DNA of 52,356 bases. Origin: Gammaproteobacteria bacterium (lineage in GTDB: Bacteria > Pseudomonadota > Gammaproteobacteria > GRL18). Positions 1-52,356 of the stretch are shown piece after piece. The first letter of the stretch is position 1; each line of letters opens with the position of its first letter. The stretch spans positions 2,706 to 55,061 of the forward strand of contig JADGEK010000006.1 in NCBI GenBank assembly GCA_016744395.1, given 5' to 3'. The notes below the pieces were generated by a model that had not been told where the DNA came from, ran no database searches, and saw only the letters and a list, made by a program, of their open reading frames with translations. Made by a program: the position numbers and the translations under genes.

Positions 1-792
1 AATCATTTCATAGGGGCTGACTACCGCATCTACTTTTCCTGGACGATCAACTCGGCTGGAATCAATTTCCATCCAGCCCTTTTGTTGATGCTTAACCATA
101 TAGGCCGTACCACGGATATTATCAAGCTTGCTAATGTTTTCTCCGCGGGACAAGCGATGTGCAATTTCAGTGATCTGACGCTCACCATTACCAAAAACCA
201 GTAAGTCCGCCTTGGAGTCAACTAAAACTGAACGTTTTACTTTATCGGACCAATAATCATAGTGTGCAATTCGTCTAAGGCTGGCCTCGATACCACCCAC
301 AATCACAGGTACATTTGACCAGGCCTCTTTGCAGCGTTGAGTGTAAACAGAAACCGCATGATCAGGACGTTTTCCTCCCACATCATCAGGAGTATAGGCA
401 TCATCATGACGTAATTTACGATCCGCCGTATAACGATTAATCATCGAATCCATATTACCTGCAGTCACACCAAAAAATAAGTTAGGTTTGCCCAGTATTT
501 TGAAAGGTTCAGCGCTCTGCCAATCAGGCTGATCAATAATACCGACACGAAAACCTTGAGACTCAAGTAAGCGACCAATTAAGGCCATTCCAAAACTGGG
601 ATGATCCACATAAGCATCCCCTGTGACTAAAATAACGTCACATGAATCCCAGCCTAAGGCATCCATTTCAGCCTGTGTATGAGGTAAATATTGAGAAATG
701 CCATAGCACTCCGCCCAATATTTTTCATAGGCAAAGATGTTTTGCAGATTTGAAGTTTTACGTTTTTTAACAACATGCTTAACACTGGACAT
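1..792 (-). CDS. ygiQ: YgiQ-family radical SAM protein, N-terminal part (cut by window edge)
   Basis: The first 264 codons of a gene read leftward off the window edge with no stop. The N-terminal part carries the stretch [17 protein letters not shown] followed by [19 protein letters not shown], which is characteristic of the YgiQ (UPF0313) family. A later segment reads [13 protein letters not shown], also typical. The radical SAM CxxxCxxC cluster of this family lies further downstream and is outside the window, so catalysis cannot be checked. YgiQ proteins are cytoplasmic iron-sulfur enzymes of unknown substrate, roughly 700 residues long. The ATG is the natural family start, although no strong ribosome binding site precedes it. 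The gene is not part of the neighbouring operon: a terminator lies between them. Confidence 0.87.
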
Positions 793-826
793 AACGAAAG
801 GACTCAATACTTAGTATGAATATAGG

Positions 827-866
827 GTATCGATGCACGGTAGTATCAATGTCTTGTATCGATGCA
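827..866. repeat. 11-bp direct repeat upstream of ygiQ
   Basis: The word GTATCGATGCA occurs at 827-837 and again at 856-866, with a related GTATCAATG between them. The start-to-start spacing is 29 bp, close to three helical turns, and the pair sits 35-75 bp upstream of the ygiQ start. This could be an operator, but I do not recognise the regulator. Confidence 0.35.
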
Positions 867-904
867 ATTAAATAGGAGGATATTGTATTATAAACTTTTT
901 TTTG

Positions 905-933
905 AAATAAAAAAACCTGAATAATATCAGGTT
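905..933 (-). terminator. Rho-independent terminator of the flavin reductase/membrane protein pair
   Basis: On the minus strand the sequence is a 7-bp stem AACCTGA/TCAGGTT with a six-base loop, followed directly by a run of T. It lies about 100 bases downstream of the small membrane protein gene and separates it from ygiQ. Confidence 0.75.
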
Positions 934-1032
934 ATTAGTTAACAATAAAGTTTACGTATTGCTGACAATCTGAGTTTCCCTAAAACAGATCATTTAGCTT
1001 TAAATTTCTATATTACAAGAGAATTGCAGCCT

Positions 1033-1701
1033 TCAGAAAGAGCATTTCTTATTCTCCGGGAATCCAGATTTTTCTTCACGAGCAATGATACCTGTTTGAG
1101 TCATATACAATTGGTATGACTGGTTATCTTTCATTGTCAAAAAAACAGATTGTCCATATTCTGCATCAAGCCAGGGAAGCCATTGATGATCTTTTTTTAA
1201 TTTCCAGAGATCATATTCTGGTTTTGCTTCAATGGCAAAGACTGTGGGTAAATTCATACGCTGTTGATCAATATTTTGATATCGACCTGAAAGACGATCC
1301 AGTTGAAAACTGGCATCTAATCCAAGTAAATTAGCCCAACCATACCATTTTATGATTCTGGCATCCATCTGCCATTCATCCCCTTTGAGGGAATATGAGG
1401 TTTTAGAACAATTATCGAATAATAAGAGTTCCAATTGGTAAGATTGTTTCTTGAGCCGTTCAACCTGAAGTGAAGCAATTGGCGTTTCATGAGTCAAGCG
1501 ATGATAGGTCAAAACATTCGTTCCAACCAGAGAGGTACTTATCAGGAAAAACAAAAGTAATAAAAGGTAGCTACTATTTCGACAACTTGCCCAGATTTTT
1601 TTCTTTCTAAGCATTTTTAAAGTACGAAAAAAGAAAAAAATTAAGACCAGTAAGATAGCAGTTAACGCTATGAAATAATAACTCTGAAGAGATAGGTTCA
1701 T
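1033..1701 (-). CDS. Conserved two-helix membrane protein of unknown function
   Basis: This 222-residue protein has two hydrophobic helices, at about residues 8-27 and 44-63, separated by a very basic loop (RTLKMLRKKK). A larger domain of about 155 residues follows, probably periplasmic. It contains the well-conserved-looking stretches GDEWQMDARIIKWYGWANL and LDRLSGRYQ. From memory this matches a gammaproteobacterial family often labelled cation/multidrug efflux pump. Nothing in the sequence looks like a transporter, so I would not use that label. The start codon directly abuts the stop of the upstream flavin reductase gene (TAAATG), so the two are very likely translated from one mRNA. Confidence 0.75.
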   Translation of the reverse strand: MNLSLQSYYFIALTAILLVLIFFFFRTLKMLRKKKIWASCRNSSYLLLLLFFLISTSLVGTNVLTYHRLTHETPIASLQVERLKKQSYQLELLLFDNCSKTSYSLKGDEWQMDARIIKWYGWANLLGLDASFQLDRLSGRYQNIDQQRMNLPTVFAIEAKPEYDLWKLKKDHQWLPWLDAEYGQSVFLTMKDNQSYQLYMTQTGIIAREEKSGFPENKKCSF

Positions 1702-2259
1702 TTACTTATAGGGATCACCAGCAGGTTTTATGTGTTCATCTTCGGTTTTAGCTGGATAGTGGTATTTACCACCAAAGAATAAGAGAGGCTCTAGTTGCTC
1801 TTCTTTTTTGTATAAATCCAAGACTTCACCAACGACAATCCAATGATCGCCGCCATCATATTGTTTATTAATTTTACAAGAAAAAGAAGCCAGACAATCC
1901 TTCAATCGTGGAGCAGCCAAAGAATCTGAAAAAAGATGTTCGTAAAATACCTGACTATCATCCATGTCAATTTTAGAGCCTGCAAAATAATTTGAAACAT
2001 CTTCCTGATGGATGCCAAGGACGTTAACTGTAAAGTTGGCACCCTCTTTGAGAAGCTCAGAAAAAGCAGCCTTTTTGGATGGGCAAACCAGTAACTGAAT
2101 GGGATCAAGAGATAAAGAACTGACTGCATTAGCCGTCATACAACGGACTTCTCCCTCATGCTCAATAATAAGTACAGTCACACCTGTGGCAAAAAGACCG
2201 ATGTTACTGCGATAGGCCTGAATCAAGTCCGCTTTTTGTTGTTCAATTTCATTACTCAT
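1702..2259 (-). CDS. Flavin reductase family protein
   Basis: This 185-residue protein matches the flavin reductase-like domain (HpaC type). The N-terminal signature is FATGVTVLIIEHEGEVRCMT followed by ANAVSSLSLDPIQLLVCPSK, the FMN-binding region. The segment FTVNVLGIHQEDVSNYFAG and the C-terminal GDHWIVVGEV complete the split-barrel flavin fold. Such proteins reduce free FMN or FAD with NAD(P)H, usually for a partner monooxygenase. No monooxygenase gene is nearby, so the partner is unknown. It is the first gene of a two-gene unit with the small membrane protein downstream. The ribosome binding site is weak. Confidence 0.85.
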   Translation of the reverse strand: MSNEIEQQKADLIQAYRSNIGLFATGVTVLIIEHEGEVRCMTANAVSSLSLDPIQLLVCPSKKAAFSELLKEGANFTVNVLGIHQEDVSNYFAGSKIDMDDSQVFYEHLFSDSLAAPRLKDCLASFSCKINKQYDGGDHWIVVGEVLDLYKKEEQLEPLLFFGGKYHYPAKTEDEHIKPAGDPYK

Positions 2260-2320
2260 GTTCTTTTACTCATATTATTCTGCTCTATTGATTCTGTTTT
2301 GGAAAAGCCTTGTATTGCAA

Positions 2321-3301
<981 letters not shown>

Positions 3302-3362
3302 CTATATCCCTTAAATTTAGCACAAAAATAATAGATATAAATGTAAATAGTTATCTTTTCTA

Positions 3363-3380
3363 TACCCATAAGTATGGGTA
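3363..3380. promoter_or_regulatory. Perfect 18-bp palindrome upstream of hemF
   Basis: TACCCATA-AG-TATGGGTA is a perfect inverted repeat about 105 bp upstream of the hemF start. It is also about 30 bases from the terminator of the sulfur-globule-like gene. It has the size of a dimeric repressor or activator operator. I do not recognise the consensus. Confidence 0.4.
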
Positions 3381-3407
3381 GTCTATACACTTTTCAAATA
3401 AAAAGAC

Positions 3408-3445
3408 AAAAAAAAACCAGCATTGGAATTTCCAAAGCTGGTTTT
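3408..3445 (-). terminator. Rho-independent terminator of the sulfur-globule-like gene
   Basis: On the minus strand a long stem (AAAACCAGC, one A.A mismatch, then TTGGAA with its complement) is followed by nine T. It lies 40 bases downstream of the stop codon and is the strongest terminator in this part of the window. Confidence 0.85.
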
Positions 3446-3485
3446 CTAGTAATAAAGTCTTCAGTTTATAAAAACTGAATTGACC

Positions 3486-3884
3486 TTATTGCTGAGGTGC
3501 TGCTGGAGCCACAGGTGCTGCTGGAGCGGCATATGGCTGTTGGTAACCACCGCCATAGTATGGCTGTTGGTAGCCGCCACCATAGTATGGTTGCTGCTGT
3601 TGGTAACCACCACCGTAGTATGGCTGTTGATAACCACCACCATAATATGGCTGCTGGTAACCACGACCATAACCACCGTAGTAATCATCGTCATCATCCA
3701 TCATATCTTCCATTTCTTCCATCCAGTATCTTGGATCCCACTCATCATATGGGTTACAGTTTGGAATTTTACCGTATGGACCATAACATTCTGAGTCGTT
3801 ATTACCACCCCAGAATGCTGAAGCATTTGAAGCTGCCCCAAGTACAAATGCTGAAAAAACTGAAATTGCAATTATTTTTTTCAT
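3486..3884 (-). CDS. Secreted Gly/Tyr-rich repeat protein, probable sulfur globule protein
   Basis: This 132-residue protein has a clear signal peptide (MKKIIAISVFSAFVLGAASNASA). The mature protein starts FWGG and runs through an acidic segment (WMEEMEDMMDDDDDYY). Four to five units of the type QQPYYGGGY and an Ala/Pro tail follow. This layout matches the sulfur globule proteins that coat periplasmic sulfur deposits in purple and colourless sulfur bacteria, in particular the FWG start, the RYWMEEMEDMMDDD block and the Gly-Tyr repeats. Those proteins are structural, not enzymatic. The gene is monocistronic: it has its own strong ribosome binding site (GGGAG seven bases before ATG) and a strong terminator. 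It could also be another Gly/Tyr-rich secreted protein, because low-complexity sequence weakens family assignment. Confidence 0.7.
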   Translation of the reverse strand: MKKIIAISVFSAFVLGAASNASAFWGGNNDSECYGPYGKIPNCNPYDEWDPRYWMEEMEDMMDDDDDYYGGYGRGYQQPYYGGGYQQPYYGGGYQQQQPYYGGGYQQPYYGGGYQQPYAAPAAPVAPAAPQQ

Positions 3885-4024
3885 TTCTATCTCCCTACTC
3901 TATTTTTTTAATTCGAAAACAATAATGTGTTTTGCCACTATAACATTAAATAAACGCCAATTTCATCGTCTTTAATCAAGAAAAAAGTGTTCTTATCTAA
4001 TGTAAAACAGTATATCACAATATA

Positions 4025-4432
4025 TCATATTACTAATACTTTATTCAATGCCAATTTGATATTGTTTACTTCGTCACTGTCATACGTTTTTTTTTCTGCC
4101 CCGCCCCACACCACACCAGGCCAATAGGGATCGGATTGATACCTTCCAACCACATGAATATGCATCTGCTGCACAATATTTCCAATGGCCGCAACATTCA
4201 ACTTATCCGCTTGAAATTCATTCTTAATGAACTCTGATAATTGCCTGGTCACACTAAATATTTGAGTATGCAAAGCGTCATCTAATTCATACAATTCCGT
4301 TTTATCAGTTTTAGGCACAAGAATAAACCAGGGCACCAGAGAATTATTCATCAGTAATACCAGAAATTGATCCGACTCAGATAGAATAAAACAGTCATCG
4401 TCTAAACGTGGATCTAAATTAAATTTTTTCAT
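4025..4432 (-). CDS. HIT-domain protein
   Basis: This 135-residue protein carries the histidine-triad-type motif as QMHIHVVGR near its C-terminal third, where the first His of the classical HxHxHxx is a Gln. That form is common in one bacterial HIT subgroup. An N-terminal segment LVLLMNNSLVPWFILVPK is the usual HIT beta-strand region that binds the nucleotide. HIT proteins hydrolyse or transfer nucleotidyl groups; the substrate here is unknown. It follows the RND pump gene by about 30 bases on the same strand, with a weak ribosome binding site. It may be the last gene of that operon, but no functional link is evident. Confidence 0.85.
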   Translation of the reverse strand: MKKFNLDPRLDDDCFILSESDQFLVLLMNNSLVPWFILVPKTDKTELYELDDALHTQIFSVTRQLSEFIKNEFQADKLNVAAIGNIVQQMHIHVVGRYQSDPYWPGVVWGGAEKKTYDSDEVNNIKLALNKVLVI

Positions 4433-4464
4433 TCGTTTTCTTCATTTCATAAGAGGTGGGTTTA

Positions 4465-7400
4465 TCAGGCCTGTGCATTAACGGCTATATCACTATTCAT
4501 GTAACCACGTACTTTAAAGTGTATTGACTCATGTATTGATAAAAAGACAGGAATAATAATTAAAACTAACACCGTAGCAAAGGCCAAACCAAATGCAATT
4601 GATACTGCCATTGGAATCAAAAATTGTGCTTGCAGTGATGTTTCAAATAACAGCGGTGTTAAGCCTGCAATGGTCGTCAAAGATGTCAATAATACTGCTC
4701 GCAAACGCTGCACAGATGCTTCAATTAATGCATCATTGACCATCATCCCCTTATCGCGTAAACGTTTGTAAAAACTCACTAAAATAATAGAGTCATTAAC
4801 CACGATACCAGACAAACCAAAAATACCAAAAAAGGACAATAAGGTTAAATCAATCCCCTGGAGCCAATGCCCCCAAATTGCCCCCACCAGACCAAAAGGA
4901 ATAATAGCCATAACCACCAGAGGCCATCCATAGGAAGCAAAAACCCAGGCAAGAACGATATAGATCAGAGTTAAACCAAGAATGCCTCCCCATTTCATAT
5001 CAACCATAGTTTCTTTTTGGTCCGCAGAGCGCCCCTCAAAACTGTAATCAATCCAATATTTCTGCTTAAGCTCTGGCAGTATTTTTTCTTCCAGTGAAGC
5101 AACAATACTATTCACATTGTTTACGTCCATATTAACTTCTGCTGACACTTCTAATGCCAGTTCACCTTCAGCATGACGTAATACTTCAAAGCCCTGTCGA
5201 ACAGTCCATTGTGACACACTGGTCAAAGGTACAAACTCCCCTGCGGGTGTACGGATGTTAATTCTCTGCAAAGTATTAATTTGATCACGTTCTTGTTTGG
5301 GCAGTTGTACACGTACTTCTACTTCATCTGCACCGTCTTGAAATATTTGTACCAGATTACCATCAAATGCTGTACGTAATTGCTGACCAATATCAGTCAC
5401 AGTTAAGCCTAATATTTCACCCGCAGGTTTAAGCTGATAAACCAATTGCTCTTTACCATAAGGCATATCATCATCAATACCGTACACGCCATCAATGCTT
5501 CTTAAAGCTTGAGACAATTCGGTCGCCGCTTTTTTTAATTGTTCATTATGAGACCCATTAAGACGGATAGCCAGGTCACTTCCTTGAGGGCCTGTTTTAC
5601 GTGATACTATAGTCAGGTTATCCATACCTGCCACCGCTTCCAGTTTCTCACGCCAATGTTTAATAAATTGTGTATTGCGAACACTGCGCTGATCAGGCTC
5701 AACCAATTGTAAAAAAATGGCTCCCAGTTGATCACCTTTTTTCCTCGAACTGCCACCACTAAATGAACTGCCACTGATGGTGACCGCCATATCTATTATA
5801 CCGCCCCCTAATTCTTCATTGGTTTCATTGAGTTTCTCTTCCATGTGTTTGAGATAGGTTTCGGTTTTCTCCCGAGACGTTCCAGAGACAAAACTGACAT
5901 TTGCATAAACAATTTGTGCTTCTGGTGAAGGAAAGAAAGTAAAATTAATTCGACCACCTGCCAGCAAGCCCAAAGTCATAATCAAACTGGATAAGACTAA
6001 TGAAACGGTAATTGCCCGATGGGCCAAAGCCCAAGAAATGACTCGACGAAATTTGTTCTGACGAAATGAATCAAAGGCTTCATCCAGTCGGTCACGAAAA
6101 TTAGATTTTTTCTCTTTATCATCGGCTACTGGATGGTTGTCGAGTTTATCTCTTTTAATATTAGAGAAAGCATGTCGTAAGTGGCCGGGCAAAACAAAAA
6201 AGCTTTCCACTAATGAGGCCAAAATGACACAAATGACAATTAAAGGAATATCAAAAAGAATATTCCCCATAATACCGCCGATCATCATTAGGGGTAAAAA
6301 CGCGGCGATAGTCGTCAGCGATGAAGCAATCACAGGCACAAACATTCGTTTTGCTCCACCTTCAGCAGCCATCAAGGGCGCTTCACCGTCTTGATAATGT
6401 GCAAGTGCATCTTCACCCACCACAATGGCATCATCAACAATAATACCCAGGGCCATGATCAGGCCAAACAAACTGATCATATTAATGGTGCCACCCACTA
6501 AATAGAGTATGGCCAGTGTCGCCATGAATGAGACAGGAATACCAATTGCAACCCAAAAGGCCACTCGAGCATTTAAAAACAGATAAAGAATGAGAACCAC
6601 CAGAACCAGTCCCCCACCGCCATTTTTAACCAGTAAATAAATTCTATCACGGATCATTTGCCAGCTTGCATCAAAGACTTCCAGTTTAATACTAGGTGGT
6701 AAAGTTGCCTGCTTTTCATCGATCCATTTTTGCAAAATTTCAGCCGCTTGCAGCGCATTACCGTCTTCTGTTCGTTGTAAGGCTAATTCAACAACAGGCT
6801 TACCATCTTTAAGACGCAAAATACCTTCATCATCGGGTTGACGTTTGATTGTAGCCACATCACCTAGACGCACAAAATCAGTACTATTGGCTAAAATCGG
6901 TATGCGAGAAAATTCCATTTCACTTCGTGCCTGTTCCAGACTGCGCAGTTCTTTAGCATTATGTTGATTACCTAGAGTGCCTGCAGGCATATCCTGGCTA
7001 AAAGTATTAATACGTTGACTGATTTCATCCAACGTTAAATCCAGATATTGCAGTTGCTCTATGGGAATTTCTATGGAAACTTCTTCATCAGGTAAACCGT
7101 TAATATCAATCTTATCAATGCCCAGCTTACTCAATTCACGTTCAAATTCATTCGCCAAAATTCTCAGCTCTCGTAGATCATCCACTCCAGAAATCAGAAG
7201 TTTTGCTACACCTTCATAGCGTATTAAATTTTCAACCTGAGGCTTTTCTGCATCTTTAGGCAGGTTTCGAAACTCATCCACTTTTTGTTTGACTTTATCC
7301 AAAGCCAGAATCATATTATTGCCTTCATTAAATTCCATAACGATGGATGAGACATTCTGTGCCGACGTTGAAGTCATATTTTTTACATTATCAACGGTTT

Positions 7401-7614
7401 TAAGTGATTGCTCCAAAGGAATAGTGATGCCTTTTTCAATATCCTCAGCACTGGCACCACTCCAGATAACACGAACACTGATACGATCCAGTTCAAAGGT
7501 AGGGAAAAACTGAGTATTGAGCTTTGATAGAGCAAAGACACCAGAAAGGATCATCATTATCATCAACAGGTTAGCAGCAACCTTATGATGTGCAAAAATA
7601 GAGAGAATGTTCAT
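4465..7614 (-). CDS. RND efflux transporter, permease subunit
   Basis: This 1049-residue inner-membrane protein has the AcrB-type organisation. One N-terminal helix is followed by a large periplasmic porter domain, then a cluster of helices at about residues 330-480. A second porter domain and a final helix cluster at about residues 880-1030 follow. The helix with GLIMALGIIVDDAIVVGEDA holds the paired acidic residues used for proton relay in this family, and the mirror helix reads FGLSGIVVNDSIILVSFYK. Length is standard. It exports small toxic or hydrophobic compounds together with the adaptor encoded just upstream, whose gene overlaps it by four bases. No TolC-type outer membrane gene is adjacent. 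I cannot tell the substrate from the sequence. Confidence 0.95.
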   Translation of the reverse strand: MNILSIFAHHKVAANLLMIMMILSGVFALSKLNTQFFPTFELDRISVRVIWSGASAEDIEKGITIPLEQSLKTVDNVKNMTSTSAQNVSSIVMEFNEGNNMILALDKVKQKVDEFRNLPKDAEKPQVENLIRYEGVAKLLISGVDDLRELRILANEFERELSKLGIDKIDINGLPDEEVSIEIPIEQLQYLDLTLDEISQRINTFSQDMPAGTLGNQHNAKELRSLEQARSEMEFSRIPILANSTDFVRLGDVATIKRQPDDEGILRLKDGKPVVELALQRTEDGNALQAAEILQKWIDEKQATLPPSIKLEVFDASWQMIRDRIYLLVKNGGGGLVLVVLILYLFLNARVAFWVAIGIPVSFMATLAILYLVGGTINMISLFGLIMALGIIVDDAIVVGEDALAHYQDGEAPLMAAEGGAKRMFVPVIASSLTTIAAFLPLMMIGGIMGNILFDIPLIVICVILASLVESFFVLPGHLRHAFSNIKRDKLDNHPVADDKEKKSNFRDRLDEAFDSFRQNKFRRVISWALAHRAITVSLVLSSLIMTLGLLAGGRINFTFFPSPEAQIVYANVSFVSGTSREKTETYLKHMEEKLNETNEELGGGIIDMAVTISGSSFSGGSSRKKGDQLGAIFLQLVEPDQRSVRNTQFIKHWREKLEAVAGMDNLTIVSRKTGPQGSDLAIRLNGSHNEQLKKAATELSQALRSIDGVYGIDDDMPYGKEQLVYQLKPAGEILGLTVTDIGQQLRTAFDGNLVQIFQDGADEVEVRVQLPKQERDQINTLQRINIRTPAGEFVPLTSVSQWTVRQGFEVLRHAEGELALEVSAEVNMDVNNVNSIVASLEEKILPELKQKYWIDYSFEGRSADQKETMVDMKWGGILGLTLIYIVLAWVFASYGWPLVVMAIIPFGLVGAIWGHWLQGIDLTLLSFFGIFGLSGIVVNDSIILVSFYKRLRDKGMMVNDALIEASVQRLRAVLLTSLTTIAGLTPLLFETSLQAQFLIPMAVSIAFGLAFATVLVLIIIPVFLSIHESIHFKVRGYMNSDIAVNAQA

Positions 7615-8933
7615 TGTTGAGTACTTTTATTGGCAGTATTGATCAGCGTATCCTGTGCAATAGATACTTTATCTGAGTCCTCCTGAACAACATCCACTTT
7701 CAAGCCTGAATAAGCATTAGGTAGATGGGTCGAAAGAATGGTATCACCTGTTTTCAGCACATCACTCTCAATGATAAGTTCAGGCTCTTGCACCATTGTT
7801 TCAGAATCAATTAAGGTTCCACTCAGATGGTATTCACCGATTGTTTTTACTTGAACAAGCTTCAGGCGATTGTCTTTAATTTGGTACAATTGATCACTGC
7901 CATACATTGCCTGGTAAGGTACTTTAATAACATCGTCTCGTGCAGGTCTTTGTAAGCGTACAACCACAATGGCACCCATTCGGAAGTACACTTGATCCAC
8001 TGAAATTGAAAAGATGGCATCAACACCACTGGCCTGAGCTTCACCAGAAATACGTTCAAGTCGAATAGGCACTTGCTGGCTACCACTACTGGCCTCTCCT
8101 GTAAGAATGTGACCGCCTCGAGTACTTTGCTGGATCTCAGATAATACGTTGACAGGTAACTTGGCACGAATTTCTAAATGCTCTGTGGAATAGAAGCTGA
8201 GTAGTTTCTCATTATTATTAACCCGATCACCCTGAGCAACATTGACTTTAGCAACCACACCCGAAAATGGTGCAACTATTTGACTGCGTTCAAATGCCAA
8301 ACGACTCTTTTTTAAATCAGCTTCTGCCTGCATCAGACGCGCCTCTAATTGTTCCTGACGATTTTGATACTCATTCACTGAAAACTGAATACTATTAAAT
8401 GACAAGCGTTGTTTCTCAACTAGCTGCATTGCTTGTTCCGTTTCGGAGACTGAGCCTAAATTTTGACGTTTCACTTTTTCTGCCCGGGCAAGGGCTTTTT
8501 CACTCAATCGAAGCAGTTTCTTTTCATTCTTTAATGACTGAAGATTTATCTTATGACGTAATTGATCACTTTTAATCAAAGCATTCAATTCTTTAACCTT
8601 AGCTTGAGACTGTAATAAGAGGGGATCAAAATCGGCCTTATCCAGACTGAGCATTAATTGCCCCTGCTCAATATGCTCACCTTCTTTGACCAACACCTTC
8701 GCAACCTGACTTGCGGCAGGCGCTGCTGCATTCAATAACTCTGACGTTTCAACCCTGCCATACAAAGTGATTGTGGGAGAAAGTGTTTGTTTTTTAACTA
8801 TGCTCTGCTCTACTCTCCAGACATGTTCCTTAATTGTAATTTCAGATGACTTCTCTTTTGTTGCGAGCATCATCTTAAAAAAGACAATGGCGAGAATAAT
8901 AATGGCGACAGGTATAATAATTTTTTTTATCAT
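7611..8933 (-). CDS. RND efflux periplasmic adaptor (HlyD/MFP family)
   Basis: This 440-residue adaptor begins with a single N-terminal membrane anchor (residues 5-24) followed by the membrane-fusion architecture. It has a biotinyl-lipoyl half (VAKVLVKEGEHIEQGQLMLS), a long coiled-coil hairpin rich in Lys, Glu and Gln at about residues 105-210, and the second lipoyl half (IVAPFSGVVAKVNVAQGDRV). Beta-barrel domains follow. Such proteins bridge the inner-membrane pump to an outer-membrane channel. The stop codon overlaps the start of the pump gene by four bases, so the two are co-translated. Upstream, on the same strand, the TudS-like gene ends 48 bases away and may be part of the same transcript. 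Confidence 0.94.
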   Translation of the reverse strand: MIKKIIIPVAIIILAIVFFKMMLATKEKSSEITIKEHVWRVEQSIVKKQTLSPTITLYGRVETSELLNAAAPAASQVAKVLVKEGEHIEQGQLMLSLDKADFDPLLLQSQAKVKELNALIKSDQLRHKINLQSLKNEKKLLRLSEKALARAEKVKRQNLGSVSETEQAMQLVEKQRLSFNSIQFSVNEYQNRQEQLEARLMQAEADLKKSRLAFERSQIVAPFSGVVAKVNVAQGDRVNNNEKLLSFYSTEHLEIRAKLPVNVLSEIQQSTRGGHILTGEASSGSQQVPIRLERISGEAQASGVDAIFSISVDQVYFRMGAIVVVRLQRPARDDVIKVPYQAMYGSDQLYQIKDNRLKLVQVKTIGEYHLSGTLIDSETMVQEPELIIESDVLKTGDTILSTHLPNAYSGLKVDVVQEDSDKVSIAQDTLINTANKSTQQ

Positions 8934-8981
8934 TTTCTAATTAACATTTGTTTAGGTACATACTTTAGTTGTTTATCTTCT

Positions 8982-9515
8982 TCAAAGCACTCTATTTACA
9001 AAAGTCAAACAGGCACTTTCAGTGTCCAGCTGAGATTCCTCAGATATGAGTAAATCAGGTTTGAGACGCAAGAGACTTTGCACAAACAGTCCTGAGGTCA
9101 AATCAATTTGCTGATAGCCTTCAGCCTGTTTGGTAAACAATGGCGTTGACTGAAATCCACAACTGGGTGATTTCGACTTAACAATAATTCCTTTAATATC
9201 AGGAAACTGCATTAAAAAGTTCTCCGCGTAAGATTTTAAAGAATCAGTATAATCCAGTCTGTGATTTTCGACACCAAGAACTCGAATTTGTTCGTTCTTA
9301 TTTTTTTCTGTATAAGATTTTACAACTTGAATTTTAGGTCTGGGCACTCCAAGACCAATAGCCACTTCTGGGCAAAATGGGACTACCTCAATTTGATCAA
9401 AGAATTGATTTTCAAAGAGCTTCACTATCAGTGAATGCCTCTTTTGCCTGCCGTCATATCGGACACGTTGTCCCAATAAACAGGCACTTACAGCCAGTGT
9501 AACTTTATGCTTCAT
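8982..9515 (-). CDS. DUF523/TudS-like [4Fe-4S] protein, possible thiouracil desulfurase
   Basis: This 177-residue protein matches DUF523: an N-terminal VSACLLGQRVRYDG, then VVPFCPEVAIGLGVPRPK, then KSKSPSCGF. The three cysteines (12, 48 and 119) are spaced as in TudS, where they hold a [4Fe-4S] cluster that removes sulfur from 2-thiouracil. All three are present, so the protein can be a functional desulfidase. It lacks the C-terminal DUF1722 domain found in longer relatives. It could be the first gene of the adaptor/pump transcript, but the gap of 48 bases leaves that open. The exact substrate is uncertain. Confidence 0.82.
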   Translation of the reverse strand: MKHKVTLAVSACLLGQRVRYDGRQKRHSLIVKLFENQFFDQIEVVPFCPEVAIGLGVPRPKIQVVKSYTEKNKNEQIRVLGVENHRLDYTDSLKSYAENFLMQFPDIKGIIVKSKSPSCGFQSTPLFTKQAEGYQQIDLTSGLFVQSLLRLKPDLLISEESQLDTESACLTFVNRVL

Positions 9516-9702
9516 TGAGTTTAAGTTTAATTAATAAGGGGATTTTATTTCTCGACACTTCTAATTAGAGCATGTTTTGAGTCAAGTTTATAGCATACAA
9601 TGCATCAGAATATTCTGTACACAATAATTGAGATAAAAACACTTAATATGATAGTATTTCAGCTCACTATACCCGTTATCTTCGAAAATGCAGGACTTCA
9701 TT

Positions 9703-10881
9703 ATGAAAATTGGCACCCCTCTATCCCCTACTGGCACACGAGTACTTTTTTGTGGTGGTGGTGAATTAGCTAAAGAAGTTGTGATTGAATTACAACGTTT
9801 GGGTGCTGAGGTCATTGTGGTGGATCGTTATGACAATGCACCTGCCATGCAGCTTGCTCATCGAAGTCATGTAATTAATATGCTTGATGGCGATGCCTTA
9901 CGTCAGGTCATTGAATCCGAACAGCCCCACTATATTGTCCCCGAAATTGAAGCCATTGCCACTGAAACTCTTCTCACATTGGAAAAAGAAGGGTTTAATG
10001 TCATCCCTTCAGCAAGAGCAGCTAATCTAACCATGAACCGAGAGGGTATTCGCCGTTTAGCCGCAGAAGAATTGGGCATCAAAACCTCACCCTTTAGTTT
10101 TGCTCAAAACAAAGAAGAGTATCTTATCGCAGTGAAAGAAATTGGCATTCCCTGTGTTGTAAAACCCATTATGAGCTCATCTGGTAAGGGACAAAGTACA
10201 ATAAAATCTGAAGCGGATATAGAAACAACCTGGATATATGCTCAAGAAGGTGGTCGCTCTGGTGAAGGCAAAGTCATTGTTGAAGGCTTTGTGGATTTCG
10301 ATTATGAGATTACACTATTAACGGTTCGACACGTCAATGGAACTTCATTTTGTGAGCCTATTGGCCATAAGCAAATTGACGGCGATTACAGAGAGTCATG
10401 GCAGCCACAGGCAATGAGCCCTGCAGCAAAAGAAAAATCCATTGAGATTGCTCAAAAAATCACTGATAACTTAAGTGGCTGGGGATTATTCGGTGTTGAA
10501 TTATTCATTAAGGGTGATGAGGTTTGTTTCAGTGAAGTGTCACCCAGACCTCATGACACGGGATTAGTTACTTTAATATCTCAAGACCTCTCAGAGTTTG
10601 CTCTACACGCCAGAGCCATTTTAGGCTTACCAATACCCAGCATTCGCCAATATGGACCCAGCGCTTCCTCTGTTATTTTAGTGAATGGTGATTCCTCACA
10701 AGTGACTTTTAGCAATCTGGAAAAAGTACTCACAGAACCAGACACTCAACTGAGATTATTTGGTAAACCTAAAGTAAAAACACAACGTCGCATGGGAGTA
10801 GTACTCGCATTAGATGAATCCATTGAAAAAGCCCGAGCAAAAGCAGTGCGCTCATCTGAAACAGTGACGATTGAATTATAA
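9703..10881 (+). CDS. purT: Formate-dependent phosphoribosylglycinamide formyltransferase 2
   Basis: PurT makes formylglycinamide ribonucleotide from GAR, formate and ATP in purine synthesis, without folate. The 392-residue protein is collinear with the E. coli enzyme as I remember it. It has an N-terminal [19 protein letters not shown], the [19 protein letters not shown] block, [13 protein letters not shown], the ATP-grasp segment [19 protein letters not shown], and the metal-site region [15 protein letters not shown]. The frame continues five codons upstream to another ATG. The ATG used here has AGGA seven bases before it and gives exactly the family length. It is transcribed rightward, divergently from the TudS-like gene. 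Confidence 0.96.
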
Positions 10882-10971
10882 GCCAACTAAAAAACGGTTA
10901 ATAGAGTGGCAAGCACAACAATAAGTTTAAAACTGATTATTTAGCTGAGTTTTTATTAAACACACGATTTT

Positions 10972-11556
10972 TTAGTTTGCCTTCACTTGCATGAGCTTGT
11001 CAATCCGACGAATATAATGACGAGTCTCAGGTGGTGTGAATGGCGAAACTTTATCCCAATTGTTAACCGCTTCTGGCCGTTCTTTTTTGCTATCTCTTAG
11101 CTTTTTTCGAGCTTTTAAGACACGACCAAATCCCGCATTATAACTGGCAAAAGTAAAATTTAAACGTTCATCAACTGAAATATTCTTTTTTTTCCAGCGT
11201 TTATAGAGTTGTCGATTGTAATAAATTGCTGCAGCAATATTCCAACGCGGTTCATCAATTTTACCCAAGTTAGGCTGTTTTTTTATGATTTCCTGGTAGG
11301 TTCTAGGCATTATCTGCATAATACCAAGCGCACCCACCTTACTCTTTGCTTTTGGATTCAAACCTGATTCAGCAATACCCTGAGCTTTAAACCAATGCCA
11401 GTCTACGCCAGGGCCAAAATAATGTTTGCTATTTTTTTTAAAGTGACGATCGTATTTATTTGACCAATGCTTATGCTTAACATGCTTATGAGAGCCTGCA
11501 AGTGCAACCGCTGGCATGAGCAGTAGAATGAGCCCAATAAAACAACATTTACACAT
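10972..11556 (-). CDS. Lytic transglycosylase with SLT domain, secreted
   Basis: This 194-residue protein has a signal peptide (LILLLMPAVALA, cleaved near residue 20) followed by a His/Lys-rich linker and one SLT-type transglycosylase domain. The catalytic glutamate is Glu63 in AQGIAESGLN. It is followed by the signature GALGIMQIMPRTY, the AAAIYYNRQLYKRW helix and the motif SYNAGFGRV. It cleaves peptidoglycan in the periplasm, forming anhydro-muropeptides. Two N-terminal cysteines (residues 4 and 5) are too early for a lipobox, so it is probably soluble. The start codon overlaps the stop of the upstream DUF350 gene (TAATG), showing translational coupling. Confidence 0.9.
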   Translation of the reverse strand: MCKCCFIGLILLLMPAVALAGSHKHVKHKHWSNKYDRHFKKNSKHYFGPGVDWHWFKAQGIAESGLNPKAKSKVGALGIMQIMPRTYQEIIKKQPNLGKIDEPRWNIAAAIYYNRQLYKRWKKKNISVDERLNFTFASYNAGFGRVLKARKKLRDSKKERPEAVNNWDKVSPFTPPETRHYIRRIDKLMQVKAN

Positions 11557-11786
11557 TAATTTAGCCCTAAACCAATCACCAGGCCTAAAGCTGTTCCGAT
11601 ACCAATAAACATCCCCATTAGCATCAAACCTACAGCAATATTGCCATCGGCTAATTGATCAGGGATGCTAAAGCTCACAATATGGCTAAATAATTTGCAC
11701 CCGAACCACATAAAAAATAGAGTTAACAATCCACCCATGCAGGCATATAAAACGTTAAGAAACATAGGGTCTATACTGTCAGTCAT
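11556..11786 (-). CDS. DUF350-like two-helix membrane protein
   Basis: This 76-residue protein has two hydrophobic helices joined by SIPDQLADGNIAVGLMLMG, which is the hallmark of the DUF350 family. Most DUF350 proteins carry two such units; this one has a single unit. Their function is unknown. The start chosen is an ATG with AGGA eight bases upstream; a GTG two codons earlier is too close to that site. The gene overlaps the transglycosylase gene by one base. Confidence 0.72.
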   Translation of the reverse strand: MTDSIDPMFLNVLYACMGGLLTLFFMWFGCKLFSHIVSFSIPDQLADGNIAVGLMLMGMFIGIGTALGLVIGLGLN

Positions 11787-11921
11787 TACCACTTTCCTAT
11801 TTTATTTAAACAGTGCGTCTTTAATTAAGATTAGTTAAAATTTTTGATGATTTCAATCAAACTTGACCGTTTTATGAACAGCAACTCATTTAAAAAATGA
11901 ATGCTCAAAGAACAGTCCTTT

Positions 11922-12191
11922 TTACTCGACATCAATAAATTTTAAACCAATGCCTTTTTGTCCAAAACGAACAATAAGCATATCAAGCACTGGGGCTTCA
12001 AAAGGGGTATCAATCAATTGGACTTTCACCTGACTGCCAATCGGAGGTAACTCAGAATTACCTGAAAGAAGGTAAATACCGCCATCAGAAATATCCAAAG
12101 TTTTCACCTCAATGGTTCCCATCTCGGGATGAATTAACTTAACACTTGATGTTAATTTAGTTCGGATATGCTGTCTTAATTCTTCACTCAT
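11922..12191 (-). CDS. Single-domain PilZ protein, predicted c-di-GMP receptor
   Basis: This 89-residue protein is a stand-alone PilZ domain. Both halves of the c-di-GMP binding signature are present: the RxxxR motif (Arg6 and Arg10 in RQHIR) and the D/NxSxxG motif (DISDGG, residues 33-38). C-di-GMP-binding PilZ proteins act as adaptors that change shape when the nucleotide binds. A diguanylate cyclase with an intact GGEEF site is encoded about 5 kb away on the same strand. The gene lies 59 bases downstream of tsaB and may be in the same transcript. The target is unknown. Confidence 0.87.
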   Translation of the reverse strand: MSEELRQHIRTKLTSSVKLIHPEMGTIEVKTLDISDGGIYLLSGNSELPPIGSQVKVQLIDTPFEAPVLDMLIVRFGQKGIGLKFIDVE

Positions 12192-12250
12192 AATGTATTA
12201 TATTCTCTGTCTGTTCTTAATTTAAGGGAAAGTATAAGGAATAAGAAGTT

Positions 12251-12979
12251 TTATAGCTGCTTTTTAGGTTTTTTGGCAACATTATCTCGTAAATACACGG
12301 GTCTCACCTGCTCAGCACTGACCAGAGTATTATTGGCTACATTTTTTAGTGCCAGAAATGCAATGTCTCTGGCATGAGGAAATGAGGATTTATCATTAAT
12401 AATGCTATCATCCACAGGCAATTGACATTGTGCTGTCAGTTCGGACAGTTGCTCATGATAAACAGACCAACCATTACCAATCGTCATCCAACTTTCATCT
12501 AAATGAATCAAAGGATCCAACTTGGATATCAATTGTTCAGGTTTTATCACTTGCTCGCGTCCAGTTAAAGTCATAAATCCGTCTTTCATTTCATAAGCAG
12601 CAAAGTAAATTTCATCCATTCTGGCATCGTTTGCCACTAATAATTTACGCTTTGTCTGGCAGTGCCCCTGAGCAATTGCAGCTAAGGAAGATATGGGGGC
12701 AACTTGTAGATCAGCACCATATGCAATGGCCTGTACAACCCCTGTTGCAACCCTGACACCTGTAAATGCACCAGGTCCACAGCCGAATGCCAGGACATCA
12801 ATTTGCTTAATATCATAGCCTGCTTCATCCAAAACAGAATCAATCATAGGGAGAATCAATTGGGTATGTTGTCTGGGGGCAATTTCAAAACGTTCAATAC
12901 AGGAAAATTCCTGTTGATTGCCATCAAATAAAACAGCCGAGCAAGCATTACTCGAAGTATCCAGAGCCAGTATTTTCAT
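12251..12979 (-). CDS. tsaB: tRNA threonylcarbamoyladenosine synthesis protein TsaB
   Basis: TsaB is the non-catalytic partner of TsaD in forming t6A37 on ANN-decoding tRNAs. The 242-residue protein has the ASKHA-fold start MKILALDTSSNACSAVLF and the dimerisation segment PRQHTQLILPMIDSVL. It also has the signature FGCGPGAFTGVRVATGVVQA and the later SSLAAIAQG. Length is normal. It sits 66 bases downstream of yoaA, an arrangement known from E. coli and relatives, so the two probably share a transcript. Confidence 0.93.
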   Translation of the reverse strand: MKILALDTSSNACSAVLFDGNQQEFSCIERFEIAPRQHTQLILPMIDSVLDEAGYDIKQIDVLAFGCGPGAFTGVRVATGVVQAIAYGADLQVAPISSLAAIAQGHCQTKRKLLVANDARMDEIYFAAYEMKDGFMTLTGREQVIKPEQLISKLDPLIHLDESWMTIGNGWSVYHEQLSELTAQCQLPVDDSIINDKSSFPHARDIAFLALKNVANNTLVSAEQVRPVYLRDNVAKKPKKQL

Positions 12980-13045
12980 TCAATATATTCTAAAGTGATC
13001 GATTTAAAGCAATATTCTAACAGAATACGATAAAAAATAACTCTT

Positions 13046-15052
13046 CTAGTCGGTTTCATCAGTCAACTGCATATCATTGAATTTTTTCTGCAATTGACAA
13101 AATTCAGTTTCTATAGGCATTTCTGGTAATGTTTTTCGTAAATAATACCCGTAGGATTGACTGAAAAAACGGGGATCAGCGACAATAAGAATACCATAGT
13201 CACCAATATCACGAATGAGCCGCCCAGCCCCCTGTTTGAGCGCCATACCAGCCTGTGGCAGCTGATATTGAGAAAAAGCATTTAATCCCATCTGTTTCAT
13301 TGAATGAATACGTGTCTGTAATACTGGCTCATAGGGCGAAGCAAAAGGCAGCTTATCAATCACAACACAAGACAAAGCCTGTCCTTTGACATCCACACCT
13401 TCCCAAAAACTACTGGTCCCAAGCAGAATAGCATTATGAGTTTGTTTAAATTGTTCGACTAATTGCTGTTTTGGTGCATCTCCTTGAACAAACAATTGGA
13501 AATCCATTGTTTGCAATATGGCTTTTGCCTCCTGCATGGCACGATGAGAAGTAAATAAAAAAAAAGTTCTACCCTCTAACCATTCCATGACAGGAAGAAT
13601 GGCTCGAATGAGAGAGGCTGTATAGAGATCATCACTGGGTAAAGGTAAGTTTTGAGGCGCATAAAGAATAGCCTGTTGACTATAATCAAAAGGACTTTCA
13701 AGTTTAAGAACTTCACAATCATTCAACGCTAATTGGCTGGAAAAGTGAGTAAATAAAGATTTCTCCTTTGCCAATTGCTGTTCACTATTTTCACCAAGAT
13801 GTACCCCATAGTTTACCTTTGAATCATTGCTAAGGACAGTCAAAGTGGCAGAAGTGAATATCCAGTTTGCAGAGGTTGAATCAAGTTGTTGTTTAAATTC
13901 ATCCCCAACTGAGAGTGGTGTTAACTGGACGGTGAAAAAATACTCATTACACTCAAACCAATGGATCATACCTTCAGGAGTGGCACTGGTGAGTTCATCA
14001 AAACTCACTAATAACTGTTCACTGCGTTTAAAACACCGTTCTAACTCAGCATTGCTGGCTGACACCGATTCTAACAACCCCTTGAGTTTTCTTAGTCCAT
14101 AAACGATTTCATCGCATAAAGGTTTCACGGATAAACTAATTTCTGACCAACTGCCCTTTTTCTTATAGCGATTGAGCACCATAATTAAATCATCAAGCAT
14201 GCGTCTAATATCATCATTTAAAGCGATAAAACGCTCAACCGATGTGGATGACTTCACAATTAAGCGACGACTGTCTTTTAACAGATCTTTGATTTGTTTT
14301 GATGATATTTGACGTGATAGAAAGCGTGATGCGATGTCTGGCAACTGGTGTGCCTCATCAATAATGTAGGTATGAGCTGAGGGCAACAAGTCTCCCAGGG
14401 TATCCGTTTTTAATTTTAAATCGGCCATGAGCAGATGATGATTTACAATAACAATATCGGCCTCAAATGCTTGTTCTCTTGCTTTTAAAACATAACAGTC
14501 ATCATGTACAGGACAGGCACTGCCAAGGCAATTGTCGCTAGTTGAAGTTATTATTGGCCAAACAGAGGATTGCTCTTTAATAGTGGAAAATTCAGAAATA
14601 TCAGCAAACTCTGTTTGTCCTAAAGTCTGCTGAATAACCTGTAATTCTAATTGTGTCTGTTCATCGTACCAGGCTTCATCCATGGCTTTTTCAAAGCGGT
14701 AAAGACAAACATAATTACTACGTCCCTTAAGGATACTATAATTGAGATTTCGTTGGTTTATAGGTTCCAGAATGGCTGCAATGACAGGCAAATCTTTATG
14801 GTATAGTTGGTCTTGAAGATTTTTTGTACCTGTACTAATAATAATTTGTTTTAAAGACAGTATTGCAGGCACTAAATAAGCATAAGTTTTACCTGTACCA
14901 GTACCTGCTTCACAGAGTAAAATAGCCTTTTTTTCTAAGGTCTGCTCAATCTTTTGAGCCATTTGAAATTGAGCATCACGGGGTGAAAAATCAGGTAGGT
15001 GTTTAGAAAGTAAACCTTCATGTGAAAAAATACTACTAAGATCGTGTGTCAT
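13046..15052 (-). CDS. yoaA: ATP-dependent DNA helicase of the DinG/YoaA family
   Basis: This 668-residue superfamily 2 iron-sulfur helicase carries Walker A AGTGTGKT at residues 49-56 and a DEAH box at 232-235. Between them are four cysteines (116, 175, 180, 186) in the pattern expected for the [4Fe-4S] cluster of XPD-like helicases. Motif V/VI regions appear as LLGTSSFWEGVDVKG and the late LKQGAGRLIRD. YoaA unwinds DNA 5' to 3' and in E. coli works with HolC in tolerance to replication blocks. The length and the neighbouring tsaB favour YoaA over DinG. All key residues are present. Confidence 0.9.
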   Translation of the reverse strand: MTHDLSSIFSHEGLLSKHLPDFSPRDAQFQMAQKIEQTLEKKAILLCEAGTGTGKTYAYLVPAILSLKQIIISTGTKNLQDQLYHKDLPVIAAILEPINQRNLNYSILKGRSNYVCLYRFEKAMDEAWYDEQTQLELQVIQQTLGQTEFADISEFSTIKEQSSVWPIITSTSDNCLGSACPVHDDCYVLKAREQAFEADIVIVNHHLLMADLKLKTDTLGDLLPSAHTYIIDEAHQLPDIASRFLSRQISSKQIKDLLKDSRRLIVKSSTSVERFIALNDDIRRMLDDLIMVLNRYKKKGSWSEISLSVKPLCDEIVYGLRKLKGLLESVSASNAELERCFKRSEQLLVSFDELTSATPEGMIHWFECNEYFFTVQLTPLSVGDEFKQQLDSTSANWIFTSATLTVLSNDSKVNYGVHLGENSEQQLAKEKSLFTHFSSQLALNDCEVLKLESPFDYSQQAILYAPQNLPLPSDDLYTASLIRAILPVMEWLEGRTFFLFTSHRAMQEAKAILQTMDFQLFVQGDAPKQQLVEQFKQTHNAILLGTSSFWEGVDVKGQALSCVVIDKLPFASPYEPVLQTRIHSMKQMGLNAFSQYQLPQAGMALKQGAGRLIRDIGDYGILIVADPRFFSQSYGYYLRKTLPEMPIETEFCQLQKKFNDMQLTDETD

Positions 15053-15142
15053 TATTTAGAGACTTATTCTTTATAAAAAATCAGGGTTAAAAAAGCCTGT
15101 TCGTAAATGCAATGAATTGAGTTGAGTCCCAGAATTATTATT

Positions 15143-15652
15143 TTATCTGGCTTCTTCCTCACTGACCCATTCATTACTCCAGGCCAAAGTCGCAATTTTT
15201 TTGAAACGAGCGACAGTCATTGCACCTTTTTTTGCTTTTTTACTCTGTTTATCAATGACGTTTTCAACCAGTGTTTCACGATCAATTTCGTAAATTTCAA
15301 AGGGCTCGTAATCATCATTTAACAAAACTAGTACCACACTATCCCAGTTTTGTTCCATTTTAAGCTGACCAATTCGATAAGTTGTTTTGGTATCGCTAAA
15401 AATTGTACGTCCTTTTATCTGGACTTTATCATTATGTAAATCCCCCGATTGTTCAGTACCAATGGCATCATACCCAATTTGTTCGGCTGCTGGTGCCAAA
15501 TGCAACAATCGGATGGCATCATAAGTGGAGAGTTCACCACTAACACCCGCCAAAGTTTTACCTGTAGCACGACGATAATTCGCAGCTAATTGTCTTGCCT
15601 GCTGCATTAAAACATCTACCGAATAAGCATTATCTGTCTGCGGTTGAGTCAT
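15143..15652 (-). CDS. Conserved hypothetical protein, possible PD-(D/E)XK nuclease fold
   Basis: This 169-residue soluble protein belongs to a family I recognise from other bacteria but that has no known function (possibly the one labelled DUF6998). Its N-terminal half has GELSTYDAIRLLHL and then GYDAIGTEQ, and a few residues later DKVQIKGRTI. The spacing of the Asp in GYDAIG, the Gln and the Lys in QIKGR resembles the D...(D/E/Q)xK core of PD-(D/E)XK nucleases. The next strand, WDSVVLVLLNDDYEPFEIYE, also fits that fold. The C-terminus ends in a small Lys-rich stretch and KKIATLAW. It lies upstream of yoaA on the same strand with a 90-base gap. Confidence 0.62.
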   Translation of the reverse strand: MTQPQTDNAYSVDVLMQQARQLAANYRRATGKTLAGVSGELSTYDAIRLLHLAPAAEQIGYDAIGTEQSGDLHNDKVQIKGRTIFSDTKTTYRIGQLKMEQNWDSVVLVLLNDDYEPFEIYEIDRETLVENVIDKQSKKAKKGAMTVARFKKIATLAWSNEWVSEEEAR

Positions 15653-15895
15653 TTTTTTATTAACATTGCTTTATTAACACTGCTCTACTAAACATGAGTT
15701 TTCGTCAATTCCTCCTAATTTAAAAGGAGTAACACCTGAGAACAAACATCATAAATACTCTATTTTTAAACCGATAGCCAAAAATATTGCAAACGCCTAT
15801 TTGAAAGTATTATCACACTCAATTTAGCATATTTCTATGCTATTTCCTGCCTAAATGATGCTTATTTATAATAAAAAGTATGATTATCCTTAAAA

Positions 15896-16561
15896 TCAAT
15901 CAAAAAACGTCGTAAAACTCGTATATTCTTCTCTAGCGGTCCGATAACTATTCACTAAAGCATCACAGTCTTCATAACCCAGAGCCATGCCACCGATGAG
16001 CAACAACTCTTCATCCTGCCCTAAATGTGTTTTAACAATCTGAGGGTGTTCAGCCAATGCAGCCTGAGGACAAGTGGCCAGACCTTGATCAACAGCCGCT
16101 AGCATCACAGACTGCAAAAACAGGCCATAATCAAGAAATGAACCTTGTTCGGCACTACTATCCATAAAGAAAAATAGAACAACGGGCGCATCAAAGGCTC
16201 TATAATTTGCAGCCCATTGATCCAATTGGCGTTGTTTATCTTCACGGCTGATGTCAAGAGTTGAATACATAAGCAAACCACAGGCTTTGCGACGACTCTT
16301 AAAGGGCTCATTCCAAACTTTTGGGTAATATTGATAATCCAGATTGGACTCAACACCCGAACGAAAAGCCTCTTCCAACAAAGCGTCTAATTGTTTCTTG
16401 GTCTCACCACTCACCACTGCTACTTGCCAGGGCTGAGTATTCACGCCTGATGGTGAATGACGTGCTAAATCCAGAATGGTTTGAATTTTTTCAAGTTCGA
16501 CTGCTTTATTTAAAAAAGCACGGGTGGATTTTCGTTTAAGAATGACGTCACTGAACTGCAT
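15896..16561 (-). CDS. Nitroreductase family flavoprotein
   Basis: This 221-residue protein has the nitroreductase FMN-binding pattern: an early RKSTRAFLNKAVE, then ARHSPSGVNTQPWQVAVVSG, a middle LQSVMLAAVDQGLATCPQ and the late LLIGGMALGYED. These enzymes reduce nitro-compounds, quinones or flavins with NAD(P)H as FMN-containing homodimers. The physiological substrate cannot be read from the sequence. It stands alone, with a long hairpin between it and the upstream diguanylate cyclase gene. Confidence 0.9.
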   Translation of the reverse strand: MQFSDVILKRKSTRAFLNKAVELEKIQTILDLARHSPSGVNTQPWQVAVVSGETKKQLDALLEEAFRSGVESNLDYQYYPKVWNEPFKSRRKACGLLMYSTLDISREDKQRQLDQWAANYRAFDAPVVLFFFMDSSAEQGSFLDYGLFLQSVMLAAVDQGLATCPQAALAEHPQIVKTHLGQDEELLLIGGMALGYEDCDALVNSYRTAREEYTSFTTFFD

Positions 16562-16614
16562 TTATAACCTCATATCAATAAAAAACTCTTTAAATCAAGA
16601 GCACTTAAGCAAAG

Positions 16615-16676
16615 AAATTGAGCAACCATAATTTTAGTCACATAAAATCTCAAAATTATGGTTGCTCAATTTTTTG
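16615..16676 (-). terminator. 21-bp perfect inverted repeat, probable terminator
   Basis: Arms at 16615-16635 and 16652-16672 are perfectly complementary over 21 bases around a 16-base loop. The right arm runs into a T tract on the plus strand, and the minus strand ends in a shorter T-rich stretch. It lies between the diguanylate cyclase gene and the nitroreductase gene, both leftward, so termination of the former is the likely role. The stem is unusually long for a simple terminator. Confidence 0.65.
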
Positions 16677-16700
16677 TTAGCTAGAAGTATAGTAATGAAT

Positions 16701-17909
16701 TTATAAGTTAAGCTCCTGCGGAACCTCAACCGTATCAATCAAAGCCAACAAACCTGCATTTATAGCGCGGTTTCGCCCTTGTTCTTTTGCATCATATAAT
16801 GCTTTATCCGCAGTTGAGAGTAATTTCATTCCTAATTGTTCAATATCGCCAAAAGCGGAGTGAAAAGAACCAGCCACAGCATCATCTACCATTAAGGTCG
16901 ATACACCCGCAGAAAGAGTGACGGTTAAAATCAACTTTTTGCCAATCACAATACGGTTTTTATTCACCGCCATAATAATTCGCTGCGCTACCACCATAGC
17001 TTCATCATTATCAGTATCTGGCAGCAACACCGCAAACTCTTCACCCCCATAACGAGCTAAAACGTCATGAGTACGTAATACGGTTTGAATTCTCTGAGCA
17101 ACCTGGCATAAGACATCATCACCTACGCCATGACCGTAGGTGTCATTAACAGATTTAAAATGGTCAATATCAAGAAAAAGACATGACACAGCCTTTAGTG
17201 AGCGTTCACTACGGGCCAGCTCTTCAGGTAAACGTTGATCAAAAAAACGACGATTATGAACCTGAGTCAATGCATCCGTCATGGTGCTGAGCTTAAGTCG
17301 TTCCAGATTCAGTGCATTCTCAATACAAACCGCCATAATAAACGATAGTCGCTGTAAAAAATCACATGCAGCATGAGCCTGAAAACGATCACGGTCGTAG
17401 CTGCCACAACAAAAAACTCCCATTGTTTTTCCGCGACGAACCAAAGGCATTACGGCGATGGATTCAATTCGTGAGTTATCCATCAACCACTGGTGTTTTG
17501 CGATATGATAAATACCTGTTGTGATTTGCGTCGGCAAGTACTTTAATTTTTCCAGCTCAACAGGAAAATTTAAAAGAGTTAGAAAGGAACCCTCTTGTGT
17601 ATCTTGAAGTGCTTGAGGAATTAAGCGACGCAAGGACATGTCCTGATCTTCGAGCAGCAAAGAGCATGCATCCAACCGAAACAGCTGCGCATATTCATCA
17701 CCAATGATAGACAGTAATTCCTCAATGGATTCTGCCGCCATTAACTTAAATTCAATTTCTTCAAAACGTTTCAGTTTGTGCTGATTTTCATGAGCATTAC
17801 TTAACAGGCGGTTAAACTGTGCTTTTAATTGCACATTTTGAGAACGTAAATCCTGACCATCCTGATTCTGCAGTGATTGTGTTTTTATGGAGCGTTCGGA
17901 ATGAGTCAT
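16701..17909 (-). CDS. Diguanylate cyclase with N-terminal DUF484/GAF-like domain
   Basis: This 402-residue cytoplasmic protein starts with a coiled-coil (residues 10-60) and a DUF484/GAF-like sensor domain to about residue 200. A GGDEF domain follows. The active-site loop is RYGGEEFAVLLPDT (about residue 285), an intact GG(D/E)EF. Five residues before it is RTHD, matching the RxxD inhibitory site, so product feedback is likely. The substrate loop LFLDIDHFKSVNDTYGHGVGD is also complete. It makes cyclic di-GMP from two GTP. No EAL or HD-GYP domain is present. The PilZ protein about 5 kb away is a plausible receptor. Confidence 0.92.
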   Translation of the reverse strand: MTHSERSIKTQSLQNQDGQDLRSQNVQLKAQFNRLLSNAHENQHKLKRFEEIEFKLMAAESIEELLSIIGDEYAQLFRLDACSLLLEDQDMSLRRLIPQALQDTQEGSFLTLLNFPVELEKLKYLPTQITTGIYHIAKHQWLMDNSRIESIAVMPLVRRGKTMGVFCCGSYDRDRFQAHAACDFLQRLSFIMAVCIENALNLERLKLSTMTDALTQVHNRRFFDQRLPEELARSERSLKAVSCLFLDIDHFKSVNDTYGHGVGDDVLCQVAQRIQTVLRTHDVLARYGGEEFAVLLPDTDNDEAMVVAQRIIMAVNKNRIVIGKKLILTVTLSAGVSTLMVDDAVAGSFHSAFGDIEQLGMKLLSTADKALYDAKEQGRNRAINAGLLALIDTVEVPQELNL

Positions 17910-18153
17910 ATCAATTCTAACACTGAGTCCTTATACAAAAGATATATCAATTCTAGACTATTTTTCAATTTTTTTTGAGAAAAACTCAACCTTTTTCAAT
18001 ATTAGAACCAATAAAAACAAATTATCAACTTTTTCTTACAAAACGAATGGATTTTTTCTGACACCAATATCAAGAAATACCTATGAGAGAGACGCATAAA
18101 AGGCTATAAACTCTTTTATGTCACCACCAAATATAAATGAAAAGGATTTTCAA

Positions 18154-18705
18154 ATGAACACCATACTGCAAAAAAAACCAAAGGGCTTCACCTTAGTTGA
18201 ACTGATGATCACTCTGGCCATTGCTGGCATTCTATTTACGACCGCTTTACCCTCTTTTTCCAATATGCTGGACAAAAATCAACAAACAGCACAATTATAT
18301 ACTCTCTTCCATCATCATCAATTAGCTCGTTCGGAAGCCATCAAAAGCAACCGAAACGTACTTCTATGTAAAAGTAGTGATGGCCAGAGATGCACAGCCT
18401 ATTCAAAGTGGTCTGACGGCTGGATTATATTTTCTGATATCGACAATGATAAAAAAATCAGTAACGATGAAACCGTTATTTTTGTACAACACCCACTATC
18501 GCACAAGCTTTCATTAAAATACAAAGGCTTTGGTTCTCATAATTATATCCGTTATTTTCCTAATGGCAGAAGCAGTACAAATGGCACCTTCACTCTTTGT
18601 AATCAACCAGGAAATAAAGAGGCAAAGAGCATCATAATATCCCGAACAGGACGAGCCAGACTCGACACAAAAACATCAGGTGGAAAAGCGCTCAGCTGTA
18701 GCTAA
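18154..18705 (+). CDS. Type IV pilus/type II secretion minor pseudopilin (GspH/FimT family)
   Basis: This 183-residue protein has a class III signal sequence: KPKGFTLVELMITLAIAGIL, with predicted cleavage after Gly11, Phe12 as mature residue 1 and Glu16 as the conserved mature Glu5. The hydrophobic helix and the following domain, with two late cysteine-containing segments (TLCNQPG and the terminal LSCS), fit GspH/FimT minor pseudopilins, which prime pilus or pseudopilus assembly. It is encoded alone, with no other pilus gene beside it. The start used has AAGGA seven bases upstream; an earlier ATG 12 codons back has none. Confidence 0.88.
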   Translation: MNTILQKKPKGFTLVELMITLAIAGILFTTALPSFSNMLDKNQQTAQLYTLFHHHQLARSEAIKSNRNVLLCKSSDGQRCTAYSKWSDGWIIFSDIDNDKKISNDETVIFVQHPLSHKLSLKYKGFGSHNYIRYFPNGRSSTNGTFTLCNQPGNKEAKSIIISRTGRARLDTKTSGGKALSCS

Positions 18706-18759
18706 CTCATTGATATTATGTACCCTAAAAAAAAATATGAATTTTATTAGCAATGTTTC

Positions 18760-18787
18760 TTGACATTAAAATCAAAATGCATAGAAT
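18760..18787 (+). promoter_or_regulatory. Sigma-70 promoter of tRNA-Asn
   Basis: TTGACA (18760-18765), a 16-base spacer and TAGAAT (18782-18787) form a near-consensus promoter whose -10 element lies about 32 bases before the mature tRNA. It drives the tRNA. Confidence 0.8.
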
Positions 18788-18819
18788 AGCCTTCGTTGCT
18801 TCTACAGTAACAAAGCAAT

Positions 18820-18894
18820 TCCCCAATAGCTCAGCGGTAGAGTAGGTGACTGTTAATCACTTGGTCGCATGTTCGAATCATGCTTGGGGAGCCA
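18820..18894 (+). tRNA. tRNA-Asn (GTT)
   Basis: The 75-base gene folds as a complete cloverleaf. The acceptor stem is TCCCCAA/TTGGGGA, followed by the discriminator G and an encoded CCA. The D-arm is GCTCAGCGGTAGAG and the anticodon loop CTGTTAA with GTT in the middle. The T-arm contains GTTCGAATC. It has its own promoter and a rho-independent terminator, so it is a single-tRNA transcription unit. No integrated element abuts its 3' end. Confidence 0.97.
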
Positions 18895-18902
18895 AACATT
18901 AT

Positions 18903-18938
18903 AAGGCTTTGAGAGACTTTGTCCTCAAGGCCTTTTTT
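18903..18938 (+). terminator. Rho-independent terminator after tRNA-Asn
   Basis: AAGGCTTTGAG pairs with CTCAAGGCCTT over 11 bp with one G.U pair around a 10-base loop and ends in six T. It begins eight bases after the tRNA. Confidence 0.88.
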
Positions 18939-19052
18939 AATTTTTGGCATTTGGGTAACCTTTACGGTAGCCGTTTCTGTCCGACTTAAGACAGATAATT
19001 TATAATAATAAAATAATAATAACTTTAATATATCCAGAAAGGATGCTTACAA

Positions 19053-19157
19053 ATGACAACTGAAACAACTCTCAATATTGTGAAAACAATTTCCCTTGCA
19101 GGCGCAGCTTTAATCGGCCTTATGGCTTTTGCTTTGCTATTCAATATCACCATTTAA
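19053..19157 (+). CDS. 34-residue single-helix membrane peptide
   Basis: A short open frame encodes MTTETTLNIVKTISLAGAAL followed by IGLMAFALLFNITI, which is one transmembrane helix with a short polar N-terminus. The ribosome binding site is good (AGAAAGGA, nine bases before ATG). Three bases after the stop lies a 10-bp perfect hairpin. Those three features together suggest a real small gene, although I do not recognise a family. It lies between the tRNA-Asn terminator and the cytochrome gene. It could be a small regulator or stabiliser of a membrane complex, but that is only a guess from its shape. Confidence 0.5.
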   Translation: MTTETTLNIVKTISLAGAALIGLMAFALLFNITI

Positions 19158-19159
19158 TA

Positions 19160-19185
19160 ATACAATTATGCCACAATAATTGTAT
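19160..19185. terminator. 10-bp hairpin right after the 34-residue gene
   Basis: ATACAATTAT and ATAATTGTAT are perfect complements around the six-base loop GCCACA. There is no T tract (GGTATTTTA follows), so a terminator role is uncertain. Confidence 0.4.
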
Positions 19186-19244
19186 GGTATTTTAGGCTGG
19201 CTTATTTTTAGAAGCCTTTTAGTATTCTACTACCTTTTAAGTCC

Positions 19245-19336
19245 CCATTATCTTTGCAACAAGTATGTTCTGCCTTGAATCTCGAAGAAAGTTTCTATAA
19301 GGAAGCGCCCCTGAGGTGTCTTCCCAAAGATAATGG
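19245..19336. ncRNA. Possible structured RNA or leader element
   Basis: This sits in the 331-base gene-free stretch 19158-19488. CCATTATCTTTG (19245-19256) pairs perfectly over 12 bp with CAAAGATAATGG (19325-19336). The enclosed 68 bases can form at least one more helix (GGAAG with CTTCC) and possibly a CCTT/AAGG helix. Closing helix plus internal helices is the layout of a small structured RNA. The G+C content is higher than in the surrounding spacer. I compared it from memory with 6S, SRP RNA and common riboswitches and found no convincing match. It could act in the leader of the cytochrome gene 150 bases downstream or as an independent RNA; the strand is not known. Confidence 0.35.
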
Positions 19337-19488
19337 CATAAAAGCGCTCTCACTTTTTAAACAGTTAATCAATATTGGAACGACCAATATATGTTGAATC
19401 CGCTAATAAACTGAAAAAGACATTGAATAACCTCTGCCCTACCCTATATACTTCATTAATCTTTTTGCACTTCCCACACAGGTAAAAT

Positions 19489-19935
19489 ATGAAACACTCT
19501 ATTTTAATGATTTTTTTTTGTTGCTCAGTTTTTTATTCATCCGCTTCGTTTTCAGAAGATGACTCAGAGGATGTGATTAAATATCGCCAAAATACGATGA
19601 AAGTCATCTCTATGCATTACAAATCATTAAAATTACTGTCTGCTGGAAGGATTACTCAGCCTGAGCAGTGGCTTCCACAAGCACAAGGCTTAAACAACAT
19701 GGCCAAAATAGTGTCTGCTTCTTTTCCAGAAGGTTCAGATTTTGGTGAGACTGACGCTAAAGAAGCTATCTGGGAAAACAAGACTGATTTTAATAAAAAA
19801 GCGGATGCTCTAATAAAATTTTCTGGTCAGTTGGTTTCACTGATAGAAAAAGGTGAGCAAAAACAAGTATCTGAGCTACTACGTGAAGTGAGTCAATCTT
19901 GCAAAGATTGCCACAAACGCTATCGAGAAAAATAA
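19489..19935 (+). CDS. Periplasmic class II cytochrome c (c'/c-556 type)
   Basis: This 148-residue protein has a signal peptide (residues 1 to about 22). The mature part is a four-helix bundle rich in Lys and Glu, with a single heme motif CKDCH at residues 138-142, near the very C-terminus, as in cytochromes c' and c-556. The heme would bind covalently to Cys138 and Cys141 with His142 as ligand. The conserved N-terminal segment YRQNTMKVI contains Met42, which could be the second axial ligand as in c-556. Such proteins carry electrons or bind NO in the periplasm. The gene stands alone, with a hairpin just after the stop. Confidence 0.87.
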   Translation: MKHSILMIFFCCSVFYSSASFSEDDSEDVIKYRQNTMKVISMHYKSLKLLSAGRITQPEQWLPQAQGLNNMAKIVSASFPEGSDFGETDAKEAIWENKTDFNKKADALIKFSGQLVSLIEKGEQKQVSELLREVSQSCKDCHKRYREK

Positions 19936-19938
19936 AGA

Positions 19939-19978
19939 GTGCGAAGGCTTGGAAATGATCTAAGCCTTCTTCCCGCAC
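19939..19978 (+). terminator. Hairpin downstream of the cytochrome gene
   Basis: GTGCG...CGCAC encloses GAAGGCTT...AAGCCTTC three bases after the stop codon. There is no T tract after it, so it could be a terminator or an mRNA-stabilising hairpin. Confidence 0.55.
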
Positions 19979-20120
19979 TAAAGCAATAAAACTCTGAGTA
20001 TTATACTATTCTAGAGTCAATATCAATTAATAATATAATCTGCATATACTTTTCATTGGCAAAAATGAAGCCAATGGACACAATCTTAACGGCTAAGATT
20101 CCTCGGTTATGCGGTATAAA

Positions 20121-20501
20121 TTATCCTTTAGAGTCTATCCACTTTCTTGCGGTTTTGAGATCTTCAAACATTTTCATTTCCCATGTCGGATTGATTTGAG
20201 TCGAAAGCTCAATAAAGTGAACACACAAATTTATAATTTTGTCATCAGTTGCCACTAAGGCTAATTTGATATTTTTGACATACATCGCAGCACCTGTTGC
20301 CACAGCCACTGGGTACTCCACATGGATTTCAGTCAACAGTTCACCGTTCACACCAGTATAATCACCAATGATGTAACTAATATTATCGATACGTTTATCA
20401 CCAAACAGCTGACCCAGCCCTTCTATATGAGTTTCTGGACTGAATAAGCCTGTATAGCTGGATATCACTCCTTTTTCTTCCCAGATTATTTGGTTAGGCA
20501 T
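20121..20501 (-). CDS. Conserved hypothetical protein, STAS/SpoIIAA-like fold suspected
   Basis: This 126-residue soluble protein starts IIWEEKGVISSYTGLFS and has a middle block ISYIIGDYTGV, then LALVATDDKIINLCVHFIEL, and ends WEMKMFEDLKTARKWI. The order of an N-terminal strand, an IGD-like turn, an ALVATD strand and a C-terminal FEDLKTARKW helix resembles small SpoIIAA/STAS-like proteins. That assignment is by pattern only. No catalytic residues stand out. A good ribosome binding site (GGGA, eight bases) precedes the ATG. It is a monocistronic gene facing away from mutS. Confidence 0.6.
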   Translation of the reverse strand: MPNQIIWEEKGVISSYTGLFSPETHIEGLGQLFGDKRIDNISYIIGDYTGVNGELLTEIHVEYPVAVATGAAMYVKNIKLALVATDDKIINLCVHFIELSTQINPTWEMKMFEDLKTARKWIDSKG

Positions 20502-20700
20502 ACTAAAATCCCGTCTCTAAAGACAATAAAGTTATAAATAAAAGAGCTTACTCTTAAAATCATTGGTTCTAATATCATAAAATCAATTAGCATTTTTCAG
20601 CATCAGACAAAACATCACCAAGCTCGCTGGTTACTTAACTTGTCATATCATATAATGAAACTCAATCTTATTCAGCCCTAAAAGAGTTTATTATTGTCAT

Positions 20701-23364
20701 ATGACTGCGCAAAAAAATAACACACAAAACGCCCCACAATATACTCCAATGATGCAACAGTACATGAAAATTAAGGCTGAATTTCCCAATATGCTGGTGT
20801 TTTATCGCATGGGTGACTTTTACGAACTCTTTTTTGATGATGCTAAACAAGCTTCACAATTGTTGGATTTATCTCTAACAGCACGAGGACGCGCTAATGG
20901 CGAACCCATTCCCATGGCAGGACTGCCCTATCATGCCGTTGATAATTATCTAATTAAACTGGTTAAACTCAATCAGTCTGTAGCCATTTGTGAACAAATT
21001 GGTGACCCTGCCACTTCCAAAGGCCCCGTAGAAAGAAAAGTAGTTCGCATCATTACCCCTGGTACGATTACTGAAGATAATCTGCTTGACGATAAAAAAG
21101 ACAACTTACTGGCTTCCATTTTTGTTGAGTCATCAAATAATGTCAATGACGAAACCAATCTTTATAAGGACAAGACTTTTAAAGCATTTGGACTGGCAAT
21201 CCTTGATTTAACCAGTGGTCAATTTACAGTTTCTGAACTCGATAGTCTGGAATCTTTACAATCAGAGCTAGAACGCCATAGACCTTCAGAATTATTACTG
21301 GAAGAAGGTTCTGTATTTAGAAACATTCTACAACACCAACTAGGCAAGCAAACGGCCTTTGCTGAACAACCATCCTGGTGGTTTGAAGAACAGTCAGCCC
21401 GGCAGAGCTTAAATCAACAATTTGCCACTCAGGATTTAAAGGGCTTTGGTTGTGATCATTTTCAAAATGCTCTAAAAGCTGCTGGCTGCCTGCTTCAATA
21501 TGTGCAAAATACACAACGCACAGCTCTGCCCCATATACACAGTTTAAAGCCTGAACAACATAATACCTCAGTGATATTAGATACTATCAGTCGCCGCAAC
21601 CTGGAAATTGATTTTTCCCTGAGCGGTAATAAAGATCATACCCTAATGGCAGTGATTGATAAAACATCAACCGCAATGGGCAGTCGTCTGCTGGGTCGAT
21701 GGCTTAACCGTCCTCTACGAAATCAAACCATTCTAAATCAACGCTACCAAAGCATTCAATGTTTACAAACGAATAATCAATATGAAGCACTTCACCCACT
21801 ATTGAAACAAGTGGGTGATATAGAACGAGTACTCACACGCATTGCTTTAAAAACAGCTCGACCCAGAGATTTTGAGCGGCTAAAAAACTCACTGGCTGTT
21901 TTGCCTGTGCTCCAGGAAGAGTTAAAAAATGAATCCATTGTGTTGGCAGACCCGCTGATTAAAGAACTCGCACAACAAATTGCAGAATTCCCTGAGCAAC
22001 ATGATCTACTAAATCAGGCCATCATCGAAAACCCACCCGTGCTTATTCGCGATGGCGGCGTCATTGCCGTAGGCTACAATACTGAACTGGATGAACTACG
22101 AAACATCCAAAAAAATGCCAACCAATTTTTAATTGATCTAGAAATAAGAGAAAGAGAACGCAGTGGCATTCCAACTTTAAAGGTCAATTATAATCGAGTA
22201 CATGGTTTTTTTATTGAGGTCAGTCGTGCTCAGTCTGATAACGTGCCTGATGACTATCAACGTAAACAAACTTTAAAAACTAATGAGCGCTATATCACCC
22301 CTGAACTCAAAGCATTTGAAGATAAAGTACTCAGTGCCAATGAAAAAGCGCTAGCCAAAGAAAAAGCATTGTATGAAGCACTTTTTGAACTCTTTGTGCC
22401 TCATTTAAGAGCATTGCAATTCAGTGCCCAGGCCCTGTGTGAACTGGACGTTTTAACAAATTTTGCAGAACGAGCCTTTACTTTGCAATGGTGTCAACCA
22501 CAATTAAGCAACGAGCCCTGTCTATCAATTATGCAAGGCCGCCACCCTGTCGTCGAACACATTCAGGATGAGCCCTTTGTTGCCAATGACATGCTTTTCA
22601 ACAACGCTCGACGCATGCTACTCATTACAGGGCCAAACATGGGGGGTAAATCAACTTATATGCGTCAGGCCGCCTTACTCACACTCATGGCACATATAGG
22701 CAGTTACGTACCAGCAGATTCCGCCGTTTTTGGGCCAGTGGATCGAATTTTTACCCGAATAGGTGCCTCCGATGATCTGGCAGGCGGGCGCTCAACATTC
22801 ATGGTTGAAATGACAGAGACTGCAAATATTCTGCACAATGCCACCAAAGAAAGCCTGGTCTTAATGGATGAAATCGGCCGAGGCACCAGTACCTATGATG
22901 GTCTGTCACTTGCTTATGCTTCGGCTCATTACCTGGCCAGTCAAAGCCAGGCATTCACTCTTTTTGCCACACATTACTTTGAACTCACCCATTTACCCGA
23001 CTCATTTGAACAAATCGTTAATGTACACCTGGACGCAGTGGAACATGGCGATAAAATTGTTTTTTTGCATAAAGTGCAAGACGGATGTGCTTCACAGAGT
23101 TATGGTATTCAAGTTGCGGCTCTAGCGGGTGTACCCAAAAAAGTCATTGAAATGGCCAAAACAAAACTATTGTCCCTTGAAGACAGCTCTTTGGTCAGTG
23201 AAGAAACACACAGTCAGCTAATAAAAAAGAACACAGCGGTAAAGGACAGTCAATCTCAAGAACAAAATGAGCTCTCAATAGCATTTGAAAAAATTGACCC
23301 TGACAACTTATCCCCCAGAGAAGCCTTAGAATTAATTTATAAATTAAAAGGAAAAAGTGATTAA
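20701..23364 (+). CDS. mutS: DNA mismatch repair protein MutS
   Basis: MutS recognises mismatches and small loops and starts repair with MutL. The 887-residue protein is complete. The mismatch-contacting FYE (residues 40-42) sits in [16 protein letters not shown]. The Walker A ATPase site [13 protein letters not shown] lies near residue 645, followed by the Q-loop region, [18 protein letters not shown] (Walker B) and [11 protein letters not shown]. The C-terminal tail ending [11 protein letters not shown] matches the family's dimer/tetramer region. It is a monocistronic gene here, with no strong ribosome binding site visible. Confidence 0.97.
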
Positions 23365-23397
23365 AATACTTCGGCTCATTTTTTCATTATCACCAAA

Positions 23398-23442
23398 TTG
23401 TCATACATCCGTCATTTAGACGTCATATTGAAACCATAAAAT
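23398..23442 (+). promoter_or_regulatory. Three-repeat Pho box and -10 element of the beta-helix gene
   Basis: TTGTCAT, CCGTCAT and ACGTCAT start at 23398, 23409 and 23420, exactly 11 bp apart, with 4-bp spacers rich in A and T. This is the geometry of PhoB sites (7-bp repeats every 11 bp, core GTCAT). TAAAAT (23437-23442) lies 10 bp after the last repeat, matching the spacing of the E. coli phoA promoter, where PhoB replaces the -35 element. The start codon is 30 bases further on. Confidence 0.8.
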
Positions 23443-23472
23443 TCTTCCATACTTATTTTTAAGGGATTATTT

Positions 23473-24714
23473 ATGAAGTTTAAAATTTTATGTGCAGCTG
23501 TCACCACCACACTCCTTTGCACCACAACAAACTCAATGGCTTGGGGAAAAGTTTATAATGAAGCGTCCTTGCAATACGCAATAGACAATGCTAACTACGA
23601 TACCAGTATTAATAAAATTATTTTTACTAAAAATGCAAAAATCATTCTTACCTCTCCTATCATATATAATGGCACTCAGTCATTAAAATTAATTGGTAAT
23701 AATGCCACAATCGATGGTAGTTCAGCTGGTAGTTTTACATTAGATGAAAATTTAACCGCAGTGACTGAAGATGGTACGCTCATTTTTAATACGGCAGCCA
23801 ATCTTAGCTTTCGTAAGTTAAACATTATTAATAGTGCCACTCGAGGTATTGTCATCAATATACCTGCAACTGCTGACACCGATGAAATTGAAGTGAATTT
23901 ACATAAAATCAGTATAACTGATTCTGCACTTTATGGCCTGCACATTGATGATAATGCTGATGAATTTGATGATGGCCAAACAGGTTCAAGTGTTGGCATT
24001 AATTTGAATATCAGTCGTTCAGACTTTACAGGTAACGGCACAGGTGCCATTGATTTTGATGGCATTCGTGTCGATGAACGTGCAGACGGTAACATCAACG
24101 CTGTCATTACTCACACTCATATAGATGGTAATGGTGGTGATGGCATTGAATTAGATGAAGCGGGTAACGGCGATGTTGAAGCGACAATGATTCATGTGAC
24201 TTTAAATAACAATGGTTTTTATAACGAGACTGATCTGGATGATGGTTTTGATATTGATGAAGCTGATGAAGGTGATATTGAAGTAAAACTAATCAAGGTT
24301 GAAGTCAAAGATAATAAAGATGAAGGCCTGGACTTTGATGAAGCAGGTGATGGCGACGTTGAACTAAAATTGAGTCGAGTCACTGTCATAAACAATTCCG
24401 ATGAAGGTATAAAAGTTGATGAAGCAGATACAGGTAATATCAAAGCCACATTAAAAAAAGTTCAAGTTCTCCAAGGCGGTGATGATGGCATTCAATTCAC
24501 TGAATTAGGAACTGGTTACATTGAAGCCTATTTAAAGAAGGTTATAGCTGATAATAATAAAAAGTATGGCATTAAGATGGAACAATGGCATACTGAAGAA
24601 GAAGTCACTATAGTGGAAGATGCTGGCTTTCTTAAAACCCAAAAAGTCTCCCTTATGAACAACGCGAAAGGTGATGATGTTAAACTCAACAATATGATTT
24701 TCGAATCCAAGTAA
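23473..24714 (+). CDS. Secreted acidic right-handed beta-helix protein
   Basis: This 413-residue protein has a signal peptide (MKFKILCAAVTTTLLCTTTNSMA, cleaved near residue 23) and then a parallel beta-helix body. From about residue 200 it is built from repeats of 34-38 residues of the form DGI(E/D)xDEAxxGDIExxLxxVxVxxN. Five copies are clear. Asp and Glu are concentrated at fixed positions, which would form an acidic face. Proteins with this fold are pectate-lyase-like enzymes or adhesive surface structures. No catalytic Arg/Asp set of a polysaccharide lyase is obvious. A Pho box lies just upstream, so expression probably rises under phosphate starvation. A role in the phosphate response is inference. 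Confidence 0.78.
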   Translation: MKFKILCAAVTTTLLCTTTNSMAWGKVYNEASLQYAIDNANYDTSINKIIFTKNAKIILTSPIIYNGTQSLKLIGNNATIDGSSAGSFTLDENLTAVTEDGTLIFNTAANLSFRKLNIINSATRGIVINIPATADTDEIEVNLHKISITDSALYGLHIDDNADEFDDGQTGSSVGINLNISRSDFTGNGTGAIDFDGIRVDERADGNINAVITHTHIDGNGGDGIELDEAGNGDVEATMIHVTLNNNGFYNETDLDDGFDIDEADEGDIEVKLIKVEVKDNKDEGLDFDEAGDGDVELKLSRVTVINNSDEGIKVDEADTGNIKATLKKVQVLQGGDDGIQFTELGTGYIEAYLKKVIADNNKKYGIKMEQWHTEEEVTIVEDAGFLKTQKVSLMNNAKGDDVKLNNMIFESK

Positions 24715-24758
24715 ACCAATATTTTCTGAAAGACTGCCCTCTAATGACCATGAACCCA

Positions 24759-24804
24759 TTCGCTTTGGGTATCACCCCAAGGACGCTCGAAGCGAAGCCT
24801 TTTT
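24759..24804 (+). terminator. Terminator of the beta-helix gene
   Basis: TTCGCTT pairs with AAGCGAA, enclosing TTGGG...CCCAA, followed by GCCTTTTT. It lies about 45 bases after the stop codon. The stem has a large internal loop, so the fold is less certain than for a simple hairpin. Confidence 0.55.
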
Positions 24805-24953
24805 CTGAGAACCGATTGTATATAAATACGCGATACAATATATTTGAGGCTTTTAGAAAAAAAGACAATCTTCATTTTCAAAGACAGCGGATATAAGAAG
24901 AACGTGAGCCACAATTATAATACGTTTTACTTATAGAATTAAAAAATGCTCTT

Positions 24954-25556
24954 TCAGATTTTCTTCCAACATAAAATTCGATTATTTTCTGGCATTTCAT
25001 AATCAGTCAGCAGTTTCAAATCATTTTCTTGTGCCAAAGTATCGACGTCAGAAAAATCTCTGATACCACTTTGTTGATCACGAGACTTGAGCCAATCATC
25101 AAAATGCTCATTACTCAAACTGGTATAATTGCCATTGTAATTAAATGGACCATAGATCAACATAATACCATCACGCTTAAGAAGTGTCGGTGCTCGCTGA
25201 AAAAAGAGCTGTACTTCATTCCAATGCATAATATGTAAAGTATTGGCAGTGTATATTGCATCGACATTCAGCTCTGGCCAATTTTCTTGTGCGACATCCA
25301 ATGAAATAGGTGATTGAATATTTTGTAATTGTCCATCCTGACAATATTCATCCATCCACATTTGAATGCCACTTAAAAACTCAAAGCGTTCACTGGTATG
25401 CCACTGTAAATGAGGCATTGCCTGAGCAAAATGTATGGCATGTTGACCTGTACCACTCCCAATTTCAAGAAGATTTTGAGAAGAGGCTAACAAAGGTTGA
25501 ATCACATTCAAAATAACATCTTTATTCTGTTCACATGATTGTGCAAAGGGTTTCAT
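24954..25556 (-). CDS. DUF938 family predicted methyltransferase
   Basis: This 200-residue protein has the SAM-binding motif LLEIGSGTGQHAIHFAQ near residue 31. It also has WHTSERFEFLSGIQMWMDEY and the segment VDAIYTANTLHIMHWNEV, which together are characteristic of DUF938. The GxGxG loop is intact, so SAM binding is likely; the methylated substrate is not known for the family. The end of the upstream FemAB-like gene is only 47 bases away on the same strand, so the two may share a transcript. Confidence 0.87.
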   Translation of the reverse strand: MKPFAQSCEQNKDVILNVIQPLLASSQNLLEIGSGTGQHAIHFAQAMPHLQWHTSERFEFLSGIQMWMDEYCQDGQLQNIQSPISLDVAQENWPELNVDAIYTANTLHIMHWNEVQLFFQRAPTLLKRDGIMLIYGPFNYNGNYTSLSNEHFDDWLKSRDQQSGIRDFSDVDTLAQENDLKLLTDYEMPENNRILCWKKI

Positions 25557-25603
25557 AAAATATTTGTTGTCCTTAACTGATTTTTTACAGGGGATTTTAA
25601 AGC

Positions 25604-26755
25604 TTATTTAGAAGACTTTTTATAAGGTAAGTGTTGGTTCATATCCTCAATATAATGTAACACATTCGCCTTTTCATGTTCAACAAAATGAATTATGGAT
25701 TGCTCAAAAGGGCTCTGCATTAAATAATGTGCTGAACGCGTTAAAGTGGGTACAAATCCACGAGAAACCTTATGTTCACCTTGGGCACCTGGTTCAAACA
25801 CAGCCAGTTTATTTTCGATACAGTACTCAATTCCCTGATAATAACAGGCTTCAAAGTGTAGCCCTTTCACCGTCTTGTCACAGCCCCAAAATCGACCGTA
25901 CAAATGAGTATCACTGCAAAACATCAACGCCCCTGCAATACACACACCTTCTTGTTCCGCCAAAACCAGCACAACCTGCTCAGGCAGTTTGGTAGCAACT
26001 TCCTGAAAAAAGTTATAATTAAGTGTCGGAGTTCCCCATTTTTCATGAAACGTTCGTTCATAAAAATAGGCCATCTTTTGCCAATCCTGCTCACTGGCCT
26101 GATGACCATTGAGTCGTTTAAGGGTGACACCTGCATTTTTGACACCTTGACGTTCTTTAATAATATTTTTTCTTTTACGGGATGAAAATTGATCTAAAAA
26201 GTCGTCAAAACAGCGATAGTTTTGATTGTGCCAATGAAATTGGCAATCATGACGAATTAGCATACCCTGCTCTTTGAGCCAGTTTAATTCCGATTCATGT
26301 GGAAAAAGAAAATGAAAGCCACTAGCCTCTAATTGTGATGCAACATCTTTGAGTATATTAATCAATAAAGGATAAAACGCAGCCGTTATGTCTTCTTTAG
26401 ACACATTTTTTGAGACCAACAGACGTTGTCCCAAGGCGGGTGTGTAAGGAATGGCCGAAACCAGTTTTGGAAAATACTTTAAGCCGTGCTGTTGCCAGGC
26501 TTCTGCCCAGGATTGATCAAAAACAAATTCCCCATATGAATTGTATTTTTCATAGAGAGGCATTGCAGCTACTAATTCATCATCCTCATAGACTGCAATA
26601 TGTCTTGGTAACCAGCCAAACTTCTTACCAACGCAATTGTGCGCTTCCAAAGCAGCAAGAAATTCATGACGTAAAAAAGGATTATTGTTTTCAATCAGTG
26701 CATTCCATTGCACAGCTTTAATTTGTGTGATGTGGTGGCAGATTTCAACTTGCAA
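25604..26755 (-). CDS. FemAB-like/GNAT-fold protein (COG3146 family)
   Basis: This 383-residue cytoplasmic protein matches the FemAB-like family formerly called DUF482. It has an early NNNPFLRHEFLAALEAHNCV, then PLYEKYNSYGEFVFDQSWA and GLKYFPKLVSAIPYTPALGQ. Later come SRKRKNIIKERQGV and AGALMFCSDTHLYGRFWG, and near the C-terminus EPGAQGEHKVSRGF. The protein has an acyltransferase fold, but the substrate is unknown. The start codon is TTG: no ATG or GTG fits the family start, and an in-frame TAG lies just upstream. Confidence 0.87.
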   Translation of the reverse strand: MQVEICHHITQIKAVQWNALIENNNPFLRHEFLAALEAHNCVGKKFGWLPRHIAVYEDDELVAAMPLYEKYNSYGEFVFDQSWAEAWQQHGLKYFPKLVSAIPYTPALGQRLLVSKNVSKEDITAAFYPLLINILKDVASQLEASGFHFLFPHESELNWLKEQGMLIRHDCQFHWHNQNYRCFDDFLDQFSSRKRKNIIKERQGVKNAGVTLKRLNGHQASEQDWQKMAYFYERTFHEKWGTPTLNYNFFQEVATKLPEQVVLVLAEQEGVCIAGALMFCSDTHLYGRFWGCDKTVKGLHFEACYYQGIEYCIENKLAVFEPGAQGEHKVSRGFVPTLTRSAHYLMQSPFEQSIIHFVEHEKANVLHYIEDMNQHLPYKKSSK

Positions 26756-26790
26756 AACTAGGCATCCATTCTCAGAAAAGCAAATCTACT

Positions 26791-27594
26791 TTACATTTTG
26801 CTATAAAGATTAGTCGCTGTATTCATATATTTTAAAAGCTGACGCACGGTCAATGAAATTAGAAAAGCATTATTCTTATCATCAAGAGAATGGCTAAACA
26901 AATCATAGGACTTGCCAGCCTTGGTTAATAGCGCAGTGACTTCTTCAGTGTTAGCTTCATAATTATTTAAATAAGCCAGACCTGCTGTAAATGCTTTGCG
27001 TGATTTAGCCAGTTCATTAAGATAATAATCATCTGTAAAGCCCCAATCACGTAATAGATAAAACAATTCAATTCGTTGGCTTAGCATACGCTGACGACCA
27101 GAGATATTGACCACTTTTCCCAGTTCCTTACCTGACAGTTTTTCTAAATCCAAAACAATTTTGTGTGATAGAGAAAGCAATTTTTCATTCATTTTAACCA
27201 GAGCAGCAACATTAGTTTTCTTTGCCGTATCCAGTACCAGCACCTTATAGTCAGGCCATATTTTATTAATCGCAGTTAAAGATTCTTTGACACCTGCAAC
27301 ACTTTCAAAATCTTTTAGAAAGTTCAGACCTTGCTCATATCGTTGCAGAGCATCATTCAATTTTTCATCAGGTTTTATATAAAAATGATCTTGTCCCAAT
27401 TGACAATAGGACTTTAACATTCTTTGGGTTAACATCCGCTGCAAACCAGCTCTGTTAATGGCATTATTTAAAGTGAGTTCATCAAACTCTGCGGATGCCA
27501 TTCCAGGCACACACAAACTCGCAATTAAAAGGACAGAGAAAACAAACCGCTTCAAACGAAAACTAGTAACATTATAAGTGTGTGTTTTTATCAT
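26791..27594 (-). CDS. Secreted protein with two PilJ/type IV pilus sensor N-domains
   Basis: The protein has a signal peptide (LKRFVFSVLLIASLCVPGMASA) and two copies of the PilJ-type (type IV pili methyl-accepting transducer N-terminal) sensor motif. The first reads INRAGLQRMLTQRMLKSYC and the second ISGRQRMLSQRIELFYLL, about 110 residues apart. In chemoreceptors and NarX-like kinases this helix pair binds small ligands such as nitrate. Here no histidine kinase, HAMP or methyl-accepting domain follows, so it is a free-standing periplasmic sensor-like protein. The start is uncertain: an upstream ATG adds 14 residues, and both lack an ideal ribosome binding site. The internal start is used because the signal peptide then begins with a basic N-terminus. 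Confidence 0.75.
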   Translation of the reverse strand: MIKTHTYNVTSFRLKRFVFSVLLIASLCVPGMASAEFDELTLNNAINRAGLQRMLTQRMLKSYCQLGQDHFYIKPDEKLNDALQRYEQGLNFLKDFESVAGVKESLTAINKIWPDYKVLVLDTAKKTNVAALVKMNEKLLSLSHKIVLDLEKLSGKELGKVVNISGRQRMLSQRIELFYLLRDWGFTDDYYLNELAKSRKAFTAGLAYLNNYEANTEEVTALLTKAGKSYDLFSHSLDDKNNAFLISLTVRQLLKYMNTATNLYSKM

Positions 27595-27636
27595 TAGTGG
27601 CCACATTTCCTGACACGCTGGCTTGTCGTGTCGCAT

Positions 27637-28010
27637 AAGTCAGACGAGTTAATTATTCCTATTAACACTATCTGATTTTAAATATTGAGTCATTACTAAT
27701 CATTAGAATGATAAACGAGCTAATCTTGAGTAATACTATCAGAAAATACAATGTTTTACACACATCCACGAATTTACTTATATATATCCTTGATAAAAAT
27801 CAAAAATGAACACTAAAGAAAATGATTAAAAAGCGGCTCCTAACCTATGTCCAAGTGACGAGGCAAATTGGTATAAGAGCAGTGTTAGCCGTTAGGGTTA
27901 TCTATTTAGTAGCTAAGCACATTACTTGAAACTATTGATTTTATTATTATTTAGCCTTGACTTTTTTTTTGTAACAATCGTACTATCGGTCAAATACAGG
28001 GGTTGAAGGG
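27637..28010. other. 374-base stretch without a gene
   Basis: No open frame with a ribosome binding site is seen on either strand. It is A+T-rich, with a G+C-richer island near 27830-27895 where CGGCTCCTAAC and GTTAGCCG can pair imperfectly. The left part should hold the promoter of the PilJ-domain gene. I see no convincing terminator for the TPR gene. Confidence 0.5.
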
Positions 28011-28532
28011 CTAATATTGTTGTGCTTTTTGAGGCTCACCCAGCTCAATATAACTCTGTTTTATTACTTTAGAATTATTGCTTTTTAGTTGAGGGTTATT
28101 TTTTTCAAGATTATTTGATTTTAATGCTTGCTGAATAGCTTGTTGATAATCTTCCTGGTAGAATTTAAGCACCGCCATGTTGTGCCAAAGCCAGGCGTTA
28201 CCAGGCTCAATACGCAATGCTCTTTTTAGGAGACTTTCAGCATTATCATACTCATTCTGCTCAATAGCCGATTTAGATTGAGCTAATAAATCCAGGACGG
28301 CTTGTCGACTCGCAGGCGGTGTTTTTTTCTTATGCTGCGTGTTAATATTTTTATCCAATACTGCAGTGGTAATAACTTTAGGCTGGTTTAATTCTTCTGT
28401 AACGTCAACAACCGCTTCAACAGGTGCTTTGGTTTCATAAATTGACTCTGTATCTCTACGTGAGTAATCAATTGATGTACATCCATTTATTAAACTAATA
28501 ATAAACAATACTATTAAGTAGATTTTAATCAT
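28011..28532 (-). CDS. TPR-repeat lipoprotein
   Basis: This 173-residue protein has a lipoprotein signal (IVLFIISLINGC) with Cys18 as the likely lipid-bearing residue. A flexible polar linker follows. The C-terminal half has at least two tetratricopeptide units, for example EYDNAESLLKRALRIEPGNA followed by WLWHNMAVLKFYQEDYQQAI. TPR lipoproteins scaffold protein contacts at the membrane. It lies 54 bases downstream of mrcB on the same strand. In gammaproteobacteria, lipoproteins with C-terminal helical repeats can control PBP1 synthases, so a link to PBP1B is possible but not shown. Confidence 0.83.
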   Translation of the reverse strand: MIKIYLIVLFIISLINGCTSIDYSRRDTESIYETKAPVEAVVDVTEELNQPKVITTAVLDKNINTQHKKKTPPASRQAVLDLLAQSKSAIEQNEYDNAESLLKRALRIEPGNAWLWHNMAVLKFYQEDYQQAIQQALKSNNLEKNNPQLKSNNSKVIKQSYIELGEPQKAQQY

Positions 28533-28586
28533 AATTTTATCTTTGTTAAAGTACTTTCAAAGTTGATCACTGTTATTGGACAAATA

Positions 28587-30935
28587 TTAGTTGAATAAAC
28601 GCTTAAACCAATTGCTCTTGTTTTTTTCATTATAGACACCTGAAGTGCAAGATTGTGTTTTTTTCGGTTCACTGCCACTAATAAAAGGCAAGTATTCAGC
28701 ATTTTTACAACGCCCTGTTAATTTTAACTGATTCATAGAATCAATCCAGAACCATTTAATATTTTCTGGCTGATTTTGCTCCAAAGTGCCAACATCCAGT
28801 TGTTTCATCATTTTGCCCCAAACTTTTAAAGCACCCGAAGAACCTGTCAATCCAGCAGGCTTATTATCATCTCGGCCTAACCAGACAACCCCCACTAAAT
28901 TATTACCAAAACCAGCAAACCAGCTGTCGCGAAGCTCATTAGTCGTACCTGTTTTGCCTGCAAGTTGATAACGAGACGGCACATAATGGGATAAGCCTTT
29001 AGCTGTTCCCATACTGACCACTTCCTGTAAATTCGCATTGACCAGATATACAGAACTTTCATTCACTCGTCGCTCAACTCTAACAGGATATTGCTGTAAT
29101 GATTCATTATTTTCGTCCTGAACGGATAAAATGGTATGCAGTGGCGAATAAAAACCTTGATCCGCCAAAGTTTGGTACATCTGAGCCACTTGCATGGGCG
29201 ATAAAGTCAGAGAGCCTAACAAAACAGCAGGATACGGCAGTGCATCCGTTTCAACTCCAAGACTTCTGACAGTATTGAGCACTTTATCAACCCCAATTTC
29301 CATGCCCAACCTTGCAGTAGACAAATTGTAGGATTTAGCCAAAGCCACATGTAATGGTACAAGCCCATGCTCTTTTTTATCAAAGTTTTTTGGTTTCCAG
29401 AGTTTACCTTTGACACTTTTTGCTGAAAAGGATGTGTCTTTTAATAAAGAAGACAATGTATAGCCTTGCTCAAATGCCGTAAGATAAATGGCAGGCTTGA
29501 TCAATGAACCAATCGGACGACGCGCATTGATGACTCGATTAAAATCCCCTTCCTGACTGTCTTTACCACCCACAATGGCCAGTATTTCCGCAGAATCACG
29601 ATGACTCACCACAACTGCACCCTGTAAGTCTTTGGCACGTTTCTTACCCAGATTTTTTATCTGGCTTGCCAGCGCATTTTCAGCAGCCCATTGCACCTGA
29701 GGGTTTAAGGTCGTAAATATTCTCAAGCCCTTATCGGTCAAATCATCTTGATTATAGTTTTCCTGCAATTGAGTTTTAACACTGTCCAAAAAAGCTGGAA
29801 AAGGTGACGTGTTTAATGACCAGCGACGACTGATACCCAAGCCTGTTTTAACTGATTTACCATATTGAACTTGCTTAATCAGACCTTGATCTAACATGAT
29901 TTTAAGTACAGTATTACGTCGTTTAAGGGCTCTTTGCTTATTGTTTCTTGGGTTATAGTACGAAGGGCCTTTTACAAGTCCCACCAACAAAGCGATTTGC
30001 GGCTGGCTTAATTGAGCAATAGGACGTTTAAAATAGTACTCACTGGCCAGTGCAAAGCCATGAATGGCTCGTCGACCATCCTGTCCAAGATAGACTTCAT
30101 TAATGTAGGCAGCCAGAATTTCATCTTTGGAATAATGATACTCCAATAACAATGACATGATGGCTTCATTCATCTTTCTGACTAAAGTCCGCTCTCTGGT
30201 GAGAAAGTAATTTTTCACCAATTGCTGAGTCAGTGTACTACCGCCTTGTACCGTTGCACCTGCTTTTAAATTCATCCAGACAGCACGTGCAATCCCCTTA
30301 GGATCAATACCATAATGCTGGTAAAAATTACGATCTTCAACCGCAAGTAAGGTATTCTTTAACCTCTGTGGTATTTCATCTTGCCCTAAAAGTAGTCGAT
30401 CTTCATGCAATCTGGGGTGGATACTGCCAATTCTTGCAGGATCGAGCCGAACCAATGACAGCTGTTTCCGCTCACTGCGCTCATAAATTGAAGTAATTGA
30501 CGATTTATTAAATTGAATTCGTAACTTGTGAGAGGCTTCATCCCCATCAGGAAATTTAAATTGCCGTGAGACTAATTCAATACGCTGTCCATTTCGAGAA
30601 AAACTACCCTGAGTTGAGGGCTTTCTGTCTTTTCGATACCCCGACAATTTCAGTTCTTTTTCAAATTGTCCGACCGATATTTTTAGGCCAGGGTAAACTT
30701 CCAATGAGCGCGCATAAACTTTAGCAGGAATAGACCACCGACGACCTTCAAACTTGTCTTTAATGATACTATTTAGGTAAATAGTATATAAACTTAAGGC
30801 GATCGTTCCAAAAATAATACTCAGAAGCATTATTTTTCTTATAAAACGCCAAAATCCACTTTTTTTAGTTTTTTTCGCTGCTTTTTTTTTAGCAGCGGAT
30901 TTTTTAGGCGCAGAGCGTTTTCTTTTTGCAGGCAT
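28587..30935 (-). CDS. mrcB: Bifunctional penicillin-binding protein 1B
   Basis: This 782-residue class A PBP polymerises and crosslinks peptidoglycan. It has a very basic cytoplasmic N-terminus (many Lys in the first 28 residues), one transmembrane helix at about 30-50 and a small UB2H-type domain. The GT51 domain follows, with AVEDRNFYQHYGIDPKG and GATVQGGSTLTQQLVKN. The transpeptidase domain has the active-site motif GSLIKP near residue 478, SYNLSTARLG and the KTGTT box near 662. The UB2H region and basic tail fit PBP1B rather than PBP1A. It lies upstream of a TPR lipoprotein on the same strand. Confidence 0.94.
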   Translation of the reverse strand: MPAKRKRSAPKKSAAKKKAAKKTKKSGFWRFIRKIMLLSIIFGTIALSLYTIYLNSIIKDKFEGRRWSIPAKVYARSLEVYPGLKISVGQFEKELKLSGYRKDRKPSTQGSFSRNGQRIELVSRQFKFPDGDEASHKLRIQFNKSSITSIYERSERKQLSLVRLDPARIGSIHPRLHEDRLLLGQDEIPQRLKNTLLAVEDRNFYQHYGIDPKGIARAVWMNLKAGATVQGGSTLTQQLVKNYFLTRERTLVRKMNEAIMSLLLEYHYSKDEILAAYINEVYLGQDGRRAIHGFALASEYYFKRPIAQLSQPQIALLVGLVKGPSYYNPRNNKQRALKRRNTVLKIMLDQGLIKQVQYGKSVKTGLGISRRWSLNTSPFPAFLDSVKTQLQENYNQDDLTDKGLRIFTTLNPQVQWAAENALASQIKNLGKKRAKDLQGAVVVSHRDSAEILAIVGGKDSQEGDFNRVINARRPIGSLIKPAIYLTAFEQGYTLSSLLKDTSFSAKSVKGKLWKPKNFDKKEHGLVPLHVALAKSYNLSTARLGMEIGVDKVLNTVRSLGVETDALPYPAVLLGSLTLSPMQVAQMYQTLADQGFYSPLHTILSVQDENNESLQQYPVRVERRVNESSVYLVNANLQEVVSMGTAKGLSHYVPSRYQLAGKTGTTNELRDSWFAGFGNNLVGVVWLGRDDNKPAGLTGSSGALKVWGKMMKQLDVGTLEQNQPENIKWFWIDSMNQLKLTGRCKNAEYLPFISGSEPKKTQSCTSGVYNEKNKSNWFKRLFN

Positions 30936-31267
30936 AAATTAACGGTATATCGCTTTGAATAATAACAATTAAAAAAAATAATGGCGGTATCAATTCACTC
31001 AAACGATTTAAAGCGTATGAGAATAATACCCCGTATGAATGATTACAAACAGCATTGTAAGTGCTTATGTGATTAATTAAAAGATATTCAAGAAAAATCA
31101 ATTTAATCTAAAATGATCACCATTAATAGCTCAATGACTTACTCCAGATAGCGGCTTTCATTGCCTGCCTCTCTATCATTTTTTCAATAATCTGCTATTA
31201 ATTAATATTAATAGAAAGTTACAATTTTATAATGAGAACATTCTGATAACTGGTATTAATAATTAAA
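30936..31267. other. 332-base divergent promoter region
   Basis: This spacer separates leftward mrcB from the rightward histidine kinase and must contain both promoters. It is very A+T-rich, with TTAATTAATATTAATA-type words near 31198. I see no gene, RNA or recognisable operator in it. Confidence 0.6.
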
Positions 31268-32785
31268 ATGACAGGAAAAGATAAACAGCACATCTGGTGG
31301 CTTTCGCACAATGAAAACATTGCAAAAGAACAAGTAGAAATCTTATTTAACCACGCAATAACCGCTAACTACGGTAGTATTCTTGTTGTCTTTCCCATCG
31401 CCCTTATCTTTAGTCATGCAAACCAATTAGCACCCTTTTTTATTTGGGGGACTGCATTAATTATTACCGCCTTTTTAAGGCTGTTTGTCAGTAAAAAAAG
31501 CACTCCTCAAAAAGACAGTTTAAAAACACTCAATTATCAAATGCATCAGTATTTTATTCTCAGCTTAATGATGGGCTTGATATGGTCCTCTTTGCCTCTC
31601 ATTTATTTTAAAGATGCCATTACGGGCTATATGCTCATTGTGACGACTTTTGTTGTCATTACCTCCAGTATTCTTGCTTTATCATCAGTACTACTTCTGA
31701 CACCCACTATCATTGTCCCACAACTACTGACACTGTCTTATATTTTATATACTCAAGGTACTTATGAAGGAGAAATGATTAGCATGACTTTATTCTTTGT
31801 TTGTATGCCTGTTTTTATTGCCTTTTCAATTAAATACAATGCTCACCTGATATATGGTTTGAATATGGCTGATAAACTTAAAGTTTCTCTCAATTCTGAG
31901 CAAATTATCAAAGAAGAACTAAAATTACATCAATCTCAACTGGAAAAAATGGTTCTAGAGCGGACGAATGAATTAGTGGAAGCTAAAGAAATAGCGGAAA
32001 AAGCTAATCAAGCTAAATCGACATTTTTAGCCAATATGTCTCATGAGTTACGCACACCCATGCATGGTATTCTGGCTTATGCCAATATGGGATTTAAAAA
32101 AATTGAAAAATCAACGCCCGAAAAAAATGTAAAGTATTTCAGCAATATTTTACAAAGTGGTGAGCGCTTATTAATTCTTTTGAATGATCTCCTGGATATG
32201 GCAAAGCTTGAAGCAGGAAAAATGGAAACCACCTTTGTCCACAGTTCTCTGTTATCGATCACCAAAGCTTGTTTATCTGAGCAGGAGGCACGTTTAAAAG
32301 CCCTGAAATTAAAAGTGATATACGATCCAGAAAATATTACAGGTACTGGTCAGTTTGATGAACAACAAATAGGACAGGTTATTACCAATCTGTTATCAAA
32401 CTCAATTAAATTCACTCCCAAAAATGGACATATAAAAATAACAATTTCTCAAACAACACTCAAATCATGGACGGATGAAAAAAACTCCGTATCTAACAAG
32501 GTAGCTGCCCTTAAATTTTCATTGGAAGATTCTGGTGAAGGTATTTTATCCGATGAATTGAAATCCATTTTTGATAAATTTCAGCAAGGTTCCCGTTTAA
32601 CAGCAGGGACTACAAAAAGTACAGGACTTGGTTTACCGATTTCACAAGAAATAATTGCTTTGCATCACGGTCATATTTGGGCCAAAAACCATCCCGACGG
32701 TGGTGCCATTTTTAGTTTTGTTATTCCTGAAATGCAAGAAGCCCAAAAAAAGTTTAAGCGTAGAAAGGGTGAGACAGTGACATGA
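31268..32785 (+). CDS. Membrane histidine kinase, orphan
   Basis: This 505-residue protein has a hydrophobic N-terminal sensor domain of about 200 residues with six or so helices. A coiled-coil (about 208-245) follows, then HisKA with the phosphorylated histidine His259 in [18 protein letters not shown]. The HATPase domain has [11 protein letters not shown] (N box, about residue 372) and STGLGLPIS (G2, about 451). All catalytic boxes are present. It autophosphorylates and passes phosphate to a response regulator, but none is encoded nearby. The next gene overlaps its stop by four bases and encodes an integral membrane protein, so the two are co-translated and probably work together. The ribosome binding site is weak. 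Confidence 0.92.
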
Positions 32786-33447
32786 GCGGCATGAGTTACA
32801 TGGAGGTACTAATTCACCCCACTATCATGCTAGCTACTTTTTTTTACATCATAATGAGCATTGGGTTTGAAATCAGTTATCAGCTGTTTTTAAATAAAAT
32901 ATCCCATGTCTCAGGCTCTTATTGGATAGCTAAAAATATGGGCACGCCATTTTTTCATGTACTCTTGCTCATTGCTTTTATTTATATGAGTTACCCCACT
33001 CTTTTTGGTATAGAAGCTTATAATAGCGAGGGCGAGCGCATTATTCCGTCACTATCACAATTGCTCAGTGCCAAAAGAGGGCAGACCATGAAAATGATCA
33101 ATACGCTCTTTATAATCAGCGTAATATTACCAATCATTCCAATGTTTAAGCGTTTGTTAGCTCTGATATTGCCGTTACAAGCCATTGCAGCTAGTGCCAT
33201 ACTTTATGGCTGGCTAAATCAGATAATGGAGAGTGAATATTCAATCTTTCCAAGTTATACGAGCCTTGCACTGATTATCATTATCTCTATTATTGCAGGG
33301 CAGCTTGCTAAAGTAATAGGCATGATCATAGGAGGAAGCTGGAATACAAACTTCCACACTCATGATATGGAAAAAGTAATTTATAAGAGCTGTTTATTGA
33401 TTTTTCAAATACCGATTTTACTCATCTATACGCTGAGCCTTTCATAG
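32782..33447 (+). CDS. Integral membrane protein coupled to the histidine kinase
   Basis: This 221-residue protein has about six hydrophobic helices and a soluble loop around residues 75-105. I do not recognise a family. The start ATG overlaps the kinase stop (ATGA) and is preceded by GGTGAG. Such tight coupling suggests that it is a partner, perhaps a stimulus-sensing subunit or a target of the kinase pathway. It shows no known transporter motif. A perfect 10-bp hairpin lies six bases after the stop. Confidence 0.72.
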
Positions 33448-33453
33448 CACCAA

Positions 33454-33479
33454 TAGAGACAAGACATGCCTTGTCTCTA
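33454..33479. terminator. Hairpin between convergent genes
   Basis: TAGAGACAAG and CTTGTCTCTA are perfect 10-bp complements around the loop ACATGC. It lies between the end of the membrane protein gene and the end of cysS and may terminate both. It lacks a T tract and could equally be a REP-like palindrome. Confidence 0.55.
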
Positions 33480-33506
33480 CAGTTTGCTTATGAAGCATCT
33501 TAAAGG

Positions 33507-34916
33507 CTACTTCCTGCGCCAACGAGTGCCTTCCGGGGTATCTTCTAATAAGATGTCTTCTCCAACCAGCACATCACGAATACGATCACATTCTGACCAG
33601 TTTTTTTCTTGTTTGGCCGTCGCACGCTGCTCAATTAAAGCGTTAATGTCGCCATCAGACAAACCTCCTTCCGAAGTACTGCCCTGCAAAAATTGTTGTG
33701 CATTATTTTCCAGCAGACCTAATAGTTCAGCCAGTTTTTTCAACTGCGCAGCAAGTGTTTTAGCCTGCTCAAGATCGCGGGCTTTAAGACGGTTTAACTC
33801 ATGGCTCATATCAAACAAAACTGAAATGGCCATTGGGGTGTTGAAGTCATCATCCATTGCACTAAAGAAACGTTGTGCATAATCACTTTTCTCAAATAAA
33901 GAGTCATCAAGCACCACCTCATCAAGCCCATCAATATCAAGCAAGGCTTGGTATAAAGTAGTTAAAGAGGCTTTTGCTTTGTCCAGATTTTCATCTGAAT
34001 AATTCAATGGGCTCATATAATGACTGTTCAAAATAAAATAACGAATTACTTCGGGTGCATAGCTTTTAAGTACATCTCGGATAATAAAGAAATTACCCAG
34101 AGATTTAGACATTTTTTCATCATCAACCCGGACAAAACCATTGTGAATCCAGTAGTTAACAAATTTATGTCCAGTGCAACCCTCTGATTGGGCAATTTCA
34201 TTTTCATGATGTGGAAATTTTAAATCCAGACCACCACCATGAATATCAAAATGATCGCCCAGACATTTGACAGACATGGCAGAACATTCGATATGCCAGC
34301 CTGGACGTCCTTTACCCCAGGGTGAATCCCAGCTGGGCTCTTCAGGCTTAGCCTTTTTCCATAACACAAAATCCATAGGATCCCGTTTAGCTTGCTCAAC
34401 CTCAACTCGACTGCCTGATTGCAGTTCATCCAGATTTTTCTTTGCTAATTGGCCATAAGTCTCAAATTGACTGACCTGATAATACACATCACCATTATCC
34501 GCATGATACGCCATGCCTTTATCAATCAGAGTCTGAATCATCTTTAAAATTTCGTCCATGTGCTCAGTGGCCCGAGGCTCAATATCTGGACGTTTAACAC
34601 CCAAAGCATCGGCATCTTCATGCATGGCTTCAATAAAACGATCGGTCAATGTGCCAATATCTTCACCATTCTCGATGGCTCGAGCGATAATTTTGTCATC
34701 AATATCAGTAATATTGCGCACATAAGTCACATTATCAGAACCATAGATTTTACGCAGATAACGCGTAATCACATCAAACACCACCAGAACCCGGGCATGG
34801 CCAATATGACAAAAATCATAAACTGTCATACCACAGACATACATATTGACTTTGCCTGGATGAATAGGAGTAAAGAGTTCTTTTTTACCGCTTAATGTAT
34901 TTTGTATGTGTAACAT
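33507..34916 (-). CDS. cysS: Cysteinyl-tRNA synthetase
   Basis: CysS charges tRNA-Cys. The 469-residue class I enzyme has the HIGH motif as CHIGHARV (His37-His40) and the KMSKS loop as [10 protein letters not shown] near residue 268. Zinc ligands include Cys28 in VCGMTVYD, a Cys in HIECSAMSV and the [11 protein letters not shown] segment. The C-terminal tRNA-binding region ends [12 protein letters not shown] as in other bacterial CysRS. It is 14 bases downstream of glnS and co-transcribed with it. Confidence 0.97.
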
Positions 34917-34930
34917 AGTTACTCTTATCC

Positions 34931-36631
34931 TTATTTTTGGTTCCCAGCTTTAGCCCATGAATCTCTTAGGCTGACTGTACGATTAAAAACCAACTTTTCA
35001 CTATTAGAATCCAGATCAGCAGTAAAATAACCCTCTCTTTCAAACTGGAAGGATTCACCCTCTTGAGAATTGGCCAATGATATTTCTGCTCTTGCATCAC
35101 TCATTACTCTTAAAGAATCCGGATTTAAAAAGTCCAGAAAGTGACTGTCTTCATTTTCATGCTTTTTAGCTGCATTATCAGGGTTTTCTTCTGTAAACAG
35201 ACGATCATAGATGCGCACTTCTACTGGAACACTATGCTCAGCCGAAACCCAATGTATCACACCTTTCACCTTGCGCCCTTCTGGCTTTTTGCCTAAGGTA
35301 TCCGCATCGTGGCTGCAAATCAGTTCTATCACTTCACCCTGCTCATCTTTAATCACTTCATTACACTTAATGACATAAGAATTCCTCAAACGGACTTCTT
35401 TATCAGTCGTCAGTCGCTTGTATTTCGGTGGTGGCACTTCTTCAAAATCACTGCGATCAATATAAATTACCTTGCTCATTTTAAAGAGACGTCGCCCCAT
35501 AGACTCATCTTTAGGATGTCTTGGTGCAGAGAGTTCTTCAACATGACCATCAGTCCAGCTCTCAATGGTCACTTTAAGGGGATTAATGACACACATGGCT
35601 CTAGGAGCTGAATGCTCCAGTTCTTCACGGATACAAAACTCCAATGTGCCCATATCCACAACGCCATCGACTTTAGTCACACCAATACGTTCACTAAACT
35701 CGCGAATAGATGACGGTGTATAACCGCGACGTCTTAAACCAGAGATAGTTGGCATTCTGGGATCATCCCAACCCAAGACATGATTTTCATCCACCAGTTG
35801 TTTTAATTTTCGCTTACTGGTGATGGTATAGTTGAGATTTAAGCGGGCAAATTCAATCTGTTGGGGGTGAGTGGGTGTCTCAAGTTGATCCAGCACCCAA
35901 TCGTATAATGGTCGATGATCTTCAAACTCAAGTGTACAAAGCGAATGAGTAATGCCTTCTATGGCATCAGAAATACAATGAGTGTAATCATACATTGGAT
36001 AAATACACCACTCATTACCTGTTTGATGATGTTCGATTTTACGAATCCGATAAAGAATGGGATCACGCATATTTATGTTTGGTGATGCCATATCAATTTT
36101 AGCTCGTAAAACCTTTGCTCCTTCGTCAAAGTCGCCTTGTTTCATACGCTCAAACAAATCCATGTTTTCAGCAACGCTTTGCTCGCGAAATGGGCTGTTC
36201 TTGCCTGGTTCTTTTAATGAGCCACGGTATTCACGAGATTCATCAGGGGATAGCGAACAAACATAAGCCTTACCTGCTTTGATAAGTTCTATCGCGTACT
36301 CATGTAATTGAGCGAAATAATTAGAGGCGTATTTGGGCTCATCAGCCCACTCAAAGCCAAGCCAGGATACATCTTCTTTAATAGAATCAATGTATTCCAC
36401 ATCTTCTTTTTCTGGGTTGGTATCATCAAAGCGTAAATTACAGATCCCTTTATAGTCCTGCGCTAAACCAAAATTCAAACAAATTGATTTTGCATGACCA
36501 ATGTGTAAATAACCATTTGGCTCAGGAGGAAAGCGGGTAACAACTTTACCCTCATTTTTATTATTGCTCAGATCTTCATCAATAATATGACGAATAAAAT
36601 TACTGGCAGGCTTAATCTCAATATCACTCAT
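34931..36631 (-). CDS. glnS: Glutaminyl-tRNA synthetase
   Basis: GlnS charges tRNA-Gln. The 566-residue class I enzyme has [20 protein letters not shown] (HIGH motif) and the second signature around [14 protein letters not shown], which replaces MSKRK in E. coli. It also has [11 protein letters not shown] and the anticodon-binding beta-barrels in the C-terminal half ([20 protein letters not shown]). It is the first gene of a two-gene operon with cysS. The neighbouring rightward cyclophilin and lpxH genes complete a cluster (cysS, glnS, ppiB, lpxH) known from other gammaproteobacteria such as Pseudomonas. Confidence 0.97.
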
Positions 36632-37017
36632 GTTTGCGGCTCATTTTATGTCTTAAATTTGTTCAATCGATGATTTTAATGAATTAATAGACAAAAATAA
36701 ATCATTACTCTTTAATCAAGCCATTAAAACCGTTATATTGTTCAAAATCTTGAGTTCTGCGACTATTTTGCTCAGAAATCATTCTAAATACCTGTTTCTA
36801 CTATTTGCTCATATTAATAGTAATCACTGAGTATCAAAAGGACCTATTGCATATTGAGCGATTTGACGAAGTCCGAGCCCAATATGCAATAAGTCCTTTT
36901 GATACGGATTTTAAGCTAATCCTGTTAAGTAAAGAAAGAGCACAGATGTGGAACAGCTATATTAGATTTAAGATATTTACAAATTTCACCACTTTTCATA
37001 AAAGCAAAGGTTCAAAA
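36632..37017. other. 386-base divergent region between glnS and the cyclophilin genes
   Basis: It holds the promoters of glnS (left) and of the secreted cyclophilin (right). It also holds the 75-nt hairpin element described separately at 36831-36905. An open frame crosses the hairpin from 36805 but has no ribosome binding site and no family match, so I do not call a gene. Confidence 0.65.
36831..36905 (+). repeat. 75-nt palindromic element, copy A (unnamed family)
   Basis: Two 25-nt arms (36831-36855 and 36881-36905) are complementary with one mismatch around a 25-nt apical region. The apical region contains GATTTGACGAAGTCCGAGC at positions 30-48 of the element. A second copy (B) lies at 51567-51641 in reverse orientation with the same total length and the same 19 bases in the same place. 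Element ends are GTAT...ATAC in both. It sits between divergent genes, about 110 bases upstream of the cyclophilin start, so it cannot be a terminator of a neighbouring gene. Function unknown. Confidence 0.85.
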
Positions 37018-37605
37018 ATGACAAGATTCAAACTTCTCGTTCTTAGCATATTTCTAATCACCTTCAGCCTGCTTATTTTTTCGACAGCAAGTTTAGCCTC
37101 TAATACCGTTAAAATTAAAATGGTCACGAATAAAGGTGACATTATATTAGAACTCTATCCAGACGAAGCTCCAGACACTGTGAAAAACTTTGTTAATTAT
37201 GCAAATAACAATTTTTACAACAAAACCATATTTCATCGAGTCATTGATGGTTTTATGATTCAAGGCGGTGGTTATACAAATGCCCAAGACCGAAAAATGA
37301 CCTTAAGTGCTGTCAAAAATGAAGCAGACAATGGCCTAAAAAATGACCGCGGCACAATAGCAATGGCTAGAACTCGGGATCCTCACTCAGCAACGGCTCA
37401 GTTTTTTATCAACCTGAAGAATAATGATCCTTTAAATCACACTCGTAAATCAATCAACGGCTGGGGTTATACTGTTTTTGGTAAAGTCACCAAAGGCATG
37501 GATGTGGTTGATGCAATTGCAAAAGTGAAAACAATTCGAACAGCAGGACAGCAGAACATCCCTGTTGATCCCATATACATTGAAGATGTCGATGTAATCA
37601 AATAA
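37018..37605 (+). CDS. ppiA: Exported cyclophilin-type peptidyl-prolyl isomerase
   Basis: This 195-residue protein has a signal peptide (LLVLSIFLITFSLLIFSTASLA) and a complete cyclophilin domain. The domain has the catalytic Arg region [16 protein letters not shown], then GTIAMARTRDPHSATAQFFI and INGWGYTVFGKVTKGMDVVD. It catalyses cis-trans isomerisation of X-Pro bonds in the periplasm. The ATG used has AAGG eight bases upstream; the frame stays open 71 codons further back but only crosses the hairpin element. The cytoplasmic paralogue follows 97 bases later, so the two form a duplicated pair. Confidence 0.92.
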   Translation: MTRFKLLVLSIFLITFSLLIFSTASLASNTVKIKMVTNKGDIILELYPDEAPDTVKNFVNYANNNFYNKTIFHRVIDGFMIQGGGYTNAQDRKMTLSAVKNEADNGLKNDRGTIAMARTRDPHSATAQFFINLKNNDPLNHTRKSINGWGYTVFGKVTKGMDVVDAIAKVKTIRTAGQQNIPVDPIYIEDVDVIK

Positions 37606-37702
37606 ACCCCTTGTTTTTCTTGGGTTTCATCCCTATTAAAGGTCTTATTAATATTGGCAATAACGCAACTTACCTCTTCATAGTATAAAAGGTTTAAATA
37701 CA

Positions 37703-38194
37703 ATGATAAAAATGCAAACAAACTTTGGCACAATTTCTATAGAACTTGATACAGAAAAAGCACCTGAAACTTGTGCGAACTTTGAGCAATATGTTAAAGA
37801 TGGTTTTTATGATGGTACTATCTTTCACCGTGTTATTGACGGTTTCATGATTCAAGGTGGCGGTATGGAACCTGGCATGGCCGAAAAAGACACTCGTGCG
37901 AACATCAAAAATGAAGCCAGCAATGGCCTGACCAATGATCGTGGCACTCTGGCTATGGCACGTACACCTGATCCTCATTCTGCGTCATCACAATTCTTTA
38001 TTAATTTGAAAGACAATGCTTTTTTAAACTTCCGTAATGAGTCGCCTGATGGCTGGGGTTACTGTGTTTTTGCAAAAGTCACCGATGGAATGGATGTTGT
38101 CGATGCCATTAAAGCCGTTAAAACAGGCAATTCGGGCCACCACTCTGATGTACCTGTTGAAGATGTCATCATTGAAAAAGTGACTATTGATTAA
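37703..38194 (+). CDS. ppiB: Cytoplasmic cyclophilin peptidyl-prolyl isomerase B
   Basis: This 163-residue protein is a single cyclophilin domain without a signal peptide: [20 protein letters not shown] at the start. It then has [40 protein letters not shown] and [20 protein letters not shown]. It is an E. coli PpiB-type enzyme acting in the cytoplasm. The gene precedes lpxH by 44 bases, the order also seen in E. coli and Pseudomonas. Confidence 0.95.
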
Positions 38195-38238
38195 AACGTT
38201 TTACAGCTCAGAACAATCATCAAATGGAGTCAGAAGTA

Positions 38239-38964
38239 ATGAAAACACTCTTTATTTCCGATCTCCACCTTGATCCTAAGCGCCCTGATATTCAAACTTG
38301 TTTTGTTCAATTTATAAAATCCTGCCTTAAATCGAATTTAAACGACAATAATTCCATTAATACGCTCTATATTCTGGGTGATCTCTTCGAGTTTTGGATT
38401 GGCGACGATGCTTCAATCCCCGTTTATGAACACTCTATTTCCCAGCTCAAACAATTATCCAATAGTGGTACATTGATTTATGTCATGCATGGAAATCGTG
38501 ACTTTCTTATGGGTGCAGACTTTGAGAAAGCCAGTGGTTGCCAATTAATTCCCGATCTCTATCATCTGCAAACAAGCAAGCAAACAATTTTACTCTCTCA
38601 TGGTGACATACTCTGCACTGATGATGATGAATACATGAAGTTTCGACAAATGGTTCGAGATCCAATATGGCAATCAGAGTTCCTCTCAAAAACAGTCGAA
38701 GAGCGTTTAGCGATTGCTCAGGCAATGAGGGAACACAGTAAACAACGTGGACAACAGCTTGAGCAACAAAAAAAACAAGCATCTGAAATTACAGATGTAA
38801 ACCAGAAAACAGTTGAAGAAATTATGTTAGCTCATAAAGTCAGTAAGTTAATTCACGGACATACTCATCGTCCAGCCACACATGAATTCCAACTTAATAA
38901 TCAAATGGCCCAACGAATTGTATTACCTGACTGGACACCTGATGCTCAAATATTAGCAATTTAA
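38239..38964 (+). CDS. lpxH: UDP-2,3-diacylglucosamine pyrophosphatase
   Basis: LpxH removes UMP from UDP-2,3-diacylglucosamine in lipid A synthesis at the inner membrane. The 241-residue calcineurin-like phosphoesterase has every metal motif: LFISDLHLD, ILGDLFEFWIGDD, MHGNRDFL, LLSHGD and IHGHTHRP. The start used has GGAG nine bases before it and begins MKTLFISDLHLD, as in other LpxH proteins; an ATG five codons earlier lacks such a site. It is downstream of ppiB. Its presence shows a lipid-A-bearing outer membrane. Confidence 0.95.
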   Translation: MKTLFISDLHLDPKRPDIQTCFVQFIKSCLKSNLNDNNSINTLYILGDLFEFWIGDDASIPVYEHSISQLKQLSNSGTLIYVMHGNRDFLMGADFEKASGCQLIPDLYHLQTSKQTILLSHGDILCTDDDEYMKFRQMVRDPIWQSEFLSKTVEERLAIAQAMREHSKQRGQQLEQQKKQASEITDVNQKTVEEIMLAHKVSKLIHGHTHRPATHEFQLNNQMAQRIVLPDWTPDAQILAI

Positions 38965-39180
38965 TAAAATTTCAACTTTAATTATCTAAGAGAATGTATT
39001 GAGAGTCTGACAAAAAAACCAGGTTGCAGGGCACTTTAAAAAAAATACGTCCCGACAGGCGTAGAAAACACTTTAAAATAAGAGCTAACTCATACAAATC
39101 GTTGGAGCAGTTCTTTCGTCGCGCCTCACACCTTAGATATGCCTCCTGACACTAATCGACATCATCATTGCCGTTGCCAA

Positions 39181-40092
39181 TCAAACTCCTGAATGCAGCT
39201 TAAAATGTATCAACCTTGATTCGTTACTGGAAAAAGGTTCGCCCAAACTAATCACGCCACTGCCAGTGGTTGTCCATTCGTCCTGGCGGAGGAACAGCTC
39301 GATGTTGTCAGACGCACGACGTCCCTGCATACTTTTTATATACGTGCCATTGGCACTTCTGTCGCAAAGGAGCATTTTGCCTCCCAGGAACTTTATCGTG
39401 GCGTGAACTCTGGATGCAAATTCGGAGTTAATTTTCATCTGACATTGTTCACCACGTCCAATCAGGATTTCAGCACCATTAACAATCCTGGTTGTCACAT
39501 TGTCATACTGGAGCTCAATGCAACTGACATTTTCTCTACGTTCGGCACGCTGTTTATGTTTATGAGAAACAATCATGGTTCTTTCTTCTTGTTCCCAGAC
39601 GGCCTGATGAATGATATAGGGTTCACTCTTCCCTTTTATCGAGACCTGATTGAAGACACAAGTACTCATCTTGTTATCTATGTTTAAATGCTGATGGGTC
39701 TGGTCTGTCAGCATAATTTGACCGGCCTTGGCGATGGCAACCACTCTTGCAGCCACGTTAACAGTGTTACCGAAAGGGTGTCCATCCTGCTCACTGGTAA
39801 TGTCAGAATGGGCTCCAATACGGACATTCAAGCTCTGTCCACTCTGCTGACTAAGGTCTTCCTGGATGAGGCGAGCCGCGCAAAAGGCGTTATCTGCATG
39901 CTCAAAAGCACACATGATTTCATCGCCAATGATCTCAATCACGCGTCCCTGTTCTTCCTTAATTCGTGCAGACAGGGAGTGTTGGAATTTTCTAATGCGC
40001 TGGTGAGCCAGTTCATCTCCCAGCTCTGAATACAAATCTACGCTGCCTGCAACATCAGCAAACAGGATGGTCATTAATCTGGGACTACTCAT
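39181..40092 (-). CDS. Class III nucleotidyl cyclase fused to an FHA domain
   Basis: This 303-residue cytoplasmic protein has a cyclase domain (residues 1 to about 165) and a C-terminal FHA domain (about 200-290). Metal-binding aspartates are Asp13 (LFADVAGS) and Asp57 (EIIGDEIMCAF). The transition-state pair is Asn112 and Arg116 in FGNTVNVAARV, so it should be active. The base-specificity residue is Glu53 where adenylate cyclases usually have Lys, and the second site is His105 instead of Asp. Glu at the first position is guanylate-cyclase-like, so the product may not be cAMP. The FHA part has ILIGRGEQC, SRVHATIKF and DRSANGTYI, which bind phosphothreonine peptides. The gene looks richer in G+C than its neighbours. 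Confidence 0.9.
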   Translation of the reverse strand: MSSPRLMTILFADVAGSVDLYSELGDELAHQRIRKFQHSLSARIKEEQGRVIEIIGDEIMCAFEHADNAFCAARLIQEDLSQQSGQSLNVRIGAHSDITSEQDGHPFGNTVNVAARVVAIAKAGQIMLTDQTHQHLNIDNKMSTCVFNQVSIKGKSEPYIIHQAVWEQEERTMIVSHKHKQRAERRENVSCIELQYDNVTTRIVNGAEILIGRGEQCQMKINSEFASRVHATIKFLGGKMLLCDRSANGTYIKSMQGRRASDNIELFLRQDEWTTTGSGVISLGEPFSSNESRLIHFKLHSGV

Positions 40093-40695
40093 AGTTCAAT
40101 CTATATCCTTTTCATACTAATTAATACATTTAAGGATAGAAAATTACACAGCTCTTTTCAATCTATAATGCAAAATAAACTCATTATGATGTAATTTTTG
40201 AATAATGGAATTAAATTTTTTGTAGAAATTAATCCAAGAATTGATGTATCCTTTCTATAATCATGTTCGGTCAACACTGAGCAGAGCAGATTAGAAAAGA
40301 CTAATAGTCTCGCTTAAAACCAAGCCTGTATTTTTAAAATTCGATAAATACCACATAACTGCCACTTATAAAAGTTTATTGGAAAATTAATACCTGCCTG
40401 GCAAACTTGAAAATACACTCATGTAATCACTGAATAATTTAACATCTGAAAAATATGCATTATAGGTGTGGCAAGGAAGTAATGGGCAATTGAGAATTGA
40501 GAATTGATAAAACATAATACTATGGCATAACGTAGAAAAAATTATTACACTTACTTAAATAACTAGACCAAATGAGCTAAAGCGTCTCTTAAATAGAGAG
40601 CGAGTTGTTCCAACTGTCTTTGACAATGCACACTTAATTCACGATTTCAAACAAAAGAAATAGCAATTACATGTTCATTCATAAATGGAAAATCT
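40093..40695. other. 603-base stretch without a gene
   Basis: This divergent spacer between the cyclase and the ATPase genes is A+T-rich and has no open frame with a ribosome binding site. It contains three tandem copies of AATTGAG/AATTGAT at 40488-40508. Both promoters should be here, but I cannot point to them with confidence. Confidence 0.6.
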
Positions 40696-42954
40696 ATGTC
40701 AACTGAAAAAAAATCAACAACAAATAATTTAGATAAGTTTAAAAAAGCTTTGACGGCAATTTATAATATAATTAAAAAATCCAATTCATTTCAAGAAGGG
40801 ATATCTGAAGTTGAAAAAGACATATTAAATTTAATTAAAGCGGAGCGAATGACCATTTATCAAAGCTTAAGTAATGGCATTGAAATTCAGTCCGTTTTTA
40901 AAAGCAGCGGTGAAAAAAAAGAGATTCGAGTTCCTTATAGTACAACATCAGTTTCTGGTTGGGTTGCTTTAAGCAATAAATCAGTGATTATAAAGGATCT
41001 TGATGATCACCAGGAATTACAGCGAATACATCCTGACTTGAAGTATGACAGCAGCTTTAGTAAAGCCAGTGGTTTTATTGAAAAAAACATGATTTGTGTA
41101 CCAATCAAAGAAGGCAAAGTCTTTCTCGGTGTTTTGCAATTTACCAATTGTACAGATGGCTCTGAATTTACTATTGACGATGCAAAAAATGCCATTTTAA
41201 TTGCACAAATGCTTGCCCAAAAATTTAGAACCGATTTACAAAGCACCCAGAGCCCACTCCACTATCTTGTTAAACAAGGTAAAATCACTCAGGATGAAAT
41301 GCTTAAAATTGAACAGTACGATACTGCTCAAACAGGTAATAGCTATATTAAAATTCTCTCTGAAAAAGGAGTATCTAAAAAAGACATTGGGAAATCGCTT
41401 GAGCAATATTATCAGGTACCCTTCATGACCTATCGTAATGATGTTCTTTTGCCAGAAATATTTTTTAAGGATGTAAAAAGAAGTTATTTACGCAATAAAA
41501 AATGTGTCCCTATTCAGGGGGATAAACAAGAAGTCGTTATTCTGATAGATGATCCCAGTGATCATGATAAAATTGTTGAAATTCAAAATATCTTACAAAG
41601 TAAGTCTTATATTTTCCGGGTTGCTCTGGAAGAAGATATTATGAAATATCTTAGTGATGAACACAAAATAAAATCCACTGAAAAAGCTCGAATCACAGAA
41701 GAATTGATTAATGAAAAAAAACAAAATGTTGAATTTTCACTGGATGGATTAAAGTCAGCACAATCTACGGCTAACATCCATATGGTCGATAATGTAATTA
41801 AAGAAGCCCATAGACTTGGTGCGTCAGATATACACATTGAACCAGGTGAAGATGAAATATTAGGGACAATACGAGTTCGTGTGGATGGCAGTTGCCGTCA
41901 ACTTGCAACCGTACCAAGTGATAACTATGACAGCATTATCGCCAGAATAAAAGTCATGTCCAAGCTTGATATTTCAGAGCGACGTAAACCACAGGACGGT
42001 AAATGTAAAGTCATGGTTCGAGGAAGTGATTTGGAACTGAGGATTGCAACGGTACCAACAGTCCATGGTGAAAGTATTGTTATGCGACTACTGTCATCTG
42101 GTGAAGCTCTACCGTTAGATAAGCTGAACCTTGCACCGAAAATTCTGAATAAAATATATGAGGTGTGTAAACATCATCATGGTCTGTTTCTTGTCTCTGG
42201 ACCTACAGGTTCAGGTAAAACAACCACCTTACACGCTATTCTCAACCACTTAAATACACCTGATAAAAAAATCTGGACAGCTGAAGATCCAGTCGAGATA
42301 ACACAACCAGGTTTACAACAATTACAAATTAATAATAAGATTGATTTGACTTTTTCCAATGCTATACGAGCATTTATGCGAGCCGATCCTGATATTATTT
42401 TAATTGGTGAAATGCGTGATGCAGAGACAGCTAATATTGGTATAGAAGCGTCTTTAACTGGACATCTGGTTTTATCAACTCTACATACCAACTCTGCTCC
42501 AGAAACCATTACCAGACTATTAAATTTAGGTATTGAGCGAGTTAATTTTACCGATTCACTGCTCGGTGTTCTTGCTCAGCGCTTAGTTCGTACACTATGT
42601 TCAGAATGTAAGTCAAGCTATCGTCCCGATGACAAGGAAATGAATCACCTGATTGAGATCTATGGTAAGGAAGACTTTGAAAATGATGGCTATCAAGCTG
42701 ATCAAATAAAACTGTATAAACCCACTGGCTGCGAAGAATGTGGCTTAACTGGATATAAAGGCAGAACGGGATTACATGAAATGTTAGTGGTCAGTTCTGA
42801 GCTGCAACAGCTAATATATGATGAAGCTTCACTTCAAGTAATCACTCAACAAGCGTATAAAGATGGTATGAGAACACTTCTGCAAGATGGAACCTACAAG
42901 GTCTTTAAAGGCGAAATTGATTATAGTAGTTTAATATCTGCAGTATCTGAGTAA
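40696..42954 (+). CDS. GAF-MshEN-GspE/PilB-type ATPase, stand-alone
   Basis: This 752-residue protein has an unusual order of domains. A GAF sensor comes first (about 25-170), then an MshE/PilB N-terminal-like domain (about 190-320), which in relatives can bind c-di-GMP. A secretion ATPase of the GspE/PilB family follows. ATPase motifs are GPTGSGKTTTLHA (Walker A, about 500), EDPVEI, ILIGEMRDAETA (Walker B, about 570) and LSTLHTNSAPET. A zinc-type four-cysteine module, CSECKSSYRP with GCEECGLTGYKGR, lies at about 634-680. Such ATPases extend pili or pseudopili, yet no platform protein or pilin gene is near. A GAF-controlled orphan ATPase, possibly regulatory, is the most cautious reading. Confidence 0.92.
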   Translation: MSTEKKSTTNNLDKFKKALTAIYNIIKKSNSFQEGISEVEKDILNLIKAERMTIYQSLSNGIEIQSVFKSSGEKKEIRVPYSTTSVSGWVALSNKSVIIKDLDDHQELQRIHPDLKYDSSFSKASGFIEKNMICVPIKEGKVFLGVLQFTNCTDGSEFTIDDAKNAILIAQMLAQKFRTDLQSTQSPLHYLVKQGKITQDEMLKIEQYDTAQTGNSYIKILSEKGVSKKDIGKSLEQYYQVPFMTYRNDVLLPEIFFKDVKRSYLRNKKCVPIQGDKQEVVILIDDPSDHDKIVEIQNILQSKSYIFRVALEEDIMKYLSDEHKIKSTEKARITEELINEKKQNVEFSLDGLKSAQSTANIHMVDNVIKEAHRLGASDIHIEPGEDEILGTIRVRVDGSCRQLATVPSDNYDSIIARIKVMSKLDISERRKPQDGKCKVMVRGSDLELRIATVPTVHGESIVMRLLSSGEALPLDKLNLAPKILNKIYEVCKHHHGLFLVSGPTGSGKTTTLHAILNHLNTPDKKIWTAEDPVEITQPGLQQLQINNKIDLTFSNAIRAFMRADPDIILIGEMRDAETANIGIEASLTGHLVLSTLHTNSAPETITRLLNLGIERVNFTDSLLGVLAQRLVRTLCSECKSSYRPDDKEMNHLIEIYGKEDFENDGYQADQIKLYKPTGCEECGLTGYKGRTGLHEMLVVSSELQQLIYDEASLQVITQQAYKDGMRTLLQDGTYKVFKGEIDYSSLISAVSE

Positions 42955-42964
42955 CATCTGGTAT

Positions 42965-42994
42965 GACAACCTGACACAAAATGGTCAGGATGTC
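42965..42994. terminator. Hairpin between convergent genes
   Basis: GACA-CCTGAC and GTCAGG-TGTC pair around an eight-base loop with one A.A mismatch, just after the ATPase stop codon and before the end of the GAF gene. No T tract is present, so its role as a terminator is a guess. Confidence 0.4.
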
Positions 42995-43007
42995 TTATGA
43001 TAACCTG

Positions 43008-43811
43008 TTAAATTTTGCTAAAGAGCAAGGCCAGTCCGACATTTTGCAAGAGACTGGTTTTAACAGTATAACTATTCCCCTCAGCCACTTCTAAAGTAAA
43101 GGATGATGTGCTTGCTTCATTGGTATTTGCTTTTATTAATTGTATAATTTTGCGACCAATAACCGATTCAGAAAAAACTGTCGTCTCTTTCTCAATTGAT
43201 AATTCATTCACTGCCACCTGATTGCTATAACGAATTTCATCATTATCAATAATCAGTAGAGGCTGCTCTACTTCATTAAACAGAGACACAAAACTGTTAC
43301 CTAATTCTCTATTACGCATAGTCAAACGTACATTTTCAACAATAATTGCCGCACGCTCAGCAAAGTTTGCGGCTTTAGCCATATGATATTCGCGGAAAAA
43401 TCTTTTTTGGCTGTGTCCTAAAGTTAAAATAGCTAAAATTCTGTTTTGAATCATTAAAGGTACGACAACAACAGAACCAAAGGGGTCATTATTATCGATA
43501 GATACCCAACGCTCATCAATCGTCACATCACTAGCCAACGCACCCTGTTTATGACGATAAACCCAGCCCGCCATACCATCTTTCATCGATTGTTGTATTT
43601 TGTAACGGGCTACTTCAGGAAAATCACCCGTACTGGTTAAAATATGGTGAGTAATTTTGTCATTTTCCAGAAGATATAGCGAACTGAATTCAGCATCAGT
43701 CGTTTTTTTGGCCAGTTCCACCACTTCTTTTAATACCTGTTCAATATTATCTGAACGAGTTAACGCATATAAGAGATCATGAATTTGTGTTTCATAAAGA
43801 GCAATAGACAT
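43008..43811 (-). CDS. GAF-domain signalling protein
   Basis: This 267-residue soluble protein has a GAF domain at about residues 15-165 (DAEFSSLYLLENDKITHHIL, DGMAGWVYRHKQGALASDV, VVVVPLMIQNRILAILTLG). A smaller PAS-like region follows at about 185-265 (PLLIIDNDEIRYSNQVAVNE). It lacks an output domain such as GGDEF or kinase, so it probably acts through protein contacts. The GAF-bearing ATPase gene converges on it from the left, only 53 bases away, which suggests but does not prove a shared pathway. A good ribosome binding site (AGGA, eight bases) fixes the start. Confidence 0.85.
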   Translation of the reverse strand: MSIALYETQIHDLLYALTRSDNIEQVLKEVVELAKKTTDAEFSSLYLLENDKITHHILTSTGDFPEVARYKIQQSMKDGMAGWVYRHKQGALASDVTIDERWVSIDNNDPFGSVVVVPLMIQNRILAILTLGHSQKRFFREYHMAKAANFAERAAIIVENVRLTMRNRELGNSFVSLFNEVEQPLLIIDNDEIRYSNQVAVNELSIEKETTVFSESVIGRKIIQLIKANTNEASTSSFTLEVAEGNSYTVKTSLLQNVGLALLFSKI

Positions 43812-44218
43812 AGGCGATTTCCTTAGTTATGTCGCATAATAATAGTACTAAAATAAACATGGTATACTTTAAAAATAACTCTTTCCTTCCAGTCAAGTCA
43901 AGTCAGCTATAAGCATAAGCCAAGAATTATAATCAAGATTCTGTCGAACTGCCTGATTACCGAATTTTTTTGGCAGAGTCAGAGTCATAAAACCGATAGA
44001 CCAAATACAGCATTAACAGTACTTAACATAGCATTACATAGTAAAAATGCCTAGTCTGCCATTGAAATTACGCTGGTCATTGAAACACAATCAGTATATG
44101 TAAATCGATAGACATTTTCAATTGACTCAAACAATGAAAAAATAAATGTTTTTGTTGTCTTCATTGCAACTGCATTAAACCAATAAAAGAAGGCATTAAT
44201 ACTTCAAACGGATCAAAA

Positions 44219-44350
44219 ATGTGTACTGCACGAACGGAACAATGCTGCTCAAGCCTTACTTCCACGAAGTCTGTGCCTGAGCTGAAAAATCCAGAACTAA
44301 ACGATGCTGTAGCACATGACAGAGCCCAGCTTATTTCTCAGTTCATGTAA
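44219..44350 (+). CDS. Possible 43-residue Cys-containing small protein
   Basis: The short frame reads MCTARTEQCCSSLTSTKSVP, then ELKNPELNDAVAHDRAQLIS and QFM. It lies in the 747-base stretch 43812-44558, which has no other gene I can support. A weak ribosome binding site (GGAT) lies six bases before the ATG. The three N-terminal cysteines and the acidic-basic C-terminal helix could fit a small metal-binding protein, but there is no family match that I know. It may be a chance frame. Confidence 0.25.
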   Translation: MCTARTEQCCSSLTSTKSVPELKNPELNDAVAHDRAQLISQFM

Positions 44351-44558
44351 TAAATATCGCTTATAGAATAAGTCTTATATGTTTATGGTTGAGGAGTTTA
44401 AAATTTAATGAACAGAAAATAGCATAAATCTTTTTAATGGTGTTCCAATCGTAATACAGATAATATTGAATGGCAAAAAATAAGCTACAAAAAAAGTCAA
44501 TTATGTTTTAAACTGACATCCTCACATCATCCTTTTAGGAAAAAATAAGGAAAATAAT

Positions 44559-45470
44559 ATGAAACTGAAGCAATTTTGGTTATCCACCGCATTATTTTGT
44601 ACATCCACACTTATCAGCAGCTATGCACTTGCAGAAGAGCACCATGCAGAAACGCCTTCTTTTACATCAACAGAAGTGTCAAAAAACCTTTGGATGTTAC
44701 AAGGTAAGGGAGGCAATGTGGCCTTAATGACAGGTCAACAAGGCATTTTAATGATCGATGATGATTATAAAGAAATGTCCCCAGCTTTAGTTGAACAGGT
44801 AAAACACTTTGGCGGTTTGGATAAGCTGACCTATATTATTAATACCCATTGGCATGGTGATCATACTGGTGGTAACTTTGCATTGGGTTCTCATGCACAG
44901 ATTATAGCTCATGATAATGTCAGAACACGCCTATTAAGTTCACAGGAAATTAAACTCTTTAAAATGGTGTCTAAACCCTATCCTGAAAAAGCATTACCTG
45001 ATGTCACTTTTACTAAAGCGATGACTTTACACATCAATGATGAAGAGATAAAAATTGTGCATTTTTCCAATGGTCATACGGATGGTGATTCCATTGTCTT
45101 CTTTAAAAAGGCCAATGTAGTCCATATGGGCGACCATCATTTTTCAGGTTTTTTTCCTTTCGTTGACATTGACCATGGCGGTAACGTCTTAAATATGGCT
45201 AAAAATATCAAAGAAGTTTTAGCTATAATTAGTGACACAACCCAAATCATTCCTGGTCATGGCCCATTATCAAACAAAGCTGATTTGCAGGATTTTCATG
45301 ACATGCTGGTCGGCACTTCTGCTGAAGTGCAAAAAATGAAAGATGAAGGGCTTAAGCTAGAGCAGATAAAATCCAAAGGACTGTCCAAACAATGGGACTC
45401 ATGGACTGATGGATTTATATCCTCAGAAACCTGGATAGACATTGTATACAACAGTTTATTAGCAAAATAG
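44559..45470 (+). CDS. Secreted metallo-beta-lactamase-fold hydrolase
   Basis: This 303-residue protein has a signal peptide (cleaved near residue 25, after YALA) and a complete MBL metal site: HWHGDH (residues 97-102), NGHTDGD (His173), HMGDHH (Asp192) and PGHGP. The two-metal active site is of the HxHxDH type, so it hydrolyses an ester, thioester or similar bond in the periplasm. The actual substrate is unknown; it need not be a beta-lactam. A fragment of a very similar gene lies downstream of the TonB operon, so it may belong to that system. It has a good ribosome binding site (AAGGA) and its own terminator. Confidence 0.9.
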   Translation: MKLKQFWLSTALFCTSTLISSYALAEEHHAETPSFTSTEVSKNLWMLQGKGGNVALMTGQQGILMIDDDYKEMSPALVEQVKHFGGLDKLTYIINTHWHGDHTGGNFALGSHAQIIAHDNVRTRLLSSQEIKLFKMVSKPYPEKALPDVTFTKAMTLHINDEEIKIVHFSNGHTDGDSIVFFKKANVVHMGDHHFSGFFPFVDIDHGGNVLNMAKNIKEVLAIISDTTQIIPGHGPLSNKADLQDFHDMLVGTSAEVQKMKDEGLKLEQIKSKGLSKQWDSWTDGFISSETWIDIVYNSLLAK

Positions 45471-45485
45471 TTCAAGTTTTAAAAC

Positions 45486-45527
45486 ATCAGACTCTCAGTT
45501 AAACAACACTGGGAATCTGATTTTCTC
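45486..45527 (+). terminator. Rho-independent terminator of the hydrolase gene
   Basis: ATCAGACTCTCAGT pairs with ACTGGGAATCTGAT with one mismatch and one G.U pair around an eight-base loop, followed by a T-rich tail. It begins about 15 bases after the stop. Confidence 0.8.
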
Positions 45528-45975
45528 ATTTTAGAGCTTAAATCACCCCTCAAAGACTATAACTTAGAGAGAAAACAAACCCGAAGTTGATGCCTTCTAA
45601 GTGAATACCACTTTCTTTAAAAGCCCTTAGCTAAACTAAATTTAGCGCCTATCATTTTGGTAAATAAAATCCCAAATTAGGGAATTTTATCCTCAGCTAA
45701 CACACTCCAATTTTAGAATGTATCTGAAATCTTCTAACCAAACCACTTCACATAAAACGCTGATTTTGGGCATAAAAAAAAGCTAAAAGCAGAGTTGACC
45801 CTACAAGTAGCATGTTAAATCACATATAAACTGGGTGATTTAACTTATTATAAAACAAATAAATAAAACAATTACTATATTATCAATTAGTTATGCATTG
45901 GCATATGAATTGCTCTATAAACAGCTTATGCCCGTTTTGGGCAATTGATAAAAAGAGATTAATAAGTGAGTAATT
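45528..45975. promoter_or_regulatory. 448-base upstream region of the TonB operon with a 10-bp inverted repeat
   Basis: No gene is seen. GTTAAATCAC (45814-45823) and GTGATTTAAC (45835-45844) are perfect complements around an 11-base loop. A second, bulged repeat (ATAAAATCCC/GGGAATTTTAT) lies near 45667-45692. Both could be operators or leader hairpins of the operon. I did not find a convincing Fur box or known riboswitch. Confidence 0.45.
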
Positions 45976-48207
45976 ATGTCGTATTTGTATTTTAGCAAAA
46001 AATTATTTCCAGCTTTATTAGTAGGTACTTCCACTCTAAGCCCCTCTCTTCTATTAGCAGAAGATTTAGGCACCATCAGTGTACAATCCACAACCATTGA
46101 TGATCGATTTGAAAATAAACGAGACGAACCATCCAGTATTGGATTTATTTCTGGTGCTGAAATTGATAAAGATCGCCCTAAAAATATCCAGGAAATGCTG
46201 AGACGCATTCCTGGTATTACCACAGAATATACAAATGGTGACTCACTGAAAATTCACATTCGTGGTGTTGAAAATCAGGTATTTATGGGAGAACGTCCTG
46301 GTGTTGCCGTTGTTATCGATGGTGTGCCAGTTTTTGAAAGAACGGGTAAGGTGAATATTGATCTGGATAATATTGAATCCATTAAAGTCATCAAAGGCGG
46401 TGCATCTTATCTATTTGGTGATGATGCTTTAGGTGGTGCAGTCATCATCACTACTAAACGAGGTGCAGATAATGCAGGATATAGAGTTGATGTAGAAACA
46501 GGATCATTTAATAGTTATAAAGGCCTTGCAAGAGCTGGTTTTGAAAATGAGCAGGCTAATGGTCATATTCAGATTTCACGTCGTGAAACTGATGGTTATT
46601 ATGATGATTCTGATTCCAAGGCTGATTATGTCAATGGTAAATTACAATATTACTTTGATGACACCAGTGATATAACCTTTGGTATGGAAGCTTCTGAGCG
46701 TGAAAAAGGCAGTCATGGTACCGTTACGGGTAAAACTGCAGCAAAAGAGGATCCAAAGAGTAATGATACCAGTGCATACAATGATTACGCCAATAACTAT
46801 GATGTGGATTTATTAAAAGTCTTTGCGACTTATTCAAAAGATTTTGGTTCAAGTAATTTAATGCTCAATACTTATCAGTTTAGTGATGAAACAAGATTTG
46901 ACTCCGATCCAATTAATGATGACCCAACTCGCTATTCTTATGATAATGATTATGAGCAGGTGCAACGAGGTATTAAATCTGAATTTCGTATGGATGGTAC
47001 AACCATAGCCTGGATGGCTGGTATGGATCTCAGAGATAATAGTTATGACAATAAAGTTATCATTCAAAATAATGATGATGTAAGAGTGTATGGCAGAGGC
47101 AGACCCTGGCAGCCTCCAGTAGGTTATGTTTGGGAGGATAATGAAACAGATGAAGATGTCAGGGCTTTTTATGGAGAGTTGAAGTATAAAGCCACCGATA
47201 AGCTAATTCTTAGTTTCAATGCCCGAAATGATTATATTGAACTGGACTATACAGATAATCTTGATTCTACAGGGGATGGGGATGAAGATTTTAATGTAAA
47301 TTCATATCGTCTGGGTGGCAACTATGCCATCAGAGATAACTTAGATGTTTATGCCAGTGCCTCTACTGGTTTCAGAACACCAACGGTTGCTCAACTTTTT
47401 ACTGGCAGTAGTCGTCCTGATCGAAAAATAGATGCTAATCCCGATCTGGATCCAGAAGAATCAATCAATATCGAGCTCGGTTTTAGAATGAGCACCAGCT
47501 TATTCAATAATTTACATGATATTGACGTGTCAATCTTCCAAATTGATAGAGATGATTATATACAAGGAACCGCTGGACAATATACGACAAATACCGCTAG
47601 AGATAACGTCTATGATAATGTGGGTGATGTTAGAAATCGAGGCTTCGAATTAGCAATCAATAGTGACTATAGTAAAAAAATCTCATGGGATATTGCTTAT
47701 ACCTATCTGGATGCAAAGTATGAGAGCTATGATAATTTCTATCTGAAAACAGGTGGAAGTTTTGCTACCTGTCCTCCAGGAACCTATGTCGGTGGTGTTG
47801 GTTGTTTAACTCATTATGATAATGGAGACAATTACGTACCCCGCACTCCAGAACATACTGTGAATGCGATTCTGCGTATACGCCCAGCATCACATTGGAC
47901 AATTTCCACAGAAATGCAAGCACAATCCAGTTATTATGCTGATGAAATTAATCAGGAAGAAATTGGTGGACGTGCAGTATTCAATATTTGGGCTGATTAT
48001 AATCACCGTATCGGTAACGCTGACTGGTCGTTCTTTGCAAGAATCGATAATATCTTTGATCGTGATTACTATAATACCGCACGAGGTTATCAAGACAGTC
48101 AAGACGATCCTTCTGAACCAGGATACGGTGTCTATGATGGTGAAGATCTTTCTCTGGTTGCCAATCCTGGCATTGTTTTTTCTACAGGTTTAACTGTTAG
48201 ATTTTAA
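45976..48207 (+). CDS. TonB-dependent outer membrane receptor
   Basis: This 743-residue protein has a signal peptide and a TonB-box-like start (LGTISVQST). The plug domain has EMLRRIPGITTEYTNGD and IHIRGVENQVFMGERPGVAV, then DGVPVFERTGKVNIDLDNIE and GASYLFGDDALGGAVIITTK. A 22-strand barrel follows and ends in LTVRF with the terminal Phe expected for BAM insertion. It takes up a metal complex, siderophore, heme-like molecule or vitamin with TonB energy. The ligand cannot be read. It is the first gene of a four-gene operon: 61 bases separate it from the next gene, and the others overlap. Confidence 0.94.
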   Translation: MSYLYFSKKLFPALLVGTSTLSPSLLLAEDLGTISVQSTTIDDRFENKRDEPSSIGFISGAEIDKDRPKNIQEMLRRIPGITTEYTNGDSLKIHIRGVENQVFMGERPGVAVVIDGVPVFERTGKVNIDLDNIESIKVIKGGASYLFGDDALGGAVIITTKRGADNAGYRVDVETGSFNSYKGLARAGFENEQANGHIQISRRETDGYYDDSDSKADYVNGKLQYYFDDTSDITFGMEASEREKGSHGTVTGKTAAKEDPKSNDTSAYNDYANNYDVDLLKVFATYSKDFGSSNLMLNTYQFSDETRFDSDPINDDPTRYSYDNDYEQVQRGIKSEFRMDGTTIAWMAGMDLRDNSYDNKVIIQNNDDVRVYGRGRPWQPPVGYVWEDNETDEDVRAFYGELKYKATDKLILSFNARNDYIELDYTDNLDSTGDGDEDFNVNSYRLGGNYAIRDNLDVYASASTGFRTPTVAQLFTGSSRPDRKIDANPDLDPEESINIELGFRMSTSLFNNLHDIDVSIFQIDRDDYIQGTAGQYTTNTARDNVYDNVGDVRNRGFELAINSDYSKKISWDIAYTYLDAKYESYDNFYLKTGGSFATCPPGTYVGGVGCLTHYDNGDNYVPRTPEHTVNAILRIRPASHWTISTEMQAQSSYYADEINQEEIGGRAVFNIWADYNHRIGNADWSFFARIDNIFDRDYYNTARGYQDSQDDPSEPGYGVYDGEDLSLVANPGIVFSTGLTVRF

Positions 48208-48268
48208 TTAACCTTTGTTAGCTCTGCCAATGGGTACTGAAATGATTGGCAGAGATGAGGCACACTCT

Positions 48269-49147
48269 ATGCAAATTAAAGCAAAAACTGCTGTACTGTT
48301 CTTTTTAGGAACATTCAGCATCAGCCATCTGGCCTATGCAGAATTACTTTGGAATCCAAAGCCTGTAGAAAAAGTTGTATCAAAACCAAAATCATCAAAT
48401 GGTGGGCATGCAGGTCATCAACAAAATCGATCAAAAGAAAAAGCCTTTTATCTTGAAGACAATCAAAATTCAACTGCTCAATATATTACACCCGCACTGG
48501 AAGTCCTCCCACTGACCGCTGAAGAAAAAAGTAATAAATATATCCTGCCCAAAACTGGAATGGATAATTATCATGCACTGGTGGCTGAGCGAAAAACAGA
48601 GACAACGCATGAATCAGCCTTAAGATATCCTTATATGCGTGGTAAACCATCGGGACATAGTCCTGATAAATTAATCTCGGATAATAAATTACCTTTGGAA
48701 ATTGTGCCTGAGCCAATGATTCGTGAACACTGGCGTTTTTATAGCAGTAATAAACACGACTATAAAATTTTATTTGAAAAAAAACCATTGAAAGATACCT
48801 GGGTTATTTTACAAACCAGTAACGGTTCAAAGATGGATGCAAAAACTGATAGTAATGGACAAGTCAATTTTACCTTACCAGAAGATTTTATAGACATTAA
48901 CCCTGGTAGACGAGCCAATAAGCCTGCTGAATTTATTTTACGTACGGTACATATATCTGATGGTATGACCTATAAAACCAATTTCACAGCCCCCTACTCT
49001 GTGAATCCATCACATTGGAAGTCAAATTTGGGTGGCATTTTATCTCTCTCAGTCGGATTTCTTTCAGGCATCGTTATTATGAGAAGACATAATAAAAAAA
49101 CAAATGAAGAAAAGAAAAATAAAAAAAATTCAAGGAGACAATCATGA
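48269..49147 (+). CDS. Membrane-anchored periplasmic protein of the TonB operon (DUF4198-like)
   Basis: This 292-residue protein has a signal peptide (FFLGTFSISHLAYA), a His/Lys-rich linker containing GGHAGHQQ and a large periplasmic part. It ends in a C-terminal helix (about 252-271) with a very basic cytoplasmic tail. The domain TDSNGQVNFTLPEDF to FILRTVHISDG resembles DUF4198-type proteins linked to metal uptake, but the match is weak. The start chosen has GAGG eight bases before it; a TTG further upstream in frame has no site and no signal peptide. It overlaps the next gene by four bases. Confidence 0.72.
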   Translation: MQIKAKTAVLFFLGTFSISHLAYAELLWNPKPVEKVVSKPKSSNGGHAGHQQNRSKEKAFYLEDNQNSTAQYITPALEVLPLTAEEKSNKYILPKTGMDNYHALVAERKTETTHESALRYPYMRGKPSGHSPDKLISDNKLPLEIVPEPMIREHWRFYSSNKHDYKILFEKKPLKDTWVILQTSNGSKMDAKTDSNGQVNFTLPEDFIDINPGRRANKPAEFILRTVHISDGMTYKTNFTAPYSVNPSHWKSNLGGILSLSVGFLSGIVIMRRHNKKTNEEKKNKKNSRRQS

Positions 49148-50157
49148 ACTTAACGATTATAAGAAGACTGGTTCAGATTATTGCCTTTATTGTGATGGTC
49201 TATGGTATTGGACTGGGTGGTTATTATCTCGCTGATAAATTTAGCAGTAGCCTCCCTGCACTGGCATGTGCCTATGATTTACAGACAGCTGATCATTGTT
49301 CGCTGATTTCTTTTCAGCACCAAATGGATCATCGGGCAGCTCCAGTACTCTCATCAGGCGGCTCAATAATGGAAGCCTTTTTACCAACGTTAATCACACT
49401 GGGTACCTTTTCCGTTCTTTTAATTGTCTTGAGTAAAGCATTTTGTGGATGGATTTGTCCTCTGGGATTTTTTCAGGAAGTATTAAATATTATTGGACAG
49501 AAACTGGGATTGCAACAAACAAATTCCTTAAGTAAAGAGACAACCGCCAAGACACGTCCTGTTAAATGGTTAATGATGATCTTTCTTTTATTTGTTTTTC
49601 CATTATTAGCGGGTTTTGGTGCAGTGGGACATGAATTAGGTGATCCCTTTTGCCGCATTTGTCCAAGTCGCATATTAACCACTCTGGCAACAGGAGATCC
49701 CAAGGAACTGGTCGTTGATACCAGTACCATGGGCTATTTGATCATATCGGTACTTGGCACCTTTCTCTTTGGCATAATGATGTCTATAGGGCTGATGGTT
49801 CGCCAGCCTTTTTGTCGAATCTGTCCTATGCTGGCACTGAATACTCTCTTTAAAAAGATTGGTCTGGTCAGATTAGTCAAAGAAGCTAAACCACGCTGTG
49901 TTAAATGTGGCTTATGTGCAAAAGCATGTCCTATGGATATTCATGAAATTCATACGGATATGGAAAATAAAGATGTTATTTACCCAGACTGTACTCTATG
50001 TGGTCGATGTGTGGAATTTTGTCCAGATAAAGATGTACTCAAAATGAAGTATGCATTTTTTCCAATTCTTTCAGCTGATCCCGCTTATTTTAAGAAGCGT
50101 AAAAAAGCTCAGACTCAATGGGAAAAAATCACTTTATTGGGTAGTAAGAAGAAATGA
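49144..50157 (+). CDS. NapH/CcoG-like membrane polyferredoxin
   Basis: This 337-residue inner-membrane protein has about four helices. Two CxxCxxCxxxC clusters for [4Fe-4S] centres lie at cysteines 252/255/258/262 and 283/286/289/293. It also has a membrane CxxxCP (101-105, CGWICPLGFF) and two CxxCP motifs (170-173 and 224-227). This is the NapH/NosR-C/CcoG pattern, which moves electrons across or along the membrane to a periplasmic partner. The partner is probably another product of this operon. Its start and stop overlap both neighbours by four bases, and AGGAG precedes it, so the genes are tightly coupled. Confidence 0.92.
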   Translation: MNLTIIRRLVQIIAFIVMVYGIGLGGYYLADKFSSSLPALACAYDLQTADHCSLISFQHQMDHRAAPVLSSGGSIMEAFLPTLITLGTFSVLLIVLSKAFCGWICPLGFFQEVLNIIGQKLGLQQTNSLSKETTAKTRPVKWLMMIFLLFVFPLLAGFGAVGHELGDPFCRICPSRILTTLATGDPKELVVDTSTMGYLIISVLGTFLFGIMMSIGLMVRQPFCRICPMLALNTLFKKIGLVRLVKEAKPRCVKCGLCAKACPMDIHEIHTDMENKDVIYPDCTLCGRCVEFCPDKDVLKMKYAFFPILSADPAYFKKRKKAQTQWEKITLLGSKKK

Positions 50158-50879
50158 TGGATAGTCTTACTCTGGGTTTTTCTGCGGCATTATTTATGGG
50201 ACTGGCCTTTGGTGCTGGTCCCTGTAATATCACCTGCTTGCCCTATTTAGGTCCTGTTTTTTTGGGGCAGGAAAATAATAATATGAAAACGTCCTGGCAG
50301 ACGATTATTCCTTTCTCAATGGGACGATTAACAGGCTATACTATTTTAGGAACGATTGCCGGGGCTTTTGGACTGGCTGCGACTCAATGGATTGAACAAG
50401 GGATTGCAGGACAAGTGCTTGGCATTGCTACCATCCTTGTTGGCTTGTATTTACTTTTGGGGGCCTATTCAAATAAGAAAACATGTGCTTCTCATCATGC
50501 AGTTAATAAAGTCGAGGCCCAGCCAATTATTTTTAGTCCAGTGGAACCGCCTAAAAAAGAAAAAAAATCAAGGATCTATTTAACAATGAGTTTATTTTCA
50601 ATGGGTGCAGGTATGGCACTTAATCCATGCATTCCTCTGGTGACAATTCTTACGGTAGCAGCTTCGATGGCCACACCAATCGATGGTGCGAGATTAGGCA
50701 TTGCATTTGGCTTGGGAGCAGTTGTTATTCCCACTTTATTTTTTGGTTTTGCGATTGCTTATTTTAGCCAACAAATCAAAGGACATTTAAATCAATGGGG
50801 CAAGAAGTTGGAACGTCTCTCAGGCTTTATGTTGATTTTCCTTGGTATATCAACAAGCTTAGGATGGGTTCAAGTATAG
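50154..50879 (+). CDS. CcdA/DsbD-beta-like thiol-disulfide membrane protein
   Basis: This 241-residue protein has six helices in two halves. Each half begins with a Pro-Cys pair: GAGPCNITCLPYLGP (Cys24, Cys28) and GMALNPCIPLV (Cys159). This matches CcdA/DsbD, where the two cysteines carry reducing power from thioredoxin to periplasmic thiols. Sequences of this type are often labelled sulfite exporter TauE family, which here would be wrong. It is the last gene of the operon. Its mRNA then runs into a fragment of a hydrolase gene. It could keep a periplasmic metal carrier reduced. Confidence 0.85.
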   Translation: MMDSLTLGFSAALFMGLAFGAGPCNITCLPYLGPVFLGQENNNMKTSWQTIIPFSMGRLTGYTILGTIAGAFGLAATQWIEQGIAGQVLGIATILVGLYLLLGAYSNKKTCASHHAVNKVEAQPIIFSPVEPPKKEKKSRIYLTMSLFSMGAGMALNPCIPLVTILTVAASMATPIDGARLGIAFGLGAVVIPTLFFGFAIAYFSQQIKGHLNQWGKKLERLSGFMLIFLGISTSLGWVQV

Positions 50880-50887
50880 ATAAAACG

Positions 50888-50965
50888 GTCCATATGAGTG
50901 AGCATCATTTTTCAGGCTTTTTCCCTTTCGCTGACTCTGATGCTCTCATGCAAGGCAGTCTTTTT
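50888..50965 (+). pseudogene. Fragment of a second secreted MBL hydrolase gene
   Basis: Over the first 48 bases this stretch is identical at 42 positions to 45120-45167 inside the intact hydrolase gene. In the same frame it still encodes TVHMSEHHFSGFFPF against VVHMGDHHFSGFFPF. After that, similarity continues patchily (CATG...GTCTT) and seems to need a short insertion. No start, no HxHxDH site and no C-terminal metal ligands remain. It is the remnant of a paralogous hydrolase gene that once followed the TonB operon. Confidence 0.7.
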
Positions 50966-50966
50966 A

Positions 50967-51410
50967 TTATGCCTTTGAAATAGTATATTTCAGAATTTCC
51001 ACGACTTGTTCTGGACTTGTTGCCCACGCCATTGCAGAGGCATCAACTTCTTTTAATGGATGAATGATGTCTTCAGAATGAAGTGTAATGTAAGGCGTAT
51101 TTATAGCTGAACAATAACCTGCATCAAATGCAGCATTCCATTGTTTATACTTATCACCAAAACGCACCACAGCCAGATCACATTTTGCGAGCAAAGTTTT
51201 TATTCTAATGGCATTGACCTTGGCTGATTTATGGTCACGCCAAAAGTGACTCTCTTCTGTGCCCAGTAAATCACCTGCGCTATCACTGGCTTCATGATTG
51301 GTCACTGCCGATGTAAAAACAGTGGGTAAATCATGTGCCTTACAGCCCTCAATAATTTTCTCTCTCCAATCGGAATGTATTTCACCAGACAAATAAATAT
51401 TCCACATCAT
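50967..51410 (-). CDS. YtoQ family protein
   Basis: This 147-residue protein matches the YtoQ family: it begins WNIYLSGEIHSDWREKI, then has AVTNHEASDSAGDLLG, AIRIKTLLAKCDLAVVRFGD and KYKQWNAAFDAGYCSAINTP, and ends HPLKEVDASAMAW. The fold is that of nucleoside 2-deoxyribosyltransferases, but the function in bacteria is not established. The ATG used has AGGA eight bases before it and gives the same length as the Bacillus protein; twelve codons upstream in frame lack a site. The gene overlaps the edge of the hydrolase fragment. Confidence 0.87.
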   Translation of the reverse strand: MMWNIYLSGEIHSDWREKIIEGCKAHDLPTVFTSAVTNHEASDSAGDLLGTEESHFWRDHKSAKVNAIRIKTLLAKCDLAVVRFGDKYKQWNAAFDAGYCSAINTPYITLHSEDIIHPLKEVDASAMAWATSPEQVVEILKYTISKA

Positions 51411-51566
51411 GACTTGTATCCTGTTGAAATAGGTGTGCATAAGCAACCTATAGTTTAAGTTAATTCCTATAGAACGTGAGTATTCTTAGCTGTGTCACCA
51501 ATTCTATATTTCAAAAAATCATTTTGAAATATAGACTCTTAACAGTGAACCAATAAAAGAAAGTCC

Positions 51567-51641
51567 GTATAAGAGCAAGCCCTGCATTATTTTGCTCGGA
51601 CTTCGTCAAATCACAAAATAATACAGGGCTTGCTCTTATAC
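51567..51641 (-). repeat. 75-nt palindromic element, copy B (unnamed family)
   Basis: Two 27-nt arms (51567-51593 and 51615-51641) pair fully on the minus strand with one G.U around a 21-nt loop. The loop holds the same 19 bases as copy A (GATTTGACGAAGTCCGAGC read on the minus strand) at the same positions, 30-48. The ends are GTAT...ATAC. It lies between two leftward genes and is followed, on the minus strand, by a T-rich stretch (CTTTCTTTTATT), so it could end transcription of the gene to its right. Copy A cannot do this, so termination is not the family function. Confidence 0.85.
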
Positions 51642-51668
51642 TCAGTATTCTCTATTTTTAGATGCACA

Positions 51669-52356
51669 CTAATTAATGGGCACAATAGAATACTTGGGTA
51701 GAAGAAACAGTTCTGATGAAACATCCTGTTGTTTAAAATCCGTTAAAATTCTTGAATACTTCACATTTTCAACTTGCCCCATTTCATCCATCACTTGAAA
51801 CACTAAAGGAAAACCGTATTCCAGATGTTTTTTTGGATAAAACGTATGTCTGACCAAATCACAGGCTTCATGCAGATCAGCTGGGATAAAACGCAATGTA
51901 TCGGCTTGCTGACCTGCTAACACTTGATTAAACTCACCCATTGCAGCAGCAACATCAGGCAGTAAGCCTGGCACGGAAATTACGTTATAACAAAGCTTAT
52001 CATTAACATACAGTTGCTGATGCTGAGTCTTTTTGCCCGCAATAAGAGGAGCCTTCTTATCCGTTGGTAAAGTGGCAGAACGAAGCTTGAGTTCCATGGG
52101 TGATGGTATTGTGACCTCATTCAGTTTAATACTCACTATTTGCTGCTCTTCAGCGCTGACACTGTAAATTATTTTTTTCTCACGGTCATATAGAACAAAA
52201 CCTTGTTCATGTTTAACTGAAGAGCCTTTAGCCTGTTGAGAGTCTTCAGTTGGTAATGAGCCTTCAGCAGATAAAGAGCCTTCAGACTTTATAGAATCAT
52301 CAATACGTAAATACTTATCAGTCACAGTCATAATAACAGGATTTGTGCCACTACCC
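51669..52356 (-). CDS. Conserved hypothetical protein, N-terminus cut by window edge
   Basis: The frame runs open to the right edge; the first in-frame ATG, 25 bases from the edge, has no ribosome binding site. The residues before it (GSGTNPVI) read as normal protein, so the true start lies outside. The visible part has FVLYDREKKIIYSVS and IPSPMELKLRSATL, then YVNDKLCYNVISVPGLLPDV and the Cys-containing HEACDLVRHTFYPKKHLEYG. These recall a gammaproteobacterial family of unknown function. Near its N-terminus it carries four to five imperfect six-residue repeats (type SEGSLS), encoded by an 18-bp tandem repeat. A signal peptide may precede the visible part. Confidence 0.65.
   Translation of the reverse strand, partial: GSGTNPVIMTVTDKYLRIDDSIKSEGSLSAEGSLPTEDSQQAKGSSVKHEQGFVLYDREKKIIYSVSAEEQQIVSIKLNEVTIPSPMELKLRSATLPTDKKAPLIAGKKTQHQQLYVNDKLCYNVISVPGLLPDVAAAMGEFNQVLAGQQADTLRFIPADLHEACDLVRHTFYPKKHLEYGFPLVFQVMDEMGQVENVKYSRILTDFKQQDVSSELFLLPKYSIVPIN
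52222..52311 (-). repeat. 18-bp tandem repeat inside the right-edge gene
   Basis: Five imperfect units of 18 bases, the clearest being GAGCCTTCAGCAGATAAA and GAGCCTTCAGACTTTATA, keep the reading frame. They encode a low-complexity Ser/Glu/Gly linker of six-residue repeats. The number of units could vary between strains. Confidence 0.65.

Follow-up and report, generated by a model that had tools for sequence, protein, structure and literature searches.

The described systems closest to the family reported here are intergenic MITEs of other bacteria. RUP, an IS630-Spn1-type MITE of Streptococcus pneumoniae, is likewise short and non-coding, occurs in many intergenic copies and has a strong fold; its terminal repeats resemble those of the resident IS630 element and its targets are TA dinucleotides (PMC3049150, PMC2229807). 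The Correia or NEMIS elements of Neisseria belong to the same MITE size class, are folded in the transcript and have been reported to undergo inversion (PMC10969869, PMC2649163). The ERIC and YPAL elements of enterobacteria are palindromic intergenic MITEs of 127–168 bp, and ERIC elements located at 3′ ends alter mRNA decay (PMC2229807, PMC10969869). Among Gammaproteobacteria, Coxiella burnetii carries QMITE2, a MITE of about 190 bp whose degraded copies are REP-like hairpins and for which an sRNA has been reported (PMC10969869). A further parallel is provided by hairpins maintained by template switching, which share arm homogenisation and loop inversion with the present family (PMC8794818, PMC8604942): template switching homogenises arms and inverts spacers (PMC8604942), and makes and maintains RNA hairpins (PMC8794818).

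The window, which is the whole stretch of 52,356 nucleotides that we analysed, contains two 75-nt hairpins, copy A (36831–36905, plus strand) and copy B (51567–51641, minus strand). Both were described correctly by the initial annotation, including their identical 19-mers (36860–36878, plus strand, in copy A; 51594–51612, minus strand, in copy B), their GTAT...ATAC ends and the compensated pairs that it listed between them. The 29-bp stem comprises 27 Watson-Crick pairs in copy A, and 27 Watson-Crick and two G-T pairs in copy B. The tip of copy A reads as GATTT, a GAC-GAA-GTC mini-hairpin, CGA and GC. RNA folding of the 75-nt segments yielded −39.1 kcal/mol (z −11.1) for copy A and −48.8 kcal/mol (z −12.5) for copy B. 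The 19-mer occurs twice in the window, even when three mismatches are allowed, and was absent from 100 window shuffles. A covariance model built from 34 copies (R1) detects copy A with 92.6 bits (36825–36911) and copy B with 101.4 bits (51561–51647) and finds no third copy within the window, the next one on the same contig lying beyond it (G000:C59:70958).

Extending the alignment beyond the hairpin revealed outer inverted repeats, CTAAATARCTGTTCC...GGAACAGYTATTTAG, which delimit complete elements of mostly 152 bp and up to about 200 bp with no transposase gene inside. The 75-nt hairpin, though confirmed, lies inside a larger element and is not itself the unit of the family. The MITE ends carry CTA in 31/39 cases and TAG in 31/39, and the copies are flanked by two TA dinucleotides. 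Copy A is a whole element of 182 bp (36784–36965, plus strand; fold of −60.8 kcal/mol, z −7.7) whose ends, CTAAATACCTGTTTC...GGAACAGCTATATTAG, agree with those of the family: the left terminal inverted repeat (36784–36798, plus strand) matches the consensus at 13/15 positions and contains the TA target at 36785–36786, and the right one (36950–36965, plus strand) matches at 12/15 and contains the TA target at 36963–36964. Copy B has lost recognisable outer repeats. The elements fall into length classes near 152, 175 and 198 nt; the two longer classes are consistent with the presence of a single or a double insert of about 24 nt, which occurs in the relative G008. There, a palindromic insert, TTTCCCCTCATGGGGCCTACTTTTGG, lies near the terminal repeat of copies such as L032, L052, L085 and L111; some G008 copies have it at a single end, others at both.

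Searches with the end sequences identified a complete insertion sequence of 1167 bp in a relative (G005:C20; L180, 946–2112), which encodes a transposase matching DDE_3 (1.3e-24) and the NCBIfam IS630 equivalog (1.3e-58). Up to 26/30 terminal bases are identical between the MITE and this IS630 element; the MITE interior, judging by its sequence, is not derived from the IS. Using the joined flanks of one G005 insertion as a query, we found that the orthologous site in G012 is contiguous and uninterrupted and has a single TA, at this one site. Because the ends are shared with an IS630 insertion sequence and the empty site retains a single TA, we identify the hairpins, on sequence grounds, as copies of an IS630-type MITE, which would be mobilised in trans by an IS630 transposase. 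This bears out one option raised previously, that of a MITE-like mobile palindrome, and names its IS630-family parent with matching ends. The genome of the window harbours an IS630 homologue (G000:C72) of about 90% amino acid identity, with the same ends as the G005 element and internal stops; present mobility therefore relies on another copy or has ceased.

The REP element offered as part of the same option is not supported by these data. A REP or BIME moved by a RAYT, a Y1 HUH transposase, could be entertained as the genus has Y1 transposases and most of its genomes carry a RAYT-like gene, but the unit is about 150 bp (typically 152 bp) with IS630-like terminal repeats and TA targets, as opposed to REP units of 20–40 nt, and Y1 genes are also found in genomes without hairpins (G001, G006, G007, G009). 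Together with the empty site, the IS630 ends largely refute this candidate, which we regard as most improbable. The RAYT-like Y1 gene (277 aa; L162, 1429–2262) lies beside an S4-domain-like gene, seemingly at an equivalent place in most genomes of the genus whether or not they have hairpins, and may be domesticated.

The initial annotation had named a lack of further copies, or of flanks forming hairpins of about 75 nt, as evidence against a family; the 19-mer instead recurs at 26 sites of the genome when up to three mismatches are allowed, and nearly all of these sites cap a hairpin of about 75 nt. Model R1 matches 53 sequences in this genome and 114 in G008, and matches are present in 11/16 genomes of the genus. 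Under stricter filters, R1 matched nothing in 367 further genomes of the class; G007, which belongs to the genus, and one member of the taxonomic family were part of that set and likewise gave no match. In the genomes searched, the element is confined to one genus, with up to about a hundred copies per genome. Five pattern-scan matches outside the genus, in Verrucomicrobia, Planctomycetes, and alpha- and betaproteobacteria, have flanks that form no hairpin and were attributed to chance. The exact 19-mer is absent from the viral contigs searched, and BLAST of copy A against plasmids and phages returned no match. At the gathering score, Rfam detects only a tRNA in the window, and relaxed thresholds added weak sub-threshold chance matches to microRNA models and no family; as far as Rfam is concerned, the earlier statement that no named family combines a conserved loop with free stems therefore holds. 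Several perfectly symmetrical copies at contig ends (L092, L112) were excluded as possible assembly fold-backs; their symmetry reaches or passes the edge of the element, which suggests fold-back artefacts at palindromes.

The copies are intergenic and typically close to the 3′ terminus of an adjacent gene; divergent sites such as that of copy A are rare. Copy A occupies the gap between glnS (minus strand, 34931–36631) and a cyclophilin gene (plus strand, from 37018), both assigned with Pfam. A mechanically called ORF with a TTG start (36805–37605) reads through the MITE, and the ATG at 37018 is more likely to be the start of the cyclophilin gene than the upstream TTG. This gene (37018–37605) forms a tandem pair with a second cyclophilin-like gene (37703–38194).

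Across subfamilies, the tip follows the order GATTT, 3-bp mini-stem, loop, YGA and RC. The mini-stem covaries (GAC/GTC, GGC/GCC, GAT/ATC, TAT/ATA), the loop is GNA or four bases, and GATTT and GA are nearly invariant. The tip is a real motif, a GATTT/YGA internal loop around a covarying 3-bp mini-stem, and G-A pairs of the tandem sheared type could form in this loop, whether as RNA or as DNA. The fixed centre proposed initially stands as a conserved tip and fails as a strictly fixed sequence, since position 39, the middle of the GNA loop, is free and the bases of the inner mini-stem covary from one subfamily to another. An alternative tip fold, GATTT:AAGTC, which is the minimum free energy fold of copy A, was rejected because it does not hold in the GGC/GCC and TAT/ATA subfamilies. 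Among full-length elements retrieved by their ends only, the strict motif is present in 11/14, and near variants occur in two others (L120, detected by R1, and L184, recognised by sequence). Searching by the ends alone also recovered short derivatives without the hairpin (5/19 elements), so that mobility may not need it. Elements of 50–103 bp with good ends and no hairpin (L088, L127, L136, L144, L176, L179) are apparently internal deletion derivatives.

A protein that reads the 19-nt loop as its target, as also put forward at the outset, is possible. At the DNA level, a transposase, recombinase or replication protein would recognise the tip as a single-stranded or cruciform hairpin. In DNA, C-GNA-G triloops are very stable, as are tandem YGA/YGA mismatches, and we looked among the copies for a preferred tip orientation relative to transcription and found none, as would suit such a target. 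IS630 transposases, however, act on double-stranded terminal repeats, some derivatives with good ends lack the hairpin altogether, and a cruciform extruded on both strands predicts no strand-specific excess of G-T mismatches such as that reported below. We judge recognition of DNA to be improbable.

The stem covaries strongly, and this is not an artefact of alignment: the covariation score is 0.62, versus 0.175 for shuffled and at most 0.12 for slid alignments, and both sides changed in 22/32 pairs. At two orthologous loci with flanks 83–94% identical, 5/6 and 3/4 of the changed pairs were altered on both sides, with probabilities under random placement of about 3e-5 and 6e-4. Pairing persists after the terminal repeats decay, as seven copies without ends retain 26.1/29 pairs and 31 intact copies 25.7 (rho −0.08). 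Such covariation is the classical signature of a selected fold; template switching can likewise yield covariation beyond chance (PMC8794818).

Replication template switching that recopies one arm from the other, with no selection at the RNA level, could in principle account for the stem by itself. Four tips are inverted relative to flanking asymmetric sequences (L008, L099, which lies mid-contig, L124 and L271), and L008 combines an inverted tip with an uninverted mismatch next to it (T-C rather than G-A), the outcome predicted for inversion of the spacer only. Double changes comprise 55 transversions and 49 transitions, versus about 1.7 transitions per transversion in the flanks, and the lengths near 152, 175 and 198 nt are consistent with an insert at one or both ends. 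Arm homogenisation, spacer inversion and hairpin upkeep by this route are all documented (PMC8604942, PMC8794818). Inverted tips, transversion-rich double changes and insert-stepped lengths thus support arm-to-arm template switching. Free switching should nevertheless randomise the orientation of the tip, and we count 113 forward tips for about four flipped ones, which argues against free switching alone; palindrome mechanics also leave the invariant GATTT/YGA loop and its covarying mini-stem unexplained, and do not account for the prevalence of G-T over A-C mismatches. As a complete explanation, it is a serious contender that we nonetheless doubt.

Mismatches in the stem carry the other part of the evidence. 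G-T outnumber A-C mismatches by 59:25 distinct events (p 0.0003), an excess that weakens to 27:15 at the stricter 85% dereplication (p 0.09). Where transcription from an upstream gene enters the tip strand, the ratio is 71:17, against 39:22 elsewhere (permutation p 0.009), a count that includes loci retrieved by a G-U-favouring model, whereas the 59:25 count excludes them; a simple comparison of sense with antisense did not reach significance (p 0.14). The excess of about 2:1 suggests selection on the transcript. The initial annotation had set selection on a fold beside palindrome repair, and each is evidenced, the former by the G-T excess and the latter by inverted tips and double changes: covariation probably has a mixed origin, with arm-to-arm template switching and selection acting jointly.

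A structured non-coding RNA, cis-regulatory or sRNA, kept by host selection with MITE spread as an incidental feature, would accommodate the stem covariation, the compensation in the mini-stem and the G-T excess. Two old copies reside within apparent operons, one beside the gene of a Rieske-type nitrite reductase subunit and the other in an apparent type I restriction locus, and the hairpin is kept in the nitrate/nitrite and type I restriction operons across species. This reading is unlikely, given that genomes of a single genus carry anything from 0 to over 100 copies, that neither gene context nor orientation is fixed and that Rfam provides no match at its gathering score. In four species (L037, L039, L078, L084), the same MITE copy precedes a gene that apparently encodes a type I restriction subunit and is adjoined by a DUF6933 gene.

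Our preferred reading, an IS630-type MITE with a selected tip, a stem upheld by switching plus selection, and an RNA role of the transcript, is probable as a whole. An IS630 transposase would move the MITE in trans, by cut-and-paste, into TA targets, preferably CTAG, with most insertions settling near the 3′ ends of genes. The interior would consist of a 29-bp perfect stem under the selected tip, with its GATTT/YGA loop, 3-bp mini-stem and GNA or 4-nt loop. Template switching would transfer point mutations from one arm to the other, and selection would act against mispaired transcripts while tolerating G-U pairs; these two processes would explain why pairing in the stem far outlasts the transposon ends. 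By analogy with the Correia and ERIC elements (PMC10969869), the hairpin would most likely serve as a structured RNA segment, located between cistrons or at the 3′ ends of mRNAs. The least certain steps are that the hairpin, transcribed by read-through, would act there as an RNA stability or processing element, and that the tip would be the contact site of a host factor, which we infer to bind it. The lack of orientation preference, which a dedicated mRNA element might show, and the location of copy A in a divergent gap, the setting least prone to read-through, speak against an RNA role. A more specific version, which we advance tentatively, is that the selected apical RNA motif (a GAUUU/YGA loop with its covarying mini-stem) attracts an RNA-binding protein or a nuclease of the host; each insertion would thereby provide portable, genus-wide post-transcriptional control with stems renewed by template switching.

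If the tip has a binding partner, the family would constitute a mobile regulatory RNA module. Over 300 matches in one genus, together with orthologous loci and inverted tips, make it a natural test bed for how much compensatory evolution, the standard evidence of RNA function, stems from template switching and how much from selection.

The family is new in the collections searched, and an IS630-type MITE with a folded transcript is already known as a kind. RUP differs in its length of 107 bp, its sequence and its host, and a conserved tip on a freely varying stem has not been reported for it (PMC3049150, PMC2229807). In Correia elements, the terminal repeats form an RNase III target (PMC10969869, PMC2649163), whereas the main stem of the present family is internal and variable and its tip conserved. 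ERIC and YPAL are apparently unrelated in sequence, and the accounts in PMC2229807 and PMC10969869 describe no architecture of covarying stem and fixed tip; QMITE2 also has another sequence, and the review that covers it describes no conserved tip with a compensatory stem (PMC10969869). The hairpins maintained by template switching concern general mutation patterns in yeast and in rRNA genes rather than a mobile family (PMC8794818, PMC8604942). Descriptions of MITEs usually centre on the terminal repeats, whereas here the ends decay and the internal hairpin and tip persist in place; what sets this family apart is a fixed, internally covarying tip atop a stem that is renewed in place.
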